In this document: positions 1 to 64,000 of the stretch, piece by piece
Position numbering within the stretch: position 1 is the stretch's first letter
Layout: the number at the start of each line of letters is the position of its first letter
Source of the DNA: a virus
Virus record (IMG/VR): IMGVR_UViG_3300028025_004617
Coordinates: 39,959 to 103,958 of that record
Reading direction: 5' to 3' (one strand)
Length of the DNA stretch: 64,000 bases
Notes under the pieces: generated by a model
Databases searched by the model: none
What the model was told of the DNA's origin: nothing
What the model saw: only the letters and a program-made list of their open reading frames with translations
Position numbers and translations under genes: made by a program

Positions 1-1165
1 CTACTTTTGGTGGGTAATTAAAATATCCTTGTCCATTTCTATAAATTGTGGTTACATAAACTTCTGTTGGTGTGTATCCTAAATTATTTGTTAAACCTGT
101 TAATATAAAAGGTTCTTTGAAATCAAATAAAACGGATTCCATCCTATTTCTCTCAACCAAAACATCGTTTTCTCCTGAAAAATTTTCAAAAATTAATTTC
201 TTTTCATCTTCCCATATTGGTGTTTCAAATCCAACCTTATCTAAAATATATGAATTGGCATCTGTTAGTGTTTTATGTTTATGTACGTAATATGTTGATG
301 TTGAACCATTTATGTTATTTCTGTCTAATACTCTTTTTCCCACCATAACATTTGAAAAAGTGGTACCTGATTTTAATTGATTTTTTAAAATATTAATTAC
401 ATAATTTTGTGAATTATGAAATTCATTTCCTACGGTATTAATATAAAATGTTCTACCTGTCACCGTACCCGTTAAAGTGGTTCCTGATAGTGTAACATAT
501 TCACCCGCTTTCATTCCGTGTTCAACAGGACTTGTCAATTCATACATTGTGCCCCCACTATATGAAACCCTAAATGGAATTCCATCACCCGCTTTAAAAT
601 GAACAATATTTGTTCCTTCTGTTTTTGTTGCGCCCGATAATGTATATGTCATCGTGTAACCAGAATCACTACCATAAACATAACTTAAATATACATTCCA
701 ATTTTGGTATGGTGCGGTAATTGGTGTTATAATTGTATGTCCCGTTGGTCCTATTAATTTTAAAGGTGCTTGTGTGTACCCACTTAATGTTGTACCTGTT
801 TGTGGTTCATTATATTCTCTAACAACATCTCTTCTTAATAATGCAAATTCATCATAAGGTAAAAATCCTGTATAGTCAGTTGTCGTTCCATTACCAACCA
901 AGTATAATCTGTCCTTTAAATAAGGATATTCCGTATTACCACTATACATGTTACGGAAAACCATTTTCATTTTACCAAAAATTTTATATTTGTTACTTTC
1001 GTTTCTTTCCTTATCGTATAATTTATCAATATCTAAAATTATATCTCTATCACCGATTCTCATTAATGATTCCGTTGTTTCAAGATTTAATCTTAAATCT
1101 AATTCTTCTGTATCCGCCTTTTTGAATCTCTTACTTGGTAAGAGTATTTTTTTATTCTCTTCCAT
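1..1165 (-). CDS. Virion (baseplate-region) protein, C-terminus beyond window
   Basis: The gene starts at an ATG at 1165 and stays open for 388 codons to the left edge, so its C-terminus is not visible. It begins MEENKKILLPSKRFKKADTE. The rest is rich in Thr, Gly, Tyr and Asn with short beta-type stretches, as in phage tail and baseplate proteins. I do not recognise the family. Its ATG shares one base with the stop of the 1526-aa gene (TAATG), so the two are translationally coupled at the end of the gp25-gp6 operon. A structural, baseplate-attached role is inferred from this position only. Confidence 0.75.
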   Translation of the reverse strand, partial: MEENKKILLPSKRFKKADTEELDLRLNLETTESLMRIGDRDIILDIDKLYDKERNESNKYKIFGKMKMVFRNMYSGNTEYPYLKDRLYLVGNGTTTDYTGFLPYDEFALLRRDVVREYNEPQTGTTLSGYTQAPLKLIGPTGHTIITPITAPYQNWNVYLSYVYGSDSGYTMTYTLSGATKTEGTNIVHFKAGDGIPFRVSYSGGTMYELTSPVEHGMKAGEYVTLSGTTLTGTVTGRTFYINTVGNEFHNSQNYVINILKNQLKSGTTFSNVMVGKRVLDRNNINGSTSTYYVHKHKTLTDANSYILDKVGFETPIWEDEKKLIFENFSGENDVLVERNRMESVLFDFKEPFILTGLTNNLGYTPTEVYVTTIYRNGQGYFNYPPKV

Positions 1166-4100
1166 TATTCAGCTGATGGGAAGGCTCCTTTTGGCCCATA
1201 ATATTTTATTAATGCATCTAATGATGTCTTATCGGGTCTTAATCCAAAGTAAAACAAGAATGGTGTTGATAGTACTTGTTTATTTCCACCATAATTTGTT
1301 TGTGTTTGGAATAGAAAACTTTCTCTATAATCTTTAACGTACTTATCCGGTTGTTCAACCCACGCCTGATTTACAACAACATATGTTGTACCACTAGCAG
1401 GGTCTTTAACCCATAACGATGTGTTACTTGTAAATCCTGATTGTACATGTAACCAAATATCTCCTTCAACAAATCCAACCGCCGATGTTGTTCCTGTTGG
1501 TGGTGCAGATAAACTAATATTTTCAAATCTTTCCAACATATCTGTTGTGTTACCCGTAAATGAATATTGTGGGTGAGTTATTGTCATTGGTTTTAATAGA
1601 TACTCTTCTTCACCATCTCCCATCAAATAATTTGTTGCGGTTGCAGTAGTACCACTTATTGAAAATAATCTCTGTAATTTCATAGATGCGATTGATGACC
1701 TATCCCATTGTTGGTCATCTTCAACTCCACCACTATAACCACCAAATCCAGTTCCTTTTTTATCCCACAAAAAAAATGGTACTTTTTGTGAATAATCTCC
1801 TAATCTAAAATTTAAACATTGTCTAATAAAGGAACCATTAGCGTCTAATTTTAAGTCAATTGGTGTCGGTCCAAAATTACTTCCACTTTTAAAATAGGTA
1901 GAAAAGTAAGGGTCTTCCGGATCCATTAATTCACCATTATAGATAAAATAATGTGGACTATCTAAATCAAACCCTTCAATACCTGCCTCACAATTTATCG
2001 ACATTAATTGTATGATGTCACCATCAAATGCGCCAACATTATTACCCAATCCATTTCCACTAAAGAAATCACCAACATCGAATTTACCTCCATTTATATC
2101 CAATCTATAGTTTATTGCATATTCCACAATATTTGCCGGATCTTGATATGAAGTTGTATTAACATCTCTAATTACAGAACACGTCGGATCAATTCTTGGG
2201 TCTTGACAAATCTCATATAAAAATTCATCTCTTACTCCAACATCATAAAAAGTTGTTGGGTGTAGGATTTCTCTATGTGATGGTTTATTTAAATTTGGTC
2301 TTTGTCCAATAAATCCACTTGTTGGGTTGTATGGTGTTGCTCTATAATAAAATTGTTGGTCGAGTATATTATAAAAAACCAGCTCTCTTGGATATTTTGA
2401 ACCTCTTTGATTTAAGTCTAAAACATTTACGTCGTCCCATTTTATTCTCTTATCAAATTTAAAAAAGTATAGTACTCCGTTTAACCAGTTATCAATGAAT
2501 GAATAGTTTGTTACTCCACCACAAAAGAAAACACCAACTCTTTTTCTTCGATACCATTCTTTTATTACTGATTGATTTTTAGATGTTCCATCAATAACAG
2601 GAACAATAGTAACAACACCATCTCTAATTTCAGTTAAACCTGATTTTGTTTTTTTAGAATATGAGTTATCTCCACCTTCCAAATCTGCAATTTTTGGTAA
2701 CCTTCTTGTGGATGTTGTTCCCGCAATTGTAGCAACTAATGTATAATTCGCACCGGGACTTGTTGATGATTCGACATATGCTGTACCCGTATAATATGGT
2801 TTACCTAATAAGTGAAATGAGTTAGTTGTTCCACCATAATCATATGATGTTCGTTTTGATGCTTGATACCATCTTGGGCCATTTGGATTACCGGCATTTG
2901 ATACATCTGTTGCGGTACCATAACTTCCAGATGATGACCATAGATATGTCAACACATTTGTTTCATCATAAAATTTATCATATTTTGCACACCCTTGTTC
3001 AATTACTAATTGACCTAATGTTCCGGTTGTTTTTACACTTCCCTTATCGTAAAGTCTAACAACGGCATATAAGTCCTTTATTCTATCGATACCTCCATTA
3101 GAATAATCAACTCCCGCATATGTTGACCAATATGAATATGACATTTTAATTGCTGGAACATTTGTGTATGTTGTTGCACCACCTGTATTATATTCTCTAT
3201 ATGTGCTTGGTGTAAATGACGCAACTCTTTCATATACCTCCACTTGAGTAAATCCACCACCACAATCTATTAATTGTAATGTTGCATATCCACTAGTGGT
3301 TGAACCACTTGGTATTGTTATCGTTTGTGTTCTAAACGTATAGTTACATGGATTTCTAATTAAAAGTTCAACATCTATATTTTCAGTTGCATTTATTGGT
3401 CCTCCCGCCAAATCAACATATTCAGCATAAACACTTTGATTTGGTATAACTGTTATTTTTATTGAATTACCAGTATTTGTTGGTGTTGTTACTGTTACTA
3501 ATTGGAAATATGCATTTAATTGTGTATCAACAAATGAGGAATTAAACTCCACACGCATCTCATTAAATATATCTGTTGCCGGGTCCGTACCAACTAATGG
3601 ATATATACCCCCAATAAATCTTCTTTCCGATGTCGCATTTGGATTAGTGTATGTGTGTAATAATGTAATTTGACTTTCAGTTATTCCAGTTGCGGATGTT
3701 TCTTTTGCCGATTCTCCACTAAACACATCGGGTAAAAATGTCGTACCCGTTGTTGTACTTGTATTTAAATAATTCGGTGTTTGTCCAGAAAGATATACTA
3801 AATAAATAAAACCATCGTATGGTACAACTTTAGTTTTAATTTCAGCACTTCTATAATATAAATTAAGATCACTTAAACCGGCGGTTTGTGTTGCACTATC
3901 AACATCGGTTGTACATTCTTCACAATCCGGATAAGTTGTTAATGGTAAAATTGTTTGACCACCCTCCATTACTCTCATTGCAAACTCCCTTAGTCCGACA
4001 CCAATATTCATTAAATAATGACCACCTAAAAAATTAAATCTCATTGCAGCACCACCCACACTCCACATAACTCTACCTATGGTTTCAAAAACAAATATTT

Positions 4101-5745
4101 GTACAATTGTAAAAATATATTGTACAAATAGTAAAACTTCAGATAATACTAATCCAAATTTTATTCTATTTCTAAAAGCAAAATTGGTTGGGAAATAATT
4201 TGCCTTACTTGTACAATCATCTTCTGTATTTGGTCTAATTTCTTTTAAACCTAAAAACGCATCTCTTCTTGAAAGTCCTAAAAACGATTCTCCCGCAGAT
4301 ACTTCGTAATGTGAACCTTGGAAGGATGAAACAGTATAAACCTTACCAAAAATAAATTTATAAAAAACATCTTGTGGTACACCTAAATCACAACCAGTAC
4401 ACGTACCCAACATAAATGATTTTTTGTCATTTTGATATGTTGTTGACATTTGTGATAATGTAACACCAGATGGTGGAACAATATTTAAATAATCTTCAAA
4501 TACATCTGAAAATTGATATGTTGTTAATAAATCTTCACGATACTCACCCAAATCGGCCTGACCATATATGTTTGAATTATATTCTCTAATTTGTGGTACT
4601 AAATAATTTGCGGTTCCTGTTTTTTCATTGTTACCATCAAGTGAAAATTTAAATCTTGCAATTGTGGTTGTTGGTATACCTTTGTTTGTGTCGTTGGTAA
4701 TTTCTTGTTCACCAAATTCGTTTGTAAAAACGTATTCCAAATTCATTGGTAGTACTACCATCGCAGAACCATCTTCATCAATAGTTTCTGATGGATTAAA
4801 ATATTCTAATTGGGGGTATAATGTTGTTCCATCTGAACCATAAACTTTTTTACCTGTGTATCTAACCGCTGAAATTTTACCTTCGGTTGTTTGTAAATTA
4901 CACTTGTAACCAGTATTTCTTCTGATGACTCCGTTTCTTTTTACTGCGTCCCCATTATCATCTGTAATTGTTGACGTTAGAATTAATGATATTGGTTCAA
5001 TCCTAATACCACTTTGTGATATATCATAATCCGCTCTTGTTATACCAATTTCACATAAGTCAAGATTACCCCAAAACGGGAAAACTTCGATAGTCCTATC
5101 GTATTTGATAATTTGTGGTAATCCGTCAATATCTGAACTTGATTTAAACTCATAATATCTTTCAAACTTCTCAATACCTTCACCTCTTTTAATAAAGTCA
5201 TATGGTCTTAATGAGAAACAACCAATATCAGATAAATCTAAATCGACATGTAATATTTGTTTACCAACCGGTACACCCCAAATCATGAAATCACCCGATT
5301 CGTTAGTCTTAACGGTATATCTATAATAATTTTCGTATACTTCTAATACTTCCTCTCTTGTTAAAATATCTGATTGGTCGGGAAAGGTTCCTGTTGGTTT
5401 GTGTCCACCATGTTGTTTTCTTGCAGGTAATAGATTATATCTATAATTGTCATCATTTTTATCTGAAACTTCGGTGTAAGGATATAATGCAGAAATTACA
5501 GGGTCGGTTGAATCTGTTTCGGTTTGGGGTACGAATATGGATACTCTAACATTAGGTATACCAAATCCGTCATTTGCAGTAATTCTACCACAAACAACCC
5601 CATAATCCGCACAAAGTGATGTATAAACATCGGTTTGTGAGAATTTTAAGGATAAAATTTCTAGTTGGTCATAGTCTTGTTTTAATTCGACTGTAACCTT
5701 CTGTTCTTTACCGATATTTGTTGAAATTCTATGTTTTTGCATCAT
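1165..5745 (-). CDS. Large baseplate-region structural protein (1526 aa)
   Basis: Not recognised as a named family. Residues about 60-80 (YGVVCGRITANDGFGIPNVR) look like a carboxypeptidase-regulatory or CNA-B-like beta sandwich that opens the protein. Near residues 447 and 607 are two CxxC pairs (CTGC, CEEC), possible metal or disulfide sites. Between about 530 and 590 lies a strongly hydrophobic stretch (LVLSEVLLFVQYIFTIVQIF), unusual for a soluble virion protein. The C-terminal half is Thr/Gly/Tyr-rich and fibre-like. It follows gp25 and gp6, so a baseplate or tail-tip role is likely. The start is the first of two Met codons, 5 nt after the element CTATTTATTA; the second Met (5742) is equally possible. 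Confidence 0.8.
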   Translation of the reverse strand: MMQKHRISTNIGKEQKVTVELKQDYDQLEILSLKFSQTDVYTSLCADYGVVCGRITANDGFGIPNVRVSIFVPQTETDSTDPVISALYPYTEVSDKNDDNYRYNLLPARKQHGGHKPTGTFPDQSDILTREEVLEVYENYYRYTVKTNESGDFMIWGVPVGKQILHVDLDLSDIGCFSLRPYDFIKRGEGIEKFERYYEFKSSSDIDGLPQIIKYDRTIEVFPFWGNLDLCEIGITRADYDISQSGIRIEPISLILTSTITDDNGDAVKRNGVIRRNTGYKCNLQTTEGKISAVRYTGKKVYGSDGTTLYPQLEYFNPSETIDEDGSAMVVLPMNLEYVFTNEFGEQEITNDTNKGIPTTTIARFKFSLDGNNEKTGTANYLVPQIREYNSNIYGQADLGEYREDLLTTYQFSDVFEDYLNIVPPSGVTLSQMSTTYQNDKKSFMLGTCTGCDLGVPQDVFYKFIFGKVYTVSSFQGSHYEVSAGESFLGLSRRDAFLGLKEIRPNTEDDCTSKANYFPTNFAFRNRIKFGLVLSEVLLFVQYIFTIVQIFVFETIGRVMWSVGGAAMRFNFLGGHYLMNIGVGLREFAMRVMEGGQTILPLTTYPDCEECTTDVDSATQTAGLSDLNLYYRSAEIKTKVVPYDGFIYLVYLSGQTPNYLNTSTTTGTTFLPDVFSGESAKETSATGITESQITLLHTYTNPNATSERRFIGGIYPLVGTDPATDIFNEMRVEFNSSFVDTQLNAYFQLVTVTTPTNTGNSIKITVIPNQSVYAEYVDLAGGPINATENIDVELLIRNPCNYTFRTQTITIPSGSTTSGYATLQLIDCGGGFTQVEVYERVASFTPSTYREYNTGGATTYTNVPAIKMSYSYWSTYAGVDYSNGGIDRIKDLYAVVRLYDKGSVKTTGTLGQLVIEQGCAKYDKFYDETNVLTYLWSSSGSYGTATDVSNAGNPNGPRWYQASKRTSYDYGGTTNSFHLLGKPYYTGTAYVESSTSPGANYTLVATIAGTTSTRRLPKIADLEGGDNSYSKKTKSGLTEIRDGVVTIVPVIDGTSKNQSVIKEWYRRKRVGVFFCGGVTNYSFIDNWLNGVLYFFKFDKRIKWDDVNVLDLNQRGSKYPRELVFYNILDQQFYYRATPYNPTSGFIGQRPNLNKPSHREILHPTTFYDVGVRDEFLYEICQDPRIDPTCSVIRDVNTTSYQDPANIVEYAINYRLDINGGKFDVGDFFSGNGLGNNVGAFDGDIIQLMSINCEAGIEGFDLDSPHYFIYNGELMDPEDPYFSTYFKSGSNFGPTPIDLKLDANGSFIRQCLNFRLGDYSQKVPFFLWDKKGTGFGGYSGGVEDDQQWDRSSIASMKLQRLFSISGTTATATNYLMGDGEEEYLLKPMTITHPQYSFTGNTTDMLERFENISLSAPPTGTTSAVGFVEGDIWLHVQSGFTSNTSLWVKDPASGTTYVVVNQAWVEQPDKYVKDYRESFLFQTQTNYGGNKQVLSTPFLFYFGLRPDKTSLDALIKYYGPKGAFPSAE

Positions 5746-5750
5746 TCTCT

Positions 5751-5760
5751 TAATAAATAG
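5751..5760 (-). promoter_or_regulatory. Putative late promoter element CTATTTATTA
   Basis: On the coding (minus) strand the 10-mer CTATTTATTA lies 5 nt before the ATG of the 1526-aa gene. It is one of about sixteen near-identical elements at operon heads in this window. A promoter role is inferred from recurrence and position. Confidence 0.55.
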
Positions 5761-5799
5761 AAAGCATGTGATTTTCTACTATTATAACGAAAAAACATT

Positions 5800-7632
5800 T
5801 TAGTATGTAGTCGTTCCTATAGGTTTAGTTCTTACCCTTATATCACTATTTGGGAATCTAATTTGGAATATTTGATTTGACTGCATGAATACCGTCATAT
5901 CAATTTGTTGTATCTCTTTAGTTGTGCTATCTTTATATGATTGTGATACTTCAGATGATGAATAATTACCCCCTATTTTATTGAATACTTTTATTTCCAC
6001 GACGTTAACTACACCCGCGATTGCTCCGATTTCTCTCATTAGGTCACCTATAAACAATGGGTCACCCATTTTACGTTTATCGATTGCGAAAAATAATGTA
6101 GATGTTTGGATTACTTGCTTGATTACATCAGTTGGGTTTTCGTTTTTATCAATCATTAGGTCAACATCCAATCCTAAATCAATAACTTGACCATTTGCAA
6201 TTTCAATATAGTCGTTAATCATTCTATATTCCGAAAGATAACTTAATATGTTGTTTTTTAATGTGTTAGATATTACATCGGTTAGATTACCTTGGTCATC
6301 ATATGATAATAATTTTACTCTAACCTTATTATCTTCCTCCATTACGTTAACTTTAGCTGGTGCTCCGTATGTAGATGGCATTGTCTCAATTAATGACTTA
6401 TAATCATTTAATGTTACCGCTCTATTTTGTGCCGCGAAATTATAAGAAATCATGTTTCTAATTTCTTCGATTGTAGGTTGGTCTGCTCCTCCCACAGCTG
6501 CGGTTACGTTGTTAACCCTTAAAGATAATTCAACTTGTGAGTTAATTGCGTTATTAGGACCATTTATGTTAAATTCAATATTATCTATACTCGTAATGAT
6601 ATTAACCCCTAAATTCGAATCTTTACCCCCACCAATACGATATTTCACAAACAATGTCGTGTTTGCTTTAGGTATTGACCCCAATGACATGTTGTTTAAA
6701 TAACTAGCCAAATTAACTTTCAATTGACCTGTCATGTAATTGTCTAAATTCTCTAATGGGTCAACCGATCCACTACCAAAGGTTAATGAAAAATAACTTT
6801 CAGGGGTATATTCTGTGTAGAATTTATTATTAACTGGTAGGTAGGTACCCGCCTTAAAATTATCTTTATCAGATACTGCAGTCGGGTCTTCTATGAATAC
6901 TTTGTCTTGTATTAGTGATTTAACTTCATACCATTTATTTGTAGACGCATTAAATTCAGAAGATGTTGGATTGGTTCCGAAAGATGTTCCTTCTTTGTGT
7001 ATAACCCCTACTACACCTAAAACATTTTGTTCAGGTAGGAAAAGTTTTAAGAAAGGTTTTTGGTCTAACTCACTTATTACTCTTCTATATATTCTTGTTA
7101 CTCCGTTAACTACGGGTTCTCTCTTTGTAATTGTGTAAGAAACTAACGTATTATTACCATCAAAGTTAGGTATCTTTAATCTGTTTGGTTCTCCCTTATC
7201 ATTAAACGGACTTGAAAAATCAATATCGTTAATTGTTTCAAATATTTGTCCTCCACCTGAAACTTGTGCACCGATTCTTAGTATTCCCAAATATCTTTCA
7301 TCTTCTTTATCACCACGAACAGGTACGTTTATTGAGAAATCACACAACGCAACTGATGGTCTTGTTCCAGGAATTTTTATACCATATGTTTTTGCAATGT
7401 GAAAAAGAGATTGTCTTTGTTGTGCAAAGTCCAACATTGTTTCTTGCCAAACCCTATCAATGTGAAAGTGTAAGTTATCTGCAACTGCAGCATTTAAATC
7501 TAATAAAACTGAGAATATGGATGCATCATTGGTGTTTTTAACCAAATCAGGATAATATTCTCTTGTTAGATTTACTAATTCTTGTCTTAGTCCTGCAAAA
7601 TCTCTAGTTGCGTATGATATTTTCTTAGCCAT
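5800..7632 (-). CDS. 6: Baseplate wedge subunit gp6 (Baseplate J-like)
   Basis: At 610 aa it is close to T4 gp6 in length. The N-terminus (ATRDFAGLRQELVNLTREYY, then DASIFSVLLDLNAAVADNLH) is typical of T4-type gp6 and Mu gpJ-like wedge proteins. The middle holds the usual AVTLNDYKSLIETMPSTYG segment of the Baseplate_J core. In T4, gp6 forms the wedge ring that joins to gp25 and gp53 and holds the baseplate together before sheath contraction. The gene starts one base after the stop of gp25 and precedes the 1526-aa structural gene. The gp25-gp6 order is the standard T4-like one. Confidence in the family is high. Confidence 0.9.
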   Translation of the reverse strand: MAKKISYATRDFAGLRQELVNLTREYYPDLVKNTNDASIFSVLLDLNAAVADNLHFHIDRVWQETMLDFAQQRQSLFHIAKTYGIKIPGTRPSVALCDFSINVPVRGDKEDERYLGILRIGAQVSGGGQIFETINDIDFSSPFNDKGEPNRLKIPNFDGNNTLVSYTITKREPVVNGVTRIYRRVISELDQKPFLKLFLPEQNVLGVVGVIHKEGTSFGTNPTSSEFNASTNKWYEVKSLIQDKVFIEDPTAVSDKDNFKAGTYLPVNNKFYTEYTPESYFSLTFGSGSVDPLENLDNYMTGQLKVNLASYLNNMSLGSIPKANTTLFVKYRIGGGKDSNLGVNIITSIDNIEFNINGPNNAINSQVELSLRVNNVTAAVGGADQPTIEEIRNMISYNFAAQNRAVTLNDYKSLIETMPSTYGAPAKVNVMEEDNKVRVKLLSYDDQGNLTDVISNTLKNNILSYLSEYRMINDYIEIANGQVIDLGLDVDLMIDKNENPTDVIKQVIQTSTLFFAIDKRKMGDPLFIGDLMREIGAIAGVVNVVEIKVFNKIGGNYSSSEVSQSYKDSTTKEIQQIDMTVFMQSNQIFQIRFPNSDIRVRTKPIGTTTY

Positions 7633-7633
7633 T

Positions 7634-8086
7634 TTAAATGTTTAGTATTATAAAGTCCGAAGATGAAAATGCTCCGTTATTAACTGTATATTCAATTTTC
7701 ACTACTGCGGTGTGTGGTTTAGTTGTGTTGTCGGAAACCCTAAATAATCTCTCATCTTCATCTTGATTAAATGTTCTAACAGTATCAGGGTCATCTTCTG
7801 CAGACATAACATCTAAATTTGTTATATCTAAATTTGGAATGTATTTTTTAACCGATTCTCTTATTTCATCCTCAATTAAATCAAACGTAACGGTATCGTT
7901 TTGGTCAAAGATATATTGGTATAATCTTGAACCAAAATCGGGTAAAAAGTAACGACTACCTCTTTTTGTCAATAAAAGATGTATAAGATTCGCTCGTACT
8001 TCTCTTTCAGGTGTTGTTGTTAATTTAACATAATCACCCTTTAAACTATCTCTAAATGGGAAATCAATTCCATATGTTGTCGCCAT
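7634..8086 (-). CDS. 25: Baseplate wedge subunit gp25
   Basis: This 150-aa protein has the gp25/GPW fold signature: GIDFPFRDSLKGDYVKLTT, then EVRANLIHLLLTKRGSRYFL, PDFGSRLYQYIFDQND and an EDEIRESVKKYIP helix. The EPR-like core (here EREVRANL) is the conserved helix that gp25 uses to bind gp6 in the inner wedge and to prime sheath polymerisation. It heads the gp25-gp6-1526 aa operon. The element TATATTTAT ends 4 nt before its ATG, and the nrdA terminator is just upstream. Despite the historical 'lysozyme' label of this family, no lytic active site is visible. Confidence 0.92.
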   Translation of the reverse strand: MATTYGIDFPFRDSLKGDYVKLTTTPEREVRANLIHLLLTKRGSRYFLPDFGSRLYQYIFDQNDTVTFDLIEDEIRESVKKYIPNLDITNLDVMSAEDDPDTVRTFNQDEDERLFRVSDNTTKPHTAVVKIEYTVNNGAFSSSDFIILNI

Positions 8087-8089
8087 GAA

Positions 8090-8099
8090 TATAAATATA
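8090..8099 (-). promoter_or_regulatory. Putative late promoter element TATATTTAT
   Basis: The coding strand reads TTATATTTATATTC directly before the gp25 ATG. It matches the recurrent (C/A/G)TATTTAT(A/T)(A/T) element and sits between the nrdA terminator and gp25, where a promoter is needed. Confidence 0.5.
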
Positions 8100-8126
8100 A
8101 ACTAATCCAAAATGGTAATAAATAAA

Positions 8127-8148
8127 AAATCCAACCTAAGTTGGATTT
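8127..8148 (-). terminator. Rho-independent terminator after nrdA
   Basis: A 9-bp stem (AAATCCAAC / GTTGGATTT) with loop CTTA (coding strand: TTAG) is followed on the minus strand by six T residues (8124-8129). It lies 29 nt past the nrdA stop and ends the replication/nucleotide operon. Confidence 0.8.
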
Positions 8149-8176
8149 AATATTGTTTTGACATTAAAAGGTCATT

Positions 8177-10618
8177 TTATGAACCACATCCTTCACATTC
8201 GAATGGTGAGTCTGTTGGTCTTTCAATTGTCATTTGTAATTCGGGTGTATTCTCACTAATAATTGGATTATTTGTTGGTGTGGTTGGATACACTGCGGGT
8301 TGTTGTCCTGTCGATTGTTCTACCGATTTTGGTGTAGATGTATCAACTCCTAATCCCTTTAACGCATCAACCGCAGCTCTCGTTCTTAAGTAGTACATAC
8401 CCGTTTTTAATCCTAACTTCCATCCAAATAAATGTGCCGCTAATAACTTAGGTTTAGTTGCGTTATCAATAAATAAATTTAATGATTGTGATTGGTCAAT
8501 AAATACACTCCTATTCGCCGCCATTTGTAAAATTCTCTTTTGTGACATTTCCCAAACGGTCTTATAAACCTCTTTTAATTCTGTTGGTAATTCTGGAATA
8601 TTTTGAACCGAACCATTTTCCATGATTAGTTTGTTTTTAATTCCTTCATTCCACATTCCAAGATTTAATAAATCTTTTACCAAATGTTTATTAATCATAA
8701 CAAACTCACCACTTAATGTACGACGAGAATATAGATTAGTTGTAAATGGTTCAAATGCTTCGTTGTTACCTAAAATCTGTGCGGTAGAAGCTGTTGGCAT
8801 AGGTGCTACCAATAATGAGTTTCTAACTCCAAATTTGATAACATCTTTTCTTAATGATTTCCAATCCCAACGACCAGATAAATCAGAATCAACTTTATTC
8901 CACATTTGATATTGGAAGATTCCTTTTTCAATCGGTGAACCGACGATTGTTTCGTAAGCTCCGAATTCTTTAGCCAAATCTTTTGATGACGTCATCGCCG
9001 CAAAATATATTGTTTCAAAAATATCGGTTTGTAGTTTATCCGCATCATCAGATTCAAATGGTAAATGTAACATACATAACACATCTGCCAATCCTTGAAC
9101 ACCCAAACCAACAGGACGATGTCTGAAATTTGAACGTTTTGTTTCTTCGGTTGGATAAAAATTTAAATCGATTACGTTGTTCAAGTTTTTTACAACTTGG
9201 TAGGTATATTCGTATAACATATCGTGATTAAATTCACCATTTACGATATACTTAGGCAATGCGATTGAAGCCAAATTACAAACAGCTTGTTCTGTTGGTG
9301 ATGAGTATTCGATTATTTCGGTACATAAATTTGATGATTTAATTGTACCTAAATTCTTTTGATTTGATTTATAGTTAGCAGGATCTTTATATAACATATA
9401 AGGTGTTCCCGTTTCGATTTGTGCAGTTAAAATTGCATCCATTAATTTTCTCGCCTTAACCACTTTTCTACCTAACCCTTGTTGTTCGTAAGATTCGTAC
9501 AACATAGTAAATGTCTTTTCTTCAGGTGTATCATATGCGTCAGATAAACCCGGTGCTTCATCGGGTGAGAACAATGTCCAATCACCATCTTCCTCAACAC
9601 GTTTCATGAATAAGTCAGGTGTCCACATTGCTAAGAATAAATCTCTCGCTCTCATTTCTTCCTTACCATGATTCTTTCTTAAATCAATAAACTCATAAAC
9701 ATCAGCGTGCCATGGTTCAAGATAAATTGCAAATGAACCTTTACGTTTACCACCTTGGTTAATCCAACGAGCAACCTCATTATATGTTTTCATCATTGGT
9801 AATAGACCATCAGATTCTCCACCTGTTCCTTTAATATATGAACCTTTAGCGCGAACATCGTGTACGTGTAATCCGATACCACCAGCCCACTTAGAAATCT
9901 TTGCAACGTCAGCAATTGTATCGAACAACCCGTCAATGTCATCCCCCTTATTTCCAATTAAGAAACAAGATGACATTTGTGCTCTTTTAGTTCCCGCATT
10001 AAATAATGTGGGTGTTGCATGTGTATAAAAATGTTGTGACAAATCATCATAGATTCTCAATGCCATTTCGACATCACCTTTACAAATACCAACCGCAACT
10101 CTCATATAAAGATATTGTGGTCTCTCAACAATACGACTACCAATTTTTAATAGGTAAGAACGTTCTAAAGTTTTAATTCCAAAATAATCAAAATCTAAAT
10201 CACGATCTTGATCGATAGCTCCATCTAAAATTTCTTTATTTGCTAAAACAAATTGGTATACATTATCATCAATTAATGAAGATTCTTTACCTGTTTTCGG
10301 TTCAATGAAGGAGTGTAATTCTTTCATTGATTGTGAAAACTTTTTAGGTGTTGTTTTATGTAAATTGGAAACAGCTAATCTACCCGCCAACTTCGCATAA
10401 TCTGGATGTGTTGTTACCATAGCGGCTGCAGTTTCTGCCGCTAAGACATCTAATTCAGTTGTTGAAATCCCATCGTAAATCCCCGAAGTTACTTTTAGAG
10501 TAACAAACGTTGGGTCGATGTATTCCATATTTAAATCGTGACAAAGAACACTAATACGTTTAGTGATTTTGTCATATCTCATCTCTTCTAATTCACCGTT
10601 TCTTTTTTTTACTTTCAT
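8177..10618 (-). CDS. nrdA: Ribonucleoside-diphosphate reductase, alpha subunit (class Ia)
   Basis: It reduces ribonucleoside diphosphates to deoxynucleotides, supplying phage replication. The 813-aa protein starts with an ATP-cone (MKVKKRNGELEEMRYDKITK) that binds the allosteric effector. It carries the substrate-site region (QMSSCFLIGNKGDD), the loop NLCTEI and CNLASIAL, and the radical/active-site C-terminal part. It ends in CEGCGS, the mobile redox Cys pair that is re-reduced by thioredoxin or glutaredoxin. A Pro/Thr/Gln-rich linker of about 40 residues precedes this tail. It follows nrdB by 20 nt in the operon that begins with gp32, and a hairpin terminator follows it. Confidence 0.96.
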   Translation of the reverse strand: MKVKKRNGELEEMRYDKITKRISVLCHDLNMEYIDPTFVTLKVTSGIYDGISTTELDVLAAETAAAMVTTHPDYAKLAGRLAVSNLHKTTPKKFSQSMKELHSFIEPKTGKESSLIDDNVYQFVLANKEILDGAIDQDRDLDFDYFGIKTLERSYLLKIGSRIVERPQYLYMRVAVGICKGDVEMALRIYDDLSQHFYTHATPTLFNAGTKRAQMSSCFLIGNKGDDIDGLFDTIADVAKISKWAGGIGLHVHDVRAKGSYIKGTGGESDGLLPMMKTYNEVARWINQGGKRKGSFAIYLEPWHADVYEFIDLRKNHGKEEMRARDLFLAMWTPDLFMKRVEEDGDWTLFSPDEAPGLSDAYDTPEEKTFTMLYESYEQQGLGRKVVKARKLMDAILTAQIETGTPYMLYKDPANYKSNQKNLGTIKSSNLCTEIIEYSSPTEQAVCNLASIALPKYIVNGEFNHDMLYEYTYQVVKNLNNVIDLNFYPTEETKRSNFRHRPVGLGVQGLADVLCMLHLPFESDDADKLQTDIFETIYFAAMTSSKDLAKEFGAYETIVGSPIEKGIFQYQMWNKVDSDLSGRWDWKSLRKDVIKFGVRNSLLVAPMPTASTAQILGNNEAFEPFTTNLYSRRTLSGEFVMINKHLVKDLLNLGMWNEGIKNKLIMENGSVQNIPELPTELKEVYKTVWEMSQKRILQMAANRSVFIDQSQSLNLFIDNATKPKLLAAHLFGWKLGLKTGMYYLRTRAAVDALKGLGVDTSTPKSVEQSTGQQPAVYPTTPTNNPIISENTPELQMTIERPTDSPFECEGCGS

Positions 10619-10638
10619 TTTGTTAAGCCTTTTTTAAA

Positions 10639-11610
10639 TTAAAAATCTACATCACCAAACGCAGAATCTAAATCTTCTGATACATTATTAACTCCCGCCT
10701 TTTGATATTCAGCGACTCTTTTTTCAAAGAAATTTGTTTTACCTTGTAATGCAATATTCTGCATAAAGTCAAACGGATTTTCTGAATTATAAACCTTAGG
10801 TACACCTAACGCGACTAATAGTCTGTCGGTAACAAATTCAAGGTATTGTGACATCAAATCCGAATTCATACCAATTAAACGTACAGGTAATGCCTCAAGA
10901 ATAAATTCTTTTTCAATCTCTAAAGCTCCACAAATAATTTCTTTAATTCTCTCTTGTGGGATTTTATTTTCAATATGATTGTTATATAAATGACAAGCAA
11001 AATCACAATGCATACCCTCGTCTCTTGAGATTAATTCATTTGAAAATGTTAATCCCGGTAATAAACCTCTTTTCTTCAACCAAAAAATTGAACAGAATGA
11101 ACCTGAAAAGAAAATACCCTCAACTGCGGCAAATGCTAATAATCTATCAACAAACGATTCAGAATTAATCCACTTAAGAGCCCACTCCGCCTTTTTCTTA
11201 ATTGCGGGTACGGTTTCAATTGCGTTAAACAAATGTGCCTGTTCTTCCTTATCTTTAATCAATGTATCAATCAATAAAGAATATGTTTCACTATGAATAT
11301 TTTCCATCATAATTTGGAAACCATAGAAAAACTTAGCTTCAGTATATTGAACTTCGTTTACAAAATTCATTGCTAAATTCTCATTAACAATACCATCTGA
11401 AGCCGCGAAAAATGCCAATACGTGTTTAACGAAATGTTGTTCATCCGCATTTAATTTATTCTCCCAATCTGATACGTCTTGACCTAAGTCAATTTCTTCT
11501 GCGGTCCAGAATGAGGCTTCTGATTGTTTATAGAACTTCCATAAGTCATGATGTTCGATAGGGAAAAGGACAAACCTTCCTGGGTTGTCTTGTAATATTT
11601 TTTCTGTCAT
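10639..11610 (-). CDS. nrdB: Ribonucleoside-diphosphate reductase, beta subunit
   Basis: This 323-aa ferritin-like protein houses the di-iron centre and tyrosyl radical used by NrdA. Ligand helices are visible: the first carboxylate region around [15 protein letters not shown], the [12 protein letters not shown] helix with Glu, His and the likely radical Tyr, and later the EGIFFSGSF and [14 protein letters not shown] helices. The acidic C-terminus ending FGDVDF fits the peptide that docks into NrdA. The gene sits between the gp41 helicase and nrdA with short spacers, so it is in one transcription unit with the replication genes. The length is typical of phage and bacterial class Ia beta chains. 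Confidence 0.96.
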
Positions 11611-11620
11611 TTTTTTTATT

Positions 11621-12994
11621 TTATTTATTTGCTAATTCTTGTCTTCTTTTAAATGCTTCTGCCGCTCGGTTAGCGTTGATTTGTGTTTTTTGTTCCTCGT
11701 GACCTAATAAGGTATTTTGTGATTCGGTATCAATTTCCAAATACTCGTTGTTAAACTTGCAATTTTGGAATACTACACCATCTTTACCAATACGAGATTT
11801 AAGTAATGTTAAGGTTGCTAAATTATGTTCTTTTTGTTCTAATGTTTTACCAATAGATAAGATAACGTGAGCAATTTGAGCTTTCTTAATTGAACCTCCC
11901 ATTTGGTCTCCTGTAACTACCTCACTAGCTATCGATTCTCTATTACCTTGTGTGGCTGTCCAAATAGCCATATCAAATTCACCAGTCATTGATTCTAAAC
12001 TTCTCATTACCGAACCTTCTCCTTTCCATTCATCACCATTGGTTGATTTGTCTGATGAGATACAATCCACGTAATCTAAAACTAACAAATCAATTTTAGT
12101 ACCTTCTGAATTCATTTTTCTGATTTTATTTTTAATTTCAGAAACGGTAACATTATCACTTGCCAATTTTAATAATTTAATACTACCTTTTGAACGTTGT
12201 TGAGCTTCCTCAATTTTAGCCTTAACTTCCTCAACATTATCTGGTTGTGAATCAGGTGCAATACCTGTCCAAATCGTATAGTGTTTTCTTTTAATGTTAC
12301 CCGGATTATCTTCAAAGAAAATCTGAACAACGTTGTAACCTAAGTTATAAGCTGTATTCGCAAACTTAGTAAGTAAGGTAGTCTTACCAGTACCTGTTGG
12401 TGCTAATACAATACCTAATTCTCCGATTCCCAATCCACCTTTAAGTAAGTTGTCAATTCCAACAATACCTGTCGGTAATGGGTGTCTAAAGTCTTTTTCT
12501 AACGCTTCGTCAATACCATGGAATACGTCGGTTGCATCATCATTTGAAATACCTACTTGAAGTGCTCTTTGGATGATTTGTTCAATCTTATTATAAGATT
12601 CAAAATCTCCATTATCGATAATACTTTGTACTCCTTTTAATTCCTTTTTTAAGTTTTGTTGTTTACAAAAGTTAAGAGCCGTGTCCTTAACATAGTCAAC
12701 TTGTTGTTCGTTGTTTTTAATTGCATCTAATGTATCCGCGTGTGATTTAGATGAGGTGTTATTACCACCTTCCGCCATAATTTTCTGTGCAATTGTATTG
12801 TAATCGGGTATTTTATTATAGTTTTTATATAACTCCTTCATATTTTCCATAATGAATTTAAATGAGTTATTGTCAAAAAACTTACTCTCTAATACGTCGA
12901 TGATTGTTTCTCCATATTTTTTATCTTCAATGATTGCCTTCAATAAAGATTGTTGAAACGAAAATCCTAAATGCCCAAAATTTCTCTCTTCCAT
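11621..12994 (-). CDS. 41: Replicative DNA helicase, DnaB/gp41-like
   Basis: The 457-aa protein is a RecA-fold hexameric helicase that unwinds the fork and recruits primase. The N-terminal helical domain runs to about residue 160. The motor domain has Walker [12 protein letters not shown] near residue 203 and Walker [10 protein letters not shown] near 310. A Q-rich H3-like segment, [10 protein letters not shown], follows, then [20 protein letters not shown] and the arginine-finger region [10 protein letters not shown]. The C-terminal tail is charged ([15 protein letters not shown]). It stands between the rnh/uvsX genes and nrdB. No primase gene is in the window. Confidence 0.93.
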
Positions 12995-13021
12995 GTGTTT
13001 ATTTTATAATGTGTGTTTAAA

Positions 13022-13276
13022 TTACAATTGATAATTCAAGTATGTGGTTTCCAATTCTTCCGAAGACAAGATGTCAGTTAAGTCTGACAAAATACGCTTC
13101 AATTTTGGACGAATATCAACAGTATACCTAACCTTTGGATGGTAGTAATATGCTGGAAATATTCTTTGAATAAATACATCTTCATTCAACTTAATTTCCA
13201 ATAAAAAATGTTCTCTGTCCTTCTCGGGGGGCATCTTCCACATAGTCCGAAGATAGGAAATAATTTTGATTTTCAC
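13022..13276 (-). CDS. Unknown small protein, probable 3' half of a frameshifted gene
   Basis: This is an 84-codon reading frame whose nominal start is GTG (13274-13276), inside the preceding frame. No ATG with a convincing upstream context fits. From about residue 16 on (PPEKDREHFLLEIKLNEDVF) it reads like a second copy of the domain in the upstream frame, which has FEFLLTLEGNIICQRFF. Removing one base from the C6 run (13226-13231 on the plus strand) joins the two frames into one protein of about 151 aa. I therefore treat it as the distal part of one gene, reached by +1 slippage or split by an indel. Function unknown. Confidence 0.5.
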   Translation of the reverse strand: MKIKIISYLRTMWKMPPEKDREHFLLEIKLNEDVFIQRIFPAYYYHPKVRYTVDIRPKLKRILSDLTDILSSEELETTYLNYQL

Positions 13277-13478
13277 ACAAATAATCGGAACTTTTTATTT
13301 TTAAATCTTCAGAAATATCCTCACAAATATTTTTTACGTAATAATGAAGATCCATAGAACGTCTCGCGTCTTCCACATGATCCTTAACGTTAAAGAATCG
13401 TTGACAAATGATGTTTCCCTCTAATGTTAATAGGAATTCAAATTTTGTGATGTCTTGTTGTTGTTGGTAGTTACTCAT
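13191..13478 (-). CDS. Unknown small protein, probable 5' half of a frameshifted gene
   Basis: This 95-aa frame begins MSNYQQQQDITKFEFLLTLE, overlapping the end of the rnh gene by 8 nt, as expected for an operon gene. Its last dozen residues (PREGQRTFFIGN) follow a run of six C residues. Without one C the frame continues as PEKDREHFLLEIKL into the next frame. The protein is charged, with one beta-strand-rich unit that recurs in the second half. It lies between RNase H and the helicase, so a replication-accessory role is possible but not shown. Whether the break is real, programmed or a sequence error cannot be told from this window. Confidence 0.55.
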   Translation of the reverse strand: MSNYQQQQDITKFEFLLTLEGNIICQRFFNVKDHVEDARRSMDLHYYVKNICEDISEDLKIKSSDYLCENQNYFLSSDYVEDAPREGQRTFFIGN

Positions 13479-14493
13479 AACTTTTGATTTTAATTATTTT
13501 TTTTTTATTTTTTTCTTTTGTTGTTAATCGAAGGAATGGGTTTAAGAAATTAACGAATCCATCGTCTGATTTTGGTAATAGACTAAAAATTCCGTCGTCC
13601 CTCATCATTCTCATAGCATTTTTGTAAGACCTACCTTCTTGGTCCAAATTTTCATTTATTAGTAAATCTATGTTTTCTTTAGCCTCATCGGTTAAAAATG
13701 GTTCTTCCAAACTTACGATACGATTGTTTATATCAAAAAACTCCTCACCTAATACACCATATTTGGTAACACCTGTTAGTAAATTTGCAATAAGTTTGTT
13801 GTGTTTGTCTTGTTGAAAGATTTCCTCACATTTGTTCTTAACTTGTTCAACAGAAATTTGTTCTGTTTTTAGTTCAGGGAAAACAGATAAGAATCTTTTT
13901 ACTCCCATTCCTCTTATGCCAGCAATGTTGTCTGAAGAGTCACCACACATCATCTTAACCAATTTAACATTTTCGATTAAGATTTCCTCGTGGTTATAAA
14001 CAATTGTATCGTTTTGTTTGTAAAGTTTTCCGTGTGACGGATTGTAAATTTGTGTATTTTTTGAAACGAGTTGTGTAAGGTCTCCGTCTGAAGAATAAAC
14101 TATTTTGTTTTCTTTAGGGGAATTTTGAGTATAGTAAGCGATGTTGTCATCTGTCTCACAATACTCATATTCTCCTTGTCTTACAAATAATTCCTCAAGA
14201 TATTGTTTCACTCTATCTCTTTGGTAAGAGTAAGAACTAATCTCTTCTTCAGAACGGAGTCGTGATTTTCTGTTTTCTTTGTAAGGTGCGTAAATTTTTT
14301 TACGAGTTTGAGAACCTTCCAATCCATCCCAAAATACTACTATCTTGTCTAAATTGTACGTCTCAAATGTTCTTCTAAGAGTATTAAGAAAATGATATAT
14401 TCCTCCAATATGTTCTCCCTTATGAAAGGCGTTTTTAACGCCATAGAAACCAATCGTAAGTAAATTGTCACCATCTACTAATAAAACAGACAT
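13471..14493 (-). CDS. rnh: RNase H / 5'-3' flap exonuclease (T4 Rnh-like)
   Basis: The 340-aa FEN/PIN-fold nuclease removes RNA primers and flaps from Okazaki fragments. Acidic metal-binding motifs are visible: LLVDGDN at residues 4-10, VVFWDGLEGS near 51-60, YCETDDNIAYY near 113 and VYSSDGDLTQLV near 133. A helix-hairpin-helix-like DSSDNIAGIRGMGVKRFLSV lies at about 187-206. It follows uvsX by 12 nt and shares its end with the next small gene. The C-terminus is very Lys-rich (KEKNKKKIIKIK), plausible for DNA binding. Family assignment is firm; equivalence with T4 Rnh also fits the gp32-uvsX-helicase setting. Confidence 0.9.
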   Translation of the reverse strand: MSVLLVDGDNLLTIGFYGVKNAFHKGEHIGGIYHFLNTLRRTFETYNLDKIVVFWDGLEGSQTRKKIYAPYKENRKSRLRSEEEISSYSYQRDRVKQYLEELFVRQGEYEYCETDDNIAYYTQNSPKENKIVYSSDGDLTQLVSKNTQIYNPSHGKLYKQNDTIVYNHEEILIENVKLVKMMCGDSSDNIAGIRGMGVKRFLSVFPELKTEQISVEQVKNKCEEIFQQDKHNKLIANLLTGVTKYGVLGEEFFDINNRIVSLEEPFLTDEAKENIDLLINENLDQEGRSYKNAMRMMRDDGIFSLLPKSDDGFVNFLNPFLRLTTKEKNKKKIIKIKSYE

Positions 14494-14505
14494 TAAATAA
14501 ATTTA

Positions 14506-15486
14506 TTATAAATCACTTTCCTCTGTTACAACTTGTGTGTCCAAGATGTCTGTAACATTAACACCTAATTGTTTACCGATGTACTCTCCGTTATCACGTT
14601 TGTACTCTTCGATAGAACGTTTTTCTTCAGTATCGTCTTTACCATGCATAAATCCTTGTGGAGTTACCAAGATACGACCATCCTCATATCCACCACCATT
14701 GATGTGGTTCTTACTGATTGAGATTTTGGTACGTGTTGCGATTCTGATTTTTCTCTTATCTTTAGTGATAGAGATTTTGGTAGTTCCCGCACCTTTTTGG
14801 TTACCAAATAAGAACACTAATGATGAGTTTAACCAAATGGCTTCACCACCTTTAGCTTTAATTTTTGGTTGTCCAAAAGGATTGTCAGGTAATTCTACCC
14901 AAGGTTGGTTAACGATAACCAAACTGTTTGTGTAAGGTTTATCTGTTCTTCTTGAACCTGAAATACGTTGATTGATACCCATTCCAATTTTATCTGCTAA
15001 AACAGATGCATTGTGTTGTTTACCACCTTTACCATCGTAAGTCATCTTACAAGGAACTGAACCAACTGAATCCCAAAGGAATAACATATCGTAAGGAATG
15101 TCTCCCTTTTCTTGAGCGTCCATTAATTCGTTAATGTAGTCTGTGATTTGTTCAATATATTCGAAATCACTATTGAAAAGATATTCACCATCTTTATCAA
15201 ACCCCATTAATGTTGCGTGGTCCCAACTCCATTTTTGTTCTGTAATAATGAACACAGGAAGGATTCCTTTCTTTTGTGCGTCTACTGCTGTTTTTACTAA
15301 AGCCGTCGTTTTACCTGTATCACTATGTCCTAATAACATATTAATGTGACCCATTGCAGGACCTGGAATACCTGTGGCTTCCAAGAAGGCGTCTCCTAAA
15401 TCGAAGAAACGGTCAGCTTTGTATTCGGCTTCTTTTGAGAATTTCTTCTTGATTGCCGAAAAATCTGTTTTTTTAATTCCTGCCAT
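14506..15486 (-). CDS. uvsX: Recombination protein UvsX (RecA-like)
   Basis: This 326-aa RecA-fold strand-exchange ATPase mediates recombination-dependent replication and repair. Walker A is GHSDTGKTTALV near residues 53-64. A Walker B-type strand, DMLFLWDSVGSVP, is near 139-151. Later parts include NSLVIVNQPWVELPDNPFG and an acidic C-terminus (TEESDL). T4 UvsX is longer (about 390 aa), so the terminal domain is reduced. It is directly downstream of gp32, its partner on ssDNA, with a hairpin between them that should lower read-through. No uvsY homologue was recognised in the window. Confidence 0.93.
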   Translation of the reverse strand: MAGIKKTDFSAIKKKFSKEAEYKADRFFDLGDAFLEATGIPGPAMGHINMLLGHSDTGKTTALVKTAVDAQKKGILPVFIITEQKWSWDHATLMGFDKDGEYLFNSDFEYIEQITDYINELMDAQEKGDIPYDMLFLWDSVGSVPCKMTYDGKGGKQHNASVLADKIGMGINQRISGSRRTDKPYTNSLVIVNQPWVELPDNPFGQPKIKAKGGEAIWLNSSLVFLFGNQKGAGTTKISITKDKRKIRIATRTKISISKNHINGGGYEDGRILVTPQGFMHGKDDTEEKRSIEEYKRDNGEYIGKQLGVNVTDILDTQVVTEESDL

Positions 15487-15504
15487 TGTTTTGTGTTTAA
15501 AAAT

Positions 15505-15526
15505 GGGGTGGATGTTTCACCACCCC
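15505..15526 (-). terminator. Terminator/attenuator between gp32 and uvsX
   Basis: GGGGTGG / CCACCCC form a 7-bp GC-rich stem with an 8-nt loop. On the minus strand it is followed by ATTTTTAAA. It starts 10 nt after the gp32 stop and would make gp32 mRNA more abundant than the downstream uvsX-nrdA message. Confidence 0.75.
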
Positions 15527-15535
15527 GTGAAATAA

Positions 15536-16381
15536 TTAGAATGGTAATTCTGAATCTACGTCGTCATCTTCTTGTGGGTCAACCACAGGTGTAGATGGTG
15601 TCTTTGGTGCTGAAATTACTTCTTCAGTTGTTAAATTAGAAACCCATTTGCTGCTGTTAGAATCCCAACGTGGAACTTCACCCTTAGCAACCATTTCTAA
15701 ATAATCCTCAGGTTTTTTAGAATAAACATCTGACCAAGTTAATTCATTGTCTACCCATGTTTTTGCGACGTTTGCGTCTGTGTGTAACGGACCTGCGTCT
15801 TCAGGAATAACTGAATTAATAGTGGTGTACTCTTTACCTGTACCCGCTTTAGTCAAAGCTAAAGACAAGATTAAATCACGACCATTTTCAAGATTGGTGA
15901 TATCACCTTTGTTACGGAAAATTGGGAAGATTTTATCTAAAATACCATCACCTTTGTGATTGTGTTTGAATCTCCAAAATTTAGGTCCGTCTTGTTCGTT
16001 ATCACGATCAATAACTTTAACAATGTAGAACTTACGAGAACGATAATTACGAGCCAATTCCTTATCAGAATCAACACCAGTCATCATCAAACCCTCATAA
16101 ACTTCGTGTAATGGGGAACGTTTTCCCTCTTGTTTTGGGTCATATAATTTAACCCATTTTCCATCGACTTGAACTTCGTGGAAGTAAACTTCAACAAATG
16201 GTGATGAACCATCTTTTGTTGGTAGAATACGAATACGTCTTTCTTCTCCCTTAGAACCCTTAGGTAATACTGTAGTGAAATAACGTTTTAATCTGTCCTC
16301 TGAGGACATTTTGTTTGCGGTGCCACTTGTGGCGTTTTTGCTTTTCTCGTACTGAGCGAGTACTGCATCAAATGTTGACAT
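15536..16381 (-). CDS. 32: Single-stranded DNA-binding protein gp32
   Basis: This 281-aa protein coats ssDNA at the fork and organises UvsX and helicase loading. It matches T4 gp32 in layout: a basic N-terminal segment (MSSEDRLKRYFTTVLPKG), the core with RRIRILPTKDGSSPFVEVYF and NYRSRKFYIVKVIDRDNEQD, and an acidic tail DPQEDDDVDSELPF for protein contacts. There is no cysteine in the sequence, so the zinc site of T4 gp32 is absent. It is the first gene of the replication operon. Upstream, an AT-rich TATATTTT (16416-16423, minus) is a candidate -7 box, without a clear -33 partner. Confidence 0.88.
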   Translation of the reverse strand: MSTFDAVLAQYEKSKNATSGTANKMSSEDRLKRYFTTVLPKGSKGEERRIRILPTKDGSSPFVEVYFHEVQVDGKWVKLYDPKQEGKRSPLHEVYEGLMMTGVDSDKELARNYRSRKFYIVKVIDRDNEQDGPKFWRFKHNHKGDGILDKIFPIFRNKGDITNLENGRDLILSLALTKAGTGKEYTTINSVIPEDAGPLHTDANVAKTWVDNELTWSDVYSKKPEDYLEMVAKGEVPRWDSNSSKWVSNLTTEEVISAPKTPSTPVVDPQEDDDVDSELPF

Positions 16382-16431
16382 GTTGTTAAAATTTAATTAT
16401 TTAAATTGTTATACTAAAATATACATAAAAA

Positions 16432-16455
16432 AACCCAGACTTGGAAATCTGGGTT
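16432..16455 (-). terminator. Rho-independent terminator upstream of gp32
   Basis: An 8-bp stem (AACCCAGA / TCTGGGTT, 8-nt loop) is followed on the minus strand by a run of seven T residues. It ends the transcript of the LamG-like gene (16482-17402) and insulates gp32. Confidence 0.8.
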
Positions 16456-16481
16456 AAAGTTTTTTAATATTTTTTTATTTG

Positions 16482-17402
16482 TTATACAAAAGGTGTGTCA
16501 GCACTCCATTCAGCACCATTGTTTTCTAAGTCATTGTATCCAGCAGCGTCGTAAACAGGGTTAGCAACTGAACCACCCAACAATAACAATTTAGTTGTTG
16601 CTGTTGTGGTTAATGGTTCGGTTGGAACCGTTAATGTTGAACCTGTATAAATTGCTGAGTTATCCCAACGGAAGTTAGTTAAATAACCTGACCACCAGTT
16701 TGGAGAACCTGCTTCTGGATCATCAACACCCATATTTAAGTCAAATCCAGCGTTTACTGAATCAGTAATATTTCTATTATCATTTAATTTAGTTTCCGCT
16801 AAAGTTCCATCAATAAATAATTTAGTTGTTGTACCACTTCTACAAATCGCAATGTGTGTCCAATCGGCTCCACTATTATATCCTGCTGGCATTGAACCAT
16901 TTAATGCATTACCATATGGCCAAATATAACATGTTCCACCTTCAATTGAACATCCAATAGTTGCGGTTGTGTTGAATCCTAAAGAGAACACTCTTGGGAA
17001 GCTACTTCCACCAACACCTTTCTTCATGAACCATTCAATTGTGAAGTCACCTGTTCCTGGTAACCAGTTTACCACGTCAGCATTTAACGCTGTTACATAT
17101 TGTGTACTACCATTAAATGTAATTGTACCTGAACCCTCAGCTGGTACTGTTGGGACTATAGGGTTAATACTACCCCAACTTATTACGTACTCATTTAAAG
17201 TACCCATAAATGGATTTCTAACGTTAACATTGTATCCATATGTTTCCATTAAATCATTTGCCATCGTGTCATTCATGTGTTGTCCACCAACAACTATTCT
17301 ATATAAACCTTGTGCCGTAGCCCCAGAAACTAACTCACTAATGTAAGAAAGTGAACCTGTTGTTGTATTTGAAGCGCTTAACGCAGCGGAACCTGATATC
17401 AT
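16482..17402 (-). CDS. LamG/concanavalin-like domain protein
   Basis: The 306-aa protein contains a laminin-G-like jelly roll from about residue 105. The signature runs from ITFNGSTQYVTAL through TGDFTIEWFMKKG and DWTHIAICRSGTTTKLFIDG to YLTNFRWDNSAIYTG, a layout common in phage receptor- or glycan-binding proteins. The N-terminal 100 residues are Ser/Thr-rich and may attach it to the virion. It is the last gene of the unit that starts at 18651 and is followed by a terminator. A carbohydrate-binding decoration or fibre role is inferred. It could equally be a head-surface decoration protein, since its neighbours are not fibre genes. Confidence 0.7.
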   Translation of the reverse strand: MISGSAALSASNTTTGSLSYISELVSGATAQGLYRIVVGGQHMNDTMANDLMETYGYNVNVRNPFMGTLNEYVISWGSINPIVPTVPAEGSGTITFNGSTQYVTALNADVVNWLPGTGDFTIEWFMKKGVGGSSFPRVFSLGFNTTATIGCSIEGGTCYIWPYGNALNGSMPAGYNSGADWTHIAICRSGTTTKLFIDGTLAETKLNDNRNITDSVNAGFDLNMGVDDPEAGSPNWWSGYLTNFRWDNSAIYTGSTLTVPTEPLTTTATTKLLLLGGSVANPVYDAAGYNDLENNGAEWSADTPFV

Positions 17403-17429
17403 CTTATTTTATATTTTTTTTAATTTATG

Positions 17430-17801
17430 TTATTCCATCGTAAATAGATACGCGTATTTGTTTACCAATCCTAAAAATTCATCTCTTAAGTTTAATAAAT
17501 CCGTATCTGAAGGGTCAAGTTGTTCTGTAAATTGTACTAACGCCTCTCTAGTCGTATTAACTAAACCTTTAACATCTAACTCAGATAAATTTGATAATTC
17601 TATAGTTTTAGTTTCCTCATCCAAAACAAATCTACCATATTTACCCATCGCCTGTTCAATATACTTGTCAATTAATGGAGTCAAATCGTCGTAGAAATTA
17701 CCAAACGCCTCGTGTCTTGCAATACCTTTTGTTTGCCAATGACATATTTTCATTTGATTTTGTAAACCTAAAAAAAAGTTTACATTAGAACTTATATTCA
17801 T
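17430..17801 (-). CDS. Small Dps/ferritin-like helical protein, function unknown
   Basis: The 123-aa protein is predicted all-helical. The segment NQMKICHWQTKGIARHEAFG followed by FYDDLTPLIDKYIEQAMG strongly recalls the first two helices of Dps and related ferritin-like proteins, where the HW...H...F..Y pattern contributes to the metal site. It has only part of the ligand set and is shorter than Dps (about 160 aa), so iron oxidation is not established. It overlaps the 3' end of the coiled-coil gene by 17 nt. Related short proteins occur in other large phages without known function (recalled, not checked). Confidence 0.6.
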   Translation of the reverse strand: MNISSNVNFFLGLQNQMKICHWQTKGIARHEAFGNFYDDLTPLIDKYIEQAMGKYGRFVLDEETKTIELSNLSELDVKGLVNTTREALVQFTEQLDPSDTDLLNLRDEFLGLVNKYAYLFTME

Positions 17802-18444
17802 CTTCTTCGTTTGAGTTAAATGATGTTTTTATATTTTCAACTGGATAATTTTCAACCTCATCTTTCGTTAAAACATACTCATTTTTACCACTTGCTCTCA
17901 TTTCACCTTGTTTGTGTGCAAAGAACTCTTGTGGTTTTTCATTAAATGGATATGAATCTAAAGAACGCATTTCAAGTTTTTCAACTTCAGTCTTTGGTTT
18001 GTTCGCCTCAACTGTTGCACCTAATTGGTCAATTTTAGACATTACTTGGTCCATTTGTGCCAATTTTTGTTCTAAATCTGTTAATTTAGTGAACACATCG
18101 TCCATCTTAGTTATTACTTCGTTGTTTGAACCTGCACTATCTTCTTGGTCTTTTTTAACACTTTTAACCATGTTAACCAAATCAGTTATGTCAACTTCTT
18201 CCGTACTATCCATTTCAGGTGCAGGTGCGGCGTCCATTGGTGCAGCATCCATTGGTGCTCCGCCATCAGCAGTAGGTAATGCATTTGGGTCAGCGGCCGG
18301 ATCCATAGGAGCGGCGGCAGGATCTAAAGCGGGGTCCAAAGCTGGATCTGCTGGAGGTGCATCTTGTTCCATTATCATCGTTTTACCATATTTGTTAATG
18401 GCTCTGTAACGATTTAATTCTTCTTGTAGTTTTTTCTCTAACAT
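17785..18444 (-). CDS. Ala/Pro-rich coiled-coil protein, possible virion or scaffold component
   Basis: This 219-aa protein has three parts: a short basic N-terminal helix (MLEKKLQEELNRYRAINKYG); a low-complexity region of about 60 residues built from DPA, DAAPM and similar units; and a helical segment with heptad spacing (MDDVFTKLTDLEQKLAQMDQ). The DNA of the low-complexity part is visibly more GC-rich than its surroundings. It may be a structural or assembly protein with a flexible linker. The family is not recognised. It overlaps the following gene by 17 nt and begins 4 nt after the 67-aa gene. Confidence 0.6.
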   Translation of the reverse strand: MLEKKLQEELNRYRAINKYGKTMIMEQDAPPADPALDPALDPAAAPMDPAADPNALPTADGGAPMDAAPMDAAPAPEMDSTEEVDITDLVNMVKSVKKDQEDSAGSNNEVITKMDDVFTKLTDLEQKLAQMDQVMSKIDQLGATVEANKPKTEVEKLEMRSLDSYPFNEKPQEFFAHKQGEMRASGKNEYVLTKDEVENYPVENIKTSFNSNEEDEYKF

Positions 18445-18447
18445 GGC

Positions 18448-18651
18448 TTAATCTTGTAATAATTGTCTACCGTCGTTGGTAATGTATTTTTTATTTATTC
18501 TTTCAACAATTCCGTCTTTTTCTCTAATTGTGTAACATTCTCCTGTTACCATATCACACTCTTCTCTTTCCATACCATCATTAGAAACTTTTCTAACTTG
18601 TTTTGGATTTAAAAAGTTATCCATTGTGTTATTTAATTTATTATTTTCCAT
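18448..18651 (-). CDS. Hypothetical 67-aa protein
   Basis: A short, charged, probably cytoplasmic protein with two nearby Cys residues (EECDMVTGECYTIREKDGI), which could bind metal or form a hairpin. It ends DGRQLLQD. No family is recognised. It is the first gene of a four-gene unit ending at the terminator 16432-16455, and the element ATATTTATAC stands 15 nt before its ATG. It is real rather than spurious because spacing to the next gene is 4 nt and there is no competing frame. Confidence 0.55.
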   Translation of the reverse strand: MENNKLNNTMDNFLNPKQVRKVSNDGMEREECDMVTGECYTIREKDGIVERINKKYITNDGRQLLQD

Positions 18652-18666
18652 AATTTTCTGTTATAT

Positions 18667-18676
18667 GTATAAATAT
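18667..18676 (-). promoter_or_regulatory. Putative late promoter element ATATTTATAC
   Basis: This coding-strand element lies in the 44-nt gap between the 1925-aa gene and the 67-aa gene. It is a member of the recurrent TATTTAT family and would drive 18651 to 16482. Confidence 0.5.
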
Positions 18677-18695
18677 CCCAAATTTGTTAATATTC

Positions 18696-21600
18696 TTAAA
18701 TGATTTCAAAATATACAACATCACCATCTTGTACTTTTAAATCTTTCATTAATTGTTTAGATAGAGCCAATCCGGATTTAACTCCTGTTGGTCCCGCATT
18801 AATTGGTCCTGTTATGTTATTAACGTTAATTTGTCCTGAACCAACTGGTGGTACGATTATTGGAGTTTTTATATCCTTTGGGTTATAAAACTTAGTCGTT
18901 CCTTTAATAATTAAATTTGGTTTAGCAACATCGAAATCAAATTTTGTAGAATAGAAGTATCTTGTTGACCCCGATAAATCTTTCCAAGTAATTGGATTGG
19001 GTTCAATCGTATGTTCAGTTTGTCTCGAAATGATATTCATGGATATTGTTTCTTTTATCTCATAATTTGGTCCACCCATGGTAATAACTTGGGCTCTTAA
19101 ATAATTTTTTCCGTTGAAACTAACTTTTTGAATATACTTCTCTTCGTTGTATCCATTATATGGTACCCCATATTCTGTAACTCCTTGTTCTAATAATATT
19201 TTTTCACCATTTATGGCCTGTTTACTATCTCCCATATCAGATAAGAATGTTTTACCATCACTTGTTGTGTATGTTTGTTCATTCTTTGTTGATCCAGTTG
19301 TTGTAGAATTTTCTTGTTCTTTAGTTTTAGCAATCGCAGTTCTTGTTATCTTGTCGAATAACACTCTATAACTCGATAGGAACGAATCCTTAGGATCAGG
19401 TAATGACGCATAAGGAATTCTCGTACCTTTAAATGTGGTTACTATGTTATTATTTCTAATACTATGTGAAACTTCGGTTATCCAATATGAACCTCTAAAC
19501 ATAGGTACATTTTTTAAATAGAAATACATTGTTGGTTGAATCATAACATTACCCATACATGTTACATCACAGGTATATGACGCTTGTCTGTATATGTCAA
19601 ATAAACTTATGTCTATTTGATTTGCGGCCGCACCGCTTTCAGAACGACCCAAATTCTCAATAACATTAAACGATTCTGTAGTGTTTCTTATGGAAGTTTG
19701 GTCGAGTTGTACACTCTTAAAAATACCTTGATTTTGGTCACCAATACTTACCTCAAACGCAACTACCTTATTAGATTTAGCATAATCTCCTTGATTAAAC
19801 ACCTGTGGTGTTGTTATAACTAATGGACTACCTACTCCACTAAATAAGTTACCACTATCGTTTTTGAATTTATATTTTTCATTAATATCGGCCAACTCTA
19901 AATGTTTAGATGTTGGTCCTGTGTATTGAATAAGAATTTTAGGTGAAGAATCTTGGTAATCAACATCTAAGAATGTTCCAAATAAATTTTCAGCAATTTT
20001 CTTAGATGGTGTTATTCTAGATTTGGTCGATTCGTTTGTTCCGTAGAAATTAACATATGCCGGTAATCCCCTCATATCAAATCCCGTACCTTGTATTAAC
20101 ATTGATATTACACTATATAGATTCGCCTTACTATTTTTTGCGTCTTCTAATGGTAATAATTTTTCAAGTGAGAGATACGCTTGGTCTCCAATATCTTTAT
20201 TTGCTTTATCTAAGAATAGAAATTCTTCCATTAAAGTCCTTTGTCCTAATGAATTACCTGCTACCCATTTATCGTTAAATGATTTAAAGTAATTATATAA
20301 TTCTAATTTTAATGGAATGTCATTATATCCATTTACTATTGTAACCTCATTTTTACTATCTTTAACTGATAATGTGGATAATTTAGGTAATAGTTGTGTG
20401 AAATATTGTCCTAATCTTAATTCAGGTCCTCTCAGTATTTTTGTTTTTATGTAATCTTGAAAATCTCTTTTTGTTGGTGTGTATGAACCACCTTTACTTT
20501 TAACCCATCCTGCAAATATTAAAATCAATGGTCTAAATGTTAATACATTTTCCTCACTTAATTCAATGTTATTAGTTACAAAGAAATTTTTATAACAATC
20601 TGTTGATGGTTCCCTACCTACATACAAATCAATATACATTTTATTAGAACTATATTGTGATGAGTTGTACTCATTGTATTCAAATCTATTTACGTTATCT
20701 ATTTCCGCAAAACCATTCCACACATTTGGTACTATTTCTTTTGGATTACCAATTGTTAGTTTTAATAAATTATCTGTTCCTAATATTTGTTGAGTTACTG
20801 ATTCTAATTTTTTTAGTTGTTTTTCTTTTAGTGTTGTTACAATTGCATTTACATCTGTATTATCGTTATTATCATCTTTATCTATGGTAACTAACGCCTT
20901 TAATAAATCTTGGAATTTATCATATTTTACAGAATGACTTTCAATTGTTTTTGTTTCACCACTAACAATTCCTGTTACGTTATAATCCGGAAATACTTTA
21001 TATGGTATTTCCTCTTCCAATTTTTCCGTTGCAAAATCTAAAAAATACTCTTCAAATTTATCTAAAATTTGTGGACTAAATGTTGCAATTAAATCGTATA
21101 TCTTTCTTTTTTCAGAAGTTACTAATGAATATTTGTCATCCTCGTCTTTATTTAAGTCGGTAAAGTAACTACCAGAATAATCGACCATATCAAAAAATAA
21201 CGTTCCAAAATCATATGATTTGTTATATTCATCATAATCAAAGAATTTTTTACCATCATAATAATCCGTTACTGATTCATTATCATAACACCATAAAACT
21301 TTAAAATTTTTCTGTTCATTACCACTAGCAGTAAGTCCGTTAGTAAAACCATTCTTAGACCCACCTACTGAAGGTAACAATGTAAAATATTTGTCTGAAG
21401 ATACTATTTTTGAGTTGTCTACAAAACTTGTGAAATATAAACCATTATCACCAACAGGTTCTCTAACTACATTTATTGTTTTAGCGGTGTATGCATTATT
21501 AAATGACGCAGTACTACCAGTTGAAAATAGGAAATGTGAGTACCCATTTACAATTTGATGGAATACGGAATCATATAATGGATGTAGACCGATTACATTT

Positions 21601-24473
21601 TGTAATGTGTAATTTACGTTCTCTCCAACATTAAATGTTAAATTATTACCATCGTCAAAAAATGTTTTTCCACTAATTGATGTTGTGGTTGTTCCACTTA
21701 AAAATCCAGATAGTATATCTTTATTTTCTAATATTTTCTTTTTATATCTATGATAAATTGACCCCCATTTGATTATTAAATGATAAGGTACATAATGTGA
21801 TGCACTTACCTCTCTGAATACTGTAGATAATTTTGTTTTACCATAGAATTCATCTTGTAAATCTATAAATGGTAATGAGTTTAATAAAAGATACGCCGAA
21901 CCAGCATACTTTCCGTATGATTGATTACCAAAATCGGATTCTAATTGTTTGTGAAAATATGGCGTATTTAAAATGCTTGCTGAACTATTCGTTCCAATTT
22001 TTATTTTTTCATCAAATAAGTTAGAATACTTACTCGGTGGAACCCAATATGTTGGCGATGATGGTGCAGATATTAGTCCTTCTTTTGTATTAACTTCAAA
22101 TAATTGTTTTAACTCTAAATCGGCTAAATTAAATGATGTTTGATTCAAATAGTTCAAATAAGTGTCTGAATTAAATGGATAAATGTTTAACCTATAAGTT
22201 TCAGAATCGTATGTGTAATTCTTTAAATTTTCTTTTAGTTTATTAAAAACACCATTATTGTCAAAATTCTTATTACCGCTGTAACTTGTTTCAATTGAAA
22301 ATGATTTATTTTCGATTGTTTTTAGGTATGGTGTTGTTGGTAACTTATCTTCAAAATATGGATATCTATCGAATGGTGAAAACGATAATAGATTTTCTGT
22401 TAATGTTGTAATGTTTGACATTGTTTTTAACAATCCAACAACGTCAGGGTCTTCACTAAACATTTTTTGTATATTATCAAATTCTCTATCAGCCAATTCA
22501 TTAATTGTATTTAATGAAAAATCCTCGGATAATGTTGCATATCTACCTCTCTCATAAATTTCATATATGATTGAGGATATCGATTTATTAATATATGGGG
22601 TACCGATTGTTAACTGAAATAATGTGGCTATTTTGTGTAAATCACCATCTGTATTTGAATTATCAAATATAAAATCAATTTTACTAGCGGAACCTTCGTT
22701 ACCTGTTAATGAGTCTTGTCTTTTTGTACCTACCGCTTGATAGTTTTCTAAGAAGTCAATTTCAGGCCACAGAAACTTATCGTATGACCTTAATTTTTGT
22801 TGCAAATCAGGATCACCAGGATAAGCGATTACTTTTTGTTTGTTTGAGGTTTGTTTCTTTACTTCAGGCCAAGGATAAATTGAATCATTATTTTTTGACT
22901 CATCACTAAAACCTTTTAATATTTGTCTCCTTATTGTTGAAACCTCAAATGATTTACTATGTACTTCTTTTAGTAATCTAATGTAAACCTCGGCATTTGC
23001 TAAAATAACCGCAAATATATTACGTATTGTTGGGTCAAACCCAATTCCCTTATCTTTATCTTTAACAATTTCATTCATCTTTCTTTCAACAAGGTCTTGT
23101 AATTTATTTCTTTGTTGAACGAATAATTGTTGCATATCATAGATGTCTTTTAAAACACCTTGAATAGAAACCACATAACCACTTGCAATTAGTTTTACAT
23201 AAGAATCAATTGGTTTTATTTTGTTTGAATAACTAAATGTTTCTTTCTTAAAATCATTCGCCGATTGTTTTAAAAACGTTTCGGTGAATATTTTAGTCTC
23301 TTTTAAATCTAAAGGATAATTTGTTATAATACTTTCTAATGTACCATTAACTTTACTTCCTTTTATTTTAACATCTGTGATAGTTCTGTCCGCCATTCTA
23401 TTATAAATGGCACCATCAACTTCTACTGTTTCCGCACTTAGGTTTCTTTTACTCCAATTTTGAACCGCGGATTCAAACTCTGTTAGTTTTTTTTCAAAAT
23501 CTTTAACACCGACGAATAGTTTCATGTCAACCAATCCACCGAATATTTCTTTTTCTAATATCTTATCTAAACTTCGAGCAATAACGATTAATTCTCTTAA
23601 CGTTTTTGTTGGGAAGTTTTTATCGATTAAACCTTTTTGTTTATATTCATCATAAACAGATTTTAACATTACGTAACCTTTTGAAGATTTTTTAATCTGT
23701 TTTTCTTTTGTTCCCTTTCTCTCGTTGAATTTTGCGGGTAAATCATCTGATTCAACCATATACATATATGGTGCATTTAATATACCATCAAGTGGTATAT
23801 CATTTAAAAACGCATAAGTTGATCCAACAAATGTTGTGGCAATTTCAAAATTACCATTTGATTCATTATATTTTGAACTAAATTTAGTTAAATGTAGTCT
23901 GTATCTAATTGCCTTACCATAATATCCTTTTATTGTTAAATAAAAGATCGGCCAAGGTAAATGAAAGAACGCACCATATGGTGAATTTTGGGGTGATTCA
24001 AAGAGAGTCTTACCTCTAACATCAATAAAGTTAATGTTAATTTGTGGTATAAAGCTTGCACCCTTAATATTAATGTTAATACTATCGATACCAAAAGATT
24101 GTGCAGTTGAGTCATTTTGGTAATTATATTTAGTTCCATCATTGGTTATTCCTTCTTTTACGTTTACAAATTCTTCTGTCCATGCGGTATCAAAGTCTTT
24201 ACCATTTTTACCTTTATTTTGTGTAAAACTTAAAGTTCCTTTTGCAATAGATGATAATGTCCCTTTTGATGTGCTGTCACCAGATGCTGTTAATACACTT
24301 CGTGGAACTAAATCAGCCTCAAGATTAACAAACATAACTAAGTTTTCTTGTTTTATTCCTCTTGGTTCAACTTGGTCACCATTCTGAACACTATTTGGGT
24401 CAACAAAAACTAAGTTGTTTACATCAACTTTTACTAAAATATTTTCACTCTGATTAATTTTGTTATTCCCCAT
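18696..24473 (-). CDS. Giant baseplate hub-like tail protein (1925 aa)
   Basis: Most of this very long protein is not recognisable. The C-terminal quarter is informative. A segment with IDISLFDIYRQASYTCDVTC, GNVMIQPTMYFYLKNVPMF and RGSYWITEVSHSIRNNNIVT has the pattern of gp27/gpD-type hub proteins (a product measured against a reference point, then 'Y.I..V.H.I'). The last 40 residues (GLALSKQLMKDLKVQDGDVV) look like a small double-psi or barrel domain. The N-terminus also contains SFIPQININFIDVRGKTLFE. The gene overlaps gp53 by 11 nt. A hub or spike-carrying central baseplate role is inferred. Confidence 0.65.
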   Translation of the reverse strand: MGNNKINQSENILVKVDVNNLVFVDPNSVQNGDQVEPRGIKQENLVMFVNLEADLVPRSVLTASGDSTSKGTLSSIAKGTLSFTQNKGKNGKDFDTAWTEEFVNVKEGITNDGTKYNYQNDSTAQSFGIDSININIKGASFIPQININFIDVRGKTLFESPQNSPYGAFFHLPWPIFYLTIKGYYGKAIRYRLHLTKFSSKYNESNGNFEIATTFVGSTYAFLNDIPLDGILNAPYMYMVESDDLPAKFNERKGTKEKQIKKSSKGYVMLKSVYDEYKQKGLIDKNFPTKTLRELIVIARSLDKILEKEIFGGLVDMKLFVGVKDFEKKLTEFESAVQNWSKRNLSAETVEVDGAIYNRMADRTITDVKIKGSKVNGTLESIITNYPLDLKETKIFTETFLKQSANDFKKETFSYSNKIKPIDSYVKLIASGYVVSIQGVLKDIYDMQQLFVQQRNKLQDLVERKMNEIVKDKDKGIGFDPTIRNIFAVILANAEVYIRLLKEVHSKSFEVSTIRRQILKGFSDESKNNDSIYPWPEVKKQTSNKQKVIAYPGDPDLQQKLRSYDKFLWPEIDFLENYQAVGTKRQDSLTGNEGSASKIDFIFDNSNTDGDLHKIATLFQLTIGTPYINKSISSIIYEIYERGRYATLSEDFSLNTINELADREFDNIQKMFSEDPDVVGLLKTMSNITTLTENLLSFSPFDRYPYFEDKLPTTPYLKTIENKSFSIETSYSGNKNFDNNGVFNKLKENLKNYTYDSETYRLNIYPFNSDTYLNYLNQTSFNLADLELKQLFEVNTKEGLISAPSSPTYWVPPSKYSNLFDEKIKIGTNSSASILNTPYFHKQLESDFGNQSYGKYAGSAYLLLNSLPFIDLQDEFYGKTKLSTVFREVSASHYVPYHLIIKWGSIYHRYKKKILENKDILSGFLSGTTTTSISGKTFFDDGNNLTFNVGENVNYTLQNVIGLHPLYDSVFHQIVNGYSHFLFSTGSTASFNNAYTAKTINVVREPVGDNGLYFTSFVDNSKIVSSDKYFTLLPSVGGSKNGFTNGLTASGNEQKNFKVLWCYDNESVTDYYDGKKFFDYDEYNKSYDFGTLFFDMVDYSGSYFTDLNKDEDDKYSLVTSEKRKIYDLIATFSPQILDKFEEYFLDFATEKLEEEIPYKVFPDYNVTGIVSGETKTIESHSVKYDKFQDLLKALVTIDKDDNNDNTDVNAIVTTLKEKQLKKLESVTQQILGTDNLLKLTIGNPKEIVPNVWNGFAEIDNVNRFEYNEYNSSQYSSNKMYIDLYVGREPSTDCYKNFFVTNNIELSEENVLTFRPLILIFAGWVKSKGGSYTPTKRDFQDYIKTKILRGPELRLGQYFTQLLPKLSTLSVKDSKNEVTIVNGYNDIPLKLELYNYFKSFNDKWVAGNSLGQRTLMEEFLFLDKANKDIGDQAYLSLEKLLPLEDAKNSKANLYSVISMLIQGTGFDMRGLPAYVNFYGTNESTKSRITPSKKIAENLFGTFLDVDYQDSSPKILIQYTGPTSKHLELADINEKYKFKNDSGNLFSGVGSPLVITTPQVFNQGDYAKSNKVVAFEVSIGDQNQGIFKSVQLDQTSIRNTTESFNVIENLGRSESGAAANQIDISLFDIYRQASYTCDVTCMGNVMIQPTMYFYLKNVPMFRGSYWITEVSHSIRNNNIVTTFKGTRIPYASLPDPKDSFLSSYRVLFDKITRTAIAKTKEQENSTTTGSTKNEQTYTTSDGKTFLSDMGDSKQAINGEKILLEQGVTEYGVPYNGYNEEKYIQKVSFNGKNYLRAQVITMGGPNYEIKETISMNIISRQTEHTIEPNPITWKDLSGSTRYFYSTKFDFDVAKPNLIIKGTTKFYNPKDIKTPIIVPPVGSGQINVNNITGPINAGPTGVKSGLALSKQLMKDLKVQDGDVVYFEII

Positions 24474-24786
24474 AATATAAGTTATACAATTCTACACCAC
24501 TTTTATAATCTTGTAAAGAGTCGATTAGAGGATATGGTATCCTTATATAATAATTGTTAGGTATTTCAAATTCTATACTACCCGCAGCAGGGTTTGCCAA
24601 TAAAATCAACCAACCATATAGTGGTGAATTATAATATTCTTGTGATAGTTTATCTAATCTATCTTTACCTTTTTTATATTGTTGGTACTTGTCCGTTCCT
24701 TTTATTGGTATTTCGATTCCCGGAACAACTCTAAATTCCCCATCATTTATATAAAATTGGTACCTATTAAAATATTCTCTACTCAT
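24463..24786 (-). CDS. 53: Baseplate wedge protein gp53-like (LysM-type)
   Basis: This 107-aa protein contains DRLDKLSQEYYNSPLYGWLI followed by LLANP, the LysM-like pattern shared by T4 gp53 and the P2 gpX type of small baseplate proteins. In T4, gp53 clamps neighbouring wedges to one another. Tyr is very frequent. The gene lies between the 1567-aa baseplate protein (2 nt spacer) and the hub-like protein (11-nt overlap), a fitting location. T4 gp53 is longer (about 196 aa), so this is a minimal version. Confidence 0.65.
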   Translation of the reverse strand: MSREYFNRYQFYINDGEFRVVPGIEIPIKGTDKYQQYKKGKDRLDKLSQEYYNSPLYGWLILLANPAAGSIEFEIPNNYYIRIPYPLIDSLQDYKSGVELYNLYYGE

Positions 24787-24788
24787 GT

Positions 24789-27700
24789 TTATGTTAATTT
24801 AAAGGTTTCTGTACCATATTTAACTTCCCCTTCATTGAAGACGTTCATTAAACTTTGTTTTATTTCATCAATAACAATGTAATCGGTAACATTAATATTA
24901 TATTCTATTTTACCATTACCCTTTTTAATAGGGAATTTACCCATTCTAAATTTCTTTTCTTTTGGGGTCTCTATTAATTTGTCCACAATCTCACCAATTT
25001 TATCGGATATTTCTTTTGTCGAAATTTCCTCATAAAGTTTAGTTATAGTCTCTTTCTTTCCTTGTAATAATATTGAAATTATCTCTACAAAAATATCGTC
25101 GTTTAATGTGTCGTTAACAAAATCAAAACTAATATCTAAATCTTCATTAAATTCTCCATGTTTATTTTTAAGATAATCAACAATACTTGAATAATGATTG
25201 TAGAACGCCGTACTTGTAAATCCTGACAATGTTGTTGAACTGAATTCAGTTCCATTAATTTTACCATCAAATTCGTTTTTAACTAAAAAATTAACTTTAT
25301 CGAATAATCTTATTACTTTGTTTCTTGACTCTTCTAATTTCTTTAATGAACTACTTTCAGGTATCACACCTATTGTTTCATTAACGATTGATTTTAATGT
25401 TTCTCTTAAATTTTCATTAGACCAATCTATAGATTCACTTGTTATTGCTTTATTGAAACCTAATAACGTGGTAACATCATTATTATTGATATAACTTTCT
25501 AAATCTATTTTAAGTTTTTCACTATAAAAATTTATATCTGCAACATTGTTAGTTGCACCTAATAAAGGTATTATGTCAGTTGTTGTTGTACTTGTATTAA
25601 TTGTTAATCCTGTTACACTTTTATATCTGTTATGGAAGAATATACTTGATATTTTATCCCCATATTTTTTTATAACTTCGTTATATGATGATTGGTATAA
25701 GTTAATGTATGAATCGGTAGTACTAAAAATTGCATCAATAAGTGCGTTATATTCAATTTTAGTATCATTTAATGAACCAATGTACACTCCTTGTGTTACT
25801 TTTGGTCTATTATCTTTATCACCTTCTAACTGAAATTCTGGTTTCTTTTGTAATTCTGCAATAAATTCTTTAGTAAATTTATCCGCAGGTTTACCATCAA
25901 TTAATGTTGCGGTTGATTGTGCTCTTTCATCGTATATCTCAGTATTTGCAAAGAAATTTGATGATAATGCATTTTGTAATTTTTCAACCGGTCTTTCCAA
26001 TCCTTGACCACCTATGAAACTAACTTGTAACGTTACACTAGCAATCATTGGTTGTACACCAATACCTTCAGGATTTAAATCCCAAGTTGAGTCGTCATAC
26101 GTTATGTTGATGTCTCTTATCACAATTTTAGAATGATAAAAATCACCAATTCTTATAACACATATTGGTGGTGGTCCAAAAGAAGTATTTCGTGCATTTA
26201 AATCATTAACATCCGCAATTCCTTTTATAGGTATTGTATTACCAGGTCTTACACATTGTAGTAAGAACGTTAATCTTGAGTTCAAACCTTCGGGTGTTGT
26301 TGAGTGGAAAGCCGGATGAAAATATTTTAACTTCTCTTTTAATGATGTAAACGCTAATGGTGAATCTTCTTCTAATTTTTTAAAGTAGTAACATTCAGAT
26401 AGTGTTTTGGTAATGATTCTTTTCATTACATCAATAGGTGGCTTTGGTGTATATGTTTTTTCCGGTTCACCTGGCTCCTTTGTAATTTTTGGTATTTTAA
26501 TTTTTTGTGTTGATGGTGGTTTTTGTACACTAAGTGTTTTAGCCGAAAACTTAACACTTGTTTGTCTACAATAAAACGCGTTTGGTGTTGTTATCTTTAA
26601 ACCATATTTTGTATTAATGACGGTCTTACAATCTAATCTACCATCAGGATCGACATTTGTTAATCCTTTTGCATTTTCACCTTCTGTAGAAAAATTTATA
26701 ATTAATTTACCTACGTTATTTTTATATCCTAACTTTTCAAAACTAAATGTTAACTTTTGGTCATTTAAACCATCTTTAGCATTCTTTTTAACTTCCTCTT
26801 CTGATGGCCAGTTAAAGTCAGGTATTTTATCCGTATCACCTTTTAATCTAGTAAGAATATCTAATACTAAAGAATGAGCTCTTCTCATTCCTAATAAGAA
26901 ATTATAATCATCATTAGCAACTTCGGACGCACTTGATAGTATTTTAAATTCAGCAAGTTCAATTGTGTTTCCACTTACCGCCTTTTTAAGGTTATCAATT
27001 TTTGTGGTAAATTCTGTATAGTTTGTATTTAATTTTTCAAATCCCGTATTTAACTTATCAAGTTGTAAATTAATAGCTTTGGTGAAATCTGTTATTTTTG
27101 ATTTTTCTAATTTAAAAATTGTCTTTATATCTTGGATTGCGTCTGAACTTGTGTCTCCACTTAATCTTGTAAAATCAGCTAAAGCGTCTGCATTTAAAGA
27201 GGCTTTTTGTGCATAATATGAAGGCTGTATTGTACTATATATTTCTCCTTTTGTTGTGTCCTTTCCATTTTTAGATGGAATATCATTTGGGAAAAATAAC
27301 GCTAATGAAAAAGGTTCCGGTGCTTTTGTTGGTGTCTCTCCCGTTTCTGGTACAACTTCCTCAACTTCTTCTGATGAATATTTGTATTTCATAATGGTGG
27401 ACATTTCTTTCCCCGCATTAAGATATTCATTAATTCTTTTTATATCATCAGTATCTAAGTTAGTGTATTTTCTTACTAAATCATAAAAGTCAATTTCCTC
27501 GCATCCAGCAAAGAATGCGTTAATGTAGTTATCGGCCTCTTCATCTGACATACCTTTGAAATGTTCTCTTACTAATAGATTTAAAATACTTGGGTGGTCA
27601 ACAACAACTTTAAATGATATTGTACCACTTCTTGATGTATTTTGATAAGTGTATATTGGTTCGGGTCTACCTAAAAAGCTATTCTCTTCCCATTTAGCGC

Positions 27701-29492
27701 TATTTTGTTCTGATACTTTTAAATCATATGGTGGGAACCACATCACTCTACCACCATTTGAACCTCTTTCACAAATTGGTAAATCTTGTACGGTGAATCC
27801 TTTTTGTGTGGATGATTTCCAAGCCAAGTTTTCAATTGAAAACATATATTTTTTTGCTTGTCCGTCTTTTATATTTGTTGAATTTTCAAATGATTTTCTA
27901 CCATTTGACATTGGAGCATAGTTTAAGTTCCACACTCTACTACCTCCACCCATTACACTTCCATCAAACTTTCTTACCATGTTTGTTTTTTTCATGGTAT
28001 CTGTATAGTTAAAGTATGGTCTATCTTTTGTCCATACTCTACAATATTCAACACCACTTTCTTCACCAGAAAATTTGTTTGTGTATTTTACTGCGGAACC
28101 TCTTGACATCATTACCTCACCATCTTTAAAAACTCTACTTGTTTGGTCAATTACGTTTGCCACATGAGAACGCATTTCAGAACCATTAGTCGGTAATGTG
28201 TTTAATAATTGTTGTGTTTTTCCTAAAATTGAATCTTCTCTAAAAACATATTTTGTTGATAGACTATCTTGTAAGTTAGTTTGTTCCCTACCACTATATT
28301 CCTTGTTATGTTCTCCTAATTTATTTTTAGAATTTTTACTATACCAAGTTAGTTTACCGCTGATTTGTCCACCTTCAGTTACATTTTTACTTTTATGAAA
28401 TAACTGAGCAGAAATTTCATCGAACATCAATGAAAGATAATAAGTACTTCTTACTTGATTGTCATTAAAATCACCCATAGCAAATCTTACATCGTTCGCT
28501 CTATCGTCACCAATGTAGGCTTGTCCTGCGGGTGCTTCAACCCCTAATATATTTTTTATACCCTGAGCCGCTTTATCTACAAAACTAAACAATTTTGATG
28601 ATTGCTGTGACCTTGCACTTGTTGTGTAGTTCGGTGCATATCTATTAAATGTTAATGAATCAAACAAAGCCTGTTTAGGTCCTTGTCCCATATATTGTAT
28701 TAATAAATCTGAAGGTTTTCTTGATAATTTTGGTCTTCTTTCAATTCCAATTAATGAACCTAACACTCCCGTAACATCTTGTGCAATTTTACCTAATTCG
28801 GTTTTTGCTTCGGGTCTATAATTTATTGGGTTTCTTGGGTCTGATAAATAATCACCCGGTATTTCACTAAATGGTAATTGTGTTCCCGAAACTGTTTGTA
28901 AAAAATCAATACCTTTACCAATAAGAGTACTTGCAACAGTAATCTTATTATTCATTTCAACCAATGGTTCTCTACCTGTTAATATGTTTAATGCGGTCGC
29001 CGTGTTACCATTTAACGCATCTAACAATCTTACCTTACCATTAATCGCTCTATCTGTATTATATGCTATCCTTGTTAATACAGGTCCCCCTTTATCTTCT
29101 CTTATGTATTTTGCTGCAAATTTAAATAATTCAGATTCGGTATCATACGTTTTTGTCGCCATGATACTGATTAAATTATGTTTTTCCGCTGTAAAATATG
29201 GGGAACCACCATTAAAATATAATGATAGGTTACGTGTTCTTGGTAACGTATCGATATTTTCTTTTATAAAAAAATTAGTTGGTTTGTATACGTTTGAATT
29301 AGAAATTTTAATTAAATCATCTTTTCTATTTTTATCAACTGAACCCGGATCCACATTCGATAGATTACTTAATTTTTGATAGTCATAGTTATCTTTAGTA
29401 AACGTTTGTGGACCATTTGGTTTGTTTAACGTTTTAGCTATGATAAAATCCCTAAATTGTTTGGTTGAGTCAAAATTTAAGTAGCTTGGCAT
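24789..29492 (-). CDS. Large baseplate/tail protein (1567 aa)
   Basis: Not recognised as a whole. Around residues 1100-1200 it reads IRIGDFYHSKIVIRDINITY, then DDSTWDLNPEGIGVQPMIAS and VTLQVSFIGG. This resembles the end of T4 gp48/gp54-type baseplate-tube junction proteins ('W.ln..G..P....v.l.f'). The middle has a coiled-coil stretch (about residues 790-850) and a Pro/Lys-rich linker near KEPGEPEKTYTPKPP. The acidic helical C-terminus runs to the gp53 start 2 nt away. Located between tape measure and gp53, it is likely the platform on which tube and tape measure nucleate. The function is an inference from location plus a weak pattern. Confidence 0.6.
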   Translation of the reverse strand: MPSYLNFDSTKQFRDFIIAKTLNKPNGPQTFTKDNYDYQKLSNLSNVDPGSVDKNRKDDLIKISNSNVYKPTNFFIKENIDTLPRTRNLSLYFNGGSPYFTAEKHNLISIMATKTYDTESELFKFAAKYIREDKGGPVLTRIAYNTDRAINGKVRLLDALNGNTATALNILTGREPLVEMNNKITVASTLIGKGIDFLQTVSGTQLPFSEIPGDYLSDPRNPINYRPEAKTELGKIAQDVTGVLGSLIGIERRPKLSRKPSDLLIQYMGQGPKQALFDSLTFNRYAPNYTTSARSQQSSKLFSFVDKAAQGIKNILGVEAPAGQAYIGDDRANDVRFAMGDFNDNQVRSTYYLSLMFDEISAQLFHKSKNVTEGGQISGKLTWYSKNSKNKLGEHNKEYSGREQTNLQDSLSTKYVFREDSILGKTQQLLNTLPTNGSEMRSHVANVIDQTSRVFKDGEVMMSRGSAVKYTNKFSGEESGVEYCRVWTKDRPYFNYTDTMKKTNMVRKFDGSVMGGGSRVWNLNYAPMSNGRKSFENSTNIKDGQAKKYMFSIENLAWKSSTQKGFTVQDLPICERGSNGGRVMWFPPYDLKVSEQNSAKWEENSFLGRPEPIYTYQNTSRSGTISFKVVVDHPSILNLLVREHFKGMSDEEADNYINAFFAGCEEIDFYDLVRKYTNLDTDDIKRINEYLNAGKEMSTIMKYKYSSEEVEEVVPETGETPTKAPEPFSLALFFPNDIPSKNGKDTTKGEIYSTIQPSYYAQKASLNADALADFTRLSGDTSSDAIQDIKTIFKLEKSKITDFTKAINLQLDKLNTGFEKLNTNYTEFTTKIDNLKKAVSGNTIELAEFKILSSASEVANDDYNFLLGMRRAHSLVLDILTRLKGDTDKIPDFNWPSEEEVKKNAKDGLNDQKLTFSFEKLGYKNNVGKLIINFSTEGENAKGLTNVDPDGRLDCKTVINTKYGLKITTPNAFYCRQTSVKFSAKTLSVQKPPSTQKIKIPKITKEPGEPEKTYTPKPPIDVMKRIITKTLSECYYFKKLEEDSPLAFTSLKEKLKYFHPAFHSTTPEGLNSRLTFLLQCVRPGNTIPIKGIADVNDLNARNTSFGPPPICVIRIGDFYHSKIVIRDINITYDDSTWDLNPEGIGVQPMIASVTLQVSFIGGQGLERPVEKLQNALSSNFFANTEIYDERAQSTATLIDGKPADKFTKEFIAELQKKPEFQLEGDKDNRPKVTQGVYIGSLNDTKIEYNALIDAIFSTTDSYINLYQSSYNEVIKKYGDKISSIFFHNRYKSVTGLTINTSTTTTDIIPLLGATNNVADINFYSEKLKIDLESYINNNDVTTLLGFNKAITSESIDWSNENLRETLKSIVNETIGVIPESSSLKKLEESRNKVIRLFDKVNFLVKNEFDGKINGTEFSSTTLSGFTSTAFYNHYSSIVDYLKNKHGEFNEDLDISFDFVNDTLNDDIFVEIISILLQGKKETITKLYEEISTKEISDKIGEIVDKLIETPKEKKFRMGKFPIKKGNGKIEYNINVTDYIVIDEIKQSLMNVFNEGEVKYGTETFKLT

Positions 29493-29506
29493 TATTTTCT
29501 TTTATA

Positions 29507-29516
29507 TTATAAATAG
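29507..29516 (-). promoter_or_regulatory. Putative late promoter element CTATTTATAA
   Basis: Coding-strand CTATTTATAA lies 14 nt before the ATG of the 1567-aa gene, in the 35-nt gap after the tape-measure gene. Same family as the other TATTTAT elements. Confidence 0.55.
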
Positions 29517-29527
29517 ATTTATTTAGA

Positions 29528-31402
29528 TTATCTTTTAGCGGTTGATGGTGTAGTATACGATTGGGTATCTACGGTATGGAAATCGTTATAGATACTTGCG
29601 TTCTTACCTACTTCTCTCATCCAACCATCAACTAAAGTGTCTCCACCTTTGAATACATATTCGTTTGTTACTTTGACATTTTTATCCATTTGAGTAGACG
29701 CTTCTTTTTGTTTTTTAGCTTCTTCTTCCGCCATTTTTTTAGCATCTTCTTGGGTTACCGCAGCTTTTGGTGTTTCAACTTTACCTGTTTGTTTTTTATC
29801 AGGTGTAACTATACCTTTTATTTCATTATTGATTAAAGTTGCTGCTTTTGGTAATGTTTCTTTTGTTACATCTGCGAAATTTTTAAAATCAATACCCAAT
29901 TTTTTGGCCATCTCTTGAACTTCTCTTGTTCCAGTTAATGCAACTGATTTAACTAAAAAGGATACATCACGTCTAATATTTTCAACGTCACTAGCTTGGT
30001 TTCTAACTATTTCATCAGATGTTAATTTTTTAAATTCGTCTCTATATTGTAATAATAATTCAGCTTGGTTCTTATCTAAATCCTCTAATGCAACTTCATT
30101 TGCCCCAAAACGTTTTTTCAATTCTTCAGATTGTAATTCAATGGTCATTTTACCATTTTTCATCTGAGACATGTTAGTTAAGAATTCCTTATCGGCATCT
30201 TCAATTCTTAAACCAGTTAACATTTCTTTTGCACTTAATCTTTCTTGTGCCGCAATTGCCGTCTTTGTAAGTTCCTTATAGTCCATACCTAAAGACGCAG
30301 CCATCTCTCTCACTTTTCTTAGGTTAACACCCGTAACTTCAAATCTTCCTTGTTCTTGGTTGTATGTTGCTAAACTACTTGCAGCATTAATAATTGAATC
30401 TTGTAATCCCTCAATATTATTTGTTGCCATGTACATTAATTTAAGTGGGTCATTGAAATCTCCAATAGCACCACCTAATACTTGTAAGTTTGCAGATAAT
30501 TCTAATGCACTTTCTGGACTGAATACCTTTTCAGCCACTTGTGAAACCGCGTCCATACTTAATCTAAATTCAATAGATTTTTGGACCATTCTAGTTAAAC
30601 CCTCAATTCCTTTTTGGAATCCGTATTCGTTTAACTTACCTATATTTGTTTGTAAATCTTTTGCAACTCTTTGTGAGTTTAGACCTAATGTTAATGAACT
30701 TTTTCCAGCCTTTTCTACCGCGTCAAATGTACCTTGAGCACCTATACCAACTTTTTCAAAATCAGGTAACATGTTCGTAAGACTCTCCATTGAACCTAGA
30801 TAAGCTTCTCCAACTTCTGCCGCCTTTTCAAATGATTGTTGATTAATTAAATTGAATCTTCCTGATTTATCAACTAATCCCTGAGCAACGTCGGCTAATG
30901 TTTCAAATGAGACACCTAATTGAGCTAATCTTGGTCCTGCATTTGAAATCTCTTCTCTAAAATCTTTTGATAGTTTACCAGTTAAACCGGTTTTAGTATT
31001 GATGTCTTCTAATAACTTTCTTTGGTTATTATATTCATCTGTCATTTGACTTAAACCTGCCTTGAATACATTTTGAGCTATTTGGTCGGGTCCTAATAAT
31101 TTCCCATCAGCACCTGTTGCCATTGCCATGGCACTTGTTGAATTAACGGACTGACTAATATCTTTGTAATATCCCCCACTTTCTTGTCCTTTTAAAATAC
31201 CTGTAGCTGCCTCAATAAATGTTTTAGAACCTGATGTAGTTGGTTTGTTTGAGTTATAGTTTTCTTTCTCTTTCCAAGCCCTTTCATATTCAGTTAAATC
31301 AATTTGTTCATTGTAACTTTTTGCAGAATCTTTTACGGCTCTTTCGTATGCGGCTCTGTCTTTTGATTGACTAGCTAAAGTTTGATATCTTATTTGTCCC
31401 AT
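29528..31402 (-). CDS. Tail tape-measure-like protein
   Basis: The 624-aa protein is almost entirely helical with Ala/Leu/Glu-rich stretches. Examples are ISNAGPRLAQLGVSFETLAD, TFDAVEKAGKSSLTLGLNSQ and LQVLGGAIGDFNDPLKLMYM, which resemble the repeated helical blocks of phage tape-measure proteins. A Lys/Glu-rich segment (KKMAEEEAKKQKEAST) precedes the C-terminus. The gene order tube, chaperone with frameshift extension, this gene is the classic order around tape measures. If it follows the usual length rule (roughly 1.5 angstrom per residue), the tail would be near 90-95 nm, but processing or helical content could change this. Starts 2 nt after a CTATTTATAT element. Confidence 0.7.
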   Translation of the reverse strand: MGQIRYQTLASQSKDRAAYERAVKDSAKSYNEQIDLTEYERAWKEKENYNSNKPTTSGSKTFIEAATGILKGQESGGYYKDISQSVNSTSAMAMATGADGKLLGPDQIAQNVFKAGLSQMTDEYNNQRKLLEDINTKTGLTGKLSKDFREEISNAGPRLAQLGVSFETLADVAQGLVDKSGRFNLINQQSFEKAAEVGEAYLGSMESLTNMLPDFEKVGIGAQGTFDAVEKAGKSSLTLGLNSQRVAKDLQTNIGKLNEYGFQKGIEGLTRMVQKSIEFRLSMDAVSQVAEKVFSPESALELSANLQVLGGAIGDFNDPLKLMYMATNNIEGLQDSIINAASSLATYNQEQGRFEVTGVNLRKVREMAASLGMDYKELTKTAIAAQERLSAKEMLTGLRIEDADKEFLTNMSQMKNGKMTIELQSEELKKRFGANEVALEDLDKNQAELLLQYRDEFKKLTSDEIVRNQASDVENIRRDVSFLVKSVALTGTREVQEMAKKLGIDFKNFADVTKETLPKAATLINNEIKGIVTPDKKQTGKVETPKAAVTQEDAKKMAEEEAKKQKEASTQMDKNVKVTNEYVFKGGDTLVDGWMREVGKNASIYNDFHTVDTQSYTTPSTAKR

Positions 31403-31404
31403 AC

Positions 31405-31414
31405 ATATAAATAG
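31405..31414 (-). promoter_or_regulatory. Putative late promoter element CTATTTATAT, 2 nt from ATG
   Basis: The coding strand reads CTATTTATAT-GT-ATG for the tape-measure gene. If it is a -10-type element, the transcript would begin at or next to the ATG. It lies immediately beyond the stop (31416-31418) of the chaperone's +1-frame extension. Confidence 0.55.
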
Positions 31415-31415
31415 A

Positions 31416-31565
31416 TTATTGTGTGTTTTCCAACTCCATTATATAACCAATATAGTATCGTCTAATATAGACAGGCATAGTTAAAATGTCTCCATATGAG
31501 AAACCTTTCCTGATTAGGTAGTGAATTTCCGATAATTGATTTTTCTTATACTCCGTAGAAAGGGC
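31416..31565 (-). CDS. +1-frame C-terminal extension of the tail assembly chaperone
   Basis: This region is a 49-codon stop-free frame, +1 relative to the 249-aa gene, entered at coding GAC TTT TTT CGC (31564-31575). If the Phe tRNA slips from TTT to TTC, translation continues as ALSTEYKKNQLSEIHYLIRK and then GFSYGDILTMPVYIRRYYIG, ending ENTQ with a TAA at 31416-31418. It has no ATG near its beginning (the first ATG is 30 codons in), no stop, and a protein-like composition. The 'gfsy.dil.mp...r' pattern looks like the C-terminus of T4-type baseplate/chaperone proteins. The fused product would be 292 aa. Production in vivo is inferred. Confidence 0.6.
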   Translation of the reverse strand, partial: ALSTEYKKNQLSEIHYLIRKGFSYGDILTMPVYIRRYYIGYIMELENTQ

Positions 31566-32295
31566 GAAAAAAGTCAACCCCAAACCCAATTCTAAATTGG
31601 ATTTCTTCTCCTGATGGGGTTTTTGCTGTTTGTGTTAGGTCAATTCCTGGCTTATTATCGGATACATATTTTCTAAAATCTTGTGAATCCTTAATTGGCA
31701 TGTTCTCAATGAAATTTCTTGTGTTCATTGGGTCATTAACTCCAGCCACGGATTTAATCATACCTTCAAGTTGTTTTGTGATAATTGGAGCAATTCCATT
31801 ACCATTCCAACTCTTTGCAATTTCTTTTATGTCGTTTTCTTGTTTTTGTGTTAAAAACTTAAATGTTACATCTACTTTGGATTTATTCATAAAATACGAA
31901 TACTCTCCGTTAGAATCTGCTACTAATGTAAATGGTTTAAAATCTAAACTACTTAAATCAATTTCAACTTCAAAGTCTTCGTTTGTTTTTGGGTCAGTTA
32001 ATGTAACTTTATATTCTGAACCAAATGCGGTATTTCTTAAAAATATTAAGATTGCCTCTTTATCCTCCTCAACTAAATCTTCAGTTTGGATATCCTTATC
32101 TAATACCTTTCTTTTTAATAGTTCATTAACTATTGCATTTGTTTGTATTAAATTTGGGGACGCTAATATATTTTCATCCGCGGCGGTTAGGTAAGCAACT
32201 CTTACTGATTTCTTACCATTTGAATAGTGGATACCTCTACTTGGTAATTCCACAACATCATATGCGATTCTAGGGTCAATTCTTAATTCTTCCAT
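31546..32295 (-). CDS. Tail assembly chaperone (T4 gp26-type family)
   Basis: The 249-aa protein begins with DVVELPSRGIHYSNGKKSVR and VAYLTAADENILASPN. This is the 'LPSrG..Y......v.v..LTa.dE..l' signature of T4-like proteins annotated as baseplate hub/tail assembly proteins. EDKEAILIFLRNTAFGSEYK follows. It lies between tube (32397-32885) and tape measure, the position of G/GT-type chaperones that hold the tape measure during tail assembly. The 0-frame ends six codons after a TTTTTTC run with RPFYGV, while the +1 frame stays open for 49 codons (separate entry). A terminator separates it from the tube gene. Confidence 0.75.
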   Translation of the reverse strand: MEELRIDPRIAYDVVELPSRGIHYSNGKKSVRVAYLTAADENILASPNLIQTNAIVNELLKRKVLDKDIQTEDLVEEDKEAILIFLRNTAFGSEYKVTLTDPKTNEDFEVEIDLSSLDFKPFTLVADSNGEYSYFMNKSKVDVTFKFLTQKQENDIKEIAKSWNGNGIAPIITKQLEGMIKSVAGVNDPMNTRNFIENMPIKDSQDFRKYVSDNKPGIDLTQTAKTPSGEEIQFRIGFGVDFFRPFYGV

Positions 32296-32344
32296 GGTAC
32301 AATTTAATCAATAACTATCTTAAAGTAAAGTTTTAAACATAAAA

Positions 32345-32375
32345 AAACCGATACCCATTTCTGGCATATCGGTTT
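32345..32375 (-). terminator. Rho-independent terminator after tail tube gene
   Basis: The 9-bp stem AAACCGATA / TATCGGTTT with a 13-nt loop is followed on the minus strand by a T-run (seven T, 32341-32347). It ends the highly expressed tube message. Some read-through into the chaperone gene is likely, as no strong promoter element lies before 32295. Confidence 0.8.
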
Positions 32376-32396
32376 AATATATGAAAAAATGTAATA

Positions 32397-32885
32397 TTAG
32401 AATACAAGTATACATCTATCCATACGTAAAGTACATTGGATAGTTGCAATTTCATCTCTTGAATAGTCTAATTCACCAAAGTTAATGTCTTGAATAAATG
32501 TTCCTTGAAGAATCCATTTTTCAACAACAACACCTGTTGGGTCTAACATTTCAAGTTCGATGTCTTTTTTATAACCGGCAGCATATCCCATACGACCAGT
32601 AACTGACTCAGCGTGTAAACGGAACCATTCCATTAACGCTTGTGACGCTGATGGTCCAATTGGGTCTTTAAAAGTTACCCTCATGGTATCCCAACTAAAT
32701 TTACCCGCAACATATGTTGAAGTATTTAAAAAAGGAATTTCAGTCGCGTTGATTTTTGCGGATGGTCTAGCCGCTGATGTTACATACCATTCATTGATAC
32801 CCAAAGAAGATGGGAATCTTACAATAAATCGGTTCTGTCTTTTCGGTTCGTAAGGAACCGGCATTTTCATTAGTAAATCTGCCAT
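32397..32885 (-). CDS. 19: Tail tube protein gp19
   Basis: This 162-aa protein matches the length of T4 gp19 and has its pattern: EPKRQNRFIVRFPSSLGINE, WYVTSAARPSAKINATEIPF, WDTMRVTFKDPIGPSASQAL, then LEMLDPTGVVVEKWILQGTF. Hexamers of gp19 stack to form the inner tube through which DNA passes. The gene follows the sheath gene, as in T4 (18-19 order), but it is separated by about 320 nt holding terminators and a structured region. It has its own promoter-like element and terminator, consistent with high, separate expression. Confidence 0.92.
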   Translation of the reverse strand: MADLLMKMPVPYEPKRQNRFIVRFPSSLGINEWYVTSAARPSAKINATEIPFLNTSTYVAGKFSWDTMRVTFKDPIGPSASQALMEWFRLHAESVTGRMGYAAGYKKDIELEMLDPTGVVVEKWILQGTFIQDINFGELDYSRDEIATIQCTLRMDRCILVF

Positions 32886-32921
32886 GTTGTATTTGTTAAG
32901 TTTTTTTGTTATTTTATACTC

Positions 32922-32931
32922 TTATAAATAT
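32922..32931 (-). promoter_or_regulatory. Putative late promoter element ATATTTATAA
   Basis: Coding-strand ATATATTTATAAG lies 36 nt before the gp19 ATG. The longer leader here, against 2 nt at other genes, argues that the element is a promoter rather than a ribosome-binding signal. Confidence 0.55.
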
Positions 32932-32933
32932 AT

Positions 32934-33133
32934 GTTAATTAGAAATAAATTTATTTTTAGGATCGATCTTGATTTTGTGGATTTTTTTTCGTAGTTTTTT
33001 ACAAATCCTCCAGTATTCTAGACCCAGTATAAATAATTAATAAATTTCTAGATTAATAATATAACATATAAATACTAGTATTACTAGTTCCAGATTATAC
33101 TGGGTAAAATAAAACAATATAAATTTTATAAAA
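32934..33133 (-). other. Structured AT-rich intergenic region between sheath and tube
   Basis: No gene is visible in the 322 nt between 32886 and 33207. Beyond the promoter and terminators it holds an 11-bp inverted repeat, ACCCAGTATAA (33022-33032) and TTATACTGGGT (33095-33105). Between the arms are the palindromic ACTAGTATTACTAGT (33074-33088) and another exact promoter-like element, GTATTTATAT on the minus strand (33066-33075). It may be a regulatory leader, a small RNA gene or a protein-binding site; I cannot tell which. Confidence 0.4.
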
Positions 33134-33154
33134 ATTGTTTCCACGTGGAACAAT
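33134..33154 (-). terminator. Second of two tandem terminators after sheath gene
   Basis: A near-palindrome centred on CCACGTGG pairs ATTGTTCC with GGAAACAAT (one bulge). On the minus strand it is followed by TTTTTA. It lies just downstream of the first hairpin, giving back-to-back termination of the sheath transcript. Confidence 0.55.
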
Positions 33155-33155
33155 A

Positions 33156-33185
33156 AAAAAGGGAAGCTTTTCGGCCTCCCTTTTT
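33156..33185 (-). terminator. Rho-independent terminator after sheath gene
   Basis: AAAAAGGGA pairs with TCCCTTTTT, extended by GC after one mismatch; the minus strand then has six T residues. It starts 23 nt past the sheath stop. The A/T arms on both sides would let it work in both directions. Confidence 0.8.
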
Positions 33186-33207
33186 ATTTTTATATCCTCC
33201 TTTTAGA

Positions 33208-36060
33208 TTAGATATTCTCGAATGAAGCTCCTGTTGGAGTAATTACGAATTCCAAATCAATAAATTCAAGAGAACGAGTAGGTTTAACGTAAATTTTACC
33301 TCTCAAAGTGTTTGCGTCAATGTCTTCGACATCACTTGAAACACTTACTTTAAATTCATAAAGACCTCTTTCTTTCTTAATTGATTCTAAAATTGGGTTA
33401 ACCAATCTTAAGAACTCTTGTCTTACTTGTTCGTCATTTTGTTCGAACAATAATCTTACCGCAACTGCAGAAATTAATTTTCTTGCTCTCAATAACAATC
33501 TTCTTACGTTGATTCTATCAAGTGCAGATTCTCTAACCTGTAACGTTTTGTTACCCCAAATAATTGTACCTGTATCAGAGAATGTTGCGATTGGGTTAAT
33601 TCTATTTTTGTAAAGTTCATCTCTCTCGTCAAGAGTTAACTTCTTTTTAGCTTTAATTGCATTTACCAAACCTCTTGAATAACCCGCAACTGCGAACCAA
33701 GGATAAGATACATTATCAGTTAACGCAATGTTCTTCAATACCTCACCTGTTGGTGGGATGTAAAGTTGAGTTGCGTTATCTGTGTCTCTTACTTGAATCC
33801 AAGGCCAGTATGTTGCTGAATAGTTAGAGTCGATTCCCAAATCATCAAGGTGACCTGTAACGGTTGCAGCATCATCAACATTTGGTGCTGATATGATGTA
33901 AAGTGAATCTGCTCTTTCGTTTTCTATAATATCAATTGCTTGACTTGTTAAAGATGAGTGATCGTAGAAGTTGATACCTGCAGTGGCAAATACGTTAATG
34001 TCAATTGCCTCTGGATTTGCATATGTTTGAATTCCTTCTAAATATGCATAGTAATCAGAGTTTCCTAAATCTTTACTGAATACACCATTGTTATCGGTAT
34101 TACCTAAATTATATGTTGTTTTACCATAAATAAATTGGTCACCAAGAGTTCTTGTCTCTCTGTATATGTCCCAACCATCAAAACCACCACAAACCGCTAA
34201 TGTAAATTTACGGAAGTTTATGTTAGTTAATTTATTGTCATTACCAGATTGACCTTCTAAATCATACGATGTTGTTTGATATGTTGTTCCTGTGATTGAT
34301 GAAGCGTTTGTTGACAAGTGGAAACCAAATGTACTACTAGACGCCGCATTTCCCTTATACTTAAACAAATCACTATCAAATTTAAAACCATTTTGAGATG
34401 ATAAACCTAAAGAAACTTTCTTAACTTTATCTCCATTAGATAGAACTTGTGAACCATCTGATTCGTAATAAACCACATCTCCACCATCAAAAAATTCTGT
34501 TTTATAAAGAACACTACCCAATTTATTACCTAAAGTTAAATCGGAAGTGAATCCTTTGAAACCTGCAGGGAATGCGTCCATTGGTGCATTACTTGCCATG
34601 TTTAACATAATGAATTTTGAACGTAACTCATATTCACCATCAGATGTACCAACTTTTCTTGCAACATAACCTGGAACGTCAGGATTCATTGAACATCTTG
34701 AAAATTTCTCCAATATAACTTGATTTTCGTCAGTATCGTTGAAATCACGAACTATGATGTCAAATTCAGCGGTATCTAAATTAATGTTTTGAATTGTAAC
34801 CTTAACTTCAGTATTTGCAGCATCTCCATCAGATATGGTTAATACTGAGAATAAATCAGCAACATTACCACCACGAACTTCAGATACAATTGTTGGTGAT
34901 GATGGAGTATCCCATGATTGAGCGAAATTATTACTTTCATTATTTGATACCACGTCTAAACTTAAACCTCTTACGTGTCCATGTCTAAATGCGGATAATA
35001 ATAAGTTAGAATATACCTCATTAACAAATAATGGATAATTTTCTTTTACTTTATCAAAAACTTCTGTACCTAAAACTTTATTTATGTATTTTGTTGATGA
35101 GATGTCTAATGAACAATTGAATGTTTTTGTTCCTCCTGTAATGTCTGTAACGTTTAAAGCGAATTCAGCCATCGGATTAATAGTAACACCACTAACATCG
35201 GTTAATGTTACTGCAGTTGTTCCTGTTACTTGTAACACCAAAGATTGTGATGCGTTATATTCACCTCTCGATCTTAAAGACGCAACAACTACATCACTAT
35301 AATCTGTGTTAAGAGACGCATTGTATTTGTATCTTGTTACGGTAAATGAAGATGAACTTGTAGAATAAACAAAAAGATAAGAGTAAACACCATCAATTGT
35401 TGAATCGGTTGACCCCGTCTTTGTAAAGAACGCATTATACCAGTTTTTGTTAGCATTTTCACCAATTGGTGATAAAAGTTTTGTACCTGTTAAACCTGCA
35501 GTATCTGAAGTTGGTACGTTACCAATAACGAACCAATCGTTATTTGCGTATGAACCACCACTCTTGCCGATTTTATTAATGATATAATCAGTTACTTTTG
35601 AACCATTAGTTGCAGTTTTACCTGAAAGTTCACCATAAATTGTTGAACCTGTGATAGTTGCTGTTGTTGCTGATAATGTTATTCCTGTTGTTGAACCACT
35701 TAAAGATCCAAGATTAACCCCACCTAAAGTTTTAATACTATAGGTTTTTCCTGGTTTATACCCCGTTTTACCAAGTATTCTTGTTACGAATAATTGATTA
35801 GACTCTTGTAAGTATGATTTAGCCATATATGCTAATTCGTATTTAGGATTGTTTGCACCGTCTTTCTCAGGTGAAGTTGGTCCAAAATACGTTTTAAATT
35901 CGTCGAAGTCCCCAACTAAGATAGGTTCAAAAGCGGGACCTTTTAAAGTCTCACCCACTAAACCTAAAGTTGTTACCCCAACACTTTGTGCTACGAATGT
36001 TAGATCCTTCTCAGATGTGTACACACCCGGAGAAACGAATACTCTGTTTGAATTTGCCAT
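33208..36060 (-). CDS. 18: Tail sheath protein gp18
   Basis: The 950-aa contractile sheath subunit starts RVFVSPGVYTSEKDLTFVAQ and has the family's C-terminal core: FSDTGTIIWGNKTLQVRESA, LDRINVRRLLLRARKLISAV and FEQNDEQVRQEFLRLVNPIL, ending with a beta segment. T4 gp18 is 659 aa, so this protein has about 290 extra residues. They lie mostly between residues 100 and 500 in Thr/Ser/Gly-rich domains that would project from the sheath surface. It is preceded by element ATATTTATAG, about 37 nt from the ATG, and followed by tandem terminators, which fits a major late protein. Confidence 0.92.
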   Translation of the reverse strand: MANSNRVFVSPGVYTSEKDLTFVAQSVGVTTLGLVGETLKGPAFEPILVGDFDEFKTYFGPTSPEKDGANNPKYELAYMAKSYLQESNQLFVTRILGKTGYKPGKTYSIKTLGGVNLGSLSGSTTGITLSATTATITGSTIYGELSGKTATNGSKVTDYIINKIGKSGGSYANNDWFVIGNVPTSDTAGLTGTKLLSPIGENANKNWYNAFFTKTGSTDSTIDGVYSYLFVYSTSSSSFTVTRYKYNASLNTDYSDVVVASLRSRGEYNASQSLVLQVTGTTAVTLTDVSGVTINPMAEFALNVTDITGGTKTFNCSLDISSTKYINKVLGTEVFDKVKENYPLFVNEVYSNLLLSAFRHGHVRGLSLDVVSNNESNNFAQSWDTPSSPTIVSEVRGGNVADLFSVLTISDGDAANTEVKVTIQNINLDTAEFDIIVRDFNDTDENQVILEKFSRCSMNPDVPGYVARKVGTSDGEYELRSKFIMLNMASNAPMDAFPAGFKGFTSDLTLGNKLGSVLYKTEFFDGGDVVYYESDGSQVLSNGDKVKKVSLGLSSQNGFKFDSDLFKYKGNAASSSTFGFHLSTNASSITGTTYQTTSYDLEGQSGNDNKLTNINFRKFTLAVCGGFDGWDIYRETRTLGDQFIYGKTTYNLGNTDNNGVFSKDLGNSDYYAYLEGIQTYANPEAIDINVFATAGINFYDHSSLTSQAIDIIENERADSLYIISAPNVDDAATVTGHLDDLGIDSNYSATYWPWIQVRDTDNATQLYIPPTGEVLKNIALTDNVSYPWFAVAGYSRGLVNAIKAKKKLTLDERDELYKNRINPIATFSDTGTIIWGNKTLQVRESALDRINVRRLLLRARKLISAVAVRLLFEQNDEQVRQEFLRLVNPILESIKKERGLYEFKVSVSSDVEDIDANTLRGKIYVKPTRSLEFIDLEFVITPTGASFENI

Positions 36061-36096
36061 CGATTGTTGTTTGGTTAATTATTTTTATTAGTTATT

Positions 36097-36106
36097 CTAT
36101 AAATAT
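36097..36106 (-). promoter_or_regulatory. Putative late promoter element ATATTTATAG
   Basis: Minus-strand element upstream of the sheath gene. It lies back to back with the host-type promoter for the ribbon-helix-helix gene at 36109. Confidence 0.55.
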
Positions 36107-36108
36107 CT

Positions 36109-36138
36109 TTGTTTTTACCAAAGATTTCCGTACTTTTG
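36109..36138 (+). promoter_or_regulatory. Bacteroidota-type promoter TTG-N19-TACTTTTG
   Basis: TTG at 36109-36111, exactly 19 nt, then TACTTTTG at 36131-36138 fits the Bacteroidota consensus (-33 TTG, -7 TAnnTTTG). Transcription toward the small gene at 36188 would start near 36145. This suggests early expression by unmodified host polymerase. Confidence 0.65.
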
Positions 36139-36151
36139 TTTAAAAAGATAG

Positions 36152-36180
36152 TAAATTATCCTTTTCTATCTTAAATTATC
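36152..36180 (+). repeat. Two direct repeats TAAATTATC, possible operator
   Basis: TAAATTATC occurs at 36152-36160 and 36172-36180. The copies are 20 bp apart, about two helical turns, between the host-type promoter and the start of a ribbon-helix-helix-like gene. Autoregulatory binding is inferred. Confidence 0.4.
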
Positions 36181-36187
36181 TTTCATA

Positions 36188-36346
36188 ATGGAAAACAAAC
36201 AGAAAAACGTAAAAATTAGTGAAAAACACCACGAGATGTTAAAAAACCATTGTGAAAAAAACGGACTAAAAATTTATAAGGTTTTAGAAAAATACATTGA
36301 AGACCTTTGTAAACCAAAAAAGAAGGATATTTATGGTGATGATTAA
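36188..36346 (+). CDS. Small ribbon-helix-helix-like DNA-binding protein (52 aa)
   Basis: This short plus-strand gene lies among minus-strand tail genes. MENKQKNVKISEKHHEMLKN gives a basic beta strand (NVKIS) followed by a helix, a turn CEKNG, and a second helix (YKVLEKYIEDLCK). This is the strand-helix-helix layout of Arc/CopG-type transcription regulators, 'vkIs...h..Lk....ngl.i...le..ie'. It has its own host-type promoter and a pair of direct repeats before the ATG. Its stop overlaps the converging 36343-37578 gene at a shared TTAA. Likely an early repressor or switch protein; the target is unknown. Confidence 0.6.
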   Translation: MENKQKNVKISEKHHEMLKNHCEKNGLKIYKVLEKYIEDLCKPKKKDIYGDD

Positions 36347-37578
36347 TACAAATAAGTTACACCAATTCTAGACCCAACAACAGGAGCACCTAATAACACA
36401 ATCTGTTGTGAACCCGAAACATCGAATCCCGAACCCTCCTCTTCTTGTAGACCATTTATATCTAAACTAACAATACTACTAATATGGTTGTATGTGTTAA
36501 ATGTTAAAGTACTACCATCATATTGAAAATATTCTGTAGTCACTTGTATTAATTTACCATAATTGTCAATAATAACGTTGTTTCGACCCTTATAGTATGA
36601 GATTACGATTGTACTACCTTCAAAAGGTGGTTGAACGAATGTTATTTTAGATGTATATGATATATGGTAAAAGTCAACATCTTTCTCTTGTAATAGACCA
36701 TTTATTGTGACACTAAACAATGTACCAATACTTTCACCGACACTAAATTGAGTTTGCATCCCATCTCCCGTGAATGACATTACGGTTATGTCGATAACTT
36801 TACTAACATACTTTTTCCTACCTACACCCTCTTTTGCAAATTCGTTCATTAAAAAGAAACGATTAATTGCAGGTTTAACTTCAAATTCTTCAGAATCAAT
36901 AAGGAAACCCAACATAGTAAACGTGTAGTTTTGAATATAAAATCTCCTACCCTCCAACGTATCCATTGGGGTATTGTCTTCAATTTTATCTAATATAAGT
37001 GGAATATAGTGTCCTTTAACGGTTGTATAATCTTGTCTCGACGAGAAATTCTGTAAAACTATTTTACTAAATTTGTTAATATCTCTGAACTTGTTACAAA
37101 CAATCGTAACGTCGTATGTTATATCAACAGGTACGGGTTGTGGTATTTTATAGATATCAGCACCCATAGTCGTTCCGTTCCAAGTTGGTACAGAAGCATA
37201 ATAAAATTGATGTCTATCAGGTATCGTTCTTTGAACTGACGGGTTCGTACCTGGCTGAACGTCTGGTTTTCTTACAATTGCAACAAAAGGTAATTCAATA
37301 TTTCCGTCGTCATTTGTAAATGTCCACGTTTGTGTGAATTCACCCCATCTCTGAACGGTTAAAATTTTATCAATAATTGGTATCTTATTACCATCGGAAA
37401 CAATTTGAAAATTTTTAGTTACATAATCTAAAAAACCTTTGTCTAAATCGTCGTGCAATATGGAGTCAGGTAGATATGTGTCAGATTTGGTAATTCTATC
37501 TAACAATTCCTGTCTTCTTTCAGTCAGTTCTTTTTCTGTGTAAACAGATATGTTGTTTTTTCTTTTAGGTATTCCCAT
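36343..37578 (-). CDS. 15: Tail completion / sheath stabiliser protein (gp15-like)
   Basis: Assigned by pattern and order. The segment HQFYYASVPTWNGTTMG, then PVPVDITYDVTIVCNKFRDI and NKFSKIVLQNFSSRQDYTTV, with YIPLILDKIED, recalls the T4 gp15 core. Two similar beta domains follow (VTINGLLQEKDVDFYHIS with ITFVQPPFEGS, and LDINGLQEEEG with IVLLGAPVVGS), absent from T4 gp15. I place the start at ATG 37578, two nt after the upstream stop and preceded by GAGGAG, instead of 37617, which would overlap the upstream gene by 38 nt. The protein is then 411 aa. It lies beside sheath and neck genes. Confidence 0.6.
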   Translation of the reverse strand: MGIPKRKNNISVYTEKELTERRQELLDRITKSDTYLPDSILHDDLDKGFLDYVTKNFQIVSDGNKIPIIDKILTVQRWGEFTQTWTFTNDDGNIELPFVAIVRKPDVQPGTNPSVQRTIPDRHQFYYASVPTWNGTTMGADIYKIPQPVPVDITYDVTIVCNKFRDINKFSKIVLQNFSSRQDYTTVKGHYIPLILDKIEDNTPMDTLEGRRFYIQNYTFTMLGFLIDSEEFEVKPAINRFFLMNEFAKEGVGRKKYVSKVIDITVMSFTGDGMQTQFSVGESIGTLFSVTINGLLQEKDVDFYHISYTSKITFVQPPFEGSTIVISYYKGRNNVIIDNYGKLIQVTTEYFQYDGSTLTFNTYNHISSIVSLDINGLQEEEGSGFDVSGSQQIVLLGAPVVGSRIGVTYLY

Positions 37579-37579
37579 T

Positions 37580-38092
37580 TTATACTCCTCTAAATTGACC
37601 ATCTTGTACTGGTGCACAAGTTATTGATTTATAATATGGTTTAAACCCAAACATATTATGTTTATTATCTGAAGTTACCTTACCATCATTTACCACCTGA
37701 TAAAATCTAACTTTTGATTCGGATTCGGGATAACCAATATAGTCACCATATCTTATATCTATTTTCATTTCTTCTAAATGTTTAATATAAACAGATAAAA
37801 TCATGTTTCCCGGCTCAAGGTGTCTCAAAGTTCCATTTTTATATGAACTATTTTTTGGTTCCTCAATTTTAACCAACGCATTAAATTCAACGGGAGGAAA
37901 GAACTTAGTTTGGTCTATACCAACCTCCACATACACATCATCAATTTGAGTCTTTTCTCTATCTACCCTATATAGAACCAATTTCATATTTAAATCCCCG
38001 TGAAGATATTCTTGACCCATTTGAATATTGAGGTCAAAATCATCTTGTGATAAGAATTTAGATAATCTGGTAATAGGTAACTTATTTTCCAT
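37580..38092 (-). CDS. Neck protein, probably gp14-like
   Basis: The 170-aa protein contains RVDREKTQIDDVYVEVGIDQ, VEFNALVKIEEPKNSSYKNG and IRYGDYIGYPESESKVRFYQ, and ends with KPYYKSITCAPVQDG. The 'GD.IGY.e....fY.V..' run resembles phage neck/head-completion proteins. The order 14-15-18 in T4-like genomes supports gp14, but T4 gp14 is longer (256 aa). It begins 4 nt after a CTATTTATTA element and is translationally close to the gp15-like gene. It could also be another head-tail joining protein. Confidence 0.5.
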   Translation of the reverse strand: MENKLPITRLSKFLSQDDFDLNIQMGQEYLHGDLNMKLVLYRVDREKTQIDDVYVEVGIDQTKFFPPVEFNALVKIEEPKNSSYKNGTLRHLEPGNMILSVYIKHLEEMKIDIRYGDYIGYPESESKVRFYQVVNDGKVTSDNKHNMFGFKPYYKSITCAPVQDGQFRGV

Positions 38093-38096
38093 ATCC

Positions 38097-38106
38097 TAAT
38101 AAATAG
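38097..38106 (-). promoter_or_regulatory. Putative late promoter element CTATTTATTA
   Basis: The coding strand reads CTATTTATTAGGATATG at the start of the gp14-like gene, 4 nt from element to ATG. It forms a divergent pair with 38121-38130. Confidence 0.55.
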
Positions 38107-38120
38107 TTTAATGTTACATT

Positions 38121-38130
38121 CTATTTACTT
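38121..38130 (+). promoter_or_regulatory. Putative promoter element CTATTTACTT
   Basis: A diverged copy of the recurrent element, 10 nt before the ATG at 38141. It overlaps the alternative upstream start (38111) of the helicase gene and argues for the inner start. Confidence 0.35.
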
Positions 38131-38140
38131 ATATTTTAAT

Positions 38141-39892
38141 ATGGAAACTAAGATTCCCGAAATAGAGGCTAGAAACATTTTATCGACATACGAAGGTTCA
38201 AACAATCAATTGTTAGATTGGAAAAGAAAATTTTTAGAAGTTAAGAATTTTAAATTAACAAGACCTCAGGCCGAGTATGTACAAAAATACTATCAAGTAA
38301 CTCCAAAGGTTGCAAGAAAATATATTAACATTGTTGGTTCTTTTGGAGAAAAAATAATGGAGGAGAGATTATTACCCAAACCACCCGAAAAAATATGGTG
38401 TGAAAAACTATTGTGTGATTCGGATAAAGCGTTTCACGTTTGGGGTAAAGTTTTGGATAATGACCAATTAAGTGCTATGTGGTTACCTAAGGCAGCGGTA
38501 ATGCAAGAGGAGAAGAAACTTAATCGTGTCATTGATTATAGTAAGTACGATACGAGACCTCCTATGGACCACCAGAAGGTTGCCATTGAGAAATTATTAG
38601 CGAATGATAAGTTTATACTTGCGGATGATATGGGTCTCGGAAAAACAACGTCAGCGGTTATTGCGTCCATGGAAAGTGGAGCTAAAAAAGTTCTTATTGT
38701 TTGTCCCGCATCTTTAAAAATAAATTGGGATAGGGAAATTAAAAACTATTCTAATAGAAAAGTATTAATTGTTGAGGGACGTAAGTGGGGTTCTACATTT
38801 GATTATTATATTATAAATTACGATATTATAAAAAACTATCACTCAACTGATAAATCGGAAGATAGTGATGATTATAAATTATTAGTTAACGCAGGTTTTG
38901 ATTTGGCAATTGTTGATGAAGCACATTATATTTCAAATGCCACAGCAAACAGAACCCGTCTATTAAATGATGTACTTGAACAGATTCCAAAGGTTTGGTT
39001 ATTAACCGGAACACCAATGACATCGAGACCAATTAACTATTTTAATTTATTGAAGATTGTTGAATCTCCTCTAACATTAAATTGGCAATCATATGTTCGC
39101 AGATATTGTGCAGGATATCAATTTAGAGTTGGTAATCGTAAAGTGTGGAATACAAGTGGAGCAAGTAATTTAGATGAACTTCGTGAAAGAACAAAGAACA
39201 TTGTGTTACGTAGAATGAAAACAGATATTCTTGATTTACCTGAAAAAATTGTTACTCCTGTGTTTGTTGAGTTAAGTAGTAAAATGTACGATGAGGAGTT
39301 GGAAGAATTCACACGTATTAGTAACGATAAAAAAGATGATGAAACAATAACCGTTACATTAAATCGTTTGATGAGAATTAGACAACTTATTGCTTACGAA
39401 AAAATTCCATACACGTGTGAGATTATTGATAGATGTTTGGAACAAGGTAAGAAGGTTATTGTGTTGACAAATTTTACAATGACGCTTGATATGTTACATG
39501 AAAAATATAAAAAGAATTCTGTAACGTTAGATGGTCGTATGGCAAAAGATAGAAGACAAGAAAATGTTGACAGATTTCAAAACGAAGATAAGATAAAGGT
39601 ATTCATTGGTAACATTAAAGCTGCGGGTGTTGGTATCACATTGACCGCTGCTGAGGTTGTTATTATGAACGATTTATCATTTGTTCCCGCCGACCACTCA
39701 CAAGGTGAGGACCGAGCATATAGATATGGACAAAAAAATAGTGTCCTCGTTTATTATCCCGTATTTGAGAATACCGTTGAAAAAATCATCTACAATATTC
39801 TACAAAAGAAAAAAGGAGTAATCGACCAAGTTATGGGTGATGGTGAATATTCAGAATCCTTTAGTAAAGATTTACTTAAACAACTCCTTTAA
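38141..39892 (+). CDS. SNF2-family helicase (UvsW-like role)
   Basis: This superfamily 2 ATP-dependent DNA translocase has a SWI2/SNF2 core: motif I LADDMGLGKTTSAV, motif Ia VLIVCPASLKINW, motif II DEAH in LAIVDEAHYISNAT, motif III LLTGTPM, then FIGNIKAAGVGITLTAAEVV and motif VI QGEDRAYRYGQKNSV. It is most like small SMARCAL1/HepA-type enzymes that remodel or anneal branched DNA, so it may do the job of T4 UvsW in fork regression. The frame opens at ATG 38111, but an ATG ten codons in (METKIPEIEARN, 38141) is preferred because a promoter-like element lies between. Length is then 583 aa. Confidence 0.85.
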   Translation: METKIPEIEARNILSTYEGSNNQLLDWKRKFLEVKNFKLTRPQAEYVQKYYQVTPKVARKYINIVGSFGEKIMEERLLPKPPEKIWCEKLLCDSDKAFHVWGKVLDNDQLSAMWLPKAAVMQEEKKLNRVIDYSKYDTRPPMDHQKVAIEKLLANDKFILADDMGLGKTTSAVIASMESGAKKVLIVCPASLKINWDREIKNYSNRKVLIVEGRKWGSTFDYYIINYDIIKNYHSTDKSEDSDDYKLLVNAGFDLAIVDEAHYISNATANRTRLLNDVLEQIPKVWLLTGTPMTSRPINYFNLLKIVESPLTLNWQSYVRRYCAGYQFRVGNRKVWNTSGASNLDELRERTKNIVLRRMKTDILDLPEKIVTPVFVELSSKMYDEELEEFTRISNDKKDDETITVTLNRLMRIRQLIAYEKIPYTCEIIDRCLEQGKKVIVLTNFTMTLDMLHEKYKKNSVTLDGRMAKDRRQENVDRFQNEDKIKVFIGNIKAAGVGITLTAAEVVIMNDLSFVPADHSQGEDRAYRYGQKNSVLVYYPVFENTVEKIIYNILQKKKGVIDQVMGDGEYSESFSKDLLKQLL

Positions 39893-40078
39893 CTCCTCAA
39901 TTTTTGAGGTTAACAATTCATTAAGTTCTTTATCTTCCACGTCAGGAAGGTTGACCACAATCTTTTTTTCAGGTTCTACCGAATAGTCAATATAATTTTT
40001 ATCACCTTCTTTTTGGTATGTGAATATAAAATCATTAATACCACAAATTCTAAATAGTTCGTTTAATTTATCGTTCAT
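39872..40078 (-). CDS. Hypothetical 68-aa protein
   Basis: MNDKLNELFRICGINDFIFT begins a small acidic protein with predicted strands (IVVNLPDVED) and a C-terminal helix (ELLTSKIEELKELFK). Its last 21 nt overlap the end of the SNF2 gene on the opposite strand, and it diverges from gp13. A possible host-type promoter precedes it on the minus strand: TTG, 20 nt, TATATTTA. No family is recognised. Confidence 0.55.
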   Translation of the reverse strand: MNDKLNELFRICGINDFIFTYQKEGDKNYIDYSVEPEKKIVVNLPDVEDKELNELLTSKIEELKELFK

Positions 40079-40092
40079 AACTTAAATATAAA

Positions 40093-40102
40093 CTATTTAT
40101 AA
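40093..40102 (+). promoter_or_regulatory. Putative late promoter element CTATTTATAA
   Basis: Plus-strand CTATTTATAA ends 14 nt before the gp13 ATG, in the 38-nt divergent gap. Same family as the minus-strand copies. Confidence 0.55.
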
Positions 40103-40116
40103 GAATAAATCAAAAT

Positions 40117-41235
40117 ATGGCGACTATTATTTCACAATCCGAAAAGGACAAATTATACACTCAGGTGTTTCACCTATTAGGTATGCCCGTTCGTGGTATT
40201 GAACTTACTGAAGAACAAATGGACACGTTCCTTGAACTTTCATTATCGGAATATGAACAATATGTCTCCGATTGGTTAATTGAATCACAATGGTCCGCAT
40301 TAGCAGGATTAGATGTAGATACACAATCTTTAACAAACGCCTTTACAACTAGAAGTTTAGATTACGAAACCCAATATAGTCACTCATATTCTAAAATTGT
40401 AGGCTTACAGGCGGGCGGTAATAGTGAACTTAAAAAAGATTTCATAACATTAACAGGTGGTACACAGATGTATGAAGTACCTGCAGGACGTGAAATAAAT
40501 GAACTATTATGGTTTACAAGATCGGAAATGACCGACACAATTGTTGACCCATTTTCTGCGGGTTTTGGTGGATTGGGTGGTGTGGGTTTTGGTGGATTTG
40601 GTGGTTTTGCACAAATGGGAGCATCGGGTGGTTCATATTTTATGATGCCAGCTTTTGACTTGTTATTAAGAATGCAAGATAGAAGTCTTAAAAATAGATT
40701 AATTGGTGGGGATTTAACATATAGAATCACCGCAGGTCCTGAGGGAAAAAAATATATTCACCTTTATAATGTTCCTGGCGGTAGATTCGATTTTGGTGCG
40801 GTTTATAAAAACAACTACCAAGTTTGGTATTGGTATTACGATACCATGGATAGAGATACATGTTTAGAGAAAAACAAAGATGTCATCAAATTACCTTCAG
40901 ACGTTATGACCGAAGAATTAACATGGGATAAACTAAATAAACCTTCTCAGAATTGGGTTAGAAAATATCTAATCGGTTATTCTAAAGAAGGTTTAGGTAG
41001 AATATGGGGTAAGTTTTCAGGAGACTTACAAGTTCCGGATAGTTCAGTAAAATTAGATTATAGTTCTTTACTTACTGAAGGTAAAGATGAAAGATTAAAA
41101 TTGGTTGAAGAATTAATGGCTAGATTAGAAAGACTTCGTCCTGAAAAAATTCTTGAGAGAAAAGGTGCGGAAGCTGAGAACTTAAATAAAGCACTTAAGT
41201 TCAGACCAATGCAGTCTCCATACAATATCATTTAA
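40117..41235 (+). CDS. 13: Neck / head completion protein gp13-like
   Basis: The 372-aa protein has the T4 gp13 pattern. An N-terminal helix region comes first (KLYTQVFHLLGMPVRGIELT, FLELSLSEYEQYVSDWLIES). Then FITLTGGTQMYEVPAGREIN, a body with YNVPGGRFDFGAVYKNN and VWYWYYDTM, and a C-terminal PSQNWVRKYLIGYSKEGLGR with WGKFSGDLQVPDS follow. gp13 and gp14 close the filled head for tail joining. An unusual Gly/Phe-rich loop (GGLGGVGFGGFGGF) lies near residues 150-165. The stop shares TTAA with the converging DNA polymerase stop. Confidence 0.8.
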   Translation: MATIISQSEKDKLYTQVFHLLGMPVRGIELTEEQMDTFLELSLSEYEQYVSDWLIESQWSALAGLDVDTQSLTNAFTTRSLDYETQYSHSYSKIVGLQAGGNSELKKDFITLTGGTQMYEVPAGREINELLWFTRSEMTDTIVDPFSAGFGGLGGVGFGGFGGFAQMGASGGSYFMMPAFDLLLRMQDRSLKNRLIGGDLTYRITAGPEGKKYIHLYNVPGGRFDFGAVYKNNYQVWYWYYDTMDRDTCLEKNKDVIKLPSDVMTEELTWDKLNKPSQNWVRKYLIGYSKEGLGRIWGKFSGDLQVPDSSVKLDYSSLLTEGKDERLKLVEELMARLERLRPEKILERKGAEAENLNKALKFRPMQSPYNII

Positions 41236-44129
41236 CTTTCAGATACGTGTAAAATTAAATCACCATTATCGTTACCGATAATTTCGTCTTCATTACTTAC
41301 AGTACTCGCCGCTTGTAATTGTAAGACTTTTCTGTTATGGTCAACCCAATATTGGTCAGCCAATTCGAGACTATCTTCAACATACATAAAGAATGGGTCA
41401 CGACCGACCTTATTCCAAAACACGACTTCACTATCAGATAATGTCATAACTTCATCAAACTTATCTTGACCACTTTCTTTTAATGGATAACCATTAACCA
41501 ATTCACATTGAGTCTTTGTAAAGTATTGTCTATCTTTAGGGTCCTCAATTAAAATATCTTCTCTAATTTCGGGTTTAAATGCAACTAACAATGGTTCTAC
41601 TCGTTTATTAAAGTTATTAAGATAACGAGCCACATTATAATCACCCAATAAGTCAGGATTCTCGGTAATTTCTTTTTCAGGAATCATATAACAATTCACC
41701 TCAATATAACCATCAGGCATCGGATACCCATTTTTAGCGGTAAACTCTTCTTGTTGTTTTTTTGTTGGTTTTGTTACCTTCTGTACATCACCCGATGATT
41801 TTTTAATTCCATTATTAACATAGAAAATTGTATCACCTAAACCTGCAGGATAATCATTCTGTAAGATTAATTCCATATGTGCCTGTCTAGACATTAATGA
41901 ACCCGCCTTCGTAGTCTTTTGAATGTGTTTTTTATAATCACTAACAGATTGTTTCACACGAGCTTTGTTTGCAATTTTAGCTAAAGGAATTTCTTTATTA
42001 TAAATCTTCTCTACATAATTGTAATATAATTCCACAAAAGAATGTCCATCACCATTTAACAAATACTTTAAACCTTCATCTAAAAATTCAACAACATATG
42101 TTTGTAATTTTTTAGACTTAATGGTGTTACCTGTTAATTTAATTTTTTCTTTACCTTTCTTAATTAACTTGATGATGTAATTTTTACGTGACACGTTAAT
42201 ACATGCAGGTGCCGTATAATCAATATCAAGACCCATTTCATTTCTCATGAAAATATCATTAAACTCTGCAGTGTGAGCTTCGATACCTTTATATTCTTTA
42301 CCTTCTTTAACAAGTTCATTAAGACCCTTACCTACATACACAGCATCGGCTGCACTATCGGGAGTTTCAAAGTTTACACCATCCGTATCCATTACAAGAG
42401 GTTTATAACCTTTTTGCATGTAGAACATAATCATCATACGTAAACATTGACGACCGATACATGTGATAGTTTCACCCGAATCCATTTCACCCCAAGGGAA
42501 TACGTGTGGTGCAGATAATGAACCAAAATAAGCGTTAATAAAAATCTTAATTGGTAATTGTTTTCGGTCATACATTTCTGCAGCAACAGGATCACTATCC
42601 TTTAATTCACCAGCGAGATGTTTATATTTGATACGAATGTTACGGAAATATTTTAACATTGATTTTTGTACACCCATAACATCACAATCAGGGAACACAT
42701 CATATACAAGTTGAATAGACGGATAGAGTGATGAATAGTCAAACTTAACAATGTTCTTAGCGTAACCAACATTTAATAAACGAGACAAACCACCCGTAAA
42801 TGGTCTCTTATCATCTTTTTCTGGAATCGCTAAATTGTGTTCATATGACCACGCTAACATGATAATCTTCCACAATGTTGCGGTACCCATTGTTGCAATT
42901 CTTTCATATGTGGTAGGTACCAATTTAGAAAGTAAGAATGTTGATTGAGAGAATGAATCATCAACGACCATTGTCTCGTATAAGTCATCATCAAGGTATT
43001 GTTCTACAATTTTTCTACCCGGCCATATCTCAAACTTACCAGGGAATCTATCCATCAATCTTTCGGTGCCGGGTTCACCAATCTTTTTGTAACCACCAGT
43101 CTTAGGATTTACATAATAACTTTCATTATCTAAATAAATTTTAGATATTTGATTACCTTCAACATACACACGATTTGGTTTTTCCTTTTCCAAGTATGTT
43201 GTGATATATTTCAAACCCCACGATTTAATCTCAGAGTTAATTGCTTGAGCTCTACGAACGGAGTGAGCAATATCAATAATATTAAACCCCCAAATTACAT
43301 GTTGAGTATAATCCTCAATTTCATTGGCAAGTTTTAACATTCCCTTTTTTTCTTTAATTCCTGTCGATGTGAATATTTGTGTTAATCCATTAACATCCAC
43401 CCCAAGTATTTGTGCTCGTTTTAAAATAAACGGCCAGTCAAAGAACGCTGAGTTATATCCCGCAACGATTGTTGGTTTTAAATCTTTAATATATTGTAAA
43501 AATCTCTCAATACATTTCTTTTCACCATCCTCACCAAAAGCGGGGATTGTTTCCTGCAGACCACGATTATCCTTAACTCCAATCAAAATGATTTTACAAG
43601 TTTCAGGATCTAGACCCGTGGTCTCAATATCGAATACAAATCGATAAACATCGCCATAATCTTCAATTCCTTTAAACAATCGTTTTCTTGTTTGAACAAG
43701 ATATTGTTCAACAGGAGATAAAATAGTAAAATGTTTCCTTACGTCTTCACCCCACGGGTCAAGTCCACCTGTCTTAAAAAAATTGATTAAATCGGTATAA
43801 CTCTTAATACTTTTAACTAAGAATTTCATACCATTCTCCAATCGTTTATTACCATGTGTTTCTAACTTCTCAATGATAATCCCATACTTACCCATCATCT
43901 GTTTTTGGGTTGATTTGGAGTTACCATAAAAGTTTAGGTTAGATAAGTCACCAACCCATAAAAATGGTACGAACGAATCTGTTTTAACGATTTTACCCTT
44001 TATTGGGTCTTGAATAATTTTGGATATTGAGTTGGAGGGGTAGTCATATTCGACACCTACGATGTATTTCTCATCGTCACCCCCATTTAGAAAGTTTTCG
44101 ATAACTTCCTGAGAGATAACTTCTTTCAT
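41232..44129 (-). CDS. 43: DNA polymerase, family B (gp43)
   Basis: The 965-aa replicative polymerase carries 3'-5' exonuclease motifs: Exo I FDIETTGLD near residue 165, Exo II AGYNSAFFDWPF near 224-235, and a later Exo III candidate in the EIEDYTQHVIWGFNIIDIAH area. Polymerase motifs are A KFDYSSLYPSIQ near 462, B INAYFGSLSAPHVF, and C VMDTDGVNF near 579, followed by KKGKEKIKLTGNTIK. The upstream spacer contains TATATTTG (a -7-like TAnnTTTG) and a small hairpin, a plausible early promoter. It converges on gp13. No intein or split was seen. Confidence 0.96.
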   Translation of the reverse strand: MKEVISQEVIENFLNGGDDEKYIVGVEYDYPSNSISKIIQDPIKGKIVKTDSFVPFLWVGDLSNLNFYGNSKSTQKQMMGKYGIIIEKLETHGNKRLENGMKFLVKSIKSYTDLINFFKTGGLDPWGEDVRKHFTILSPVEQYLVQTRKRLFKGIEDYGDVYRFVFDIETTGLDPETCKIILIGVKDNRGLQETIPAFGEDGEKKCIERFLQYIKDLKPTIVAGYNSAFFDWPFILKRAQILGVDVNGLTQIFTSTGIKEKKGMLKLANEIEDYTQHVIWGFNIIDIAHSVRRAQAINSEIKSWGLKYITTYLEKEKPNRVYVEGNQISKIYLDNESYYVNPKTGGYKKIGEPGTERLMDRFPGKFEIWPGRKIVEQYLDDDLYETMVVDDSFSQSTFLLSKLVPTTYERIATMGTATLWKIIMLAWSYEHNLAIPEKDDKRPFTGGLSRLLNVGYAKNIVKFDYSSLYPSIQLVYDVFPDCDVMGVQKSMLKYFRNIRIKYKHLAGELKDSDPVAAEMYDRKQLPIKIFINAYFGSLSAPHVFPWGEMDSGETITCIGRQCLRMMIMFYMQKGYKPLVMDTDGVNFETPDSAADAVYVGKGLNELVKEGKEYKGIEAHTAEFNDIFMRNEMGLDIDYTAPACINVSRKNYIIKLIKKGKEKIKLTGNTIKSKKLQTYVVEFLDEGLKYLLNGDGHSFVELYYNYVEKIYNKEIPLAKIANKARVKQSVSDYKKHIQKTTKAGSLMSRQAHMELILQNDYPAGLGDTIFYVNNGIKKSSGDVQKVTKPTKKQQEEFTAKNGYPMPDGYIEVNCYMIPEKEITENPDLLGDYNVARYLNNFNKRVEPLLVAFKPEIREDILIEDPKDRQYFTKTQCELVNGYPLKESGQDKFDEVMTLSDSEVVFWNKVGRDPFFMYVEDSLELADQYWVDHNRKVLQLQAASTVSNEDEIIGNDNGDLILHVSES

Positions 44130-44216
44130 GTTTTATATTTTTTAAATGTGACGTATTAGCTTACCATTAAATGGTAGTTTGTCTTAACATTACAAATATA
44201 AACAAAAAGTTGTAAT

Positions 44217-44585
44217 TTAAAAAATATTAATAAATAATCTTTCTTTAACAGGTAAAATAAGCTTGGTTGTGTCGTTTCCGTTAGTGTCCTTAAATTGAAT
44301 TGTAATCTTACCTTCGAATTTACCTGAATTTAAAGTATGTTCTTCTGTAAATCTATGTGTTATATAATATTCGTCTGTGGTTTGATTATATAATTTGGTT
44401 CTTGTTGTGATATAACATGGTGAATCTAAAATAACAGGTGCATCTGTTTTCACATCTGACATTTCAAATGTTATGTCAGCGTTTTCCAATAAATCATTAA
44501 ACGATGACTTATCGTTTTTACCGTCGTCAATCATTCTCATTTTTAATATTGGGTCAGATGCACCTTGTCTGATAAAAAATTCCAT
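44217..44585 (-). CDS. Small structural protein, BppU-like N-domain pattern
   Basis: The 122-aa beta-rich protein has MEFFIRQGASDPILKMRMID, then DITFEMSDVKTDAPVILDSP and GKFEGKITIQFKDTNGND ending LPVKERLFINIF. This is the pattern of the small barrel at the N-terminus of phage baseplate-upper proteins (BppU), which links fibres to the baseplate. It is the last gene of the tail-fibre run (46944 to 44217) and shares one base with the 80-aa gene. The assignment is tentative. Confidence 0.5.
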   Translation of the reverse strand: MEFFIRQGASDPILKMRMIDDGKNDKSSFNDLLENADITFEMSDVKTDAPVILDSPCYITTRTKLYNQTTDEYYITHRFTEEHTLNSGKFEGKITIQFKDTNGNDTTKLILPVKERLFINIF

Positions 44586-44827
44586 TACTTAATTTTTAAA
44601 ATAAATTCGTTACCAGATAAAAATGGTAACACATCCTCATTCTTTAATTCATCTGACATATAGTAAAATTCTTCTTTTACTATTTCAAATGGTAATTTTA
44701 ATTCGCCCTTAATAACATTTTTAACGTGCTCAACCGTTAACGGTTCATTAGTTTGAAATGTCTTTTGAAATCTTTTTAATCTATCTTTGTTCTTGATGAT
44801 ATTAACATCAACGTCTAATATTTTCAT
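44585..44827 (-). CDS. Hypothetical 80-aa protein in tail-fibre operon
   Basis: MKILDVDVNIIKNKDRLKRF opens a charged protein ending LPFLSGNEFILKIK. No family is recognised. It starts 15 nt after the 700-aa gene and its stop shares a base with the ATG of the next gene, so the three form one unit. It is possibly a small fibre assembly or chaperone protein, by location only. Confidence 0.55.
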   Translation of the reverse strand: MKILDVDVNIIKNKDRLKRFQKTFQTNEPLTVEHVKNVIKGELKLPFEIVKEEFYYMSDELKNEDVLPFLSGNEFILKIK

Positions 44828-44841
44828 AATTTATATTTTTT

Positions 44842-46944
44842 TTAGTCAGAATTATAAATGTAATCGTTTATTTCGGTATCAACATCACCAGTTTGGAATT
44901 CTAAAGATGTTATATTATCTTCACTAACCAAATAAATTTCGGCAATACCATTGACATTACCATTTCTTACAATAAATCTTTCATTAACACCCCAAGTATC
45001 GGACCAACCTGTCCAAGTTGTTGTTGCACTATTCAATAGTGTACCTGCAAAGTTGTATAATCTAATTTTAACCGTGTCATTATCGTTATAATCTTGATAA
45101 ACAAACATAAATTTAGTTTTGCCAACATTAATAGAAAAATCGGTATACTCAGGAAAGAAAAATTCTTGTGTTATACCCGTTGAACTTAATATTCTAAAAC
45201 CTAAATCACCATCTGTAAATAATACCATTTCGGTATTTTCTTTGAACGTATCACTAGCGTATGTCGAAGGTGTACTGGTGGTACCATAGTAATCTGTTTG
45301 TGTAAAACCGGTAGTGCCGCTATACACATAGAATCCTATATTACCCTCAGATTGAATACTAATGTAGGCGTTTTGACCCTGACTATCAGCACCTGATGCG
45401 TATGCACTAATTAAACTATAGTTGTCCAATGTATCCGTAACAACACCTAATTGGTTTATGTATTTGTATGTTACGTTATTTCCGTCGTTTGTCCAAATTT
45501 GATGTATTGATTTATTACCTAAATAATAATCATTGTACCCATTAACGTCCACGGCGTTAATATTCAAACTTTCTATTCGTGTACTACCGGACATAATGGT
45601 TAATACAGAAGCAACACCATCACCGTTTACACAAGCAACTCTAAATATATCACTTAATTGTCCCCAACTGGAGATTCTTTTTCCTGAATCATCATTGGCA
45701 AACGTATATGTGGTAAATGATGTTTGATTGTTAAACATATACATAATATCACAAAACGCAACTTCTTGACCATAATTGGTACCATTACCATTATTATAAA
45801 ATTGAATTACAATAGCGCCATTATTTCTATCTGTACTAGTTGACCAAAAATTACGGTCACCGTTCATATTGATATTGACATATTCAGTACCTCTATTATG
45901 TGATGTTTCAATTAATGTTTGTGTGTCACCATTATAGTGTACAATTTTATATGCAACGTTTACATCGTTGTTATTGTAGAAAGCTATAGTATGTTTATTT
46001 GCTCCGTGAAAAATACCGTCATAACTATTATATGTTGCACCTGTTAATGAAATGGTTTCTAAAATAGTTCCGGCAGAGTCATATATTTGATAATTTGTAT
46101 ACGTGTCACCGCTTGTACTGGTTAAAACGTGAATAGTGTCGTTTGATGGTACCATATGATGTCTAACCCACGTCCCATCGGTCCAAGTTTTAAATAATGA
46201 AGTTGTACCATCGTTCGGGTTAACGATATATGATGAGCCGTTACCATTATACGTCCAACCACTTAAAGGTTCTACCTCTCTTTTTTTGATGATAAATGTA
46301 CCATCAGATGTTATAGCATCATAATCCCATTCAATATCTATGTAATGTGTATCGGGGTCCCAAGTGTATGTGTAAACCGATACACCATCTGAATATTTCA
46401 ACACACCATTGTTTACATCCTCATATGTCACCCATCTACCTTCTAATGAATTCCTACTTCTATTTGAGGTGGTTCCGGTATATCTACCTATTTCAATATT
46501 ATTAGCGTCTGTAAATATTACTATTCTTTCATCTTCAGTTGCATCATCTCTAAATTCGTACATATAACCCGAATTTGTTAATTCGTTTATACCATTACAA
46601 TAATAAAGAGTACTATCAATATTCAAATCTACGATTTCGGCGGTAAAGTCGTTAAAATTTAACATTCCGACACCAAAGTCATCCGACCCAACCATTCTAG
46701 CAACATAAACAAATGATTGAATACTTAAATCTGGTTCATCTACGGTTAATGTGTATGTATAATCGTACTCAGCAAAGTAAAGGTTATAAACACCATACGG
46801 GTGTGTGTTAATGTTATTGAAAGGTATTGTCTTGGTTCCAAGGTTTACTGTGGAACCTGATGTTGACCCCGTATATGGTATAAACGTAACTGTTGCCGTC
46901 TTACCGCTTAGATTTTCACTTGTTATTCTTGCTCCTATTGCCAT
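44842..46944 (-). CDS. Tail fibre-like protein of repeated beta units (700 aa)
   Basis: The protein is rich in Asn, Thr, Ser, Tyr and Gly with regularly spaced Trp/Tyr strands, for example GWTYNGNGSSYIVNPNDGTT, IVIQFYNNGNGTNYGQEVAF and YLGNKSIHQIWTNDGNNVTY, which look like blades of a beta-propeller. The N-terminus ITSENLSGKTATVTFIPYTG is a short beta domain that could anchor it. It has a GTATTTATAA element 20 nt before the ATG. A receptor-binding or fibre role is inferred from composition and from the adjacent adhesin genes. No named family is recognised. Confidence 0.6.
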   Translation of the reverse strand: MAIGARITSENLSGKTATVTFIPYTGSTSGSTVNLGTKTIPFNNINTHPYGVYNLYFAEYDYTYTLTVDEPDLSIQSFVYVARMVGSDDFGVGMLNFNDFTAEIVDLNIDSTLYYCNGINELTNSGYMYEFRDDATEDERIVIFTDANNIEIGRYTGTTSNRSRNSLEGRWVTYEDVNNGVLKYSDGVSVYTYTWDPDTHYIDIEWDYDAITSDGTFIIKKREVEPLSGWTYNGNGSSYIVNPNDGTTSLFKTWTDGTWVRHHMVPSNDTIHVLTSTSGDTYTNYQIYDSAGTILETISLTGATYNSYDGIFHGANKHTIAFYNNNDVNVAYKIVHYNGDTQTLIETSHNRGTEYVNINMNGDRNFWSTSTDRNNGAIVIQFYNNGNGTNYGQEVAFCDIMYMFNNQTSFTTYTFANDDSGKRISSWGQLSDIFRVACVNGDGVASVLTIMSGSTRIESLNINAVDVNGYNDYYLGNKSIHQIWTNDGNNVTYKYINQLGVVTDTLDNYSLISAYASGADSQGQNAYISIQSEGNIGFYVYSGTTGFTQTDYYGTTSTPSTYASDTFKENTEMVLFTDGDLGFRILSSTGITQEFFFPEYTDFSINVGKTKFMFVYQDYNDNDTVKIRLYNFAGTLLNSATTTWTGWSDTWGVNERFIVRNGNVNGIAEIYLVSEDNITSLEFQTGDVDTEINDYIYNSD

Positions 46945-46964
46945 AGTTTGTTAATTTTTGTCTA

Positions 46965-46974
46965 TTATAAATAC
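46965..46974 (-). promoter_or_regulatory. Putative late promoter element GTATTTATAA
   Basis: Minus-strand element in the AT-rich 82-nt spacer between the two large fibre genes. Identical in its core to the other copies. Confidence 0.5.
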
Positions 46975-47026
46975 TTTATTTTGTTGTATCTTTTATTATT
47001 TGTTATTTTTTATTTTTTATTTTAGT

Positions 47027-50014
47027 TTATAATCCATATGTTGTTTTTATTCCATTAAAGTTGGTGGTAACTTCCGATGAACTTAAAGCCTTATTGTAAA
47101 CTCTCATTTGATAAAATACCGGTTGATTTGATGAAGTACTATTATTTAACACATCCGTTGCACCGGTTCCCACGTTAGTATGTCTTGCACCGAAATAAAA
47201 ATTACCGGTGGCGTAACCTCCAGCTGGATTATTTAGTGTTACCGTTGAACCTAATAATGTTCCATTTAAGTATAAACTCTTACTCGTACCATCGATAACA
47301 AACACCCAATGTCTAATAGCATTACTCGCGGTTATGGTTGCGGTTGTTGTATTGGTAGTAGGTGAACCCCAAATTAAACTTGTAGAAGTTCCCATATAAG
47401 CAAAATAACCTTTACTAAAACTATATGCTTCATTTCCCCAAATGGTGGACCAATATGATGTTGGATTAAACGACGCCACTATTTCAATGGTTGAAGTTGC
47501 ACCACTAATATTATATGGAACACTAATATAACCGGTACCGCTAAAATCAGTATTATTTAATTTTATACCTCCACCATTATTAGAAACATATGTGTAACTT
47601 CCGTTAATTGTTGCATTTTTACCATTTCCACTAGCGTCAGTCCAAACTGCTCCTGAAGATGGTGCAGTTTGTAAATAAAATTGAAGATCGGAAGGTGTTG
47701 TTGTAGCCGTTGGAGTTGGTGTACTCGTAGGTGTCGAGATAGGGGTTGCCGTTGATGTAGGTGTAGGTGTAGAAGTAGGTGCTGGTGTCTCAATTACTAA
47801 TCTAATTGAATCACTTCCCCAACTATATGTATAAGTACCAGGAGTTAATCCCATACTTGTTATTGTTTTGTTTGCAAATGTTACAGTACCACTTAATGGA
47901 CTACCTGAAGTGTAACCAATTGGTACAATAATATCTTTACCTAGTGAACCATTTTGGATACCAAATGCATCACCCGTAAATGATGTTGGTGCGGTATAAC
48001 CTGAACCGAAACTAGTTGGATAGGTATTAAATGCATTACCTTGATATTTTCTACCAAAAAATGATGAAGATGGTCCAATTGCCCAAGTTCCTAACGTACC
48101 ATTAATACCCCAGCCAGCTTGCACCGAACCTTCAACTAACCCCGTAAGATTAAGCGAACCTGAGCCTGACATTATAACGTCAGAACCAACCTCTGAAATT
48201 GTCACTATAAGACCTGGTGGTTGTGTTGTTGGTGTAGGCGTTGGGGTAGGTGTACTTGTTGGTGTAGGCGTTGGAGTACTTGTTGACGTTGGAGTAGGGG
48301 TTGATGTTGGTTGAGCAAACACCGCTTGTAATGTTCCTGTACTACCTGTAACATATACTACCGTGAAAGGTGTTGATGCTGCGGGTAAATTAATACCAGT
48401 TCCTGACCAATATAAGAAATTACCACTACTATTATTTACACTAATTGTATATTGTTGATTTTTAACTAACCCATAAGAAATGTTTGATGTGAATGTTTCA
48501 CCATCAAAAACAATTGCCGGCGTTCCATCTGGTACTATAATATTCAATACCGCACCTTCAGGTGTTGGTGTCGGTGTAGACGTAGCCGTTGGAGTTGGTG
48601 TTGCCGTTGATGTAGGTGTTGGCGTTGGTGTTTCCGTCAATGTTGGTGTAGGTGTTGGCGTTGCGTCCGGACTCCAAAGCATCGAAAGAGTTTGGTTTTC
48701 AGCATTTACTTGTACCGTTGCAACTTGATTTTCCCAGCCTGTAACCACTAAAAATGGTGGATTATCACTCCATCCATTCCACGTATATCCACTTTGACCA
48801 ACTGCTGTTATATTATATGTTTGAAGTGGGTCAACGTAAATTGTTGTAGTGGATTCATATGTTGTACCATCAAAAATAATTGCTAAATCACCACCAAAAA
48901 TAGATAAACTCAGAGGATATAATATTGTTGTTGGCGTAGGCGTAGGTGTACTTGTTGATGTCGGAGTTGGAGTCGGGGTAGGGGTTGATGGACAAGTCCC
49001 ACAATCAGTCCTATATGTTGCAACATTAGTACCATCCATATTAACGGTTTTATAATAACCATTATGAACAATCGTTCCCCAACCACTAAAACCAAATCCA
49101 TCTCCATTTGTTACAAAAATATTTGATTCACAGAACGTTGGTCCATCACCAGTCACATAAAATCTTGGACACGAATTCTCAGGGCAATTACAAGTTCCTT
49201 CAACATCATCCTCACCTAATTTTATTTCACCATAGAATACTGTTGGTGGTCTTAATACACTATATTCTAAATCGTTATTTGGAATTAATGTATATGATAA
49301 ATCTGTGTTTGGTATTAATGTATAATTAATATCATTATTTGGTATTTCAATTGGATTTAAATCATTGTCAGGTAATAAAACATATGTTAAATCACCATCG
49401 GGAATTAAACTGAATAATAAATCATTATTTGGAATTAATGTATGTGTTAAATCATTAGTTGGTATTAATGTATAAGTTAAATCATCGTTTGGAATTAACA
49501 AATACACTAAATCATTATTTGGAATTAATGTATAAGTTAAATCGTTATTTGGTATAATAACGTATGTGAAATCGTTTTCGGGTATAGATGGTGTTAACGT
49601 CGGAGTTGGCGTTGGCGTAGAACAAGCAACATCACTGCAATCTAAAACATCCCTTAAATCATCTAAATCATAATCAAATTCTGGACCTAAATCAAGACCT
49701 ACAATTTCATAACATACACCATTTCCAAGACTATAAGTTATTCCTGTTAATCCACTTGTTAAACTTCTACCTATTTTATTGTGTGTTTGATCACAATCCC
49801 TTAAAAAGTAATAATAATATGTTATTTGAGTTTCGGTTGGTGTCGGTGTAGGTGTGGGAGTACTAGTTCCTGTTGGTGTTGGTGGAATATTGGTTGCTGT
49901 AGGTGTTGGAGTTGGGGTAAAAGTTGGCGTAGGAGTCGGTCTGATTTGACCGTCGTTGGGTCTAACCACAAAAATTCTAGTTGCACCAACTCGTGATGAT
50001 ATTTTACTTATCAT
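47027..50014 (-). CDS. Multidomain adhesin with Thr-Pro linkers and C-terminal LamG
   Basis: The 995-aa mosaic starts with a short basic N-terminus (ISSRVGATRIFVVRPNDG). Six Thr/Pro linkers (TPTPTPT and STPTPT repeats) then separate compact domains. These are a Cys-containing domain; eleven decapeptide repeats of type NDLxYxLIPN; a Cys domain (CNCPENSCPRFYVTGDG); two related beta domains (AIIFDGTTYESTTTIYVDP and AIVFDGETFTSNISYGLVKN); another beta domain; and a C-terminal LamG lectin-like domain (IRHWVFVIDGTSKSLYLNGT, YFGARHTNVGTGATDVLNNS). The layout suits a long flexible fibre binding surface glycans. It lies 6 nt after the 352-aa fibre gene. Confidence 0.75.
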   Translation of the reverse strand: MISKISSRVGATRIFVVRPNDGQIRPTPTPTFTPTPTPTATNIPPTPTGTSTPTPTPTPTETQITYYYYFLRDCDQTHNKIGRSLTSGLTGITYSLGNGVCYEIVGLDLGPEFDYDLDDLRDVLDCSDVACSTPTPTPTLTPSIPENDFTYVIIPNNDLTYTLIPNNDLVYLLIPNDDLTYTLIPTNDLTHTLIPNNDLLFSLIPDGDLTYVLLPDNDLNPIEIPNNDINYTLIPNTDLSYTLIPNNDLEYSVLRPPTVFYGEIKLGEDDVEGTCNCPENSCPRFYVTGDGPTFCESNIFVTNGDGFGFSGWGTIVHNGYYKTVNMDGTNVATYRTDCGTCPSTPTPTPTPTSTSTPTPTPTTILYPLSLSIFGGDLAIIFDGTTYESTTTIYVDPLQTYNITAVGQSGYTWNGWSDNPPFLVVTGWENQVATVQVNAENQTLSMLWSPDATPTPTPTLTETPTPTPTSTATPTPTATSTPTPTPEGAVLNIIVPDGTPAIVFDGETFTSNISYGLVKNQQYTISVNNSSGNFLYWSGTGINLPAASTPFTVVYVTGSTGTLQAVFAQPTSTPTPTSTSTPTPTPTSTPTPTPTPTTQPPGLIVTISEVGSDVIMSGSGSLNLTGLVEGSVQAGWGINGTLGTWAIGPSSSFFGRKYQGNAFNTYPTSFGSGYTAPTSFTGDAFGIQNGSLGKDIIVPIGYTSGSPLSGTVTFANKTITSMGLTPGTYTYSWGSDSIRLVIETPAPTSTPTPTSTATPISTPTSTPTPTATTTPSDLQFYLQTAPSSGAVWTDASGNGKNATINGSYTYVSNNGGGIKLNNTDFSGTGYISVPYNISGATSTIEIVASFNPTSYWSTIWGNEAYSFSKGYFAYMGTSTSLIWGSPTTNTTTATITASNAIRHWVFVIDGTSKSLYLNGTLLGSTVTLNNPAGGYATGNFYFGARHTNVGTGATDVLNNSTSSNQPVFYQMRVYNKALSSSEVTTNFNGIKTTYGL
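49251..49579 (-). repeat. Eleven tandem 30-bp / 10-residue repeats in the adhesin
   Basis: The encoded unit is NDLxYxLIPN, from NDFTYVIIPN down to NDLEYSVLRP. DNA copies are similar but not identical (for example AAATCATTATTTGGAATTAA recurs), so copy number could change by slippage or recombination. A beta-solenoid or collagen-like extended rod is one possible structure. Confidence 0.8.
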
Positions 50015-50020
50015 ATTATA

Positions 50021-51079
50021 TTAACCAAATGTTGTAAAAGTACCTAAGATATTCCAAGATGAACCAACTCTGAGTGCGGTTAATCCTATTACATCAGTTT
50101 TATTTGAATTACCTATCGGTGACTCATTATTAGCCCAACTAACGGTTATGTTTTCATTATTTAATTTATATGATGTGGCAACATAAGGTGTTAATCCTTG
50201 TTTTATAATAAAAGTTAAGGAAACCGCATTTAAATTTTCGGTTGGGACATTTGACACATTATAAACATTATCACCTAATGAACCTGACAAATAAAACACA
50301 GACCCACTATTATAATTAAACTCATAAGATGATGTTCCACCACTAACCTGAAGTACTATTTTTTCATTTACACTACCAATGTTAAGTGAACCGTCAATTG
50401 ACAAATCGTCTTGTGATTTTATACTTCCACTAAATTCGTACATGTAACCCTCAGTAAATGACGGGGTATTAAAAGTTACTTGACTACCTGTGTGTACCGT
50501 TACTTGTGGAGTTTCCCAACTATTTTCGGCAAATAAATGTAATTTTGCCGGATGATTAGTACCCCCAACGGTTCCGATATATAAGTCTTTACCGACATTT
50601 AAAAGATATGCATCATTTTCACCACCTACAAGACCTCCTGTATACGTTGACGAATTAATACCCAAATTAACAAAATGAACCCCTTCGGTTCCGTTATCTG
50701 CAGTTAAAACTAAATCGGTACTCGCATTACCACCCGAATTTGTATTTTTTATGTTTACCTGTGCATAATACTGATTGTTCGACTCAAAATGTGCAATGTT
50801 GTAACTACCACTATTTTGTACATGTAGTATCTCAGGGTTATCAACATGGATAGACCCCGTACCAACAATCAACGATTTGATTGAGCCTGTAATTGTTAAA
50901 TTACCATTAATGTGTTGACTACCCGTAAAATAATGTGAACCACTATCTACTAACTTTAGTCTTAAATCACTTAACGAGTGTTGAAGTGTTAATCCGGAGT
51001 AAACGACTGCCGTTACTCCACTTAATGGTAAATTGGATAATGAACCACTATTTAATTCCGTTATTTTTTTCCCTGCCAT
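50021..51079 (-). CDS. Tail fibre protein (352 aa)
   Basis: The repeating SGS/TGS turns (LPLSGVTAVVYSGLTLQHSL, HINGNLTITGSIKSLIVGTG, DDLSIDGSLNIGSVNEK) are typical of trimeric phage tail-fibre beta-helix shafts. The N-terminus AGKKITELNSGSLSNLPLSG is the common 'kitelp...' attachment motif of such fibres. It starts 2 nt after CTATTTATCT and heads the unit with the adhesin. The C-terminal 60 residues form a compact beta head without a recognised peptidase or lectin motif. Confidence 0.7.
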   Translation of the reverse strand: MAGKKITELNSGSLSNLPLSGVTAVVYSGLTLQHSLSDLRLKLVDSGSHYFTGSQHINGNLTITGSIKSLIVGTGSIHVDNPEILHVQNSGSYNIAHFESNNQYYAQVNIKNTNSGGNASTDLVLTADNGTEGVHFVNLGINSSTYTGGLVGGENDAYLLNVGKDLYIGTVGGTNHPAKLHLFAENSWETPQVTVHTGSQVTFNTPSFTEGYMYEFSGSIKSQDDLSIDGSLNIGSVNEKIVLQVSGGTSSYEFNYNSGSVFYLSGSLGDNVYNVSNVPTENLNAVSLTFIIKQGLTPYVATSYKLNNENITVSWANNESPIGNSNKTDVIGLTALRVGSSWNILGTFTTFG

Positions 51080-51081
51080 TT

Positions 51082-51091
51082 AGATAAATAG
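51082..51091 (-). promoter_or_regulatory. Putative late promoter element CTATTTATCT, 2 nt from ATG
   Basis: The coding strand reads CTATTTATCT-AA-ATG. It is one of four cases where the element practically abuts the start codon. Confidence 0.55.
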
Positions 51092-51092
51092 T

Positions 51093-52532
51093 TTAAAATG
51101 CAATGATTTTAGAGTCATATTCGTTTATTATATAATCACCATTTTCATCCAAAAGACCATCCGTGATAAATTCAGTTAATTCATCCTCACATTTAACCCC
51201 ACACTCAACAATTTCAAAATTTGGTTTTATCTCAGTTAAGTAATGGTGTCTTACTCTTGGGAAATTTAATGGCTCCTCAAAATACTTTATTGATTTTATA
51301 TTAAAACAACAAGACCCATCAGGTTCATTACTTACTCCACCCCAAGATTGTATAAATGGTTGTATACCCCTATTTGAAGCAATTATCTCCTCAAAGTTTT
51401 CTTTTTTATAAATTAAATTACCATTTAAGTATATTTTTAAAACACCTAATCTTTTTTGTGACTCTTCTTCCCATTTTTTATTTAAAATTGGATCTTCATT
51501 ATGTATTGCAATTTGTGTTGATGTTGATTTAGAATCTAAATCTACATATTCATACACTCTAAATTCTGGAATTAAGTCATTTACCCCACCCTCATTCTCA
51601 AGTTCACAATCTTGATAGTGTTTGTATCTATCAAAAACAATTGTAACGTTAAAATCATCGGTTAAACCTGTTGTACATAATCTTGGGGTTACTCCGACTT
51701 CGGTGTAATAATTTTCAGAATATCCACTTGATGGATTACAATTTCCACTATAATGAACCGCATTGTATTCTATCCTACCGTCGTTTGTAAATTTAAATAA
51801 TAAACTATTGTCGGCGGTTTCTGTAATACTTGTACTACCCCTTACCCCATAATAATAGAATATATTACCATCTGACCAAGGTATACTCTCCCTATTAAAG
51901 ACAAAATCCAAAGTCCACCCTTTTTCTGTTCTTTGTTTTATTATCGGTGAAGTACAATTAGTTCCAGGCTGAATAAATTGGTAAGCCCAAGGTTTACTTG
52001 ATAACTTTTGGGTTATTGGACAACAATCTCTCGACCCCAAGACACTTAATTTAGATGTACATTTATAATATTCGTTACTGAACTTATTCACAATTTCCTC
52101 ACTCGAGTTACCCATATTAGGGTTAAAAGATAATGGATTATTATATCCCGTTATTCTCATATAATGAACCTCCCCCGTAATCCCCTCAAATATAAAAACG
52201 TCATTATTCAATATTATCTTTTTATAATAATGAGATATAAAGTTAGTAAGACCAGTATAAGATATGGTGGTTGTTAACGCCGAGTACGGATAATTTGCGT
52301 CATTTACTCTATTATCATACTCCGTTAATGTAATTGTTGTCCGATCACAATCAAAATCAGTTAAATTAGTATCAATTACCAATGTAGAATAAACTATAGG
52401 AGTGTTCAAATCTATCGCCTTATCATCATAGTCACCCTGAGTTTTGGATATTTCGTAATCATATAATTCGGAAGAATCTAATTTTAATTCCAATCTTGAC
52501 CCATAAAAATTTAAAATATTCTGTCTATTCAT
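51093..52532 (-). CDS. Cys-containing structural/fibre protein with LamG-like C-part
   Basis: The protein (479 aa from the preferred start) has an unusual number of Cys residues, including CSCC-like clusters (GSRDCCPITQ, PDGSCCFNIK, CGVKCEDE). The middle to end (KGWTLDFVFNRESIPWSDGN, LGVLKIYLNGNLIYKKENFE) resembles a LamG-like sandwich. The frame extends to 52553, but ATATTTATAT-AAAC-ATG points to Met-8 at 52532 as the start. It begins the fibre gene block on the minus strand, divergent from 52586. Function is inferred as structural. Confidence 0.6.
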   Translation of the reverse strand: MNRQNILNFYGSRLELKLDSSELYDYEISKTQGDYDDKAIDLNTPIVYSTLVIDTNLTDFDCDRTTITLTEYDNRVNDANYPYSALTTTISYTGLTNFISHYYKKIILNNDVFIFEGITGEVHYMRITGYNNPLSFNPNMGNSSEEIVNKFSNEYYKCTSKLSVLGSRDCCPITQKLSSKPWAYQFIQPGTNCTSPIIKQRTEKGWTLDFVFNRESIPWSDGNIFYYYGVRGSTSITETADNSLLFKFTNDGRIEYNAVHYSGNCNPSSGYSENYYTEVGVTPRLCTTGLTDDFNVTIVFDRYKHYQDCELENEGGVNDLIPEFRVYEYVDLDSKSTSTQIAIHNEDPILNKKWEEESQKRLGVLKIYLNGNLIYKKENFEEIIASNRGIQPFIQSWGGVSNEPDGSCCFNIKSIKYFEEPLNFPRVRHHYLTEIKPNFEIVECGVKCEDELTEFITDGLLDENGDYIINEYDSKIIAF

Positions 52533-52536
52533 GTTT

Positions 52537-52546
52537 ATATAAATAT
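52537..52546 (-). promoter_or_regulatory. Putative late promoter element ATATTTATAT
   Basis: It lies inside the 5' end of the long frame (52553) and 4 nt before the internal ATG 52532, which decides the preferred start of the 479-aa gene. Confidence 0.5.
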
Positions 52547-52561
52547 CTTTCATAAGATTTG

Positions 52562-52571
52562 ATATTTATAA
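52562..52571 (+). promoter_or_regulatory. Putative late promoter element ATATTTATAA
   Basis: Plus-strand element 14 nt before the ATG at 52586. It forms a divergent pair with 52537-52546 in a gap of about 53 nt. Confidence 0.55.
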
Positions 52572-52585
52572 TAAAACCGATTTAG

Positions 52586-53338
52586 ATGAATAATTTTATA
52601 AAACAGGTAATTGAGGAGAAATTTGCATCAAAAGCACAGCAAAGGTTCTTTTATGCAAAGGCTAATGAAAAGGGTGCACCTAAGAAGGAAAAGAAGAAAT
52701 GGAAGAAATGGGCGGGTGAATTTTCAGATAAAACAAATTACGATGAGATACCTGATAAGGTTGAAGAGAAAGAAGTGGATGAGATTGTAGATAAAAGTGG
52801 TAACATTGCAAGGGGTAAGAAACCGACAAATTTTAATACAAAAGGAATTACGCAAAATAAAACAACCGATGAAGTTGTTAAAAGTGCTAGCGGTCAAACA
52901 TCGTTGTCGCCAAGTTTAGGTTTTGGGTATAGAAGATATTGGGCAGAATCCGATATGAGTAAATCATTGGGATATGATGACACTTTAGGTCAAGACGCTA
53001 ATTATGATGATGCAAAGGATCATTTTGAAGATGATTTAGGTTTAACAGACGATGAAGCTGAAGAAAGATTAGCCAAAATGGGATACGATGAGAAACTAAA
53101 AAATACCGATAAAGTTAGATTAGTGGAGAACCCTAAAAAATTCATGGAAGAATATATTGAAAGTATTTTAGCTAAAAAATCTAAAGATAGTGAGATTGTT
53201 TCTAACGAAGGTGACCAAATGGAAGAAAAAGAAATAAATCCAATTGTTGCAAAACAATTAAAATCTCTTAAAAATACTTTAAAAAGTCATAATTTATCTG
53301 TTAGTGATATTATGAAACACTTGAAAGACAATGAATAA
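52586..53338 (+). CDS. Putative head-internal/virion protein with SKAQQRFF motif
   Basis: The 250-aa protein starts MNNFIKQVIEEKFASKAQQR. The 'SKAQQRFF...A..KG' stretch is a short motif seen at the N-terminus of several phage structural proteins (recalled, not checked). The preceding VIEE at residues 8-11 fits a T4-type prohead protease site, (I/L)xE. The middle is acidic and Lys-rich, probably disordered, and the C-terminus is helical (VAKQLKSLKNTLKSHNLSVS). It opens the plus-strand block and overlaps the next start by 8 nt. It may be an internal head protein delivered with DNA; not proven. Confidence 0.55.
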   Translation: MNNFIKQVIEEKFASKAQQRFFYAKANEKGAPKKEKKKWKKWAGEFSDKTNYDEIPDKVEEKEVDEIVDKSGNIARGKKPTNFNTKGITQNKTTDEVVKSASGQTSLSPSLGFGYRRYWAESDMSKSLGYDDTLGQDANYDDAKDHFEDDLGLTDDEAEERLAKMGYDEKLKNTDKVRLVENPKKFMEEYIESILAKKSKDSEIVSNEGDQMEEKEINPIVAKQLKSLKNTLKSHNLSVSDIMKHLKDNE

Positions 53339-53828
53339 TCATTTAAAAGATAGGGTTTTTAACATTCCACAAAACATACTGCATAAAATCAGTCAAAGAG
53401 TTATGCATTTAAATGGGGAATATGTTGACGGGAAAGATAGGGCTGAAAAGTTACTTAAAGATGGAACAGTAAAATATGGTCAATTAAAGAAAATTATCCA
53501 TGAATTAACATATATGGATAAAGTTAAAGATAAATTAAAATATGAATTGGCTGGCGGAGATTTGATGAAAGAATGGTCAAAAACATATTTACAAGGTGAA
53601 AGAGACATGGTGAGTAATAATCAAGATTCAAGAAAAAGAGCCGACGAGATTGGTGCAATTAGTGGTGAGCGTTCAAATAGTCACCTTAAAACACACTCAA
53701 AAAAATCAAGTACATTCCCATCGTTGAATATGATGAAAAATAATTCACATAAAAATACAATAAGCCCAATAGTATCTTTGGGGTTATTTGAACAAATTGA
53801 AAAATTTAAAAAATTAATACGTTATTAA
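53331..53828 (+). CDS. Hypothetical 165-aa protein, plus-strand structural block
   Basis: A basic helical protein (RVFNIPQNILHKISQRVMHL, KYGQLKKIIHELTYMDKVKD). Its C-terminus, LFEQIEKFKKLIRY, resembles the C-terminus of the 281-aa gene (LQESLKRIKRLMFY). The middle is Ser/His/Asn-rich. It overlaps the previous gene by 8 nt and ends 1 nt before the next. No family is recognised; being a phage-encoded structural or packaged protein is inferred from the neighbours. Confidence 0.55.
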   Translation: MNNHLKDRVFNIPQNILHKISQRVMHLNGEYVDGKDRAEKLLKDGTVKYGQLKKIIHELTYMDKVKDKLKYELAGGDLMKEWSKTYLQGERDMVSNNQDSRKRADEIGAISGERSNSHLKTHSKKSSTFPSLNMMKNNSHKNTISPIVSLGLFEQIEKFKKLIRY

Positions 53829-53829
53829 T

Positions 53830-54207
53830 ATGGCAACACAATTAGAAATCTTAGCACAGAAGTTTAGAACCGAAATTTTAGGACCAAACATCTATAACGA
53901 AGAAAAATTCTATTCTTCCACAAATAAAAACGCTTTATCTGATGGTGACGTTAGAGGTAAGGGTGAACTAGATAATTCAATAGGTTCGTCTGTTGATGTC
54001 CAAAATAGAATTGATAATGTTGGAAGAAACAGATTTAACAAAGAAAATAATTACTCTTCGATAAATAAAGATGCTCTATCTGATGGTGACGAAAAGGGTA
54101 AGGGTGAATTAGATGGTAAAGTTGGGTCATTAACCGATATTAAATCAAGAACTGATGTTGTTGCAAGAAACAAATACAACTCATCAAAAAGGTATCCTGA
54201 TTTTTAA
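53830..54207 (+). CDS. Protein with two tandem ~44-residue repeats (125 aa)
   Basis: After a 20-residue N-terminus, two copies follow. One has SSTNKNALSDGDVRGKGELD plus NRIDNVGRNRFN. The second has SSINKDALSDGDEKGKGELD plus SRTDVVARNKYN. The repeat ALSDGD.(R/K)GKGELD is hydrophilic and Gly/Asp-rich. The function is unknown; a virion or decoration role is possible. It starts 1 nt after the previous stop and ends 3 nt before the next start. Confidence 0.6.
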   Translation: MATQLEILAQKFRTEILGPNIYNEEKFYSSTNKNALSDGDVRGKGELDNSIGSSVDVQNRIDNVGRNRFNKENNYSSINKDALSDGDEKGKGELDGKVGSLTDIKSRTDVVARNKYNSSKRYPDF

Positions 54208-54210
54208 TTT

Positions 54211-55056
54211 ATGAATATAAATAAAATATTCTTCAACGTAATTGAAGAACAAAACATATTAAAGACAACAAAAACCAAACCTATAGTTGATGCCATCAAA
54301 AATAGGAATATGATTACATTTTATTATTCGGGTCCCCAAAAACCTAAAAAAGATAGTGTAAAAAATGGTTATAGAGTAAGGGCGGAGGCGGTTGCTTTAG
54401 GTCTTTCTAAAAAGGGTAATTTAATTGTTAGAGCTTGGGTTCAACCTCCATCAGTTTCTAAAAAGGGATTTGCAAAACACGGGTGGAGAACTTTTATTGT
54501 TGGTAGAATGAGTAATGTTGAAGTTACCGATGAAATTTTTAACGGGAAAAGACCACAATATAAGGAAGGTTCCGATAATTCAATGACAACAACATACGTC
54601 ACAACAAATTGGGGTACAACATCAGATATTAAAAAAGTAGAAAAACCAACACCAACGGTTACTAAACCCGAACCAACAAAACCTCCGGTTAGTAAAGTTA
54701 CAGCCGAACCAACCAAAGTTGCACCAACTGAACCCACTAAACCTGAAGAATTACCTCAACCAAAACCTCAGGAAAAACCAAGTGCATTACCACAAAATGA
54801 TGATAATCAAGATTATGAGGTTAAACAAAAGGAATTATATAAAACTAAACAGACCGATTGGATTAATAAACAAAAAGAGATTGGTGGTAATATAAAACCG
54901 GGTCAGGGTACAAGAGAAAGATTTAAAAAAGAAGTAGAGAAGGAATTACCACAACCAGAAACAGAAAAAAAACCAGACGTTAATCCTGAAGAAGATATTG
55001 AAGGAAAAAATCTACAGGAAAGTTTAAAAAGAATTAAACGTTTAATGTTTTATTAA
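54211..55056 (+). CDS. WYL-like domain protein with Pro-rich tail
   Basis: The 281-aa protein has an N-terminal segment MNINKIFFNVIEEQ, then a WYL-like fold: DAIKNRNMITFYYSG, RVRAEAVALGLSKKGNLIVR, AWVQPPSVSKKGF, and RTFIVGRMSNVEVTDEIF. It matches 'ai..r..i.i.Y......R.i.P..lg....gn.l.aw......r.f...ri..v...e.F'. A Pro/Thr/Lys-rich region (KPTPTVTKPEPTKPPVSKV) follows, and the protein ends with the helix LQESLKRIKRLMFY. WYL domains usually sense ligands or nucleic acid in bacterial regulators, so here it may be a packaged host-directed effector. No HTH is visible. Confidence 0.6.
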   Translation: MNINKIFFNVIEEQNILKTTKTKPIVDAIKNRNMITFYYSGPQKPKKDSVKNGYRVRAEAVALGLSKKGNLIVRAWVQPPSVSKKGFAKHGWRTFIVGRMSNVEVTDEIFNGKRPQYKEGSDNSMTTTYVTTNWGTTSDIKKVEKPTPTVTKPEPTKPPVSKVTAEPTKVAPTEPTKPEELPQPKPQEKPSALPQNDDNQDYEVKQKELYKTKQTDWINKQKEIGGNIKPGQGTRERFKKEVEKELPQPETEKKPDVNPEEDIEGKNLQESLKRIKRLMFY

Positions 55057-55082
55057 AAAAGGTTATTATTTAAAATATAAAA

Positions 55083-55092
55083 ATATTTATTA
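55083..55092 (+). promoter_or_regulatory. Putative late promoter element ATATTTATTA, 2 nt from ATG
   Basis: The plus strand reads ATATTTATTA-GT-ATG for the 191-aa gene. It is a near copy of the arrangement at 31405 and 62304. Confidence 0.55.
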
Positions 55093-55094
55093 GT

Positions 55095-55670
55095 ATGTCA
55101 CAACAAGGAGTAATATCGTCAAATGATTTAATGCACAAATTAGTTCAAGCTAAAAAAGTTATGAACAAAGTAGATGGTGGTAACTATCAGAGAGGTCAAG
55201 TAGATGAAAGTATCTTAAGATCAGCACCTGAAGATGTGATGAACAATACACAAATGCAATCAAACCCATCATCACAAAGACCGGTGAGTACTCCGAATGT
55301 TAATCAAATTCAAAATTCTAAATTACCTGAAGCAATTAAAAGAGCTATGATTGAAAACCCAATTCCTCAAATATCTTTAAATGATACATTGGATATGGAC
55401 TTTGTCAAAGGTGCAAAACGTTTGATGGAACAAGAGGGTGTTAGTACAAAACCTTCACAATCAAAACAAACGAACACTAACATCGGGAGTAATATTGATA
55501 TGAACGCCATTGCGGTTCTTATTGAAAATACCGTTCGTAAAGTTATGGATGAAAAATTAAATCAAATTTTAACAGCATCACAAACCTCATCCATCAATGA
55601 AAATTTAGTCCTAAAGGTTGGAGATTCAATATTCAAAGGAAAAATTACTGGCGTAAATAAGGCTAAGTAA
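55095..55670 (+). CDS. Hypothetical virion-type protein (191 aa)
   Basis: Gln/Asn/Ser-rich with a central helix (LPEAIKRAMIENPIPQISLN) and a C-terminal part (MNAIAVLIENTVRKVMDEKL, then LVLKVGDSIFKGKITGVNKA) that reads as a helix followed by a small beta unit. No family is recognised. Together with 52586-55056 it forms a run of probable head or structural accessory genes. It has its own late-type element 2 nt before the ATG. Confidence 0.55.
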   Translation: MSQQGVISSNDLMHKLVQAKKVMNKVDGGNYQRGQVDESILRSAPEDVMNNTQMQSNPSSQRPVSTPNVNQIQNSKLPEAIKRAMIENPIPQISLNDTLDMDFVKGAKRLMEQEGVSTKPSQSKQTNTNIGSNIDMNAIAVLIENTVRKVMDEKLNQILTASQTSSINENLVLKVGDSIFKGKITGVNKAK

Positions 55671-55671
55671 T

Positions 55672-55701
55672 TTGTTTTTTCATTTTTTTTTCGTATATTT
55701 T
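55672..55701 (+). promoter_or_regulatory. Bacteroidota-type promoter TTG-N19-TATATTTT
   Basis: TTG at 55672-55674, 19 nt, then TATATTTT at 55694-55701 matches the host consensus except the last base (G to T). It lies immediately after the 191-aa stop and 20 nt before the glycosyltransferase ATG. Confidence 0.55.
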
Positions 55702-55720
55702 AGACATATAAAGTAATATA

Positions 55721-56947
55721 ATGTCAAAAATCAAAATTTTAGCAATACCTCCCGATAGATATGGGGTCGGTAAATTTAGAATGTTAGACCCGTTTAAATA
55801 TATTGGGGATAACCATTCAGAAGATGTTCACGTCGATTTAGTTTTCAGTTTAGAAAATAGAGACGAATTATTTGAAGGGTACGATATCGTTATTTTCCAT
55901 TCATTCATACATCAAACAACACATAAAGAAAACATAGATCGTATTAATTGGTTAAAATCAAAAGGAGTTAAGGTCATTATGGACATTGACGATATGTGGT
56001 TTGTTGACCAACGACACCCAATGTATTACCAAATTAAACAAAGTGGTATGGGTGAAATGAAAATTGAAATGTTAAAATTAGTTGATTACGTTTCAACAAC
56101 CACACCTATTTTTGCAAATACAATTAAAGAAAGATTAAAAGTAAAAAACATTGAAATATTTCCAAATGCAGTTAATGATGAAGAAATACAATTTCAATCA
56201 AATTCTGATAAATCAGATAAAGTTAGGTTTGGTTGGTTAGGTGGATCCTCTCATTTATATGATTTAGAATTACTAACTAATGGTATATCAACAACATTCA
56301 ATTCATTTAAAGATAAGGTACAATTTGTATTGTGTGGTTTTGACTTAAGAGGTAATGTTACTGAAGTCGATATGAAAACAGGTGCAAAAAGAGAAAGACC
56401 TATCCAACCTATGGAAACAGTTTGGTATAAGTACGAAAAAATATTCACAGATAATTTTAAAGTGTTAAGTCCGGAGTATAAATCATTCTTAGGTACTTTT
56501 GTTCAAGGTGATTATAATGACATTAATGAACCATATAGAAGAAGGTGGACACAGGATGTTTCAAAGTATGCATTGAATTATAATACTTTTGATGTATCTT
56601 TGGCACCATTGGTTGAGTCGGTATTTAACGCGAATAAATCACAATTAAAAGTTATTGAGGCGGGATTCCATAAAAAGGCATTAATAGCAAGTGAAACTAA
56701 TCCGTATACGTTAGATTTAATTTCCGCGGTTGATAATGGTGTTGTAAACAATAAAGGAAATGCTTTATTGGTGAACCCTAAAAGAAACCATAAGGATTGG
56801 GCTAAACATATGAAAAGATTAGTTGAAAACCCTAATTTAATTGAGGATTTAGGTAATCGTTTATATGAAACAGTAAAAGATACATACTCATTAAAAAAAG
56901 TATGTAAAGATAGAGTAGAGTTTTTCAAATCAATTATAAACAAATAA
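55721..56947 (+). CDS. Glycosyltransferase, GT-B fold (408 aa)
   Basis: Starts ILAIPPDRYGVGKFRML and has a two-domain GT-B layout. The N-terminal part includes VIFHSFIHQTTHKENIDRIN and VKVIMDIDDMWF. The C-terminal nucleotide-sugar domain starts at VRFGWLGGSSHLYDLELL, and an acceptor/donor loop with Glu (SQLKVIEAGFHKKALIASET) corresponds to the E-x7-E region of GT4. It transfers a sugar from an activated donor to an unknown acceptor: DNA base, capsid protein or host surface. It heads the plus-strand gene run under a host-type promoter, ahead of small genes, dUTPase and PhoH. Confidence 0.8.
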   Translation: MSKIKILAIPPDRYGVGKFRMLDPFKYIGDNHSEDVHVDLVFSLENRDELFEGYDIVIFHSFIHQTTHKENIDRINWLKSKGVKVIMDIDDMWFVDQRHPMYYQIKQSGMGEMKIEMLKLVDYVSTTTPIFANTIKERLKVKNIEIFPNAVNDEEIQFQSNSDKSDKVRFGWLGGSSHLYDLELLTNGISTTFNSFKDKVQFVLCGFDLRGNVTEVDMKTGAKRERPIQPMETVWYKYEKIFTDNFKVLSPEYKSFLGTFVQGDYNDINEPYRRRWTQDVSKYALNYNTFDVSLAPLVESVFNANKSQLKVIEAGFHKKALIASETNPYTLDLISAVDNGVVNNKGNALLVNPKRNHKDWAKHMKRLVENPNLIEDLGNRLYETVKDTYSLKKVCKDRVEFFKSIINK

Positions 56948-56959
56948 AAAAAAACAATT

Positions 56960-57190
56960 ATGCATTACACAGTAACAGTAGGATATGAATCCGAACAATT
57001 AGACAGAGAGGGTAACCCACGTTTAACAAAATCAAACATCATTGTTCAAGCTGAATCAAACGCAGAGGCAAATATTACCGCTTCTAAATTTTTAGCTGGA
57101 GACATTCGTCCAAGTCAAATTATCGATGTAAAGAAATTAAAAATCGATTGTGTCATTGACGAAAAGAACACACCTGAGTATTATAGATAA
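56960..57190 (+). CDS. Hypothetical 76-aa protein
   Basis: MHYTVTVGYESEQLDREGNP leads to a beta-rich, compact protein ending EKNTPEYYR. The pattern 'Y.v......g......v.aes..eA......' resembles small conserved proteins of Bacteroidota and their phages (weak recollection). It is 12 nt after the glycosyltransferase and 22 nt before the next gene. No function is assigned. Confidence 0.6.
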   Translation: MHYTVTVGYESEQLDREGNPRLTKSNIIVQAESNAEANITASKFLAGDIRPSQIIDVKKLKIDCVIDEKNTPEYYR

Positions 57191-57212
57191 TAACAATTAA
57201 ACACCAACTGAA

Positions 57213-57434
57213 ATGGATTTCTACGGAAGAGATATACAAATTATGCGTCAATCGCAAAGTAAAATGGCTTTAGAATACCTCAATTCAGTTGGTGTTCAAG
57301 TTACATTTGAAGAACTACAAAGGGTAACGGATGTGTTTGTTGAGTGTTGTTTACGACCTCAAGATAACGACTTAAAGGAAAGAGTTAAGAAGTTAGATAA
57401 ATGGATCACAGACAAAAAAGAAAAAAATGGATAA
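57213..57434 (+). CDS. Hypothetical 73-aa helical protein
   Basis: Predicted mostly helical: YGRDIQIMRQSQSKMALEYL, then VTFEELQRVTDVFVECCLRP and a Lys-rich tail. Two adjacent Cys residues (ECCLR) are present. It overlaps the dUTPase start by 8 nt, indicating translational coupling. No family is recognised. Confidence 0.6.
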   Translation: MDFYGRDIQIMRQSQSKMALEYLNSVGVQVTFEELQRVTDVFVECCLRPQDNDLKERVKKLDKWITDKKEKNG

Positions 57435-58026
57435 AGATAGTCTTGAAGAATATTTAAAAAAATTAAAAGAATTTGAATCTGATTTAAGTTCAGATGACGA
57501 AGTTGATGATGAATTTTTTACCCAAATAAATAAAGTTTTAGGTAATTTAATGGACGACGTATCAAAAGATAAAATCGTACCAAATCCATCTTCATTTGAA
57601 ATTCCCGTAAAAGTAAAAAAACTACATGAGAACGCAGTGATACCATCCTACTCAAAAGATGGTGATGCGGGAATGGATTTAACAATAACAAGAGAAATTG
57701 AGAATACTACCTCAAGCGTATCATATGGTTTTGGACTTGCATTTGAAATACCAAAAGGATACGTTGGTTTGGTGTTTCCTCGTTCATCCATTCGCAATCA
57801 AGAGTTACTATTATCAAACTCTGTTGGTGTTATCGATAGTGGTTATAGGGGAGAAATACAAGCCACTTTTGTCAAAACAAATGGTTTAGACTCTATGAAA
57901 TATAAGGTAGGTGAAAGAGGGGCTCAAATCATAATTATTCCTTTTCCTAAAGTAACAATAGTTGAAAGTGACGAATTATCCAACACCGAAAGAGGTGATG
58001 GTGGGTTCGGGAGTACAGGTAAATAG
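57427..58026 (+). CDS. dut: dUTP diphosphatase
   Basis: The trimeric dUTPase hydrolyses dUTP to dUMP, keeping uracil out of DNA and feeding dTMP synthesis. After an acidic N-terminal extension of about 60 residues come the five family motifs: SKDGDAGMDL (1), FPRSSIRN (2), NSVGVIDSGYRGEI (3), GERGAQIII (4) and the Gly-rich RGDGGFGSTG (5). Typical dUTPases are near 140-150 aa, so the extension explains the 199-aa length. It pairs functionally with NrdA/NrdB elsewhere in the window. Confidence 0.94.
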   Translation: MDKDSLEEYLKKLKEFESDLSSDDEVDDEFFTQINKVLGNLMDDVSKDKIVPNPSSFEIPVKVKKLHENAVIPSYSKDGDAGMDLTITREIENTTSSVSYGFGLAFEIPKGYVGLVFPRSSIRNQELLLSNSVGVIDSGYRGEIQATFVKTNGLDSMKYKVGERGAQIIIIPFPKVTIVESDELSNTERGDGGFGSTGK

Positions 58027-58028
58027 AG

Positions 58029-58038
58029 ATATTTATTA
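58029..58038 (+). promoter_or_regulatory. Putative late promoter element ATATTTATTA
   Basis: Plus-strand element between dut and phoH, 29 nt before the TTG start of phoH. Same family as the others. Confidence 0.5.
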
Positions 58039-58067
58039 AAAATAAAGAACAATTAAAAACACATATT

Positions 58068-58796
58068 TTGGCAGTAAAACCTAGAACTAGTAGAACCCAA
58101 CCACCTGTATTAGTGGAAGATAGAAAAATCACACATAAGGATAGAATTAGACAAATCATAAAAAAACCAAAAGAAAAGTTCTTAACTAAAAATCAAGAAA
58201 CATATTGGAATATATTGGGGGATAATCAAATTACCCTTTGTTTTGGTCCTGCAGGTGTTGGTAAATCATACATTGCAATGAAAAGAGCAGTGGATTTATT
58301 ACATGATGATTCTAACAAATATGAAAAAATTATTATTGTTAGACCAGCAGTTGAAGCTGAAGAAAAGTTAGGCTCATTGCCTGGCGGTTTGGAAGAAAAG
58401 TTAGACCCATACATTTATCCATCTTATTATCTATTAAATAAAATTATAGGTAAAGAAGCTAGAGAACAATTAAAAGATGAAGGATATATTGAAGTTGCTG
58501 CACTTGCATATATGAGAGGATGGAACGTGGATAACACAATATTAGTTTTTGAAGAAGCACAAAATGCAACTCCTGCACAGATAAAATTATTACTAACCCG
58601 TATTGGTTATAATTCTAAATTTTTTCTATCGGGGGATTTAGAACAATCAGATAAATTCAAAGACAAAACTAAATCCGGTTTATACGATGCAAAGAAAAGA
58701 TTAGGTGATGTCAAAGGAATTGGTGTTTTTGAATTTGGTATGGAAGATATTGTAAGAAACCCAATCATATCAGAAATTCTTAATAGATACGATTAA
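58068..58796 (+). CDS. phoH: PhoH-like ATPase
   Basis: This 242-aa P-loop ATPase has Walker A GPAGVGKSYIAM near residue 60, KIIIVRPAVEAEEKLGSLPG after it, and Walker B TILVFEEAQNATPAQIKLLL. This is the PhoH core; the family is linked to RNA or phosphate-stress functions, with the role in phages unknown. The start is TTG (58068), since the next Met lies beyond Walker A and would remove the ATP site. The N-terminal 30 residues are basic. A strong hairpin terminator follows. Confidence 0.9.
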   Translation: MAVKPRTSRTQPPVLVEDRKITHKDRIRQIIKKPKEKFLTKNQETYWNILGDNQITLCFGPAGVGKSYIAMKRAVDLLHDDSNKYEKIIIVRPAVEAEEKLGSLPGGLEEKLDPYIYPSYYLLNKIIGKEAREQLKDEGYIEVAALAYMRGWNVDNTILVFEEAQNATPAQIKLLLTRIGYNSKFFLSGDLEQSDKFKDKTKSGLYDAKKRLGDVKGIGVFEFGMEDIVRNPIISEILNRYD

Positions 58797-58816
58797 CAAT
58801 AAAGTTAATTTTGCAC

Positions 58817-58856
58817 AATAAACCCACATCGTTTATCATAATGGTGTGGGTTTATT
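58817..58856 (+). terminator. Hairpin terminator after phoH
   Basis: A perfect 12-bp stem (AATAAACCCACA / TGTGGGTTTATT) with a 16-nt loop lies 20 nt after the phoH stop. The T-tract after it is weak (ATTTACTT), but the A/T base of the stem supports termination in both directions. The rest of the 58797-58892 gap holds nothing else clear. Confidence 0.7.
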
Positions 58857-58892
58857 ATTTACTTATAACATATTTGATGGTATATTTACTCA

Positions 58893-59546
58893 ATGGAAGT
58901 ATACATTAGTATCGATGGTGTTTTAAGAAACACAATACAAAAATTCGAATATCATTACAACGAAGCATTTTTAGTGGATGATGTTGTAATTGAAGATAAT
59001 ACATTTGACTATGGTGTGACCGAGCCAATAGAAAACGATAATTTAATGAACTCATACAGATTCCAGTCAAAGGAAGAGTATGAGTTTTTTACGTTTATGG
59101 AATATCCAATTGAAATATTTGGTCATGCGGGATTAAGTTATTCAACAACATTTACAGATTTACATAAAATGATTTATGATAATCAAGAACATAATTTTAC
59201 TTTGATTGGATTAGATGAATTAGGTAAATCAAAACCAGCAACATTATTCTTTTTATCAAAAAATGGATTTTTAGGTAATAATATTAAATTTGATAAAAGT
59301 GATAACATTAAAGAGTTGTGGAAGAAATGTGATGTTTGGATTACCGATAAAAAACTTGTGTTAGATGAATGTCCAGAAGATAAGGTTGCCATCAAATTTA
59401 ATACCAAATATAATGCACACTTTACTTATAAAAAAGAAATATCTAAATTAACTGAAATACAAGAACCATGGTTGAACTATTCGGAAAAAACTACTACATT
59501 GATATCGATGGAATCACAGACAAATGTAGAACAAACAAAACAGTAG
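58893..59546 (+). CDS. Hypothetical 217-aa protein, HAD-like pattern
   Basis: MEVYISIDGVLRNTIQKFEY opens with a strand ending in a single Asp (SIDGVLRN), like a degenerate HAD motif I (normally DxDG). Later FTLIGLDELGKSKPATLFFL and VWITDKKLVLDECPEDKVAI resemble the HAD-like pattern in which a Thr/Asp region is followed by 'D..P..K'. One of the two catalytic Asp residues is missing, so it may be inactive or not HAD at all. The last 79 nt overlap the 98-aa gene in another frame. Confidence 0.5.
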   Translation: MEVYISIDGVLRNTIQKFEYHYNEAFLVDDVVIEDNTFDYGVTEPIENDNLMNSYRFQSKEEYEFFTFMEYPIEIFGHAGLSYSTTFTDLHKMIYDNQEHNFTLIGLDELGKSKPATLFFLSKNGFLGNNIKFDKSDNIKELWKKCDVWITDKKLVLDECPEDKVAIKFNTKYNAHFTYKKEISKLTEIQEPWLNYSEKTTTLISMESQTNVEQTKQ

Positions 59547-59764
59547 AAGAAGATGATGAAGATGAGGGGGCAACCGAAATCAACATTTTCAAATACGAAA
59601 TAATAAAAATGTGTTTAGAAAGAGTGTTAGGTGAAATTGACGATGTGGACGAAGAAATGGGAATGTTCGCAAAAAATACCACTACAACATCTTTTAAAAT
59701 TGCATTTAATACACTAATAAAATATAAAATCTTAATTGAAGAATTAAACGAAGACGATGAGTAA
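59468..59764 (+). CDS. Hypothetical acidic 98-aa protein
   Basis: MVELFGKNYYIDIDGITDKC begins it, followed by an acidic stretch (EEDDEDEGATE) and a helical C-terminus (EIIKMCLERVLGEIDDVDEE). It starts inside the preceding gene (79-nt overlap in another frame) and overlaps the next glycosyltransferase by 8 nt (ATGA-type junction). The downstream coupling supports that it is translated. No family is recognised. Confidence 0.55.
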   Translation: MVELFGKNYYIDIDGITDKCRTNKTVEEDDEDEGATEINIFKYEIIKMCLERVLGEIDDVDEEMGMFAKNTTTTSFKIAFNTLIKYKILIEELNEDDE

Positions 59765-60818
59765 ACAAGAAAACATAGAAAAATTAGAAGAAGCATTAGG
59801 TAGGTTACATTCAAAAGAAAATAACATTTATTTTCTAACTTATGACACAAGAAGTAACGCAAGAGCATCCATAAAACACATTTATGATTTGGCATTGACT
59901 TTAAAACAAAATGGCCACAAATCAAATATTTTAGTGGAGGATAAAACATACACAGGAGTTGAATCTTGGTTGGGAGATACGTACAAAGAATTACCTGTCG
60001 TGTCAATCAAAGAAGATAAGATTGAATTAAAAATTGATGATGTTTTAGTTGTCCCTGAATATTTTTCAAATGCTCTTGAGCAATTATCTAATATCAAGTG
60101 TATTAAAGTGATGTTAGTACAACAAAAAGATTTTATGTTTGAAACACTATCAATTGGTAGTAGATGGTCGGATTATGGATTTGATAGAGTTATCACCACA
60201 ACCGAAAATACAAAAAAATACATTTCAGACATTTTTCCAGAAAGTTTAGTTTTCGTTATTCCACCAATTATTGGTGATAATTTTAAACCTATTGAACTAC
60301 CGTTAAAACCATATGTGGCAATTAGTTGTAGAGATAGAGTTGTACATAGAAGATTAATTTCACAATTCTATCTAAAGTTTCCTCAGTTACGTTGGATTAC
60401 TTTTAAAGACATGGTTCAGATGAGCTATGATGAATTTGCAACTAATTTAAAAGAATGTATGGTTTCTGTTTGGGTTGATAACGAATCGACATTTGGTACG
60501 TTCCCTTTAGAGTCTATGAAGTGTGGGGTTCCAGTTATCGGTAAGATTCCCGAAACAGAACCTGATTGGTTGGGTGAAAATGGGATGTGGACCTACGATA
60601 CAAATAAAGTTGTTGAAATTTTAGGTTCATATATTTTAGCTTGGATAGAAGGGGTTGAATTAGAAGAGGAAGTGACCACTAAAATGAAAGAGACTTTATT
60701 ACCATATGAAACATCAATTACTCAAAATAGTATCAATTCAATTTTTGGGTCATTAATTAATAAAAGAATCGAATCTATCGAGAATGCATTAGAAAAATTA
60801 AAACAAGAACAAGAATAA
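59757..60818 (+). CDS. Glycosyltransferase, GT-B fold (353 aa)
   Basis: The N-terminal Rossmann half is NNIYFLTYDTRSNARASIKH with HIYDLALTLKQNGHKSNILV. The C-terminal half contains WVDNESTFGTFPLESMKCGV followed by PVIGKIPETEPDWLGENGMW, the nucleotide-sugar-binding loop typical of GT4-like enzymes (S.fGtfPlEsm.cG.PVi). It has a coiled-coil tail (INKRIESIENALEKLKQEQ). It is the second of three glycosyltransferases here and is followed 5 nt later by a GT-A enzyme, suggesting stepwise glycan building. The acceptor is unknown. Confidence 0.82.
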   Translation: MSKQENIEKLEEALGRLHSKENNIYFLTYDTRSNARASIKHIYDLALTLKQNGHKSNILVEDKTYTGVESWLGDTYKELPVVSIKEDKIELKIDDVLVVPEYFSNALEQLSNIKCIKVMLVQQKDFMFETLSIGSRWSDYGFDRVITTTENTKKYISDIFPESLVFVIPPIIGDNFKPIELPLKPYVAISCRDRVVHRRLISQFYLKFPQLRWITFKDMVQMSYDEFATNLKECMVSVWVDNESTFGTFPLESMKCGVPVIGKIPETEPDWLGENGMWTYDTNKVVEILGSYILAWIEGVELEEEVTTKMKETLLPYETSITQNSINSIFGSLINKRIESIENALEKLKQEQE

Positions 60819-60823
60819 TCAAT

Positions 60824-61603
60824 ATGAAAAATATAACAGTATTAATACCTATTCACAAAATTAATGAAGATTATAAGGAAATGTTAAATAAAGCTTTAGA
60901 ATCTGTTGAAGATTTTCACAACGATGTTAAAGTATCTTTGGTATGTCCTTCAGAAGTAAAAAAGGAGTTAACTAACTTATCCGATAAATTAGAAATTAAT
61001 TTTGTAGTTAATAAAGGTGAAACAGACTTTTGCTCTCAAGTGAATTTAGGTATCGAAAAATGTGATACGGAATGGTTCACTATTTTAGAGGTTGATGACC
61101 AATTTAAATCAATTTGGTTAAAATCGATTAACGACTATAGAAAAATTTATAGTGATGTTGATGTATTCTTACCAATTGTAAAAGACATCAACTCAGAGGG
61201 AACCTTTGTTAGCTTTACCAACGAATCTGCTTGGGCTTACGGATTTACCGACATGCAGGGATTCATTGACAATGAGGTGCTATTAGAATATCAAAACTAC
61301 CAAATTAGTGGTGGACTTTATCGTACACAAAAAATTAAAGATAATGGTTCATTAAAAGAAAACATTAAACTGACATTTGGTTATGAATTTTTATTAAGAT
61401 TAACCCATAATGGAGTTAGAGTAATGACAGTACCGAGAGTTGGATACCAACACGTTAATCTTAGAGAAGATTCATTATTCTGGTTATACAAAAATGATGA
61501 GAATAGTTTATTAACCGAGAAGGAAGTAAAGTTTTGGTTAGATTCCGCAAAAAAAGAATTTTTCTTTAAAAATAAACGAGATGTAAATTATACCGAAGCT
61601 TAA
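60824..61603 (+). CDS. Glycosyltransferase, GT-A (GT2-like)
   Basis: MKNITVLIPIHKINEDYKEM is a classic GT2 start (tVliPihk). The nucleotide/metal site appears as CDTEWFTILEVDDQFKSIWL, with EVDDQF in the place of the DxD motif. A late GYEFLLRLTHNGVRVMTVPR fits the catalytic-loop region. The length (259 aa) is normal. Its stop shares a base with the sigma factor start (TAATG). Together with the two GT-B enzymes it points to a phage-made sugar modification. Confidence 0.8.
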   Translation: MKNITVLIPIHKINEDYKEMLNKALESVEDFHNDVKVSLVCPSEVKKELTNLSDKLEINFVVNKGETDFCSQVNLGIEKCDTEWFTILEVDDQFKSIWLKSINDYRKIYSDVDVFLPIVKDINSEGTFVSFTNESAWAYGFTDMQGFIDNEVLLEYQNYQISGGLYRTQKIKDNGSLKENIKLTFGYEFLLRLTHNGVRVMTVPRVGYQHVNLREDSLFWLYKNDENSLLTEKEVKFWLDSAKKEFFFKNKRDVNYTEA

Positions 61604-62301
61604 TGCCAAGACCAAGAACCCAAAAAATTTATTTTGGGGAGGATCAAGAGAAGGCGGTAGTTAGTTACTTAGAAAGTACAGACGAAGCAGAAAGAAATAA
61701 GATATTCAATGAATATTTACGTGAACCCCTAATTATAATGGTCGAATCAATTATTCGACGTTATAAACTATACAGAAAAGACTTAGAATTTGAAGAAATT
61801 CATACTGATACTATGTCCTTTTTAATTACTAAGATTAATAAATTTGACCATACAAAAAACCACAAAGCCTATTCATATTTTGGGACCATCTGTAAGAACT
61901 ACCTTATGGGAGCAATACAGAAGGATACAAAGGAACAAAATAGACAAGTATCCTATGATGATATATCATCAGACATTGAGGGTAGATCGGACCTATCATA
62001 TGTAATAGATGAATACGTTGTGGACTACAGGGATATCATTATAAAAATGAGTATAGAGTTAGAACTTTTTGTTGAAAATGAGGATTTAACCGAAAATGAA
62101 CAAAAATTAGGGTACGCTTTACTTGAGATTTTTAACAATTTTGATAAGATATTCCAAGTTGGGGATGGTAACAAATTTAATAAAAACCTTATCTTACTCT
62201 CTTTAAGAGAGATGACTTCATTGTCAACCAAAGAAATTAGAATATCCCTCAAAAGATTTAAAAAGTTGTATGATGGAATTTTAGGTGGGTTTTTAGAATA
62301 A
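61603..62301 (+). CDS. 55: Late sigma factor gp55-like
   Basis: This 232-aa protein has sigma-70 region 2-like helices. Region 2.1-2.2 is FNEYLREPLIIMVESIIRRY, followed by KLYRKDLEFEEIHTDTMSFL. Region 2.3-2.4 is FDHTKNHKAYSYFGTICKNY, LMGAIQKDTKEQNR. This is the 'kFD....n.aY.Yf..ic.n.' signature of T4 gp55. The C-terminus ends YDGILGGFLE, hydrophobic and acidic, which could be the sliding-clamp-binding tail. It should direct host polymerase to late promoters, the best candidates being the TATTTAT elements listed here. It is TAATG-coupled to the preceding glycosyltransferase. Confidence 0.85.
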   Translation: MPRPRTQKIYFGEDQEKAVVSYLESTDEAERNKIFNEYLREPLIIMVESIIRRYKLYRKDLEFEEIHTDTMSFLITKINKFDHTKNHKAYSYFGTICKNYLMGAIQKDTKEQNRQVSYDDISSDIEGRSDLSYVIDEYVVDYRDIIIKMSIELELFVENEDLTENEQKLGYALLEIFNNFDKIFQVGDGNKFNKNLILLSLREMTSLSTKEIRISLKRFKKLYDGILGGFLE

Positions 62302-62303
62302 AC

Positions 62304-62313
62304 CTATTTATTG
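62304..62313 (+). promoter_or_regulatory. Putative late promoter element CTATTTATTG, 2 nt from ATG
   Basis: The plus strand reads CTATTTATTG-GT-ATG for the 126-aa gene. It lies 3 nt after the sigma-factor stop. Confidence 0.55.
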
Positions 62314-62315
62314 GT

Positions 62316-62696
62316 ATGAGAACACAAAGAAATTTAATCTCCTTAGAGGTTGATTCTGCATTAGCTTTAATGCAGGAAATCTACAATGATATTGTGGAAC
62401 AAAAGAATACGGCATCAATGATAACAAAGAAAATGTTAACATTTATGAAAGATGCTGAGGATATGAGTGTAATCGGTCCTGTTATTAAAGAACAACAAAA
62501 AATCCTAAACGATTGCACCGAGAAAAAAATCTCCTTAGTTAAACTACAAGGTGTTTTATTAAAACAAACACAATCTGCGGGTAAGGCTGGTGGACCTATG
62601 GGTAAGTTAACCTTATCCGATGAAGATAGAGAAATATTGGATAAATTAATGGAGAGTGGTTCTGATAATAAAAGCAAATCAAACTACACATTATAA
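62316..62696 (+). CDS. Hypothetical 126-aa helical protein next to gp55
   Basis: All-helical: ISLEVDSALALMQEIYNDIV, QKNTASMITKKMLTFMKDAE, KIISLVKL-like helices, then LTLSDEDREILDKLMESGSD near the end. It might be a small terminase subunit, a late co-activator (T4 gp33 acts with gp55) or a structural accessory; the sequence does not decide. It starts 2 nt after a late-type element and is TAATG-coupled to the next gene, so it is a late gene, which disfavours the co-activator idea. Confidence 0.55.
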   Translation: MRTQRNLISLEVDSALALMQEIYNDIVEQKNTASMITKKMLTFMKDAEDMSVIGPVIKEQQKILNDCTEKKISLVKLQGVLLKQTQSAGKAGGPMGKLTLSDEDREILDKLMESGSDNKSKSNYTL

Positions 62697-64000
62697 TGTC
62701 CAATAAAATAAAAGAAACGAGAAAAAAGATTAGGCAAAAAATCGATGCTATTAAAAGAGCAAAAGATAATGCCAAAGAAAAGTCCAACAAATTTATTGAT
62801 GGTTATGAGAACAAAGCACTAAAAGGTGCTGATGATTTATCAAAAACTCTATCAGATTTTTCTGCCAAAAAACTAAAAAAGTTAGAAGGTGGGATAAATC
62901 GTGCTAGTGATGTTTTTTCTGATTTATTGGAAACGGTAGAAAAATTTGTAAGTGCCAAAAACATAAAGGTCGAATCTTCGGATAAGTTATTTTCAAAACA
63001 AAGATTAAGACAACTTACAAATGAATCGGCCATTGAAACTTTAAGGTCATCACAACAAATCATTTTAGAATCCGTTCAAAAAATATTATTTGCTGGTGAC
63101 GGTATATGTGGTGCAAATCAAACATTTGGTTCAACTGATAGTGCAACATTAAAACCACAAGAATTTGATTTCATGAATGTATTAACTGTTGACCCAACAT
63201 CAAATGTTGGTAAAATTGTTTACGAGAAGGAATCACCAGATAATGGGTTAATTAAAATGAATAGAAAATTACATAGTCTATTCGGTGCGCCTAACACCCC
63301 TGAGTTATATAGGGCAACAAATGGAAATTCTTTATTCTCATTGTCATGGGACGAATCAAATCAAAGATATAATGTAAGTGGTTTACAAGGTAAAAATATA
63401 AAAACATTTTTTACTGATTATTATTCAAGTATTGAACAAGTAGATTTTAGTGGTGTCACTAAAACTGCAATATATATGACATTACATGGAGATGGTAGTG
63501 AACCTCCTTTATTTGATAAAGGTTTTAACGATTTAAATAGATTATTGGCCAAACTATGTGCGATGTGTGGAAATCCTAAAAATGGTAAAATTCCTAACGC
63601 AACCACAGAATTTAATGAGAATGACGAAGATGTCCAATCTTATTTTGATTTTGACGACGTTGAGGGAGTTGACTTGGACGATGAAAAAGATAGGTTAGAT
63701 AAGGTATTAAAGTTTAGAGATTGTAATAATTTTAAAATACCCATAAATCCAACACATTTTGAAGATTTTGTTTATGATGATGGTAATTTAAATGATTCAG
63801 TAAATGATGCCTTATTTAATGCGGCATCCGATGCACATAACCAATCCGAAGGTTCGATACCTCCTGATAATTTTCATTTATCCATTTTAAATACTTTTAT
63901 ACTTAGTTTACCAAGAGCACTTATTGGTTCGTTATTAAGTCCAAAATATTTCTTACCATTTATAATAGTTTATAAAGTTTTAGTTGTTGGTGTTGGTGGG
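62696..64000 (+). CDS. Large virion protein, continues beyond window
   Basis: The ATG at 62696 overlaps the preceding stop; the frame is open for 435 codons to the right edge with no stop. The N-terminal 100 residues are a Lys-rich coiled coil (MSNKIKETRKKIRQKIDAIK). A central part has CGANQTFGSTDSATLKPQEF, and the final visible stretch is hydrophobic (LSLPRALIGSLLSPKYFLPF, then IIVYKVLVVGVGG). No family is recognised. A virion or portal-region role is possible from position only. Confidence 0.7.
   Translation, partial: MSNKIKETRKKIRQKIDAIKRAKDNAKEKSNKFIDGYENKALKGADDLSKTLSDFSAKKLKKLEGGINRASDVFSDLLETVEKFVSAKNIKVESSDKLFSKQRLRQLTNESAIETLRSSQQIILESVQKILFAGDGICGANQTFGSTDSATLKPQEFDFMNVLTVDPTSNVGKIVYEKESPDNGLIKMNRKLHSLFGAPNTPELYRATNGNSLFSLSWDESNQRYNVSGLQGKNIKTFFTDYYSSIEQVDFSGVTKTAIYMTLHGDGSEPPLFDKGFNDLNRLLAKLCAMCGNPKNGKIPNATTEFNENDEDVQSYFDFDDVEGVDLDDEKDRLDKVLKFRDCNNFKIPINPTHFEDFVYDDGNLNDSVNDALFNAASDAHNQSEGSIPPDNFHLSILNTFILSLPRALIGSLLSPKYFLPFIIVYKVLVVGVGG

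Follow-up and report, generated by a model that had tools for sequence, protein, structure and literature searches.

A conserved UUU_CGN site and a covarying upstream stem-loop point to +1 frameshifting in a T4 gp26/gp51-type tail-assembly chaperone gene of an uncultivated virus

The 64,000-nucleotide window analysed here, part of a 104-kb IMG/VR virus contig, contains a gene whose product we identify as a tail-assembly chaperone of the T4 gp26/gp51 type. Very likely (probability about 0.9), a +1 frameshift at UUU_CGC in this gene makes a second, longer form of the protein. Most ribosomes would end at the zero-frame stop (31548-31546), yielding a 249-aa short form (TAC-N). In a fraction of ribosomes the P-site tRNA-Phe would slip from UUU to UUC and continue into an extension (TAC-C), yielding a 292-aa long form. 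An earlier note on this DNA had proposed the same TTT-to-TTC slippage, and with the conserved site and frames described below it is the best-supported reading. The short form would be the counterpart of T4 gp26 and the long form that of gp51.

The 249-aa gene ends ...GVD, with the codons GAC TTT TTT CGC CCT TTC TAC GGA GTA TAA. Past the slip site the +1 frame reads ALSTEYKKNQLSEIHYLIRKGFSYGDILTMPVYIRRYYIGYIMELENTQ and stays open for 49 codons to a TAA at 31418-31416; the next ATG (31402) lies 13 nt further on, and within the extension an in-frame ATG first comes at codon 30. All of this agrees with the earlier note, down to the lack of an ATG in the first 29 codons. A +1 shift at the slip site predicts the junction peptide IGFGVDFFALSTEYK.

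The gene is preceded by a tail tube gene, assigned by PHROG match, and followed by a 624-aa gene, a tape-measure candidate by position (Table 1). The latter gives no family match in PHROGs or Pfam and resembles the tape measure annotated in phage immuto weakly (E 0.01); the earlier note had called it the tape measure, an identity that is positional. At 950 aa, the tail sheath is roughly double the PHROG sheath profile (496) in length and apparently contains a large insertion. Downstream of the tail genes lie two very large ORFs on the same strand (24789-29492 and 18696-24473; 1567 and 1925 aa) with no convincing PHROG family match. The DNA polymerase has remote matches, with about 25% identity, in Salinibacter and Anabaena/Nostoc phages.

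Table 1 Features of the chaperone locus and its surroundings, in window coordinates
Feature	Position	Strand	Remarks
Short form (TAC-N), gp26/gp51-like tail-assembly chaperone	31546..32295	-	249 codons + stop; PF12322, phrog_150
Predicted long-form extension (TAC-C), +1 frame	31416..31565	-	49 codons + TAA; long form 292 aa
Putative slip site UUU_CGC	31564..31569	-	P-site TTT 31569-31567, A-site CGC 31566-31564
5' arm of upstream stem, ACCCCA	31615..31620	-	pairs with 31577-31582
Conserved unpaired TCAGGAGAAGA, Shine-Dalgarno-like AGGAG	31604..31614	-	between outer and apical stems
Apical hairpin	31583..31603	-	predicted in window; sequence and register vary among relatives
3' arm of upstream stem, TGGGGT	31577..31582	-	ends 7 nt before P-site TTT
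Tail tube gene (gp19-like), upstream of chaperone gene	32397..32885	-	phrog_4542, E 1.1e-28
624-aa gene downstream of chaperone gene, tape-measure candidate by position	29528..31402	-	ORF call
Tail sheath	33208..36060	-	950 aa

The tail-assembly chaperone identity, already suggested by the earlier note, follows from likeness to T4 gp26 and gp51, from the fold and from the position. The 249-aa protein matches PF12322 (T4_baseplate) with 37.1 bits (cut-off 24.5, E 3.5e-9) and phrog_150 with E 8.4e-12; databases annotate the gene family as 'baseplate hub'. T4 gp26 (208 aa) and gp51 (249 aa) both belong to PF12322, and gp51 carries an additional C-terminal stretch. The phrog_150 match covers positions 16-233 with the short form (46.1 bits) and 16-264 with the long form (51.2 bits), thereby reaching 264/282. 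In relative L079, the part of the fused form that matches phrog_634, the gp51 family, coincides exactly with the extension (E 1.3e-4). Taken by itself, the extension of the window gives no significant match in PHROGs or Pfam; in hhalign against T4 gp51 alone the correct C-terminal stretch was aligned, with a probability that was not significant. An AlphaFold model, which covers the short form, has a pLDDT of 88.7, and its ordered part ends at the slip site. Foldseek matches this model to predicted baseplate hub assembly proteins of T4-like phages; a fold search of the PDB with it gave no significant match, and the HK97 tail assembly chaperone 2ob9 appeared at a probability of 0.33. The dN/dS ratio is about 0.36 in the extension and 0.30 in TAC-N, values from partly saturated pairs that indicate purifying selection and nothing finer.

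By analogy with the lambda scheme and with chaperones reported from T4-like phages, the short and long forms would act together as a tape-measure chaperone, presumably by binding the tape measure and the tail tube. In the lambda scheme the two forms arise in a fixed ratio, the long one binding the tail tube and the short one the tape measure.

The same +1 extension after the same site is present in 35 other IMG/VR contigs at 62-100% identity. The survey set, drawn from three further scans, comprised 279 loci reaching the stop; removal of duplicates left 218 distinct C-termini: 87 of FFR type, 120 of F-F/L-W type and 11 others. In all 207 FFR- or FxW-type C-termini the +1 frame stays open from the site to beyond the stop (three of these open frames reach the contig end), and 217 of the 218 relatives have it open past the stop. 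Because it is kept in the 35 contigs and in 207/207 C-termini, the extension is beyond chance; conservation of slip site and extension among homologues, the check proposed in the earlier note, came out in favour of the frameshift. It is also difficult to reconcile with one alternative, an error of sequencing or assembly in which the true run has five T and the frames are simply joined. A homopolymer in a metagenome contig makes such an error conceivable, but every independent contig checked has the same frames, as do deposited isolate genomes with a homologous gene. We regard this explanation as refuted.

The same design is shared by the named phages Mel-JY01, immuto, LIS04, SP-15, SagM-GXN1, QdP_Psa3 and RM378; the QdP_Psa3 protein lies outside PF12322. 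In QdP_Psa3 (L044, 3120-3143) the sequence TTC TTT CCC TAA C offers both UUU_C and CCC_U as possible +1 sites before the stop. The exception among the 218 is RAS14 (L043), in which the extension is open in the -1 frame, as it also is in the uncultured LR756511 (L288); judged from these two sequences, the direction of frameshifting has switched within the family. A canonical -1 shift at X_XXY_YYZ would require a -1-frame extension; in the window and its clade the extension lies in the +1 frame. The expectation that a +1 shift would be unusual in a T4-like phage does not hold, as nearly all of the distant T4-like relatives sampled are +1.

Comparison within the window clade shows which part of the site is conserved. 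All sequences (87/87) have TTT as their P-site codon, and the A-site codon is CGT in 36, CGC in 31, CGG in 17 and CGA in 3, never AGA or AGG (n = 87). The preceding codon is TTT in 83 and TTC in 4. As a few relatives (L016, L017, L028 and L059) read TTC TTT CGC, the conserved unit is UUU_CGN and not the run of six T; of the TTTTTTC site suggested in the earlier note, the location is conserved and the T6 is not invariant. An equally invariant control Arg in the same gene (alignment column 94) is encoded by AGA in 78, AGG in 7, CGT in 3 and CGA in 1 of 89 sequences. On a tree from which the 3' end was left out, parsimony counts 25 codon changes at the A-site Arg, all at the third base and always within CGN, and none at the P-site Phe, against 7-14 in four control Phe columns. 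Among the 2,776 Arg codons in window-clade loci, 67 are CGC or CGG, and 49 of these 67 follow TTT. In the window, CGC accounts for 4 of 19,210 codons, and the slip site is the sole in-frame TTT-CGY.

The residue encoded after the slip varies freely (A, V, G or D), so CGN is not kept for its sake. Since replacing CGA-C and CGG-C by AGA-C and AGG-C would alter neither the zero-frame residue nor the post-slip one, the element kept is the C after UUU. This conserved C is best explained by re-pairing at UUU_C, with the tRNA-Phe shifting to UUC; the same reasoning is applied to influenza PA-X (PMC3498833) and amalgaviruses (PMC5052127). Two places in the window clade show low synonymous diversity: a patch about 40-70 nt upstream and the slip region. 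The region after the slip is read in both frames, and dual reading alone slows its change. Where the overlap is narrowest, just 3 codons separate the opening of the +1 frame from the site, and the zero frame ends 3-6 codons beyond the A site, so that the shift must fall within a few codons. Comparison shows the frames, the conserved site and the upstream stem described below; the slip itself and its efficiency are inferred.

Two other routes to the same frame would use the T run. The first is a -2 frameshift, a mechanism known from phage Mu, which would place one extra Phe at the junction (predicted peptide IGFGVDFFFALSTEYK). The T6 run of most members would permit it, but the TTC TTT CGC members would then re-pair with a mismatch in the middle position, and nothing would call for conserving the base after UUU; we consider it quite improbable. 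The second is slippage of RNA polymerase, by which a sub-population of mRNA would encode the long form. It could draw on T6 in the window and on T7 in 89 of 120 sequences of a sister clade, yet members with TTC TTT CGC, TTT CTT TGG or TTT CTA TGG keep the extension without a long run, which leaves this route a very slim chance.

In that sister clade the slip region reads TTT-TTT-TGG in 89, TTT-CTT-TGG in 28 and TTT-CTA-TGG in 3 of the 120 sequences, each followed by CCT. A UUU_Y tetranucleotide is always present, and the exact slip codon is ambiguous.

The extension might alternatively be a separate gene with an internal start at TTG or another codon. The window has an in-frame TTG at 31589 with AGGAG 18 nt upstream of it; however, 53 of 213 sequences have no ATG, GTG or TTG between the last upstream +1 stop and 8 codons past the slip site, and an internal start leaves the invariant TTT_CGN unexplained. 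We find this hardly credible and retain +1 frameshifting at UUU_CGN. Database records give the relatives a single gene, with or without a short hypothetical gene; the short genes annotated in the +1 extension region of immuto (L039, 3327-3437) and Mel-JY01 (L038, 3228-3464) probably do not stand alone as genes.

The upstream patch of low diversity contains [AG]CC CC[AG] TCA GGA GA, of which the CCCC pairs with the GGGG of TTT GGG GTN just before the slip site. Both elements are present in 82 of 89 sequences, both are absent in 6, and a single sequence is discordant. The resulting stem, absent from the earlier note's account, has the consensus ACCCCR...YGGGGU with compensatory changes. In 34 diverse sequences 94.1% of cells are paired (62.3% in the best slid control) and 12 are compensatory, and 0 of 500 shuffles scored as high, either for cells paired or for covariation; over 82 sequences pairing is 96.5%. 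The stem was derived from the same related sequences that were counted, and the counts are not independent events. RNAalifold recovers the same six pairs, and in L076 and L078 one C-G pair is replaced by A-U with the stem kept. The slip site is kept without a clean stem in L077, L079 and L081.

The GGG codon of the 3' arm occurs in 84/89 sequences, compared with 0-8% at other conserved Gly columns, and the C-ending Ala and Thr codons in the stem represent about 15% of usage for those residues. In the loop, GGAGA is present in 83/89 and AGGAG in 68/89; the Gly GGA codon of GGAGA shows 3 parsimony changes, against 16-29 in four control Gly columns. The fold of the window sequence alone is not unusually stable (z -1.17), so the case for the stem rests on comparison. 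For the apical stem the consensus register is weakly supported, and no single register is well supported. An Rfam search returned a sub-threshold match to RAGATH-14 alone (21.7 bits against 149.1), which we take as chance. The TGG sister clade yielded no consensus stem ahead of its slip site; purine-rich AGGAG or GGAGGGG codons often lie there, about 25-35 nt upstream of the site (L125-L284).

It is plausible that the stem-loop stimulates the +1 slip; it could also have another role. With the GGAGA that it carries, the stem-loop may aid the forward movement either by refolding behind the ribosome or by presenting a Shine-Dalgarno-like sequence. We tentatively raise the possibility, which we hold to be rather doubtful, of a new kind of +1 stimulator, in which the Shine-Dalgarno-like GGAGA, about 37 nt upstream, would be brought near the trailing edge of the ribosome, and refolding, anti-Shine-Dalgarno pairing or both would push it forward on UUU_CGN. 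If this were true, phages, haloviruses and eukaryotic RNA viruses would have converged on UUU_CGN because of how tRNA-Phe generally behaves on UUU ahead of CGN.

Short and long chaperone forms made by frameshifting are already known. Frameshifting of tail-assembly chaperones in several T4-like groups was reportedly described by Vladimirov, Gautam and Davidson in 2022; a later paper (PMC12846349) cites that study for poly-T -1 signals. The lambda chaperones gpG and gpGT arise by -1 slippage, a scheme conserved except in T4 (PMC5009743). Comparison shows that the window gene resembles lambda G/GT in its overlapping frames after the tail tube gene and its predicted C-terminally extended second form, and in preceding a tape-measure candidate; in contrast to the -1 slippage of lambda, its shift would be +1 at UUU_CGN. 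T4 itself has the same family (PF12322/phrog_150), with gp26 as the short and gp51 as the long chaperone, and the same C-terminal extension of the second form, but encodes the two as separate genes on opposite strands instead of one frameshifted gene.

The closest precedent for the site is in HF1-group haloviruses, for whose tail chaperone a +1 shift at TTT-CGC was proposed in 2020 (PMC7230728). This is the same motif in the same kind of gene, and on re-examination of halovirus HF2 we find AAG TTT CGC AGA TAG. The halovirus chaperones, however, belong to unrelated protein families (phrog_14268 and phrog_12163) in an archaeal host, their slip site lies two codons before the stop, and the available part of that paper describes no stem-loop. 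UUU_CGN +1 sites with UUU_C at the P site are also reported for influenza A PA-X (PMC3498833) and plant amalgaviruses (PMC5052127), and amalgaviruses, like the window clade, use all four CGN codons at the A site. These are eukaryotic RNA viruses with unrelated proteins, and a conserved 5' stem-loop is not described in the accessible portions of the two papers. In Listeria phages PSA, A118 and A500, +1 frameshifting at CCC_UGA or CCC_UCC likewise occurs in structural genes, those for capsid and major tail proteins and not chaperones (PMC5009743). As far as the literature examined shows, three points are new: how widely UUU_CGN occurs in the gp26 family, the Arg control from within the gene, and the covarying 5' stem-loop.

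The family provides a large natural data set in which a +1 slip site is kept while the third base of the A-site codon changes freely; it is relevant to the question, posed for influenza and plant viruses, of why UUU_CGN slips. The covarying 5' stem-loop is open to test by an ordinary reporter assay. The short genes annotated downstream of chaperones of this sort, such as immuto35A_232, are probably not genes in their own right, and the predicted frameshift would link the two separate chaperone genes of T4 to a single frameshifted gene.
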